The position numbers and the translations under genes were made by a program. A DNA stretch of 33,706 nt, taken from Candidatus Bipolaricaulis sp. (lineage in GTDB: Bacteria; Bipolaricaulota; Bipolaricaulia; UBA7950; UBA9294). The stretch lies in the NCBI GenBank assembly GCA_028713635.1, contig JAQTNX010000008.1:1-33706 (forward strand), read 5' to 3'. The stretch's first letter is position 1, and each line of letters begins with the position of its first letter. This document shows positions 1 through 33,706 of this stretch, piece after piece. The notes under the pieces were generated by a model. The model had not been told where the DNA came from. It did not search any database and worked only from the letters and a program-made list of their open reading frames with translations.

Positions 1-598
1 CCGCCAGGAGCCGCATCGCCTCGATCTCCGACACAACCTGACCGTGGAGGGGGAAGAGGCCGCACGCGAGGCCCGCGTGGAGGGCGACCCGACCCGACCC
101 CATCTCCTGGGATAGATCGACGACGGACGCGTGAATCGACTTCGACAGGCTGATCGGGATCACGACCTCGACCCCGCGGGCCACGGCTGCCGGGATGTAG
201 CGCCCGACGGTGCCCCCACTGCTCGAAGCCAGAAGAACCCCAACGACGCCCCACGGATCGAGGGCGTTCCCCCCCTTGATCACGACATCCCCGGCCCCCA
301 GAGAGGCAAGGGCCTGATCGGGATCTCCGGCGAACGGCCTGCCGCGCTCCAGGATGATCTCCGGCGTCTCGCCGACGCGCGTGTTGATGTTCCAGCGGGT
401 GTCGATGAAGCCGGCAGCGTACGCGCCGCGGTCGATCGGGACGCCCAGCAGTTCCTCGGCGACGAAAGCGTTCGTCGTGCCGCGGCCGACGACGATGCGC
501 CCGCTGTGCATTGCGCGCTCCACACTCGGGTGCGCGGCGACACCGCGTGCGATGAGTCGTTTGGACGCCGCTGCGGACAACACGACGGATGCATTCAT
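1..598 (-). CDS. Conserved hypothetical protein, C-terminus truncated by window edge
   Basis: Open minus-strand frame from ATG at 598 to the window edge (MNASVVLSAAASKRLIARGVAAHPSVERAMHSGRIVVGRGTTNAFVAEELLGVPIDRGAYAAGFIDTRWNIN...GGNALDPWGVVGVLLASSSGGTVGRYIPAAVARGVEVVIPISLSKSI...); SD-like AGGAGA upstream. Absent from the ORF track, apparently because no stop lies in the window. Confidence 0.8.
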   Translation of the reverse strand, partial: MNASVVLSAAASKRLIARGVAAHPSVERAMHSGRIVVGRGTTNAFVAEELLGVPIDRGAYAAGFIDTRWNINTRVGETPEIILERGRPFAGDPDQALASLGAGDVVIKGGNALDPWGVVGVLLASSSGGTVGRYIPAAVARGVEVVIPISLSKSIHASVVDLSQEMGSGRVALHAGLACGLFPLHGQVVSEIEAMRLLA

Positions 599-689
599 CG
601 AGATCTCCTGTTTGCGAAAGGGTTTGCGAATATGCTATAAGGTTCACCGCGTCAAAGCAAAACCTCGAGCAAACAAGGTGGTCATCTCG

Positions 690-2315
690 ATGCGTTACGA
701 CAGGGCCAGCTACGAGAAGGAAGTCAGGGAGTTCGTCTGGAACGTCCCTGCCAATTACAACATCGTCGATGTCGTGGAGGGACACGCGAAGAAGAACCCG
801 AACAAGCTCGCCATCTTGTGGGAAGACGCCGAAGGGAACGCGAGGAAGATGACCTACGGTGAGCTCGTGGACGGGATGCACCGGTTCGGCGACTCCCTCA
901 TGCGGCTTGGCGTGAAGAAGAACGAGCCGGTGATGCACATCTTGCCTCGGATTCCGGAGGCGCACATCGCCCAACTCGGAACGTTCGTCGCCGGCGGGGT
1001 CGCGGTGCCATGCTCCGAGATGCTGAAGGAGAAGGAGATCCTTTACCGCTCCCAAGCGGCCGGCGCGAAGGTGATCGTCGCCGAGGCCTCGACGGCCGGG
1101 ATCGTCGATTCCGTGCGAGGCCAGTGCCCGCTCCAGACGTTCATCCTGATCGGCTCGGACGAGCCGCGGACGGGGTGGCTGCGGTTCGAGGACCTCGTCG
1201 CGTCCGGTACCCCGAGCGTCACGAAGGTTCCCCTCGTCGCCGAGGATCCGATGACGATCAACTTCACCTCGGGGACGACGGGGAATCCGAAGCCTGTCGT
1301 GCACAAGCACCACTGGATGTACTGCCACAACCGCATCACCGCGCAGTATTGGTACGACGCCAACGAGTCGGACGTCGTCTGGGCCACGACGGCGCCGGGA
1401 TGGGCGAAGTGGTACTGGAGCCCGGTCGGCGTCTCGCTGACCACCGGCGCCACGCAGCTCATCTACAACGGCCGTTTCGACGGGGAGCGGTACCTTGAGC
1501 TTCTCGCGAAGTACAGGATTACCAAGCTTTGCTGCACGCCGACCGAGTACCGTCTCTTCGCCCAGGTTCCGGACATGGGGAGGCACACGATCTACCTGAA
1601 AGACGCGCTCTCAGCCGGTGAGCCGCTCAACGTCGAGCCCATCGAAGCGTTCAAACGCGCGTTCGGCGTGACCATCCGGGACGGCTACGGCCAGACGGAG
1701 AGCGTCTGCTTGGTCTGCAACCTGCCCGGGATGCCGGTGAAACCGGGAGCCATGGGCCTTCCGACACCGGGGCCCGGCGTCGCCTTGATCGACGAGAACG
1801 GGAACCCCGTGAAGCAGGGTGAGGTCGGCGAAATCGCCCTCAAGCCGGGGAATCCGGCGATCTTCGACGGGTACTGGAAGTCGCCGGAGCTTGACAAGGA
1901 CGTCTTCTCCAAAGGCTGGTACCGGACCGGCGATCTCGCCAAGGCTGACGAGGATGGGTACTTCTTCTTCGAGGGCCGAGCCGATGACGTCATGCTGACG
2001 TCGGGGTACCGGATCGGCCCGTTCGAGGTCGAGGACGCGCTCGTCAGCCACCCGGCCGTCGTCGAAGCCGCCGCCGTCGCCGCACCGCACCGCGAGCGCG
2101 GCGAGATCGTCAAGGCGTTCATCATCCTGGCGAAGGGATACTCGCCGTCGGACGCCCTGACGAAGGAGCTGCAGGACCACGTGAAGAAAGTCACGGCGCC
2201 GTACAAGTACCCGCGCGCGATCGAGTACGTGACCGAGCTCCCCAAGACAGCGAGCGGGAAGATCAAACGCGCCGAGCTGAAGAGAAAGGAATGGGAGGGT
2301 TGGGACAAACGGTGA
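690..2315 (+). CDS. AMP-dependent acyl-CoA synthetase (acetyl/medium-chain type)
   Basis: ORF 354..2315; likely start MRYDRASYEKEV at 690. Motifs INFTSGTTGNPKPVVHKH, YGQTES, YRTGDLA, PKTASGKIKRAELK. Confidence 0.93.
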   Translation: MRYDRASYEKEVREFVWNVPANYNIVDVVEGHAKKNPNKLAILWEDAEGNARKMTYGELVDGMHRFGDSLMRLGVKKNEPVMHILPRIPEAHIAQLGTFVAGGVAVPCSEMLKEKEILYRSQAAGAKVIVAEASTAGIVDSVRGQCPLQTFILIGSDEPRTGWLRFEDLVASGTPSVTKVPLVAEDPMTINFTSGTTGNPKPVVHKHHWMYCHNRITAQYWYDANESDVVWATTAPGWAKWYWSPVGVSLTTGATQLIYNGRFDGERYLELLAKYRITKLCCTPTEYRLFAQVPDMGRHTIYLKDALSAGEPLNVEPIEAFKRAFGVTIRDGYGQTESVCLVCNLPGMPVKPGAMGLPTPGPGVALIDENGNPVKQGEVGEIALKPGNPAIFDGYWKSPELDKDVFSKGWYRTGDLAKADEDGYFFFEGRADDVMLTSGYRIGPFEVEDALVSHPAVVEAAAVAAPHRERGEIVKAFIILAKGYSPSDALTKELQDHVKKVTAPYKYPRAIEYVTELPKTASGKIKRAELKRKEWEGWDKR

Positions 2316-3160
2316 TCCGTCGTACGGCACTCGCGACCGCCGCGGCGTTTCTCGGCCTCTGCGCCGTCGGCGCGGCCGTTCACGCGGCTGGTATCTACCT
2401 TGGCGTCGAGGCGTACACGCTGGACATGACCGGGACCTGGAGTCAGGTCCCGGTTGCTTTATCAGCTTCCTTCGGCGAGATCGAAGCCATGCTCCTCGAC
2501 CAGGGAGTCCCGGCGGAGGACCTGGCGGAGTTTTCGGCGGACTTTGACGCGGCGATGGCTGAGATCGAGGCGACGCTGGAGGCTCTCCCTGTCCTTGTCC
2601 CGGTTCCCCTCCTCGCGCTCGGCGTCGAGATCCCTCTCCCGTGGGTCGTGATCGACGGCGTTCGGCTCTCGGTCGGATTCCTCGACGATCGGTTCGTCCG
2701 CGGCGTGGCGAGCGGTGTGGCCGGCGTCGAGATCCCGGAGCCGCTCGTCGACGAGGCGATCGACGTCGGAGATGACACGGCGTCCCTCACGGCGGACGTC
2801 GCCTTCTCGACGTGGATGGTCTCCGTCGACGCCGTCAAGCGGCTCGATCTCGTCTTTCTCGGAGCCGACTTCTTCCTGGGTGCGGACGTCCTCTGGGGCT
2901 CGATCACGCCCTCCGTCGAGGTCGACGTTCCGGAGGGGTGGAGCGATGGAGTCGACGCGGCGCTCGAGGCGCTGCACCTCGATGAGATCTCGTGGAGGGG
3001 CTTCGGCCTTCACGCGGGAATCGGGTTCGAGGTTGGATTGCCGTTCCTCCGCTTGTATGCCGAGGGACGCTTCGTTCTCCCCGTAGGCCAAGCGATTGGC
3101 TGGTGGAATCTCCACGCCGGCGAGCTCGCCGGCGCCCTTGGGATGGTGATCCGGTTCTGA
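2312..3160 (+). CDS. Secreted/outer-membrane-like hypothetical protein
   Basis: ORF 2291..3160; GTG at 2312 overlaps upstream TGA. Signal-peptide-like VIRRTALATAAAFLGLCAVGAAVHAAG, beta-rich remainder. ATG 2291 is an alternative start. Confidence 0.7.
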   Translation: MIRRTALATAAAFLGLCAVGAAVHAAGIYLGVEAYTLDMTGTWSQVPVALSASFGEIEAMLLDQGVPAEDLAEFSADFDAAMAEIEATLEALPVLVPVPLLALGVEIPLPWVVIDGVRLSVGFLDDRFVRGVASGVAGVEIPEPLVDEAIDVGDDTASLTADVAFSTWMVSVDAVKRLDLVFLGADFFLGADVLWGSITPSVEVDVPEGWSDGVDAALEALHLDEISWRGFGLHAGIGFEVGLPFLRLYAEGRFVLPVGQAIGWWNLHAGELAGALGMVIRF

Positions 3161-3543
3161 TGGACGACCGAGAGCTTCTCCGCCTCGCGAACGAAGCCCG
3201 TCGCCGGGCGTACGCCCCGTACTCGAAGTTTCCCGTGGGGGCGGCCCTCCTGTGCGCGGACGGGACGGTCGTCACGGGGGTCAACGTCGAGAGTTCCGTC
3301 AACGGGCTTTCGCTCTGTGCCGAGCGCGTCGCGCTCTTCAAGGCGATCTCCGAAGGGAAACGGGACTTCGTGAGGATCGCCGTGTCGTGTGAGTCCGACC
3401 ATTGCCGCCCATGCGGCGCGTGCCGCCAGGTTCTCTACGAGCACGCGCCGCACCTCGAGATTCTCATGGGGTGTCCGAAGGGCGACTTCGTGCGCGCAAC
3501 CATCGCCGAGCTCCTGCCTGACGCATTCACCCTCAAGCGCTAG
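3160..3543 (+). CDS. cdd: Cytidine deaminase
   Basis: MDDRELLRLANEARRRAYAPYSKFPVGAALL...CAERVA...PCGACRQVL zinc-binding motifs; ATG overlaps preceding TGA. Confidence 0.93.
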   Translation: MDDRELLRLANEARRRAYAPYSKFPVGAALLCADGTVVTGVNVESSVNGLSLCAERVALFKAISEGKRDFVRIAVSCESDHCRPCGACRQVLYEHAPHLEILMGCPKGDFVRATIAELLPDAFTLKR

Positions 3544-3577
3544 GGCGCAACTGGGCTGTGGCCTCCGACGGCGAAGC

Positions 3578-4897
3578 CTAACTGCCTCTTTGCACACGCT
3601 CGACGATCAGCGGCGGAGCCACACACGGCGCGCCCTTCTGATCGATGTCGTAGGCCGACTCGACCAGGCGCCTTGCCTCCGTCAGGTTCTTCGGATCGTT
3701 CACATGAAGGACCGCCAGGACCCCTGTCGCCTCGACCCTCTCGCCGACCTTGCGTACAACCTCGACCCCGACGGCCGGATCGATCGCATCGTCCTTCGTT
3801 GTGCGGCCGGCTCCCAAAGCGTTGGCCGCACGGCCGATCGAAAGGGCGTCGAGGCGGCGCACGGTACCTGCCGCGCGCGCGGAGACCGGGATGGAATCCC
3901 CTGCCTGAGGCAGGAGCCCCGGGTCCTCGATGACTCGAACGTCACCGCCCTGGTGAGCAATGAGGTCACGGAACTTCGCCAGTGCCGAGCCGTCGGCAAG
4001 CAAGGCACGCAGCGTCGCAACGGCCGATCCGTGGTCCGGTGACCGGCCGGAGAAGACGAGGAGCTCGGCGCCGAGCTCGCAGCACAGCGTCGCCAGGTCC
4101 TCGGGCCCTCGACCCTGAAGGGTCTCGATCGCTTCTCGCACCTCGAGCGCGTTGCCGACGGTGCGGCCGAGCGGCTGCGACATGTCGGTGATGACGGCCG
4201 CCATCTTCCGGCCGAGTTTCGCACCGATGGCGACCAACGCCCGCGCGAGGCGCCGCGAGTCTTCGAGCCGCGGCAGGAAGGCCCCGGATCCCGTCTTGAC
4301 GTCGATGACGATCGCTTGTGCCCCGCCCGCGATCTTCTTCGACATGATCGACGCGACGATGAGGGGCAGCGAGTCCACGGTCGCCGTGACGTCGCGGAGC
4401 TCGTACAGAATGCGATCGGCGGGAACCATGTCCGCCGTGTGGTCAGCGAGGGCGAGCCCCGTACGTCGAACGAGGTCGAGGAAGCGAGACCGGTCGAGGT
4501 CTGTGCGGAACCCAGGGATCGACTCGAGCTTGTCGATCGTGCCGCCCGTGTGGCCGAGGGCGCGTCCCGAGAGCTTTCCCACTTTGAGTCCCGCCGCTGC
4601 GAGAAGCGGGATAAGGACGAGGGTCGTCTTGTCTCCTACGCCTCCGGTCGAGTGCTTGTCTACGGTGTACCCGCCAAGGTCGCTCGGAGTGAACATCGAG
4701 CCGGAGTGGGCCATGACGTCGGTCAAGGTTGCCGTCTCTTCGTCGCTCATGCCGCGCAGGAAGAGGGCCATGAGAAGCGCAGACACTTGGTAGTCGGGGA
4801 CGGATCCCCGAACCATCCCGGAAACCCAGAACTCCGTCTCCTCCCTCGACAGCGTTCCCCCGTCTCTCTTCTTGCGAATGATGTCGACAACGTTCAT
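3578..4897 (-). CDS. pdp: Pyrimidine-nucleoside (thymidine) phosphorylase
   Basis: MNVVDIIRKKRDGGTLSREETEFWVSGMVRGSVPDYQVSALLMALFLRGMSDEE...KHSTGGVGDKTTLVLIPLLAAAGLKVGKLSGRALGHTGGTIDKLESIPGF. Confidence 0.95.
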   Translation of the reverse strand: MNVVDIIRKKRDGGTLSREETEFWVSGMVRGSVPDYQVSALLMALFLRGMSDEETATLTDVMAHSGSMFTPSDLGGYTVDKHSTGGVGDKTTLVLIPLLAAAGLKVGKLSGRALGHTGGTIDKLESIPGFRTDLDRSRFLDLVRRTGLALADHTADMVPADRILYELRDVTATVDSLPLIVASIMSKKIAGGAQAIVIDVKTGSGAFLPRLEDSRRLARALVAIGAKLGRKMAAVITDMSQPLGRTVGNALEVREAIETLQGRGPEDLATLCCELGAELLVFSGRSPDHGSAVATLRALLADGSALAKFRDLIAHQGGDVRVIEDPGLLPQAGDSIPVSARAAGTVRRLDALSIGRAANALGAGRTTKDDAIDPAVGVEVVRKVGERVEATGVLAVLHVNDPKNLTEARRLVESAYDIDQKGAPCVAPPLIVERVQRGS

Positions 4898-5023
4898 GGT
4901 GGACCATTCTAGGATTGCGGTCCCGCCTCTTCAAACCCGAAGGTCCAGAGTGCCGGAGAAGGACGCCGCCGCCTATGTTCCGCACCGTCCTCCCGGCTAT
5001 ACTCTCGCCTGGAGGAGGCTACG

Positions 5024-5233
5024 ATGCAGTTCCCACGGTTTCTGTTTCGCGTGAAGGACCGCCAGATCGAGGACGAGGCGAGGAAGATGGTCGACGTCTT
5101 TGGGATCCGCGACATCGAGATCCGACGAGACGACACGATTGACACCGCCTGGCTCGAGGACTACAAGGCCATGAAGACCACATACGGCCTCGAGGAGATC
5201 CGCGCGTACCTCGAATCCCTTACGGGGCGCTAG
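5024..5233 (+). CDS. Small hypothetical protein (69 aa)
   Basis: MQFPRFLFRVKDRQIEDEARKMVDVFGIRDIEIRRDDTIDTAWLEDYKAMKTTYGLEEIRAYLESLTGR; SD GGAGGAGG upstream; upstream TATACT. Confidence 0.75.
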   Translation: MQFPRFLFRVKDRQIEDEARKMVDVFGIRDIEIRRDDTIDTAWLEDYKAMKTTYGLEEIRAYLESLTGR

Positions 5234-6339
5234 CTCAGGCGGGCCCGTAGGCGCGCCGAGAGCGTGTCGATCGACCAAACGACAAGGATGATCGCGAGCA
5301 GGCACATCCCAACCTGCTCCCACGCAAGAACCCGCACGTACTGCATGAGAAGCATCCCGATGCCGCCTCCTCCGACCATGCCGATCACGGTTCCCATCCG
5401 GACGTTGATGTCCCAGCGGTAGAGCGTGAAAGATAGGTAGGGATTGATGATCTGCGGGACAATGCTGTACAGGAGCACCTGCAGACGGCGTCCGCCCACG
5501 GCCGTGATGGCCTCCGCCGGGCCGGGGTCGATCGATTCGAGCTGCTCGGAGTAGAGCTTCGTCAGATCAGCGATCGAGCAGACGAAGAGCGCGAGCGTGC
5601 CGGCGAACGGCCCCATGCGCACCCAGATCACGAAGACGATGGCCCAGATCATCGGCTCGATCGAGCGCACGATGCTTGCTGCGGCCCGAACGATGACGTA
5701 GGCGGTCCTTCCCACGGGTCCCCGCGCCAAGTTGCGTGCCGCAAGGAAGCTGAGAACCACCGCGACAGGGATGGCGAGCAGTGTCGCCATGAGCGCCATG
5801 AAGACCGTCACGATCGTCAGCATCACGACTTCGCCGAGAATCTCCGCGTCGGGGCGCACCAACCGCCGGATCATCTTCCACGTATCGGCCAGGCTGTCGA
5901 CGAGTCTTGAGAAGTCCACCTGCGTGATGAGCGTCGCGGCGGCAAGCGTCACGATCGCGGCAAGGACGACGCTCAGACCCCACACCGTCTTGTACCATCG
6001 CCGACGCTGCGTCACAGACCCTGCGAGGTCAGGGGCGGCCTTACGGAGCGAGGCTCCGCTGAGGAACAGGATGACCTTCTCTCCGACGGAGGTCCCAAGG
6101 AAGCCCCAGGCGATCGCCGCCACGATAGCCCCGAGGACTACGTACTCCCCGCGAATTGGCAGGTATGCGCCGACCCCCGACACCATACGGGACACCACGT
6201 ACGAGGTCATCACGAAGAGGTAGGCGAGGAAGGTCGCGTCCACAAGGAAGATGGCGGAGCGTGCTGCGCCGCGCTTCGCCAGCGCCGCCCCCCATCGCAC
6301 CGTCTTCCGGAACCGTCGCCCCGCCGGGTTCTTCGACAT
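5230..6339 (-). CDS. phnE: Phosphonate/phosphite-type ABC transporter permease (PhnE-like, second copy)
   Basis: In-frame ATG at 6339 (MSKNPAGRRFRKTVRW...) overlapping the upstream permease stop (ATGA). PhnE-like EAITAVGGRRLQVLLYSIVPQIINPYLSFTLYRWDINVRMGTVIGMVGGGGIG. Confidence 0.9.
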   Translation of the reverse strand: MSKNPAGRRFRKTVRWGAALAKRGAARSAIFLVDATFLAYLFVMTSYVVSRMVSGVGAYLPIRGEYVVLGAIVAAIAWGFLGTSVGEKVILFLSGASLRKAAPDLAGSVTQRRRWYKTVWGLSVVLAAIVTLAAATLITQVDFSRLVDSLADTWKMIRRLVRPDAEILGEVVMLTIVTVFMALMATLLAIPVAVVLSFLAARNLARGPVGRTAYVIVRAAASIVRSIEPMIWAIVFVIWVRMGPFAGTLALFVCSIADLTKLYSEQLESIDPGPAEAITAVGGRRLQVLLYSIVPQIINPYLSFTLYRWDINVRMGTVIGMVGGGGIGMLLMQYVRVLAWEQVGMCLLAIILVVWSIDTLSARLRARLS

Positions 6340-7838
6340 CAGGTGATCCTCTCCCGTACCCGGCCGCTGATGTAGTCCATGATCCATACGACGATCGCGA
6401 TGATGACGATGACGGCTCCGACCTCGTGCCACCGCAGCTCGTTCTTGAAGTAGTTGAAGAAGCGACCGATGCCGCCGCCGCCGACCATTCCGATGATCGT
6501 TGCCATGCGGACGTTGATGTCCCAACGGTACAACGTGAACGCAAGGAACGGCGGAACGACCTGGGGAACGACCCCATAGCGCAGGATCTGCGTGCGCCCG
6601 CCGCCGCACGCCGTGATCGCTTCGACAGGGCCGGGATCGATGGCCTCGATCTGCTCGGAGTAAAGCTTTCCCAGAGCAGCGACCGTGTGGACCAAGAGGG
6701 CGAGACAACCGGCAAAGGGACCGTACCCGAGCGTGGTCGCGAACAGCACGGCCATGACGAACGGCTCGATCGAGCGTCCGATGTTGAAGAAGGCCCGCGT
6801 GACGGTGTAGACACCCCAGCCCAAGCGGTTCTTGGTCACCATGTTCCGCGCGCCGAGGAAAGAGAAAGGGAGCGCAAACACGAACCCGAGTAGAGTGGCC
6901 AGGAGAGCCATGAAGATGGTCTGGATGATGCCGTTCAGCATCGTGTCGTGCAGGTCGGGCTCGGGAACAAGGAAGTACTTGAAGTCCGGCGTGACCAACT
7001 TCTGCCAGTAGTCGCCGGTCGAGGATGCTCTGCGGATCAGCGTGGCGAGGTTGACCTGGGCCGTCAGCCAGCCGACGTAGACGCCAACGCCGACCAGAAG
7101 AAGCGTCATCAGACCCCAACTCGTTCGCCACCACGGGCGCGGCGGTCCCGAGCACACGACGTCGGCCGACTTGCAGACCTGAGAGCGTACCACGCGGTCG
7201 GCCCATGGCGTTGTCCCTCTTCGCCCCGGCCACAGCCAGCCTAGGAGCGCCCGCGCGGTCCACCAGCAGGCGTAGCCGAAGGCGACGAGCGCGAGTACAA
7301 CGGCCATCGTCCACCCCAGGGCCACGTACCAAGGGCCGAGCGGCCCGAGCACAATGGACGGGACCACCATGATGCCGGAGCCGGAGACGATTCCGTACAG
7401 GAGGGTTCCCAACCCGGCGAGCGGGGCAAGGGCAAGCGCCGCCGCGATCGCTGTCAGCGACCACGAGGCAAGGTCGAGAGCGAAGTGGGCTGTACGAGGC
7501 AGGAACCGCAACGGCTGGTTCGCTCTGTCGGCGTGATTGAGGCCGACCGACTTCCATCCGATCGACGTTCCGAGGTTCTCCCAGAGGATCGCGAGAAAGA
7601 GCGTCGCGGCGGCCGCCACGACGTACGCGTAGTCCGGGAACGGCACTCGGTACACCGGAGATACGTTGTTGAGCGCACGATACCAGTAGTTGATGAGGTA
7701 GTACGTGCAGTAGGAAAGCAGGAGCAGGAGGCCCCAGTCCGCCGCGAGCGCCGCCGCACGGTCCTTGGGCAAGCGAAAGCGCAGGGCCGTCCACGCGGCC
7801 GCGAGCCTTGTCGAGAGAGAACGGGGGCGGCGCGTCAC
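6339..7838 (-). CDS. phnE: Phosphonate/phosphite-type ABC transporter permease (PhnE-like, first copy, extended N-terminus)
   Basis: 499 aa, GTG start; EAITACGGGRTQILRYGVVPQVVPPFLAFTLYRWDINVRMATIIGMVGGGGIGRFF. Confidence 0.9.
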   Translation of the reverse strand: MTRRPRSLSTRLAAAWTALRFRLPKDRAAALAADWGLLLLLSYCTYYLINYWYRALNNVSPVYRVPFPDYAYVVAAAATLFLAILWENLGTSIGWKSVGLNHADRANQPLRFLPRTAHFALDLASWSLTAIAAALALAPLAGLGTLLYGIVSGSGIMVVPSIVLGPLGPWYVALGWTMAVVLALVAFGYACWWTARALLGWLWPGRRGTTPWADRVVRSQVCKSADVVCSGPPRPWWRTSWGLMTLLLVGVGVYVGWLTAQVNLATLIRRASSTGDYWQKLVTPDFKYFLVPEPDLHDTMLNGIIQTIFMALLATLLGFVFALPFSFLGARNMVTKNRLGWGVYTVTRAFFNIGRSIEPFVMAVLFATTLGYGPFAGCLALLVHTVAALGKLYSEQIEAIDPGPVEAITACGGGRTQILRYGVVPQVVPPFLAFTLYRWDINVRMATIIGMVGGGGIGRFFNYFKNELRWHEVGAVIVIIAIVVWIMDYISGRVRERIT

Positions 7839-8612
7839 CTACCGGACCTCCACCTCTTCCGCATCCTCGCCGTAGATCTCCTTGAAGCGGGCGTTGTCGA
7901 TCTCCCGCGGCAGCCCTTCGAACACAACGGCACCGTCCTTGAGCGCGATGATTCGCGTGCCGTACCGACGGGCGAGTGACAGGAAGTGCAGGGCGCAGAT
8001 CACCGTGGCTCCGCGCTCGCGGTTCATCTGCTCGAGGTACTGGAGGATCGAGTTGGCTGTCGCAGGGTCGAGCGCCGAGACGGGCTCATCGGCCAGGATG
8101 AGTTCCGGCTCCTGCATCAGTGCGCGGGCGATGCCCACGCGTTGCTGCTGGCCCCCCGAAAGCTGGTCGGCACGTGTGTACATCTTTTCGACCAGGCCGA
8201 CCGTTTCCAGGCTCTGGTGGGCACGCTCGACGTCCTCCCGCGGGAATCGCCCGATGAGCGTGGGCATGGACGGTGCATACCCCAGGCGTCCGGCGAGGAC
8301 ATTTCGCAGTACGGAGGAGCGCTTCACGAGATTGAAGTGCTGGAATACCATGCCGATCTTGCGTCGTATCCTGCGGAGTTCGGCACCCTTGGCCTGGGTG
8401 ACGTCGACGCCGTCGAGGAGAATCCTGCCCGACGTAGGCTCGATCAGACGGTTGATGCAGCGAAGAAGCGTCGACTTGCCGGAGCCGGAGAGTCCAATGA
8501 GCACGAGGAATTCGCCCCTGTTGACGGTGAGCGAGACGTCGCGGAGGGCGTGGACGTCGCCGCGTTCGTAGACCTTCGTCACGTGCTCGACAACCAGCTG
8601 CGGTGCTGCCAT
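7839..8612 (-). CDS. phnC: Phosphonate-type ABC transporter ATP-binding protein (PhnC-like)
   Basis: [62 protein letters not shown]...[33 protein letters not shown]. Start 8612 instead of the track's 8672. Confidence 0.93.
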
Positions 8613-8631
8613 GGGTTCCTCTCTGTACGAA

Positions 8632-8660
8632 GGGGAGAGAGGGGATTCCCCTCCCTCCCC
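8632..8660 (-). promoter_or_regulatory. Intercistronic hairpin between phnD and phnC
   Basis: GGGGAGAGAGGGGA-T-TCCCCTCCCTCCCC, one mismatch; shares GGGGAGAGAGG with the 13486 hairpin. Confidence 0.75.
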
Positions 8661-8684
8661 GATGACCGACACAGACTCCCGGAT

Positions 8685-9686
8685 CTAGCGCTGCGGAACC
8701 GGCAGGCCGAGCACGGCGCGCATCAGGTCGAAGTCCTTGTCCTGGACGGGAGCCATGCCCGACCACTGGTAGAACTTCTTGTTGCTCCAGATCGCGAAGC
8801 CTTCGGGGGTCGAAATCTGTTTCACGAGGGCGTCGGTGATCTTGGTGACCAGATCGGCCGGGAAGTTCGAAACGAACGCGAGGCAGTCGTTCGGAATCGG
8901 GCCGACGACCGAGACGACGCCGACGGTCGAGAAGACGTCGGGGTAGTCCTTGAGCACCGCGAAGCGCAAGTCCTCGCAGGCCCAGCGGAGACCGTCACGA
9001 ACGAGGGCATTGTTGAAGTGATCCCAGACCATGAGCTCCGGATCGTCGCCCCACTCCCAGCGAATGCCCTGATCCTTGAGGCACTGCGGAGAGAGCGGGG
9101 GCGAGCCGTACCCGGTGCAGAAGTCGCCCTGGCCTTGCAGAAGAGCGACCATCGAGTTCACGTGTCCGCCCGTCTCGACGACGTTCCCCCACTGGACGCC
9201 GGCCTGCTGCATGTACACCTTCGGGTACTTGTACCCGGAGCCCGACCCGACGTCGTTGTAGATCCACGTCTTGCCGACGAGGTCCTGGAGGGAGGTGTAC
9301 CCCTTCGATCGCAGGGCATAGATGCTCGCGAAGTAGTAGACGTAGCCGTTCCGAACGGCTCCCATCGTGGGGATGATCCCGCCGTTCGTCTCGTTGTAGA
9401 TCTGGCAGTACTGGGAGCTCGTTGGAATCCCGAACACGTCGCCGTCCGCAGTTCGGAAGGCCTCGGCGAGTGCCGCGTAGTCTGCGGCGACAACCGGGAC
9501 GACGTAGAGACCCGTTTCCTGGAACAGATACTCTGCAATCTTGTCTCCGGACGGACCGATGACGGTTGTGTCGGTGGACGGCGGAAGCAGCATGTAGATC
9601 GGCTTGTCCTTCGTCCCGACCTGCGCGAAGCCGACGATGCTGATCGCCAACACAGCAACCAGCGCCAAAACCAACAGCCTACGCAT
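8685..9686 (-). CDS. phnD: Phosphate/phosphite/phosphonate ABC transporter substrate-binding protein (PhnD-like)
   Basis: MRRLLVLALVAVLAISIVGFAQVGTKDKPIYMLLPPSTDTTVIGPSGDKIAEYLFQETGLYV...; SD GGAGG before ATG 9686; heads a phnC/phnE/phnE operon. Confidence 0.88.
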   Translation of the reverse strand: MRRLLVLALVAVLAISIVGFAQVGTKDKPIYMLLPPSTDTTVIGPSGDKIAEYLFQETGLYVVPVVAADYAALAEAFRTADGDVFGIPTSSQYCQIYNETNGGIIPTMGAVRNGYVYYFASIYALRSKGYTSLQDLVGKTWIYNDVGSGSGYKYPKVYMQQAGVQWGNVVETGGHVNSMVALLQGQGDFCTGYGSPPLSPQCLKDQGIRWEWGDDPELMVWDHFNNALVRDGLRWACEDLRFAVLKDYPDVFSTVGVVSVVGPIPNDCLAFVSNFPADLVTKITDALVKQISTPEGFAIWSNKKFYQWSGMAPVQDKDFDLMRAVLGLPVPQR

Positions 9687-9722
9687 GGTGCACCTCCTGC
9701 GATGCCGCAAGCCTCCGGGTTG

Positions 9723-9746
9723 CGTCGCGGAGCCGCCTCCGCGACG
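9723..9746 (-). promoter_or_regulatory. Perfect 10-bp stem / 4-nt loop hairpin in phnD leader
   Basis: CGTCGCGGAG-CCGC-CTCCGCGACG on +; lies between the -10 (9770-9775) and ATG 9686. Confidence 0.7.
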
Positions 9747-9769
9747 GTCCCGATGTAAGTCTCCCCTCG

Positions 9770-9798
9770 ATCATAGATTCCAACAGGGACGGAGTCAA
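9770..9798 (-). promoter_or_regulatory. Sigma70-like promoter of the phnDCEE operon
   Basis: Minus strand TTGACT-17 nt-TATGAT, about 85 nt upstream of ATG. Confidence 0.7.
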
Positions 9799-9808
9799 AG
9801 AAGCTCCG

Positions 9809-10702
9809 CTACTCCCGTTTGTACGGCTCTCCCTGCGCTTTCGGGAATCGAACTCTACCGATCACCCCTGAGACGACGAGCAACGTCACGATGTACGGAA
9901 GCATCGACACGAACTGAAATGGGATCGGTTTCGACGGCAGCGTCTTGACCCATTCGGCCAACCCCTGGAAGAACCCGAAGATGAACCCTCCGAGAAGGGC
10001 GAGGAGCGGGTTCAGGCCGCTGAAGACGACCGTGGCCAGGGCAATGAATCCTCGCCCGGCGGACAGGTCCTTGGTCACCGATCCGATCCACGCGATGCTC
10101 ATGTAGGCGCCGGCGACTCCTGCCAGCATGCCGCCGAACGTCGCGGCGAGGAGCCGGGTCATGTTGACGTTGATTCCCGCTACGTCGGCGGCCTCGGGTG
10201 TCTCCCCGGTCGCCTTGAGCATGAGGCCCGCTCGGGTTCGTTTGATGAACCAGTGAACGATGAACGGGGCGACAAGAGCGACAAGGATCATTGGACTCAT
10301 CGCGCCCATCGGCGTTCTCCACTTGGCGAGCTGCACTTCGCGGGGCACAGCGTGAAAGCCGGGGGCCCCGAGCTGGATCAGGCCGAAGGCTACGAGACCC
10401 ATGGCGAAGAGATTGATCCCGGTGCCGATCACCATTTGGGTGCCCTTCCAGTAAGTGGCCATCACACCGAAGGTGAGGCCGATCATGATGCCTACGCCCG
10501 CACCGACGAGGAACCCGAGCCATGGGCCGCCGGCTTCGGCTGCGAGGGCGCCGGCGAACGCACTGATGAGGAGGATCCCCTCCAGGCCGATGTTGAACAA
10601 ACCCGCGGTCTGCCCCACGATCTCGCCGACCGCGGTCAAGGTGATCGGGACCATGGCGTGGAGCGCGATGCGCAGGAGACTGACGATGTCCATCCAGCTC
10701 AT
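9809..10702 (-). CDS. ABC transporter permease (BMP/nucleoside-type)
   Basis: MSWMDIVSLLRIALHAMVPITLTAVGEIVGQTAGLFNIGLEGILLISAFAGALAAEAGG...; hydrophobic, 4-nt overlap with upstream permease. Confidence 0.92.
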   Translation of the reverse strand: MSWMDIVSLLRIALHAMVPITLTAVGEIVGQTAGLFNIGLEGILLISAFAGALAAEAGGPWLGFLVGAGVGIMIGLTFGVMATYWKGTQMVIGTGINLFAMGLVAFGLIQLGAPGFHAVPREVQLAKWRTPMGAMSPMILVALVAPFIVHWFIKRTRAGLMLKATGETPEAADVAGINVNMTRLLAATFGGMLAGVAGAYMSIAWIGSVTKDLSAGRGFIALATVVFSGLNPLLALLGGFIFGFFQGLAEWVKTLPSKPIPFQFVSMLPYIVTLLVVSGVIGRVRFPKAQGEPYKRE

Positions 10703-11856
10703 GCCTCTCCCTCCTTCGATCGCGTTTCGCGCCGTCGTCGCAGGACGGCAAACAGCCTCTCGCCTTGTCTCTTGATGGCCGGGAAGAGGCGAATCAGCTC
10801 GGGGATCGCCAGTGCCAGGACGATGGCGCCCATGACGACGCGGATCATTTCCAGCGGAACGGGGTTCGATCCGTAGAACTGCATGACCCGCCCTCCGGCA
10901 TTGAGTCCGCCAAAGAACACGGCGGCCATCAAGATGCCGATCGGATGATTGCGGCCGACCATGGCCACCGCCATCCCGTCAAACCCGAGGTTCGTCAGCT
11001 CCGGCAGTCCGCCTCCTCCAAAGATGGCGTAGCTCGGCGGCAGCCCCATGGCCATGGTCGCTCCGGCGAGGCCTGCCGCGGCTCCTCCGAGCAGGAAACT
11101 GATGATCATCGTGCGCTTGTTGCGGATTCCCCCGTACCGAGCGGCGGTCGGGTTGAGCCCCGCGGCCCGCACCTCGTATCCCATCGTCGTGTGCCAGAGC
11201 AGGAAGTACACGAGGAGGGCCACTCCGACCGCTACGAAGATGGAAGCGGACAGGTCTGTTCCGCGGACAAGAATGGGGAACCGCGCTGTGACCGGAACCG
11301 TCAGCGTCTTCTCGGCGCGCATCGGGTCGACGATCACGTAGATCGCGAGGTACAGGGCGAGCCAGCGTCCGATCCAGTTGAACATGATCGTGGAGATGAC
11401 CTCGGAGACCCCTCGGGTCACTCTGAGGACTGCAGGGACGACGCTCCACAGCGCCCCGGCCACAGCGGCGAAGACGAGACCGATGACCAAGTGGAGTCCC
11501 GTGGGTGCTGCGAACAGCGCGACGCAGACCGCGGCCATGGCTCCAATCATCGTCTGCCCCTCCGCTCCGATGTTGAACATCCCGGCACGGACGCAGATCG
11601 CGAACGTGAGGGCGGTCAAGATGAGCGGCGTACCGCGCGCGAGCGAGCTGGCCCATTCGTACGAGCCTCCATACGCGCCGCGCAGGAGTGCCCAGTACGC
11701 CTTCCAGGGGTCGAAGCCCCAGATGTACATGAGCAGGGCGCCAATGAGGAGTCCTACAATCGCCGCGACCAGCGATTCGAGGGCCGGGTGAAGGCCGGTA
11801 ACCGTCCGATGGACGCCCCGCAGCAAGCGGGATTCCCGTACCGGGTTCTCCGTCAT
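10699..11856 (-). CDS. ABC transporter permease (BMP/nucleoside-type)
   Basis: MTENPVRESRLLRGVHRTVTGLHPALESLVAAIVGLLIGALLMYIWGFDPWKAYWALLRGAYGGSYEWASSLARGTPLILTALTFAICVRAGMFNIGAEGQTMIGAMAA; start 11856 inside ORF 10699..12474. Confidence 0.92.
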   Translation of the reverse strand: MTENPVRESRLLRGVHRTVTGLHPALESLVAAIVGLLIGALLMYIWGFDPWKAYWALLRGAYGGSYEWASSLARGTPLILTALTFAICVRAGMFNIGAEGQTMIGAMAAVCVALFAAPTGLHLVIGLVFAAVAGALWSVVPAVLRVTRGVSEVISTIMFNWIGRWLALYLAIYVIVDPMRAEKTLTVPVTARFPILVRGTDLSASIFVAVGVALLVYFLLWHTTMGYEVRAAGLNPTAARYGGIRNKRTMIISFLLGGAAAGLAGATMAMGLPPSYAIFGGGGLPELTNLGFDGMAVAMVGRNHPIGILMAAVFFGGLNAGGRVMQFYGSNPVPLEMIRVVMGAIVLALAIPELIRLFPAIKRQGERLFAVLRRRRETRSKEGEA

Positions 11857-13463
11857 GCGACCTCCTTGCAGGCCACGCCGCCCATGAGCATGCCGATCTG
11901 CTCGCGATTGAGACTGTCGGGGCGGCATAGGGTCATGAATTGGCCCTCGTACATGATGGCCAAGCGGTCCGCGAGGGCGAGCACCTCGTCCAGGTCCGCC
12001 GACACGAGCAGGATCGCCCGCCCGTTGTCGCGCATTTCGATCAGGAGGTCTCGGATGTACCTCGCCGCGCCGATGTCGAGGCCTCGGGTCGGCTGAGACG
12101 CGACGACGATCGCCGGGTCCTTCGCCAGCTCGCGCCCGACAATCAGCTTCTGCTGGTTCCCTCCCGACAAGCTCTTCGCCGGCGCGTTCGGCCCCGTTGC
12201 CTGGATGTCGAATCGATTCATCAGCTCTCGAACGTGTTGGTTGACCTTTCCCCGGCGTAGGATTCCGAACGGCCCCTGGAACTCCTTCCAACGATGGACC
12301 CCGAGGATCGCGTTCTCGGCCAGGGTGAACGGCAGGACCAACCCGAGGCGCCAACGATCCTCCGGCACGTGAGCGACGCCCAGGCGGTAGATCTGCCGTG
12401 GATCCTTTCCCAGGATGTTCTTGCCTCGGATCGTTGCGGTGCCGGCCACCGGTACTCGGAGGCCCGTGAGGCACTCCACCAGCTCGCTCTGGCCGTTCCC
12501 CTCGACGCCCGCGATTCCGAAGATCTCTCCTCCGTGCACGTCGAATGTGACACCGTTGACGGCGAGCTCGCCGGTGTTCCCGCGAGCGACGAGGTCGATC
12601 ACGTGGAGGATCCCCTCGCCGGAGGACCCCTTCTTTCGAGTGGCTGATAGGACCCGCGGCAACTGCTCGGCGCTCAGCTCCACGGCCGTGGGGGCGCCGT
12701 CAAGCGTCTTTCCCACCATCAGTTGGGCCAAGCGTTCGGCCGTCGCCTCGGCCGTCCGCACGTCGCCGACCATCTCGCCGTGCCGAAGGACGATGATCCG
12801 GTCGGTGATCGACTGAACCTCCTTCAGCTTGTGCGTGATGAGGATGACCGACGTCCCCTTCTCCTTCAGCTTGCGGAGCAGCGCAAACAGCTCATCCACC
12901 TCGAGCGGCGTCAGCACCGAGGTGGGTTCATCGAGGATCAGGAGCTGCACGTCGCGCGACAGGACCTTCAGGATCTCGACCCGCTGCTGCTCGCCGACGG
13001 CCAGCTTCTCGACGGGAACGTCGAGCGGGACGCGGAGCCCGCTCTCCTCCATCAGCGCCTCGAGCCGCTCGCGTGTCTTCGCCAGGCGAATCCGCGAGAA
13101 CGGCTTCTCGTGGCTGAGAGCGACGTTCTCCGTCGCCGTAAACGTCCCCACGAGAGCGAAGTGCTGATGGACCATTCCGATGCCGAAGTCGAGCGCCTCG
13201 CGCGGGTTGGCGAACCGCACCGGGCCTCTCGGCGACACGACACGGCCGTGACTTGGGGGCAGGAGGCCCGAGAGGATCTTGGTCAACGTCGTCTTCCCGG
13301 CTCCGTTCTCCCCGAGGAGTCCGATGATTTCGCGCGGATGGATCTCCAGGGTCGCTTCCTTCAGGGCGACGGTGCCGTCGGAGTAGATCTTCGTGATCCC
13401 CTCGGCGCGGAGGAAGTACCCATCCGCGTTCTGTCGGGCTCCGGGACCAGCGTTCTCGTTCAT
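11853..13463 (-). CDS. BMP-type nucleoside ABC transporter ATP-binding protein (two ATPase domains)
   Basis: GLLGENGAGKTTLTKILSGLLPPSHG ... LSGGNQQKLIVGRELAKDPAIVVASQPTRGLDIGAA; tandem ABC domains. Confidence 0.94.
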   Translation of the reverse strand: MNENAGPGARQNADGYFLRAEGITKIYSDGTVALKEATLEIHPREIIGLLGENGAGKTTLTKILSGLLPPSHGRVVSPRGPVRFANPREALDFGIGMVHQHFALVGTFTATENVALSHEKPFSRIRLAKTRERLEALMEESGLRVPLDVPVEKLAVGEQQRVEILKVLSRDVQLLILDEPTSVLTPLEVDELFALLRKLKEKGTSVILITHKLKEVQSITDRIIVLRHGEMVGDVRTAEATAERLAQLMVGKTLDGAPTAVELSAEQLPRVLSATRKKGSSGEGILHVIDLVARGNTGELAVNGVTFDVHGGEIFGIAGVEGNGQSELVECLTGLRVPVAGTATIRGKNILGKDPRQIYRLGVAHVPEDRWRLGLVLPFTLAENAILGVHRWKEFQGPFGILRRGKVNQHVRELMNRFDIQATGPNAPAKSLSGGNQQKLIVGRELAKDPAIVVASQPTRGLDIGAARYIRDLLIEMRDNGRAILLVSADLDEVLALADRLAIMYEGQFMTLCRPDSLNREQIGMLMGGVACKEVA

Positions 13464-13485
13464 GAGATCTCCGTCTCCAGACAAA

Positions 13486-13516
13486 GGGGAGAGAGGAACC
13501 TGGTTCCTCTCTCCCC
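13486..13516 (-). promoter_or_regulatory. Intercistronic perfect inverted repeat between BMP SBP and ATPase genes
   Basis: GGGGAGAGAGGAACC-T-GGTTCCTCTCTCCCC, 15-bp arms. Confidence 0.8.
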
Positions 13517-13542
13517 GAGGTGTTTCAAGTGCGGTTCACGCC

Positions 13543-14712
13543 CTACGGTGCGCCAAGCGTATACTGCGCCCGGACCGCGGCGATCTGGTCGCCCGTGCCG
13601 GCCGTCGGGACAACGATCGAACCGTCGAGGATTCCCGCCTCCAGCTTGTCGACGGCATCCCAGATCCAGCCAGGGATGGTTGCGCGGTTCTGCGCCCAGT
13701 TCCCGATGATGGTGTAGAAGTCATCCGGGTTCACGGATCCGCCCTTGATGCCGAACTGAATGAAGTCCGCCAGGTCTCCGACCTTGCTGATCGCGACGCC
13801 GCCTTCCTTCAGCCCCAAGCTGATAACGCCGGCCTTGAACTGACCCTTGACGACGGCCTCGACGGCCATGTAGCAAGCCGTGTCGACGCGCTTCATTCCG
13901 CTCGCAATGCCGTGGAATCCGTTGCCGATGAAGTCCTGGTTCGCGTCAACGCCGTAGAAGTACGGAGGGCCGAAGAGCGTGCCGAGGTTTCCGTGAGCTT
14001 CCGCCACGGCCTCGTGATCGCCCACGCCAAGCGGACCGGCGACGTTGTAGATGCCGACGGCGCCCTGCGCGAGCATGGCCTCAGAAGCGGCCTTTCCGAG
14101 GGCGATGTCGCTGAACGTTCCGGTATAGGTGTAGAGCAGGTTGACGTTCTTCGCAGCTCCCTCGTGGGATGCATACGCCTTCAGACCCCAGTCCATGCCG
14201 AAGCGATACCCCGCTTCGAAGTGCCATAGGACCGGGATCTCGATGCCGAGAACGATGCCCGCGGCCGAGTAGCCGTGATAGGCCGCGCTCATCGCCGCGA
14301 GGCCGCCGATCAGGGCCGACATCTCGTTCTCGCGGAACACGAAGTTCATGATGTTGGGCCCGGTGATGTAGTCCACGTCAATGATCGCGAACTTCTGGTT
14401 CGGGAACTCCGCCGCCGCCGCCGCGAGCGCGTCACCGAGCAGGAAGCCGACACAGATGATCAAGTCATAGTCGCCGGTGCGCGCGACGTTGCGCAGGTTC
14501 GGCAGGTAGTCCGCTCCCGTGGCGCACTGCACTTCGACCATCTGAAGGCCGAAGTCCTTCGCCGCCTCGTCCGTCCCCTTGAAGCCCATATCGTTGAACG
14601 ACAAGTCGCCGCGTCCGCCAACGTCCAGGACGACGGCCACTTTTCCTGCCGCCATGCCGAGCAAGGACACGCCCAAGATCAGCATGAGGGATACTACGAG
14701 CAGCCTTTTCAA
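13543..14712 (-). CDS. BMP-family ABC transporter substrate-binding protein
   Basis: TTG start at 14712 preceded by GGAGG (GGAGGTCGCGTTGAAAAGG): LKRLLVVSLMLILGVSLLGMAAGKVAVVLDVGGRGDLSFNDMGFKGTDEAAKDFGLQ... Confidence 0.92.
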   Translation of the reverse strand: MKRLLVVSLMLILGVSLLGMAAGKVAVVLDVGGRGDLSFNDMGFKGTDEAAKDFGLQMVEVQCATGADYLPNLRNVARTGDYDLIICVGFLLGDALAAAAAEFPNQKFAIIDVDYITGPNIMNFVFRENEMSALIGGLAAMSAAYHGYSAAGIVLGIEIPVLWHFEAGYRFGMDWGLKAYASHEGAAKNVNLLYTYTGTFSDIALGKAASEAMLAQGAVGIYNVAGPLGVGDHEAVAEAHGNLGTLFGPPYFYGVDANQDFIGNGFHGIASGMKRVDTACYMAVEAVVKGQFKAGVISLGLKEGGVAISKVGDLADFIQFGIKGGSVNPDDFYTIIGNWAQNRATIPGWIWDAVDKLEAGILDGSIVVPTAGTGDQIAAVRAQYTLGAP

Positions 14713-14773
14713 CGCGACCTCCTTGGTCTTCCTGATTCCACCGGAGTTCCCGGTGCCCGCACGTTCGAGTTCC

Positions 14774-14802
14774 ATTCTACAGTGGACCGTGCTCAGTGAC
14801 AA
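14774..14802 (-). promoter_or_regulatory. Sigma70-like promoter of the BMP operon
   Basis: Minus strand TTGTCA-17 nt-TAGAAT. Confidence 0.65.
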
Positions 14803-14893
14803 ACATCACAGTGAAGCCCTCAGTGACGCAAGATCCAGTTTGGGACTGCAAAGCAGCACCTTCGGCCAGGCTGCCTATCTGCCTGACAGGTTG

Positions 14894-14901
14894 GCTTGCC
14901 T
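14894..14901 (+). repeat. Target-site duplication, left copy (GCTTGCCT)
   Basis: Abuts left TIR; identical to 17685-17692. Confidence 0.88.
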
Positions 14902-14931
14902 AACGGCTATACCTTTAGTGCAGCGGGGAGG
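14902..14931 (+). repeat. Left terminal inverted repeat
   Basis: AACGGCTATACCTTTAGTGCAGCGGGGAGG. Confidence 0.85.
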
Positions 14932-15099
14932 GTTGCCCCGCGAAGGGGGAAGGCCGTGACGGTAGCGGGGGATTCAGGATTCCGGAGTTCGTGAGTAGTC
15001 GCGAAGTGTAATATACGTTACAATGCGAGCGAAGGGACGCGGACAAGAGCGGAGACTTCTCCCCGGTCCATAGGACCGCCCCCGAAGTGACGGTGGGTC

Positions 15100-15960
15100 T
15101 TAAGGCGCGCCCTTTCGCTTTTTCCGCGCCCATTGGACGCGGCTTCGCGTAGGAAACTTGATGACGCCGTACCCCTGGATAACACCTCTAGAGTCAGCGC
15201 GGAACTTCCCAGCGATACGACGGAAGTAGTCATACGTCGGGAGCTTGCCGAGTCCCATCGTCTCCCACTCTTCTCCATGCTCGACGAATTGGCGGAACAC
15301 GTTGTACGCAACGAGATCTGCTACCTGGATCATGTGCGATCGTGCAGAGTCGACGAGCTTGATGCGCGGCCCCAGAGACGTGAATGTGAACCCGCGCTGG
15401 AGAGCTGACCCATAGGATATCAACCTGGCATGGTGACGTCGGAGATTCTCTGAATACTGGTTACCGTGTGGTGTAGCGCCACTGGTGTCATCAATGCTTA
15501 CCGTGGCTACTCCGTGTCCGCGAAGCTCGTTCTCGACGCGCTGTGCCAGGATCTCATACGCCACAGCGGGCGGATACCACGGGTTAGGCGGGTAGTCCTC
15601 CTGCATGTGCACCTTGTCGATTACTGCCGCAATCAGCAGAAGATCAGTCTGGATCACTGCGCCGTAGAAGTCGGACACGAAGATATCAAGCTTCTCGTCT
15701 GTGAGCCCATATGGTTCGAGGTAGTGGAGCTTCCGTTCTTTTGGGATTCGCAGCCAGTCGGACTTGACCTCTACGGTGTCATCTCCGAAACACTCCAGCT
15801 TGAGCGTGATCAGGCGTTCAGAGAGACGTCCAGAGTCCGCAATGCGAATGAGGACTCCGCCGTAAACGAAGTAGCGGGAGTTACCTCGCCCATACTTCCT
15901 CGTCCCGACAGCGTATTCCTTCGTCCCAGAGTCATCTACGTAGAGCACATGTGTGAACAT
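15100..15960 (-). CDS. DUF3800-type protein (passenger gene)
   Basis: MFTHVLYVDDSGTKEYAVGTRKYGRGNSRYFVYGGVLI...; N-terminal YVDDSG and C-terminal SHMIQVADLVAYNVFR typical of DUF3800; GGAG 7 nt before ATG. Confidence 0.85.
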   Translation of the reverse strand: MFTHVLYVDDSGTKEYAVGTRKYGRGNSRYFVYGGVLIRIADSGRLSERLITLKLECFGDDTVEVKSDWLRIPKERKLHYLEPYGLTDEKLDIFVSDFYGAVIQTDLLLIAAVIDKVHMQEDYPPNPWYPPAVAYEILAQRVENELRGHGVATVSIDDTSGATPHGNQYSENLRRHHARLISYGSALQRGFTFTSLGPRIKLVDSARSHMIQVADLVAYNVFRQFVEHGEEWETMGLGKLPTYDYFRRIAGKFRADSRGVIQGYGVIKFPTRSRVQWARKKRKGAP

Positions 15961-16009
15961 GCAGACACTCCGGCAGCCATCACATGTTACGCAACTGTTG
16001 CCCTAGCGT

Positions 16010-16147
16010 CTACTTGCTTTTCTTCGGCTTATCCCAGTACGGATTCTTGCACTTCGGGCAGACGCGCGGTTTCTCCTTCCAGTCACGCGGCACCCACGTA
16101 TGCCCGCACCGCTCGCACTTATAGCCCTTCAGCATGATCTCAGCCAT
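16010..16147 (-). CDS. 45-aa zinc-ribbon protein (passenger gene)
   Basis: MAEIMLKGYKCERCGHTWVPRDWKEKPRVCPKCKNPYWDKPKKSK; CxxC...CxxC. Below the ORF-track length cutoff; same strand as and 49 nt upstream of DUF3800. Confidence 0.82.
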   Translation of the reverse strand: MAEIMLKGYKCERCGHTWVPRDWKEKPRVCPKCKNPYWDKPKKSK

Positions 16148-16156
16148 AGTACCGCC

Positions 16157-16185
16157 ACTGTACTACCATAACGGTTCCCCGTCAA
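16157..16185 (-). promoter_or_regulatory. Putative promoter for zinc-ribbon/DUF3800 genes
   Basis: Minus strand TTGACG-17 nt-TACAGT. Confidence 0.5.
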
Positions 16186-16201
16186 GTAACACCCTAAAGG
16201 G

Positions 16202-16230
16202 TTGACATTCTCCTTACTCTTCGCTATAAT
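16202..16230 (+). promoter_or_regulatory. Perfect consensus sigma70 promoter of the transposase gene
   Basis: TTGACA (16202-16207), 17-nt spacer, TATAAT (16225-16230); AAGGAGG at 16241-16247, ATG 16253. Confidence 0.9.
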
Positions 16231-16252
16231 ACGATTCGGTAAGGAGGCAGAC

Positions 16253-17101
16253 ATGGACAAGATCACAAGCCTAGTCGAAGCGCGTAAGCAGTTCGCTACC
16301 CAGGAGCAGTGCGAGCGGCACCTACGGGACATGCGCTGGCCGGATGGCGTGACTTGTCCGCGTTGCGGCTCGAAGGCCGTCACCTATATGGAGTCCCGCC
16401 ACCAGTGGCAGTGCGAGTGCCGCTACCAGTTCTCCGTCACTAGCGCGACAGTCTTCCACAAGACGCACATTGACCTCCCGCGCTGGCTGATGGCCGTCTG
16501 GTTGGTCTGCCACTCGCCCAAGGGCATTTCCTCGGCCCAGCTTCAGCGTGAGCTTGGCGTGACCTACAAGACGGCGTGGTACATGACGACGCGCATCCGC
16601 CGCGCAATCAAGAACGCCAACTTTGGTGTGAAGCTCGACGGCATCCTGGAGGCCGACACGACGATGGTCCCGGCTGCACAGGGCAAGAAGAAGCCGACAT
16701 GGGGCAACGCGGGGCATGACGTGCTTGGGATCGTCTCCCGAGACGCTGCGGCCATCCGCATGGAGATCGTTCAGCAACTCAGCCAGCGTGAGATCATGCG
16801 CGTCTTCGCCAAGCACGTTGGCACCGTCAAGCGCATCTTCACGGACGAGGCCCCGGCGTTCTATCAGCTCTACACGATCGCCCCGCATGAGACGATCAAG
16901 CACGCCGAGCGGTATGCCCTGGGCCGCATCCACGTGAACCACGTAGAGAACGCCTGGTCGCTCTTCAAGCGCGGGCTACACGGCGTCTACCACTTCGTCA
17001 GCGCCAAGTACCTCCAGGACTACCTCGACGAGTTCGCTTTCCGTGGGTCGCACAGGGGAGAGCGGGAGGCTATGGTGAACCTGGTCCTGGCGTGCTGCTA
17101 G
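16253..17101 (+). CDS. IS1595 (ISXO2-like) family transposase
   Basis: MDKITSLVEARKQFATQEQCERHLRDMRWPDGVTCPRCGSKAVTYMESRHQWQCECRYQFSVTSATVFHKTHIDLPRWLMAVWLVCHSPKGISSAQLQRELGVTYKTAWYMTTRIRRAI; candidate catalytic motifs EAD, TDEA, HVNHVENAWSLFKR. Confidence 0.94.
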   Translation: MDKITSLVEARKQFATQEQCERHLRDMRWPDGVTCPRCGSKAVTYMESRHQWQCECRYQFSVTSATVFHKTHIDLPRWLMAVWLVCHSPKGISSAQLQRELGVTYKTAWYMTTRIRRAIKNANFGVKLDGILEADTTMVPAAQGKKKPTWGNAGHDVLGIVSRDAAAIRMEIVQQLSQREIMRVFAKHVGTVKRIFTDEAPAFYQLYTIAPHETIKHAERYALGRIHVNHVENAWSLFKRGLHGVYHFVSAKYLQDYLDEFAFRGSHRGEREAMVNLVLACC

Positions 17102-17155
17102 CTGTAGTCGTTTCCATCCTCGGGTGCTATAGTCGGGCATCCGAGAATAACGGTG

Positions 17156-17470
17156 ATGCTCGTGGCTGAATGGACGCTAGAGACGGCGCGGAAGTGGGTA
17201 CTGCTGTTTCTCCGTCAACACCCAGAAGCCCATCCAGGCGGACCTGGCATTGTGATCTCGTCAGGAGCGCCACCTATAGGTGCCCCGCTAGACCCTGTGC
17301 TCATGCGGGCTATATCCTGGTTGATCGAGCATGGGCTCGTCACCGGAAGTCAGGTCACGACGCATGCAACGGAGCAGGAGCCGTTCGGCTTCACGACCGT
17401 CTGCCTGACAAAGCATGGTCTATCCCTTGCCGATCAACTCGCGCTCGATTTGCCTGACAAGAGCGAGTGA
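17156..17470 (+). CDS. Hypothetical protein (passenger ORF)
   Basis: MLVAEWTLETARKWVLLFLRQHPEAHPGGPGIVISSGAPPIGAPLDPVLMRAISWLIEHGLVTGSQVTTHATEQEPFGFTTVCLTKHGLSLADQL...; GTG 17153 is an alternative start. Confidence 0.6.
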   Translation: MLVAEWTLETARKWVLLFLRQHPEAHPGGPGIVISSGAPPIGAPLDPVLMRAISWLIEHGLVTGSQVTTHATEQEPFGFTTVCLTKHGLSLADQLALDLPDKSE

Positions 17471-17581
17471 GTTGGCCGCCTTCTGAACAGGGTTCGCTTG
17501 CCAGGCGCTGAAAGCCCTCCGCTTCTCCTCTATGTCCTGTAGCGGGGCGATCTGTTCCACAAGGAACTGATGAGCGGCCAT
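17420..17581 (-). CDS. Small hypothetical protein (passenger ORF)
   Basis: MAAHQFLVEQIAPLQDIEEKRRAFSAWQANPVQKAANSLALVRQIERELIGKG; part of ORF 17420..17776, but a start beyond 17684 would lie outside the element. Upstream GTG/TTG starts possible. Confidence 0.45.
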   Translation of the reverse strand: MAAHQFLVEQIAPLQDIEEKRRAFSAWQANPVQKAANSLALVRQIERELIGKG

Positions 17582-17654
17582 TGCGCCCTGAATCACTAGG
17601 AATCCTGACAACGATTTCTCCCAGTCGAATCCCCCCGCCGCCACAGCGGGTTCT

Positions 17655-17684
17655 CCCCCCCGCTGTAGTAAAGGGATGGACGTT
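17655..17684 (-). repeat. Right terminal inverted repeat
   Basis: Reverse complement AACGTCCATCCCTTTACTACAGCGGGGGGG. Confidence 0.85.
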
Positions 17685-17692
17685 GCTTGCCT
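17685..17692 (+). repeat. Target-site duplication, right copy (GCTTGCCT)
   Basis: Abuts right TIR; identical to 14894-14901. Confidence 0.88.
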
Positions 17693-17960
17693 GGCTGTCT
17701 GCCAACACAGCGAAATGCCGAGAGCAGCTGAAGAAGCACGAGGCTGACTCCCGGGAGCGTGGCCCAAGGACAACAAGGCGTGGCCGCGAGGAGAGGCGAC
17801 AGCGAAACCGCTCAGACAGCGGCGGGCCGGTCACGATATCGGTGCGGAGAACGTCGACGCAGACGGGGCGTCCGATCTCCTCCCTCTCCCGCACGTGCGC
17901 TGTGGGCTGTTGGACGGCGTCCCGCGAAGCGCGTGCGGAGAGACAGCGACAGAAGCACGG

Positions 17961-19181
17961 CTACGAGCTTGCGGCGTCGGCCGCTCCCCGCGTGCGACCT
18001 TTCCATGACCCGCCACGGCCGGTGTAATGCCGCCACGCCGAGGACATCACCATCGCGGCGTAGAGAGAGCCTGCGAGGGGAAGAAGGACTGCAGGCCAAC
18101 GTCCGGCGTCGTGATGGTCGAGGATCGGCAGAAAGCTTGCAGCCATCAAGCCCCAGGAGATCCCACCGATGACGGCGAGCCACGCAGCTCCGGGCACTCC
18201 GAGCGCCGCAGCAACGAGACCTCCCAGCGTCGCGAGCGGAGGCACGGCGTAGAGGAGCGCCATCCCGAGGACCGTTCCGACGAGGAGAGGCGGCGAATAC
18301 CGGAGCTGGTCGTACGCCGACCGCGCCACCATGTCCCAGATGCTGCGAAGGCTTCCGTACGGACGGACACTGCGCACGCTCGACGTGAAGCCGAGCCAGA
18401 CTCGTCCACCGCCACGCTTGATGAGGCGTCCGAGGGCACAGTCGTCAATCAGTGCGGATCGAATCGCCTCGATGCCTCCCGACTGCTCGAGAACGCGACG
18501 TCGGACGAGGACGCACCCACCGGCCGCCCCCGCGGTCCGCCGGTGCGGACTGCCGACGAAACGGAACGGGTAGAGCTTCGCGAAGAAGTACACGAACGCA
18601 GGGATGAGGAGTCGATCCCAACAGGAGTCCACGCGAAGGCGTGCCATGACGGAGACGAGGTCGAGGTCCTCGGACTCTGCCTTGCCGACCAGCGCGCGGA
18701 GAACGCCTGCGTCGTGAGCAATGTCGGCGTCGGTGAACCAAAGGTAGTCTGAGTCGGTCGGCGCTCCACGTTGGCTCCCCTGCGCGAGCGCCCAAACCTT
18801 GCCTGCCCAGCCGGTGGGCAAAGGCTCGCCGTGAAGGACCGTCAGTCGGTCGGAGCATCCGGTCACTTCGGCGCCCGCCTCGGCTACGGCGGACGTCGCA
18901 TCGGTGCTTTGATCGTCGACCAGCGTCACGTGGAACGCGCCCCCGTACTCCTGAGCGACCACGGTCGGCAAGGTCTCGGGAAGGATGTCGGCTTCGTTTC
19001 GAGCGGGGATCACGGCAGCTACGGAGCGGGAACGTTCGAGCGCCGACGCTGCCCGTTCATGCACCGACCCTCGCGCGGCGGCATCAAGTCTCGGGGCCAC
19101 CCGCCAGAATCCCCCGCGCAAGGAGAGAAGCCCGATCCACAGGACCAAGCAGACGCCTGCCACAGACCACAACGCCGTCAT
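17961..19181 (-). CDS. hpnB: Glycosyltransferase family 2, HpnB-like (hopanoid-associated)
   Basis: VIPARNEADILPETLPTVVAQEYGGAFHVTLVDDQSTDATSAVA...LPTGWAGKVWALAQG...YLWFTDADIAH...; N- and C-terminal TM segments. Confidence 0.82.
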   Translation of the reverse strand: MTALWSVAGVCLVLWIGLLSLRGGFWRVAPRLDAAARGSVHERAASALERSRSVAAVIPARNEADILPETLPTVVAQEYGGAFHVTLVDDQSTDATSAVAEAGAEVTGCSDRLTVLHGEPLPTGWAGKVWALAQGSQRGAPTDSDYLWFTDADIAHDAGVLRALVGKAESEDLDLVSVMARLRVDSCWDRLLIPAFVYFFAKLYPFRFVGSPHRRTAGAAGGCVLVRRRVLEQSGGIEAIRSALIDDCALGRLIKRGGGRVWLGFTSSVRSVRPYGSLRSIWDMVARSAYDQLRYSPPLLVGTVLGMALLYAVPPLATLGGLVAAALGVPGAAWLAVIGGISWGLMAASFLPILDHHDAGRWPAVLLPLAGSLYAAMVMSSAWRHYTGRGGSWKGRTRGAADAASS

Positions 19182-19250
19182 GTCAACGGATCTTCCTCTC
19201 CGATCGGGGATCCGGGCACCCGGTTCCCTCCCGCGGTGACGAGCCGCCGC

Positions 19251-22079
19251 TCAGCTTGCTCTCCCGTCTCGTTTCGGGGGCTCTCCGCGGCGGGACGCAC
19301 GAACGTGATAGACGGTGGCTGCCGCAAGCCCCGCAAGCGTCACCGCGAGCATCCAGAGAGGGAACCGGAACGGCGGAGCGGGTTCGCGCCAGACGCTCTT
19401 CGTCCACCAGCCGCCGCCGGGGACCGGTTCGTCCTCGACTGTGCCCGAACTCCTGATCCGCACACTGCGGGATTCGTCAACCCAACGAGCCGTCGGGGTG
19501 CCGGACGTGTCCGAGGTCTCGACAAGAAGCCGCGAGTCGAGGGCGGACACGGTAACCACATCACCGGTCGATACAGCGAAGTCGGCGTCTCGACCGAGCA
19601 CGCGGATGCCGGGGCGCGCTGCGTACCACGGACCGCTCGCCGGGCCCGTGGTCAGAACCACCTCGAAGTCGCCCCCGGACGTGCCGGGCAGCCGACGGAA
19701 GCGCGCCTTGCCGGCCACGAGATGAATGCGCAGGACATTCGGTGAACTCGATCGGACGGTGACCTCCGTGTCCTCGTCAAGTCCGAGGGTTCCCCACTGC
19801 CCCTGAGAGGTGTACATCCCCACCGCAGCGTAGCTTGCCTTGCCCGTGCGAAGGCCGAAGGACGGCCGCAGGGACAAAGGGTACTGCGTGACGCTCGTCC
19901 ACGTTCCTGCCCAGACCTGGGGGGAGATCTCGACGACTCCTCCTCCCTTCCAGAGCTCGAGTCGCGTGTCGTCCAGGTCGGCGCGCGGAAAGGGGCGCTC
20001 GAGAAGGCTCGTGATCTTCGTCTGAACGTCGGCCAGGGACGCCATGACCATGTCGCGCAGAGCCAGCGCCTCCGAGTGACGGACCCCGTCGAAGATGAAG
20101 TCCGGCGCGCCGTTCAGGTGCGCGGAGGCCGTGCTTACGAGTCCGTCGTCCTCCGCCGCGCCCAGCCCGATGTCTCCTCCGGCCTGAAGTTCCGTCCTCC
20201 GCCCGAGGAGGCTCGCGTACTGCACGTCCGGGTTCAGGTGGGTCCCCGTGGCCTCCCCGGCGTTCAGGCGTCGGAGGAAGTCGGAGTCCTCGCCAAGCTC
20301 CTGAGCCGCGACGGGGTGCTGATCGAGCCACGACGTGAGGAAGGCTTGAGGACGCTCGAGCCACGAGGCCCCGTGGTTCGGGGTCGCGATGAGAAGAAGC
20401 CTCCGCACCGTCGTCCGCACATCGAGGGGCTCCTCGATCGCATGGCGTGCGATGAGGCCGGCGAGGCTGTGCGCCACGACGTCGACCTTCGACGCCTTGA
20501 TGCCGAGAAGCGCGTAGGCGCGCAGACGCTCGGCCACGGCTCGGCGCAGCAGCTCGGCCTGTTCCTCCAGGGAGCCAGTCACCGTGGGCGCCGCGAATGC
20601 GGGGGCAAGGGTCGGGTCGAACTTGGCGTTGCGCGCGTACTCCGCGAAGGCCGTCCACGCCGCTTGATCCGCAGCGAACGCATACGTGACAACGACCGGC
20701 GGACGGCAAACGAAGACCTCGACCGTCGTGCTTGCAGCGTTCCCCTCTCGATCGACGTACTCGAAGGTGAGTGGGACGACGGCCGCCCACACGGGGGTGG
20801 CTTCGCCGTCGAGCGAACGAGACAAGACGTCCGTCTCAAGGTCGGTCGGCGGTACGTACGTGAGCGTTCCTCGACCCTCCCCGTCCAGCGAGACCGACCC
20901 GGCGGCTCCGCTCGTCCCGCGGAGGCTCCCGTGCTTTGGAGCCTGGACGACGATCGTCTCGAGGCGAATGCCACGAGCCACGAGGGAAAGCGCAAGCGTC
21001 GACGTGGCGTCTGCCGCGACACCCATGTAGCGGCCTCCCTCCGGTCGCGCCTCAAGCGCAACCGAGAGTTCCACCCGCTGTAGCGTTAGGTTCACCCGCT
21101 TCGCCACCGGCGTTCCTCCGGTTCCGAACGCCGAGAGCCGATAGGAGCCGTGAACGTCCGTTGCGACCACGATGTCCCAGTCCCGGAAGCGAATCTGCGC
21201 GTTCGGTACGGGTACGCCAAGCTCGTCGGTAACGACACCGCTCACCGATACGAGCGATACGTCCTCGCTGGCAAGGTCGAGCGCCTGCGATGCAGTCATG
21301 TGTCCAGGCGCCGTGGCCACGACGACCAACGCGATCGGCTTGCGGCGATCCTCGGGGGCCACGCCGGATGGAGGTGCGGTGATCCGCGTCGCGAGGGCGC
21401 CCAACGTGCGACAGTACTCGGTCTTGTAGTTCTCGCAGTACGCGAGCGCTTCGGAAAGAACGGCCCGGGCTTGTCCCTTTCTCGCCGCCTTGATTGGCTC
21501 CTCGTATTCGGGGGACGCCGTGGATCCGGGGCTCAAGGATAGTGACAGGCCGGCAACGATCCGGACTTCGCCCGTCGGGGTCTTGTACCGGACGGCCGAT
21601 GCCGCGTCGAAGTACGTTGCGCCGCTTCCTCCGGGGGAGACAACCACTTGGCTCACCACGGCGTAGCCACGGTCAATCGCCTCGATCTTCTCGAGCACGT
21701 ATCCCTGACAGAGGTTCCGGCGTGTGTAGCCAGCGTCGCACCCCCACCGATCAACGCCGAGAAGCTCCCCAACCGTTCCCTTCTCCGGACGTTGTCCGCA
21801 GACCCGCGTCGCCTCCACGTCCAAAGCGGCGGCAAGGATCTCTGGAGTCTGCTCCTCCGCTTGTCGCAAGAGGTTGTCGAGGAATTGCTCCGCCGCATCC
21901 TCCGCGCTGAGAATCTCCGAGCAGCTCACGAAGACGGGAACCTGATAGAAGCCGGCCGAACCTTCGGTGCCCCCGCAATCAAGTTTGGCGTCGTCCGCAC
22001 GTCCCGGAAGGGCGCAGAAACCCACCGCAATCAAAGCCAGCGCCACTCGACAGGACCCTCTCACCGTTCGTACGTCCAT
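19251..22079 (-). CDS. Large secreted/anchored alpha/beta-hydrolase with carboxypeptidase-regulatory-like domain
   Basis: Signal peptide MDVRTVRGSCRVALALIAVGFCALPGRA; VSGVVTDELGVPVPNAQIRFRDWDIVVATDVHGSYRLSA; VDVVAHSLAGLIARHAI...LLLIATPNHGASW; C-terminal TM FPLWMLAVTLAGLAAATVYHVRASRR. Confidence 0.8.
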   Translation of the reverse strand: MDVRTVRGSCRVALALIAVGFCALPGRADDAKLDCGGTEGSAGFYQVPVFVSCSEILSAEDAAEQFLDNLLRQAEEQTPEILAAALDVEATRVCGQRPEKGTVGELLGVDRWGCDAGYTRRNLCQGYVLEKIEAIDRGYAVVSQVVVSPGGSGATYFDAASAVRYKTPTGEVRIVAGLSLSLSPGSTASPEYEEPIKAARKGQARAVLSEALAYCENYKTEYCRTLGALATRITAPPSGVAPEDRRKPIALVVVATAPGHMTASQALDLASEDVSLVSVSGVVTDELGVPVPNAQIRFRDWDIVVATDVHGSYRLSAFGTGGTPVAKRVNLTLQRVELSVALEARPEGGRYMGVAADATSTLALSLVARGIRLETIVVQAPKHGSLRGTSGAAGSVSLDGEGRGTLTYVPPTDLETDVLSRSLDGEATPVWAAVVPLTFEYVDREGNAASTTVEVFVCRPPVVVTYAFAADQAAWTAFAEYARNAKFDPTLAPAFAAPTVTGSLEEQAELLRRAVAERLRAYALLGIKASKVDVVAHSLAGLIARHAIEEPLDVRTTVRRLLLIATPNHGASWLERPQAFLTSWLDQHPVAAQELGEDSDFLRRLNAGEATGTHLNPDVQYASLLGRRTELQAGGDIGLGAAEDDGLVSTASAHLNGAPDFIFDGVRHSEALALRDMVMASLADVQTKITSLLERPFPRADLDDTRLELWKGGGVVEISPQVWAGTWTSVTQYPLSLRPSFGLRTGKASYAAVGMYTSQGQWGTLGLDEDTEVTVRSSSPNVLRIHLVAGKARFRRLPGTSGGDFEVVLTTGPASGPWYAARPGIRVLGRDADFAVSTGDVVTVSALDSRLLVETSDTSGTPTARWVDESRSVRIRSSGTVEDEPVPGGGWWTKSVWREPAPPFRFPLWMLAVTLAGLAAATVYHVRASRRGEPPKRDGRAS

Positions 22080-22155
22080 CGTGGGTCCATTCTACCGCGC
22101 GCGGGCCCGCCGCCCACTTGTGGTACCCTCACGTTCGCCGCCGCGCGCGCAGCGC

Positions 22156-22354
22156 CGCACACCGTCCGTTTGCGGCACCGTGCACGTTTGGCGCTCGCCC
22201 CACCGCACTCCGTCCGTCTGCGGCCCGCACACCGTCCGTTTGCGGCCCGCACACCGTCCGTTTGCGGCACCGTGCAAGATTGGCGCAATTGCCGCCGGCC
22301 CGCCGTGCGCGATTGCCGCCGGCCCGTCATACGCGATTGCCGCCGGCCCACGAC
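22156..22354. repeat. Intergenic tandem-repeat array (22-bp family x4 and 24-bp family x3)
   Basis: 22-mers CGCACACCGTCCGTTTGCGGCM at 22156, 22204, 22226, 22248; 24-mers RCGCRATTGCCGCCGGCCCRNNRN at 22283, 22307, 22331. Confidence 0.88.
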
Positions 22355-22392
22355 TGCTCGTATGATGGGCGCAGTTTCTGGGGGGATGAGTG

Positions 22393-22902
22393 ATGAAGCA
22401 GATTCGCGTGGGAGCAGCGCTTGTCGCCGTGCTGTGCCTCGCCGTCGGAGTCGCAAAGGCTCAGGATACAGGAACGGTGGAAGTTTCGGCGGTCGCCTCC
22501 GAGGAGAACCTCTCCGACGACCGGGCGCTTGGACTAGGAATCCAGGTCGAGTTCCCCTGGGGAGGACTCATCAGCGCCAGATACTGGCTGTCCCCTGAGA
22601 TCGCTGGGGAGGGCATCGTTCTCGTGAGCGGGTCTTCGGGATGGTTTGAGGGCTCTGCGACTCTGCGCGCCCTGTTCCGTGTCGTGGACGCGTCGACGGT
22701 GGACTTCTATGTGGCGGCAGGAGCCAGCTTGCCGTTCCCGATGTACGTCGGGAGTGAGGTCATCTTCTCGGGCGTCGGAGGCATCGAGTTCAACTTCCGC
22801 TCGGCCCCGAACCTCGCCTGGAACATCGAGTTCGGGGTGGCGTGTTCGACGCTCGGCAATGTGACCATGGCCATCGGCACGGGAGTGCACTTCTACTTCT
22901 AG
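22393..22902 (+). CDS. Small outer-membrane beta-barrel-like protein
   Basis: Signal peptide MKQIRVGAALVAVLCLAVGVAKAQ; alternating hydrophobic strands; C-terminal VHFYF. Confidence 0.75.
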   Translation: MKQIRVGAALVAVLCLAVGVAKAQDTGTVEVSAVASEENLSDDRALGLGIQVEFPWGGLISARYWLSPEIAGEGIVLVSGSSGWFEGSATLRALFRVVDASTVDFYVAAGASLPFPMYVGSEVIFSGVGGIEFNFRSAPNLAWNIEFGVACSTLGNVTMAIGTGVHFYF

Positions 22903-23018
22903 AGCGAGGCGGGTCTCGGCGCGGCCCCAGCGTGGCGGGATGGCTGCTCGGAGGCGTGCCGGTCGGCGATCCCGTGGGCGACTCGAGCGCGTCGGCCGCG
23001 CAGCGAGGTGGCTGGACC

Positions 23019-23618
23019 ATGGTGAGAACGAGTTCTGCAGAACCCAACTGGCTTGCGGGACAGCGGCTCCGGCTCGCGGCGCTCCGAAAGGAGGACGCTC
23101 CTGCCCTGTCCGCGTGGTCGGAGGACATCGGGTATCTTCGCCTCGAGGACACGAACACGGCAGTGCCTCTCTCGATTGATCGAGCCGAGGAGGAGATCGA
23201 CTCGCTCCACAACGGCTTCGACTCCCTTGCGTTCGGCGTCCGAACTCTCGATGACGACCGACTGATCGGGTCGATCGGCTTCTTCGACATCGAATGGGCG
23301 AACCGCGTTGCCTGGCTGGGGATGGGCATCGGGGATCGCGCCTTCTGGGGCCAGGGGTACGGTTTCGAAGCGCTGTCGCTTGCCCTGCGCTACGCGTTCT
23401 GCGAGATGAACCTCCACCGCGTCTCGCTCTCCGTGATCGCGGACAACTCGCGGGCCGTCGCGCTGTACGAGAAGGCGGGGTTCAAGCGGGAGGGCATCTT
23501 CCGGGAGTACGGCGAGCGTGACGGGCGCCGCTACGATCTCATCTTGTACGGCCTCCTGCGCAGAGAATGGACCGAAGAGTCAGGCAGCAAGCGCCCGAGG
23601 CGGCGCCCTTCCGCTTGA
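23019..23618 (+). CDS. GNAT N-acetyltransferase (RimJ/RimL-like)
   Basis: WLAGQRLRLAALRKEDAPALSAWSED...LGMGIGDRAFWGQGYGFEALSLALRYAFCEMNLHRVSLSVIADNSRAVALYEKAGFKREG. Confidence 0.92.
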   Translation: MVRTSSAEPNWLAGQRLRLAALRKEDAPALSAWSEDIGYLRLEDTNTAVPLSIDRAEEEIDSLHNGFDSLAFGVRTLDDDRLIGSIGFFDIEWANRVAWLGMGIGDRAFWGQGYGFEALSLALRYAFCEMNLHRVSLSVIADNSRAVALYEKAGFKREGIFREYGERDGRRYDLILYGLLRREWTEESGSKRPRRRPSA

Positions 23619-23620
23619 TG

Positions 23621-23643
23621 CCGGCGGCCAGGATCGCCGCCGG
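23621..23643 (+). terminator. Hairpin after GNAT gene
   Basis: CCGGCGGC-CAGGATC-GCCGCCGG directly after stop; no strong T-tract. Confidence 0.55.
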
Positions 23644-23660
23644 ACGGATCGTGTGCGGTC

Positions 23661-23688
23661 TTGACAACAGCGTAGCCGAGACTATCCT
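23661..23688 (+). promoter_or_regulatory. Putative promoter of microprotein gene
   Basis: TTGACA-16 nt-TATCCT. Confidence 0.55.
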
Positions 23689-23725
23689 GATGGTGTCGGC
23701 GCTTCGGCCGACGAAGGGGGGACCC

Positions 23726-23803
23726 ATGAGCGGATGCGGATGCGGAAAGAAGCCGGCGGCGCCGGCGAAGAAGTCGAGCAAGCCGACGGACAAGAAGAAG
23801 TAG
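23726..23803 (+). CDS. 25-aa Cys/Lys-rich microprotein
   Basis: MSGCGCGKKPAAPAKKSSKPTDKKK; G-rich SD AAGGGGGGACCC before ATG; within track ORF 23567..23803. Confidence 0.6.
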   Translation: MSGCGCGKKPAAPAKKSSKPTDKKK

Positions 23804-23818
23804 CTTCTCGCTGGGAAA

Positions 23819-23842
23819 GGGGGGTGGCTTGCGCCGCCCCCC
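23819..23842 (+). terminator. Strong hairpin downstream of microprotein gene
   Basis: GGGGGGTGGC-TTGC-GCCGCCCCCC (one G-T pair). Confidence 0.65.
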
Positions 23843-23883
23843 GCTTCGTTCTCGAACCCGGCAGCGCCGCGGGGTGAGGTGCG

Positions 23884-24213
23884 TTGCGCACGATCGGTCT
23901 CCTTCTCGTCTCGAACGTCTTCATGACGATCGCGTGGTACGGGCACTTGCGGTTCAAGAGCTCGCCCCTCTGGGTCGCGATCCTGGCCAGCTGGGGCATC
24001 GCGTTCGTCGAGTACTGCTTCCAGGTCCCCGCGAATCGATGGGGGCACGGCGAGTTCTCCGCGGCTCAGCTGAAGACGATTCAGGAGGTCATCACCCTGG
24101 TTGTGTTTGCAGGGTTCTCCGTCGTGTACCTCAAGGAGCCGCTCCGCTGGAACTATCTGGTGGCGTTCGCGCTTCTGGTCGCGGCCGCGTTTTTCATGTT
24201 CAAGAAGTGGTGA
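23884..24213 (+). CDS. DUF486/DMT-type small membrane protein
   Basis: MRTIGLLLVSNVFMTIAWYGHLRFKSSPLWVAILASWGIAFVEYCFQVPANRWGHGEFSAAQLKTIQEVITLVVFAGFSVVYLKEPLRWNY...; TTG start. Confidence 0.9.
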   Translation: MRTIGLLLVSNVFMTIAWYGHLRFKSSPLWVAILASWGIAFVEYCFQVPANRWGHGEFSAAQLKTIQEVITLVVFAGFSVVYLKEPLRWNYLVAFALLVAAAFFMFKKW

Positions 24214-24250
24214 CGCCGAGGTCACAGAGGTGCCGCCTGGGAGATGAGCG

Positions 24251-25579
24251 ATGACCGTATCGGACGGAGGAATCGAGCGTCACCCGGTTCTCCTGCTGCA
24301 GCGTCTCATCCGGGTTGACACGAGCAACCCGCCGGGACGCGAAGCAGAGTGCGTGGACGACGTCGAGGCCCTGCTCCAGGCGGCCGACGTCCAGACCGAA
24401 CGCTATGAGAACGAACCGGGGCGGCCGAACCTCGTCGCCCGCCTTCCCGGTCGGGGAGAGGCTCCGGCGCTTCTCTTCTACGGGCACCTCGACGTCGTCC
24501 CGGCTGGGGACGGGTGGACGTACCCTCCGTTCGAAGGGCGGATCGCCGACGGATGCGTGTGGGGGCGGGGAGCTCTTGACATGAAGGGCGGCGTCGCGAT
24601 GATGCTTGCCGCGTTTCTCCGAGCGGCTCGCGAGAGCCCTCCACCTGGAGATGTCATGCTCGCCCTGTTCGCCGACGAGGAATCTGGAGGGACTCACGGG
24701 GCGAAGTACGTCGTTGATCGCCATCCTGAGGTGTTCCGCGGAGTGCGCTACGCGATCGGCGAGTTTGGCGGGTTCCCGCTCCGGATTCGGGGGCGAGCGT
24801 TCTACCCGATCCAAGTTGCGGAGAAGGGACCGGTGACGATCGAGCTGGTCGTCCGCGGGCCGGCCGGGCACGGCGCCCGACCGACGCGAGGCGGCGCAAT
24901 GGCCAAGGCGGGCGACGTCCTGCGCCGTCTTGACGGCCTCCGCACGCCGATTCACATCACAGACGTCACGCGGCGAATGGTCGTGGCCCTCGCGGATCAC
25001 CTCTCGCGTGCGGACGCGCTCTTCGTGCGTCGGCTGCTCCATCCGGCGTCGGTCGATTGGCTCCTTGCGCGCCTCGGACCGACCGGACGCGATCTCGAAC
25101 CCCTCTTCCGGAACACCGTCAATGCGACGCTCATCCGCGGGGGCGACCGCCCGAACGTCGTGCCGAGCGAGATCCACATCGGCCTGGACGGGCGGGTGCT
25201 TCCCGGGTTCTCCCCCGACGACCTCTTGGCCGAGATCGAGCCGGCACTTCGCGGCGACGCCGAGGCGCGCGTCGTGAAGGGCGAGACCGCCCGCACCGGA
25301 GTCGACTTCGGCCTGTTCGGCCTCCTTGCCCGGCTGCTCGAAAGCAGGGAATCAGGCGCCGTGGCGATTCCGTACATCCTGCCGGGGAGCAGCGACGGCC
25401 GCCACCTCGCGCGACTCGGCATCCAGACGTACGGGTACACGCCGATGAACCTCCCTTCCGATGTGCCGTTCTTCGAGACCATCCACGCGGCGGACGAGCG
25501 CATTCCCGTTGCGGCGGTGGGTTTCGGCACGGAGATACTCCACGCGCTGATTCGGGTCGGCGCTGCCGGCGCGACGTAG
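24251..25579 (+). CDS. M20-family metallopeptidase (ArgE/DapE-like)
   Basis: LLQRLIRVDTSNPPGREAECVDDVEALL...LLFYGHLDVVPAG...GRGALDMKGGVAMMLAAFLRAARE...FADEESGGTHGAKYVVDR. Confidence 0.93.
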   Translation: MTVSDGGIERHPVLLLQRLIRVDTSNPPGREAECVDDVEALLQAADVQTERYENEPGRPNLVARLPGRGEAPALLFYGHLDVVPAGDGWTYPPFEGRIADGCVWGRGALDMKGGVAMMLAAFLRAARESPPPGDVMLALFADEESGGTHGAKYVVDRHPEVFRGVRYAIGEFGGFPLRIRGRAFYPIQVAEKGPVTIELVVRGPAGHGARPTRGGAMAKAGDVLRRLDGLRTPIHITDVTRRMVVALADHLSRADALFVRRLLHPASVDWLLARLGPTGRDLEPLFRNTVNATLIRGGDRPNVVPSEIHIGLDGRVLPGFSPDDLLAEIEPALRGDAEARVVKGETARTGVDFGLFGLLARLLESRESGAVAIPYILPGSSDGRHLARLGIQTYGYTPMNLPSDVPFFETIHAADERIPVAAVGFGTEILHALIRVGAAGAT

Positions 25580-25692
25580 CGAGGGCTTCCGCCTGCGCGC
25601 GTCCTCGTCTATACTGAGCGCGCTCCACTCGAAACCTCATCGGATGCCCATCCATCTCGGGGCCTGTCTGTGATCGAGGAGGACACGAACAT

Positions 25693-27903
25693 ATGAACAG
25701 CCGCCTTTGGAGGTCGCTCTCCGGACTTGCCGTCGTTCTCATCGTCGCGGCCGTCATCCTGTCGATCTGTGCTCTGATTGCGGGGCAGCGGGCCGGGCGC
25801 GAGCTCGCCGCCGTCCGCGGTGAGCTGACCCGCCTGGGGCGGCAGATGGAGGCGAGCCGCGCGGCCGTCGACCCGGCGCTCACCGCGCGGTTCGATGAGT
25901 TGACGCGCCGCCTGAACGAGATCTCCGCCCAGCAGACGAAGGACGTCGACGCGCTCTCCCGACGGCTCGACGCATCTCGTCCCGAGGCGGGTTCGACGGA
26001 GTCCGTTTCCCCGGCGCCGGGCGCCGACGTCGACGCGTTGGCTCGGCGGATCGACGAAGCGTTTGTGCAGCTCGGTGGAGTCAACGCGACGCTCCCCGGC
26101 CTGAGCGACGATGTGCGCGCGTTGTCCGAACGGGTCGGCGAGGTCGAAGCCGCGCTGAGTGGGTTCGAGCGTCCGTCGTCGTCGCCGCGTGAGGCGGACG
26201 CCATCGGCGATGCGATCCGCTCCGCGACCGGAGAGACGATCCAGACGGGAAGCTTCGTCATTCTGAAATCGGGAACTCCGATCGGACGGGAATTCTTCGA
26301 GCTCTATCGCTCGGCCGACGGGTTCGCTCTTCGCTGTGCAGGAACAGGCCGGCGCCTTTCGGGGGCCACGTCGTTCACGGCGGCGCTCCTGACCGACGAG
26401 TCGTTCCGCGCCACGGCGTACGCCCTGCGCGGGTCGACGCGCGCAGGCCTCCTCGACATCCTCGTCGACGTCAGCGCGGACGGAGTCGAGGTATCGTCAG
26501 GAGTTCCGGGCGGCGTCCAAGTCAAAGTCCTCCCGCCAGGGAGCGTCGTGGTCCTGGACGAGGACATCTTCGCCCTCTTCGAGCTTCTCGAGAACGCACG
26601 GCAGCGGCTTGGCGGGCTCGAGGGGCTGTCTGTCCTCGTACCCCAGCAGGGAGTGGAGGCCTCGTTCACCCTCAGCGCCCCGGAGACCGTGACGTTGGCC
26701 GCCCCCGCCGAGCGCCTGGCCGGCGAGCGGCGCACGGCGACGATCGGAGAGGAGTGGGAGGCCGCGTACTATGTCGTGGACGGCCGCGTCGTCGGGGTCG
26801 AGGTCCCCGGCGAGGAGCTGTTCGCATATCGCAGCGACCGGTTCCCGAGCGGGTTCCTGGTCGAGAGCCGATCCATCGAGGCGCTGGCCCTCCCCATGGG
26901 GATCATCGAGAACAGGCTGCCGATCACGAGCAACGGCGTGAAGCTCGATGGGACGCTGACCTACCCCGCTGCCGGGGGAGAGACTCTGCCCATCGTTCTC
27001 CTCCTCCCCGATCTCGGTCCGTTCGATCGCGACGGAGATCGTCCGGGGCTGCAGACGGGACTCCTGAAGGAGATTGCTCGGGGTCTGGCCCAGGCGGGGA
27101 TCGCCTCCTATCGCCTCGACGCCCGGGGGATTGGCAAGAGCGAGGGCGTCTACGAGGACCTCTCGCTCAACGACCTTCTTACCGACGCGCGAGTTGCAGC
27201 CCTTGTGCTTCGCGGCGTGAAGCCCGCTGCCCAGAGCAAGATCTACGCGTTCGGCGTGGGCGTCGGCGGCACAATCGCTTCGCTCCTTGCGTCACAGGGG
27301 ACGGTCGCCGGCGTGATCACGTTCGGGGCGCCCGCCTACGCCCCCGACACGATGGCCCTCGACGAGTCCGCCCGTCGCGCGGCGGCCGACGGCGCTTCCG
27401 CGGAGGAGATCGAGCGGCTGCTGGCGAACGAACGGGACTTCTACCAATTCCTCAAGCAGTTGCAGGGCACGTGGGACGGCGTCTCGTACGAGGCGGTTCG
27501 GACGGCACTCCCATGGATGAGCGAAGAGGAGTTCGCGCGACGCCGGGAGTCGATGGCCCCCGTCCTTGTTCGGGATCTCATGGCCATCGACCCCGTTGCC
27601 GTGGCGGGCAGGGTCACGACCCGAATGCTGATTCTCCAAGGCGACAAGGACTTCCAGGTTCCGGTCGAACAGGCCGGTCGTCTCGCCCGTGCCGCGAGCG
27701 ACAACGGCAATGTCAACGTCGAGCTGGGAATCCTCCTCGATGTCAACCACGTCGGACGACCGCACAGCGAGTCTGCAGCGTCCGAGAACCGGCACCTGGA
27801 GCGTCACATCGACATCCAGGTCGTCGGCTCGATTGCCGAATGGCTGAGCGGGGATGTCGAACTGCGGCCCGGAGGCACCGGAAGCCCGGCGTCGGCCAGC
27901 TGA
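25693..27903 (+). CDS. Membrane-anchored coiled-coil protein with C-terminal alpha/beta-hydrolase-like domain
   Basis: N-terminal TM SGLAVVLIVAAVILSICALIAG, heptad-like region, C-terminal LPIVLLLPDLGPFDRDGD...RLDARGIGKSEG...GVGVGGTIAS...LILQGDKDFQVPVEQ...DVNHVG. Confidence 0.82.
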   Translation: MNSRLWRSLSGLAVVLIVAAVILSICALIAGQRAGRELAAVRGELTRLGRQMEASRAAVDPALTARFDELTRRLNEISAQQTKDVDALSRRLDASRPEAGSTESVSPAPGADVDALARRIDEAFVQLGGVNATLPGLSDDVRALSERVGEVEAALSGFERPSSSPREADAIGDAIRSATGETIQTGSFVILKSGTPIGREFFELYRSADGFALRCAGTGRRLSGATSFTAALLTDESFRATAYALRGSTRAGLLDILVDVSADGVEVSSGVPGGVQVKVLPPGSVVVLDEDIFALFELLENARQRLGGLEGLSVLVPQQGVEASFTLSAPETVTLAAPAERLAGERRTATIGEEWEAAYYVVDGRVVGVEVPGEELFAYRSDRFPSGFLVESRSIEALALPMGIIENRLPITSNGVKLDGTLTYPAAGGETLPIVLLLPDLGPFDRDGDRPGLQTGLLKEIARGLAQAGIASYRLDARGIGKSEGVYEDLSLNDLLTDARVAALVLRGVKPAAQSKIYAFGVGVGGTIASLLASQGTVAGVITFGAPAYAPDTMALDESARRAAADGASAEEIERLLANERDFYQFLKQLQGTWDGVSYEAVRTALPWMSEEEFARRRESMAPVLVRDLMAIDPVAVAGRVTTRMLILQGDKDFQVPVEQAGRLARAASDNGNVNVELGILLDVNHVGRPHSESAASENRHLERHIDIQVVGSIAEWLSGDVELRPGGTGSPASAS

Positions 27904-27955
27904 CGGACAGCGGACATTGTCCCTCGGAGAGCGGATTCGCTATGCTCGACTCACC

Positions 27956-28411
27956 ATGCTGACGTATCGGAAGGCGACGGCGAAGGAGCGTGATGCCTTC
28001 CTCGTGCTCTTGCGAGAGAAGACCGGCGGCTATCTCGAGCCCACCCTGCGCGTCATGGGGATGACGTGGGACGAGTTCGCGGACATGGTCCGAACCGTCG
28101 GCGAGGTGCGGGCGATCCTGCGGACACGGACGGTGGTCGGGTTCGCGTGGATCGAACGCCGTGACCGTACGCTTCACGTCCACGGCGTCGCCCTCGAACC
28201 GCCGTTCCGCGGACAAGGGATCGGCACAGCGGTCTTCCGAGACCTCGAGGAGGAGTTTCGTGCTTCGGTGGACGGCATCGAGCTTGGAGTTCACGACTCG
28301 AATCCCAGGGCCCGCGCCCTCTACGAACGCCTGGGGTTCCACGTCGAGACGGCTCTGCCCGACGTCGGGTTCAGCGTCTTGCGCAAGCCGATCAGCGCGC
28401 CTCGCGCGTAG
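27956..28411 (+). CDS. GNAT N-acetyltransferase
   Basis: MLTYRKATAKERDAFLVLL...VHGVALEPPFRGQGIGTAVFRDLEEEFRA...NPRARALYERLGFHVE. Confidence 0.9.
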   Translation: MLTYRKATAKERDAFLVLLREKTGGYLEPTLRVMGMTWDEFADMVRTVGEVRAILRTRTVVGFAWIERRDRTLHVHGVALEPPFRGQGIGTAVFRDLEEEFRASVDGIELGVHDSNPRARALYERLGFHVETALPDVGFSVLRKPISAPRA

Positions 28412-28431
28412 CTCGTCAGCGAGGTGAGACC

Positions 28432-29262
28432 ATGTCCGTCGAGTACCGCCCGCTCTGTGAGGCCAGGCTCTCGGACCTTGTCTGCTGTCCCGGCGGCCTC
28501 GAGCTTGCCGGCAAGTCGTTCGCGGGCCGCCTCGGACTTGTCGCCGACTGGCATCGGGATCGGCTGCGGGAAGGAATGCGAGGCTTCGTCGCGTACGCGG
28601 AGGGCGTGCCGCGCGGCTTCGTCGAGTACGCGCCGGCGGACGTTGCCCCGTTCCCGATCGAGGCGCCGGGAGCCTGTGTGCTTCTCTGTTTCCACTGGGC
28701 GGGGACCCAGCCCGAGGACCCCCAGCACCTCGCCGAAGAGCGGCGGATGATCGAGGCGGCGACGGCCGACGCGCGCCCTGCGTTCGCCGGGATGGCGGCA
28801 CTCGGCTGGAGTCATCCAACGCACTACCCGATCGCCCTGCTTCTCGGACTTGGGTTCCGCGAGATCGTTCGCGACGAGCCGATCGCCCTTCTCTGGCTTC
28901 CGTTCCAGGCAGGATCGGCGACGCCGACCCTCGCTCGCCCCACGTTCCGCGCACGGGACCTCGGTGCGCATGGAGTCCTTGCCATCGATCAGGCCTGGAG
29001 CGCTCGCTGTCCGTACAGCATCCACTTCGCCGAGCGGATGAGAGACGTTGTCAGCACACACCCCGACCGTGAGTCGATCGACCTTCGACAAGTCCGCATC
29101 GACACCCGCGATGAGGCATTCCGCCTCGCGGCGTCGCCTTGGGATTGGGGCTGGACGTACCTGAACGCCGAAGAGATCAGCCTCTTCCAGTACGGTGGAG
29201 ACACGCTCCGCGAGGAGATCGCCCGCCGCGTCGCGTCACTCGGGGATGCTCGAGCGGCGTGA
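28432..29262 (+). CDS. GNAT-like protein (divergent)
   Basis: MSVEYRPLCEARLSDLVCCPGGLELAGKSFAGRLGLVADWHRDRLREGMRGFVAYAEGVPRGFVEYAP... Confidence 0.6.
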   Translation: MSVEYRPLCEARLSDLVCCPGGLELAGKSFAGRLGLVADWHRDRLREGMRGFVAYAEGVPRGFVEYAPADVAPFPIEAPGACVLLCFHWAGTQPEDPQHLAEERRMIEAATADARPAFAGMAALGWSHPTHYPIALLLGLGFREIVRDEPIALLWLPFQAGSATPTLARPTFRARDLGAHGVLAIDQAWSARCPYSIHFAERMRDVVSTHPDRESIDLRQVRIDTRDEAFRLAASPWDWGWTYLNAEEISLFQYGGDTLREEIARRVASLGDARAA

Positions 29263-29862
29263 TCGCCGAGCCGGAGGCTCGATGACGTACCGTACGATGG
29301 CTCGCGACGCCGACGGACGGGCGGCAACCTGAAATCCTGCGGCGAGGAACGTCGACAGAAGGCCGGTGTAGGCGTAGGCCGCCGGATACTCGCCGCTCGT
29401 TGGGGCGATCGGGTACGCCTCGACGATGCGACCTCCTCGGTCGCGCACGAAGGCGACGACAGCGTCGAGCAGGTGCGCCGTGATGCCCTGCCTCCGATGG
29501 CGCCGGGCGACGAAGAAGCACGTGATCGACCACACCGGTTGTTCGTCGACCGGCTTCAGCGTCCGGGAACGGGCAAGGCGCGCGTACCGCTCGCGGGGAG
29601 CCACCGCGCACCAGCCGACCGGCTCGTCGCCGACGTAGGCGAGAAGCCCCGGCACGTCGCCGGACGCCACGATCGCCTTGAACGCCTCGCGATTCCTCTC
29701 ACCCTTTCGAGCCGTGAACTCCGCCGCGGTCTCGCGCCACCACATGCACCAGCACCCGGCCTGAGCGCCGTGCGGTCCAAACAACGCCTCGAACTCGGGC
29801 CAGCGGGCAAGGGTCAAGGGCACGCAACGGACGGACAGGCTCTTCGATTCCTTTGCGCTCAT
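29236..29862 (-). CDS. GNAT N-acetyltransferase
   Basis: LLAYVGDEPVGWCAVAPRERYARLARSRTLKPVDEQPVWSITCFFVARRHRRQGITAHLLDAVVAFVRDRGGRIVEAYPI. Confidence 0.88.
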   Translation of the reverse strand: MSAKESKSLSVRCVPLTLARWPEFEALFGPHGAQAGCWCMWWRETAAEFTARKGERNREAFKAIVASGDVPGLLAYVGDEPVGWCAVAPRERYARLARSRTLKPVDEQPVWSITCFFVARRHRRQGITAHLLDAVVAFVRDRGGRIVEAYPIAPTSGEYPAAYAYTGLLSTFLAAGFQVAARPSASRAIVRYVIEPPARRSRRSSIPE

Positions 29863-29890
29863 GGACGAGAGAGTCTAGTGCCCGTACCGA

Positions 29891-29935
29891 GACCGGCCAA
29901 GCCGGGGCCGGCCAAGCCGAGACCGGCCAAGCCGG
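29891..29935. repeat. 15-bp tandem repeat x3
   Basis: GACCGGCCAAGCCGG / GGCCGGCCAAGCCGA / GACCGGCCAAGCCGG. Confidence 0.9.
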
Positions 29936-29959
29936 GAGCTGGCATCGACGGCGCGCCTG

Positions 29960-30940
29960 CTAGGTTCCCGTCGGGTGGACGATATTCGACAGGCTCCGGC
30001 GCAGACCGCCCGTGATCCGCTCCGAGGCTTCGGCCTTGGAGCGGCGATCCTGACGAAGGGCGTCGAGGCTCGTCGCGGCATCCTCCAGCGCGCGGAGGGC
30101 GCCGTACGCGCGAAACGCGGCTTCCGGAGCGAAGGGCAGAGGACGGACGGAGCGGTAGCCGTCGAGGAGCGCCTCCTGGAGTTCGGTGGCGGTCCTGCGC
30201 TCACCGAGCTCGGCCCATAGAGGAGAGAGATCCTCGAGATCGGTGCCGGCGCGGCATCGGCCGAAGCCGACAATCCCGGCGACTCTTTCCTTCAGACGGA
30301 GCTTCCGCAGTCGAAGGTCGCCGTGGATCGGCCTGGCGTCGGTGGATTCCGGCGTGTGGTCGGCGATCAACGCCGCGGCATCGGTGAGGAGAAGAGGATC
30401 GCCCGGCAGGGTGAAGACGGAGCGAAGCGAGTCGCACGCAGCGAAGGCCCGACCCGCGGCGTCCCCTTGCGACGGCGCAATCTCCTCGGGCCAGCGGAAT
30501 CCCTCCGCGTGCCGATGAAGTGCAGCCACGACTGACCCCATGGCCGAGACCTCATCCGGTGTCAGTTCCGCCTCGCGCCGCTCGCCTTCGATCCAACGAA
30601 TCACGGAGCAAGAGCGGGTTCCAGGGACGCCCTCCATCGACACGCTCGAGAAGAGGTCCCCGCGGAGCGTCAAGAGCGGCTCCGGCACGGAAAGCGAGGT
30701 ATCCCGCCCCAGGGCGGCGAGCCACAAGAGTTCGCGGCGGAGCATCCCGAGATCGCGCCCCGGATCGCCGATTCGCACCGCGAAGATTCCGCCACCAAGC
30801 GCGGCGCGAAAGACAATGTGGCTCCCTTGCCCGATGTAGGTGAGGTCCGGGGCGAGTCCGTAGGCAAGAAGCGCTTTCTTTGCCAGCGCCTTGTAGCGAT
30901 CGACCCGCTCTTCCTCGGACAGGATTTCGAAACGCCTCAT
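29960..30940 (-). CDS. Aminoglycoside-phosphotransferase-like protein
   Basis: MRRFEILSEEERVDRYKALAKKALLAYGLAPDLTYIGQGSHIVFRAALGGGIFAVRIGDPGRDLGMLRRELLWLAAL...PIHGDLRLRKLRLKERVAGIVGFGR. Confidence 0.8.
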   Translation of the reverse strand: MRRFEILSEEERVDRYKALAKKALLAYGLAPDLTYIGQGSHIVFRAALGGGIFAVRIGDPGRDLGMLRRELLWLAALGRDTSLSVPEPLLTLRGDLFSSVSMEGVPGTRSCSVIRWIEGERREAELTPDEVSAMGSVVAALHRHAEGFRWPEEIAPSQGDAAGRAFAACDSLRSVFTLPGDPLLLTDAAALIADHTPESTDARPIHGDLRLRKLRLKERVAGIVGFGRCRAGTDLEDLSPLWAELGERRTATELQEALLDGYRSVRPLPFAPEAAFRAYGALRALEDAATSLDALRQDRRSKAEASERITGGLRRSLSNIVHPTGT

Positions 30941-31014
30941 GGGGAGAGTTTCCCCTGCCACGGTTGCGGCCACAACCGCGAGTCTCGGCGCCTCTCGGTG
31001 AGCTACGATGAGGC

Positions 31015-31680
31015 ATGGACAAGCGAGAGAACCCCCGATCGATTGATCTCGAGCGCTGGCCGCGGCGCGAGGCGTTCGAGCTGTTCCGCGGGTTCGGGTT
31101 TCCGTACTTCAATCTGACCGCTGACGTCGACGTCGGCCCGCTCCGAGAAGCGGTTCGTGCCTGTGGTGCATCGTTCACCGTGGCGCTCGTCCACGTGCTC
31201 GCGCGCGCGGCCAACGAGGTCCCCGAGCTCCGCCAGCGGATCCGCGGAGAAGACGTCGTTGAGCACACTACGGTGCATCCCTCCATCACCGTGCTTGCCG
31301 ACGACGAGGCGTTCCGCTTCGTGACGCTGAGGTACGAGGATGCCTTCGATCGTTTCGCGGCCGACGCGAAGCAGCGCATCGAGCGTGCGCGTCTTGCCGA
31401 GTCGCTCTGGTCGGAGCCCGATCGGGACGACCTCCTGTTCATGACGGCGATCCCGTGGGTTGCGTTCACGGGGATGATCCACCCGGTTCCGCTCGATTCG
31501 CCGGACTCCGTGCCGCGGATCGCGTGGGGCAAGTACCGCGACGTCGGCGGTCGACTTGCGATGCCCCTCAATGTGCAGGCCCACCACGCGCTGGTTGACG
31601 GAGTTCATGTCGGACGCTTCTTCGGCTGCGTGGAACGGCTGCTTGCCTCGCCGGACAGGACGCTCGGGGCAGCGGCCTAG
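31015..31680 (+). CDS. Chloramphenicol-acetyltransferase-like (CatA-type) protein
   Basis: SIDLERWPRREAFELFRGFGFPYFNLTADVDVGPL...QAHHALVDGVHVGRFF (HHxxxDG catalytic motif). Confidence 0.88.
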   Translation: MDKRENPRSIDLERWPRREAFELFRGFGFPYFNLTADVDVGPLREAVRACGASFTVALVHVLARAANEVPELRQRIRGEDVVEHTTVHPSITVLADDEAFRFVTLRYEDAFDRFAADAKQRIERARLAESLWSEPDRDDLLFMTAIPWVAFTGMIHPVPLDSPDSVPRIAWGKYRDVGGRLAMPLNVQAHHALVDGVHVGRFFGCVERLLASPDRTLGAAA

Positions 31681-32990
31681 GCGATCGCCACGGCCTCGAG
31701 GTCGTAATCGTCAAACCCGACGATTCGAGCGCGCACGAACGTGCCCGTGGAGAGGCCCTTGCCGCGAAGTCGAGTGATGGCGTCGACATCGGGGGCCTGC
31801 GTTGCCGTTCGGGCGCTCCAGACGCCGCGCCGCCCTGCAGGCGCATCGACGAGCACCTCGACGTCCGTCCCGATGCGCGCCTTGTTGGCTCGGCGCACGA
31901 TCTCCCGCTGCAGCTCCATCAGCCGTCGGAGACGGTCCTCGACAACGTCTGACGGGACGCGATTCGGCAGCGTCGCGGCGGGAGTCCCTTCCTCGGGGGA
32001 GTAGGCAAAGGCACCCACATGGTCAAAGGACAGGTCCCGAACGAAGCCGAGCAGCTCGCGGAACTGCTCCTCCGTCTCGCCGGGGAAGCCGACGATGAAC
32101 GTCGTTCGTAGAGAAACACCCGGCACCCGCTCGCGCCACCGCTCGATCAGGCGCAAGCAGTCGGCCTGCGTGACGTGCCGGCTCATCGCCGCGAGGATCG
32201 GGTCGGACAAGTGCTGCAGCGGCAGATCCACGTACGGCACGAGGTTGGGGAGTGTGGCGTAGGCATCGATGAGCTCGCTCGTCACGTGGGCCGGGTGAAC
32301 GTAGAGAAGGCGGATCCAGCGGAACTCCTGGATCGCAGACAGGTGTCGCAGGAGGTCGTGGATTCCGACGCCCGGGGACAGGTCGACGCCGTAGAGGCTC
32401 GTGTCCTGCCCGATGAGGTTGACCTCGCGGACGCCGAACGCCGCAAGATCGGACGCCTCGTGAAGGATCTCGTCCATCGGCCGGCTACGAAATGGGCCCC
32501 GAATCGACGGGATCGTACAGTACGAGCACCGGTTGTCGCACCCGTCGGAGACCCGCAGGTATGCGGTGTGGTGAGGCGTCAAGAGGAGTCTGCCCACGTC
32601 TTCATCGTCGCTCTCGGCGAGCCCGACCGCGCGAGCAACGGCCGCGTGCTCGTCGATTCCGAAGAACCCGTCGACTTCGGGGACCAGCGCGCGCAACTCC
32701 TCAGGGGATCGCGCGACAAGACACCCCATCACGAAGAGCCGCCTCGTCGGCACCTCGGTACGCCACCCGGCGTACTCGCAGATCGCGTCGATCGACTCCT
32801 CTCGCGCGGGTGCAATGAACCCGCACGTATTGACGATGGCAACATCCGCCTCATCGAGCGGTGCTCCGACGATCGCGCCCGCGGCGGCAAGGCGGCCGAG
32901 GAGACGCTCGGAGTCGACCAGGTTCTTGGCGCAGCCGAGGCTGGCCAGGTGAACGCGGGGAGCGCGGGATGATTCGGGTTTCCTTGCCAC
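31677..32990 (-). CDS. rimO: Ribosomal protein S12 methylthiotransferase RimO
   Basis: VHLASLGCAKNLVDSERLLGRLAAAGA...RVSDGCDNRCSYCTIPSIRGPFRSR (radical SAM CxxxCxxC). Confidence 0.95.
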   Translation of the reverse strand: MARKPESSRAPRVHLASLGCAKNLVDSERLLGRLAAAGAIVGAPLDEADVAIVNTCGFIAPAREESIDAICEYAGWRTEVPTRRLFVMGCLVARSPEELRALVPEVDGFFGIDEHAAVARAVGLAESDDEDVGRLLLTPHHTAYLRVSDGCDNRCSYCTIPSIRGPFRSRPMDEILHEASDLAAFGVREVNLIGQDTSLYGVDLSPGVGIHDLLRHLSAIQEFRWIRLLYVHPAHVTSELIDAYATLPNLVPYVDLPLQHLSDPILAAMSRHVTQADCLRLIERWRERVPGVSLRTTFIVGFPGETEEQFRELLGFVRDLSFDHVGAFAYSPEEGTPAATLPNRVPSDVVEDRLRRLMELQREIVRRANKARIGTDVEVLVDAPAGRRGVWSARTATQAPDVDAITRLRGKGLSTGTFVRARIVGFDDYDLEAVAIA

Positions 32991-33103
32991 GGGTGGGTTC
33001 CTTTCGCGCGACGGGAGCCGATGCGACTCGGCATCCTAGCGGGACGGGCAGTCCGGGGCAACCAACTGGCCTGTGCAAGGCTTCCAGAGTAGAATACTCC
33101 AAC

Positions 33104-33658
33104 ATGGAATACCGTCCTTCACGCGGCTTTCCGGTTGAGTACGCCGCCCTTGGGTTTCTGGTCGAAGCCCCTCGCCACGGCTACGACCTCCACAGGGACC
33201 TGTCAGAAGGGCTCGGAGCCCTGTGGCACATTGCGTTGAGCCAGCTATACAGCGTCCTCCACCGCCTCGTCGAAGAGAAGTGGGCCGCAGTTGAAGTCGA
33301 GCCGCAGGAGGATCGCCCATCTCGCCAGATGTACTCCGTAACCGCGGAAGGGCGCCGAGCCTTCTGGCAGTGGGCGTGTTCCCCGGTGACGCACCCCCGC
33401 GACCTGCGCGTGATCTTCCTGGCCAAGGTCTACTTCCTCCGGAGGCTGCGGCCGGAGGCCGTCCGAGGGCTCATCGACGCTCAGAGACGCCAACTGTGCG
33501 ACATCGCGGCGGCGCTCAGGGAGCGGGGCTCCGCCTCGAGCGACGATGCAGCGGTCGCGGCGGCGACGTGTTCGTTCCGCGCAGGACAAATGGAGAACGC
33601 GATTCGCTGGCTGGATGCGAGTCGAAAGCTGTTGGAGTCCGCGAAGGAGGAGACGTGA
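33104..33658 (+). CDS. PadR-family transcriptional regulator
   Basis: FPVEYAALGFLVEAPRHGYDLHRDLSEGLGALWHIALSQLYSVLHRLVEEKWAAVEVEPQEDRPSRQMYSVTAEGRRAFWQW. Confidence 0.9.
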   Translation: MEYRPSRGFPVEYAALGFLVEAPRHGYDLHRDLSEGLGALWHIALSQLYSVLHRLVEEKWAAVEVEPQEDRPSRQMYSVTAEGRRAFWQWACSPVTHPRDLRVIFLAKVYFLRRLRPEAVRGLIDAQRRQLCDIAAALRERGSASSDDAAVAAATCSFRAGQMENAIRWLDASRKLLESAKEET

Positions 33659-33706
33659 AGCGTTGGTTGGCCGTGGGAATTGCCGTAGGCATCTTCATGA
33701 GTCTGT
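33655..33706 (+). CDS. Start of a signal-peptide/TM-bearing protein, truncated by window edge
   Basis: GTG overlapping the PadR TGA; AAGGAGG at 33644-33650; VKRWLAVGIAVGIFMSL... Confidence 0.7.
   Translation, partial: MKRWLAVGIAVGIFMSL

Follow-up and report, generated by a model that had tools for sequence, protein, structure and literature searches.

The IS1595 family, with the groups IS1595, IS1016, ISPna2, ISH4, ISSod11, ISNwi and ISNha5, comprises elements of about 1 kb with short terminal inverted repeats (TIRs), an 8-bp target-site duplication (TSD) and a transposase combining a zinc ribbon with the DDE_Tnp_IS1595 domain. The N-terminal Zn_ribbon_IS1595 is a feature of every group but IS1016 (PMC8101967). 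Two members of the family, MTnSag1 and tISCpe8, have 25-bp TIRs and 8-bp repeats, and a circular intermediate was reported for the former (PMC5704250); the latter is a lincomycin resistance element, as stated by a title in the reference list of the same paper.

In the window, i.e., the whole stretch of 33,706 nucleotides that was analysed, an element of 2,783 bp (14902–17684) was found, which is like these systems in its transposase, TSD and TIRs, but which is, at 2.8 kb including cargo, larger than the family members of about 1 kb. Its transposase is 31–34% identical to those of the named plasmid IS1595 elements with which it was aligned. We are confident that it is an IS1595-family transposon of the 'transporter IS' type, whose insertion site on a Candidatus Bipolaricaulota chromosome is flanked by the genes for a BMP-type lipoprotein and a glycosyltransferase. 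It is a new passenger-carrying representative of a family that was itself already known. A comparable arrangement is present in the ISRhtr1-annotated element on plasmid 3 of NT-25 (L094, 1876–3999), where an IS1595 transposase, an 8-bp TSD (TTTGGGCA) and a TIR of the same type (ACGGCTTATCCCTTTAGCTCC) accompany a two-gene cargo; it differs in that this cargo consists of a ParE toxin and CopG and that its transposase is not a member of the Bipolaricaulota clade but groups with the Firmicutes elements.

Boundaries, transposase and proposed mechanism

The perfect 8-bp direct repeat GCTTGCCT is located on either side of the element, at 14894–14901 (left TSD) and 17685–17692 (right TSD). Abutting these, the left TIR AACGGCTATACCTTTAGTGCAGCGGGGAGG (14902–14931, plus strand) and the right TIR (17655–17684, minus strand, where it reads AACGTCCATCCCTTTACTACAGCGGGGGGG) are identical at 24 of 30 positions without a gap, starting at the TSD-adjacent base on both sides; the ends of relatives are in the same register. 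This configuration, described in the initial annotation by direct reading, was confirmed by an exhaustive TSD/TIR pair search around the transposase, in which 14902–17684 was the top-ranked pair (TSD 8/8, TIR 21/26). As a control for chance, 60 dinucleotide-block shuffles of the region were used. These contained a mean of 154 perfect 8-bp repeat pairs each, so that the 8-bp repeat alone is weak evidence, and revealed a best TIR identity of 16/26 (n = 60). TSD and TIR together are far beyond chance, and the boundaries are borne out to the base. The GC content of the element is 58.6% vs. 63.9% and 67.2% in the flanks.

The transposase (16253–17101, plus strand; 282 aa) was assigned to the IS1595 family of DDE transposases, as had been proposed from the sequence, by matches above the cut-offs to NF033547 (3.5e-45), to the DDE_Tnp_IS1595 domain PF12762 (1.3e-24) and, at the N-terminus, to Zn_ribbon_IS1595 PF12760 (2.2e-11). 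Alignment of 19 transposases revealed D135 and D198 to be invariant; E232, with K at +7 (K239), is the probable third catalytic residue, and E260/R264/R268 are also present. Thus, the domain, the zinc ribbon, the catalytic residues, the 8-bp TSD and the TIRs, which define family membership, were all found. The open reading frame is intact and has a ribosome-binding site. A sigma-70-type consensus promoter matching TTGACA-17-TATAAT at 12/12 positions (16202–16230, plus strand) is predicted 51 nt before the ATG of the transposase gene, which upholds the earlier reading of a promoter-equipped, intact gene; most relatives have an equivalent at −46 to −64. In the present element as well as in three relatives (G002A, C45 and G031_138), the transposase gene is internal, flanked by cargo on either side, and a promoter of its own precedes it at a similar distance. 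In the compact relatives (C1a, C1b, G009, G019, G020 and others, e.g., L062, L066 and L067), the −35 motif TTGACA is situated within the transposase-proximal TIR. The idea, taken from that arrangement, of an internal remnant TIR before the transposase was rejected, since the internal sequence is too little TIR-like.

In the proposed mechanism, the N-terminal zinc ribbon of the transposase would recognise the ends and the DDE core would catalyse the reaction; the transposase would pair both ends of ~25–30 bp, mobilise all DNA between them and join it to a target whose strands are cut 8 bp apart. Given the family to which the transposase belongs, DDE-catalysed joining at an 8-bp stagger can be regarded as practically certain. 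A circular intermediate in a copy-out/paste-in pathway, by analogy with MTnSag1, is somewhat favoured.

Locus, copy number and state of the element

In a congener (G002, contig C94), the lipoprotein and glycosyltransferase flanks are ~180 bp apart and free of the element. The alignment of the left flank continues to the target and through it (GACAGGTGCGCATCCCTGCGCT vs. GACAGGTTGGCTTGCCTGGCTG in the window). The empty site sought in relatives was, thus, recovered in part: judged from the alignment, C94 is an element-free orthologous locus and not a base-perfect empty site, its right flank aligning poorly, with ~275 bp of intergenic DNA that could not be aligned with the window.

Named relatives of the transposase assign the window to Candidatus Bipolaricaulota, and the host is an uncultured bacterium. 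The host assembly, a 2.3-Mb draft of 213 contigs at 88% completeness, contains one full copy of the element and four diverged transposases, two of them on C1 and one each on C74 and C45. Neither the host assembly nor 100 genomes of the phylum revealed a second copy of the full element, and there is, therefore, no direct sign of recent movement. A lack of other copies had been named in the initial annotation as a refuting outcome; this applies to the full element, but diverged elements whose ends are of this type do exist. A detectable transposase is carried by 19 of the 60 genomes searched, the host included; relatives were not found in viral contigs.

The single copy, with no identical counterpart in its own genome or in the 100 phylum genomes, and the match of the ends at only 24/30 would agree with an immobile relic, i.e., a single past insertion whose activity was lost. 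We consider this possible, if rather unlikely. A similar divergence of the ends is normal among intact relatives, and the perfect TSD, the intact 282-aa frame with D135, D198 and E232, and the 12/12 promoter followed by a ribosome-binding site argue against decay. On its sequence features, the element is probably intact.

Cargo genes and their possible role

The passenger genes announced for the interior were found. A gene at 15100–15960 (minus strand) encodes a 286-aa DUF3800 protein (PF12686, E = 2.2e-15; 58.1 bits vs. a gathering cut-off of 21); members of this family are predicted RNase H-fold nucleases, located beside some CRISPR effectors (PMC10910872, PMC12669027). Lying 50 bp upstream, co-directional with it and divergent from the transposase gene, a second gene (16010–16147, minus strand) codes for a 45-aa zinc-ribbon protein of the form CxxC...CxxC, which gave only sub-threshold zinc-ribbon/FmdB matches. 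Two short frames complete the set. The 105-aa frame (17153–17470, plus strand) is without a family match and had zero homologues among the 100 Bipolaricaulota genomes. The 53-aa frame (17420–17581, minus strand, ATG at 17581) overlaps it convergently and is a weak candidate; in a longer version of 118 aa, its start would fall outside the element.

Homologues of the DUF3800 protein were detected in only two genomes of the phylum besides the host among the 100 (33% and 27% identity). The former, in G035, has one in-frame stop and was rejected as evidence of a shared element, because that genome is without a matching transposase. DUF3800 relatives were not found in plasmids, and the combined DUF3800 and zinc-ribbon cargo was present in no other IS1595 element examined. 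A known defence system was rejected based on a PADLOC search without a match, as was a DUF3800-associated non-coding RNA, where no Rfam covariance model matched up to E = 5 in 14700–17900. The structure of the left non-coding end of the element is not unusual (z = −0.41).

The zinc-ribbon gene and then the DUF3800 gene fill the slot adjoining the transposase gene, which RHH genes hold in related elements. By analogy with the toxin-antitoxin-like or PIN genes carried by other IS1595 elements, the most likely role of the pair would be that of a protective or an addictive/selfish two-gene cassette, made up of a DNA-binding or zinc protein and an RNase H-fold nuclease, a proposal to which we give about an even chance; the pair may also be an inert hitchhiker. 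Passenger genes between the ends define a transporter IS, and DUF3800 and the others are missing from all related elements. From sequence comparison, we infer that the pair would be dispensable for movement. The opposite reading, that the two genes serve transposition itself as an accessory nuclease and a DNA-binding protein, draws on the predicted nuclease fold and the small zinc protein being encoded divergently beside the transposase; it is improbable, given that both genes are missing from every other IS1595 element examined and that other genes occupy these places in close relatives that share the end type.

MTnSag1 and tISCpe8 share the transposase family, the TIR length and the 8-bp TSD with the present element, which would allow for an integrative mobilizable element of their kind. 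They are mobilizable by conjugation, whereas the present element carries DUF3800, the zinc ribbon and orphan frames and no mobilisation gene, the frames being without a relaxase or mobilisation protein domain; an assignment to this type is, accordingly, very improbable.

Related elements, their ends and their cargo

The TSD/TIR search delimited related elements by 8/8 TSDs in L054 (two), L056, L059, L061, L062, L064, L066, L067, L069 and L070, where the pairs of L056 and L061 were not the best-scoring ones and were chosen by eye for a perfect TSD and family-type ends; the elements in L057 and L058 have a TSD of 6/8. TSDs of 8/8 were also found for two Firmicutes elements (L014 and L016), ISPepr2, ISRm32 and the ISRhtr1-annotated copy. 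An 8-bp duplication with TIRs in the same register is, thus, present in at least ten further Bipolaricaulota elements, two Firmicutes elements and named plasmid elements, in agreement with the duplication length given for the family in the initial annotation. That the repeats arose by chance around ordinary chromosomal genes, for which only the abundance of perfect 8-bp repeats speaks (154 pairs expected in such a region), is refuted in practice by the pair search, by a TIR match never attained in shuffles, by elements elsewhere bounded by the same end type and by the absence of the block from the congener locus.

The ends of the relatives are in a common register and begin with AA, GG, CA, GA, AG, CG, AC or TA. 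In the tree, the transposase of the present element is placed within a ten-member Bipolaricaulota clade (support 100/100), whose ends are of the NNCGNNTATCCC type and, read in one register, start with AA, GG, CA or GA; those of the elements named in ISfinder start with CG (ISPepr2), GG (ISRm32) and AC (ISRhtr1-annotated copy). Because the first two bases vary inside the clade, the AACG start is a minor variant and not a group character, and the suggestion of an undescribed subgroup, made since the ends do not begin with GG, had to be abandoned. The ends of ISNwi1 and ISSod11, which we take to be 'ggnnatTAT' and 'nnnGcnTATC', respectively, both resemble those of this clade and are regarded as a lead only.

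Transposases and ends of this kind are also present in other elements of Bipolaricaulota and of several further bacterial groups, which have 8-bp duplications and unrelated cargo. In the closest relative, G002A (G002 contig C83; L057, 1182–4000; 2,819 bp), the AACG ends, the internal transposase gene and the cargo on both sides are as in the present element, and the end domains of the transposases are 76–94% identical in stretches of 30 residues. Unlike the present element, G002A has a frameshifted transposase gene with a middle domain from another lineage, a 6/8 TSD and a cargo of RHH and proteasome-like-related genes instead of DUF3800 and the zinc ribbon; homology between the two comprises only the transposase gene (74% at the nucleotide level over 874 bp; 16241–17100) and the ends. 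Likewise, C1a and C1b are 87% identical over 920 bp on the transposase side and 87% over a 23-bp end, and have different cargo.

Cargo families recur among elements whose transposases differ. RHH/CopG genes were found in C45, G002A and G031_138, P63C in G025 and G014, a PIN gene with a partner of ~300 aa in G019 and G031_236, and a 314-bp stretch (69%) is common to C1b and G025. In L066, L067 and L098, the PIN-domain gene lies behind an uncharacterised protein of 266–309 aa; the pairs of the two Bipolaricaulota elements are homologous, and their PIN gene is similar, too, to the one in the Roseomonas plasmid element. A weakly proteasome-like protein of 250–261 aa is encoded in C1a, G002A and the next element, G002B (L054, 6454–7239; L057, 1222–1974; L100, 4028–4804), the proteasome-subunit match being obtained for one member at E = 0.0012, below the cut-off.

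Abutting insertions were observed in several places. On contig C1 of the host (L054, 6432–8150 and 8159–10606), two IS1595 elements with transposase halves of 87% identity and different cargo abut as CGCCTCTT-A-CGCCTCTT-B-CGCCTCTT, where the middle repeat is common to both. On C83 of G002 (L057/L100), element A (1182–4000) is followed by the 8-bp spacer AGCAGGCG, another AACG end from 4009 and further transposase remnants; the far end of this second element was not found. On C349 of G031 (L059, 6799–9076), an element is separated by 30 bp from the point where another end-like sequence (GGCGCTTATCCTTTAGGG) starts, which suggests a nested or clustered insertion. The G002A transposase (L057, 1974–2821) is 76–94% identical to that of the present element in residues 1–120 and 241–288 and 26–46% between, its middle matching C1a/C1b at 61–90%; the C74 transposase (L055, 4–735) has a similar mosaic break.

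As a tentative and still doubtful model, the Bipolaricaulota IS1595 elements may form a modular, cargo-exchanging population, in which end domains, core and cargo would reassort and new copies would prefer exact abutment (DR-A-DR-B-DR), reusing the 8-bp duplication and enabling exchange.

The present work provides the base-exact delimitation of a new IS1595 element with passenger genes, from a phylum for which metagenomes are the main source of knowledge. Such elements are widespread in the phylum and have a rotating cargo of predicted nucleases, RHH regulators and proteins without known function, and a way in which IS-like elements may acquire and swap cargo, open to testing, is suggested by the mosaic transposases and the pairs of abutting elements.
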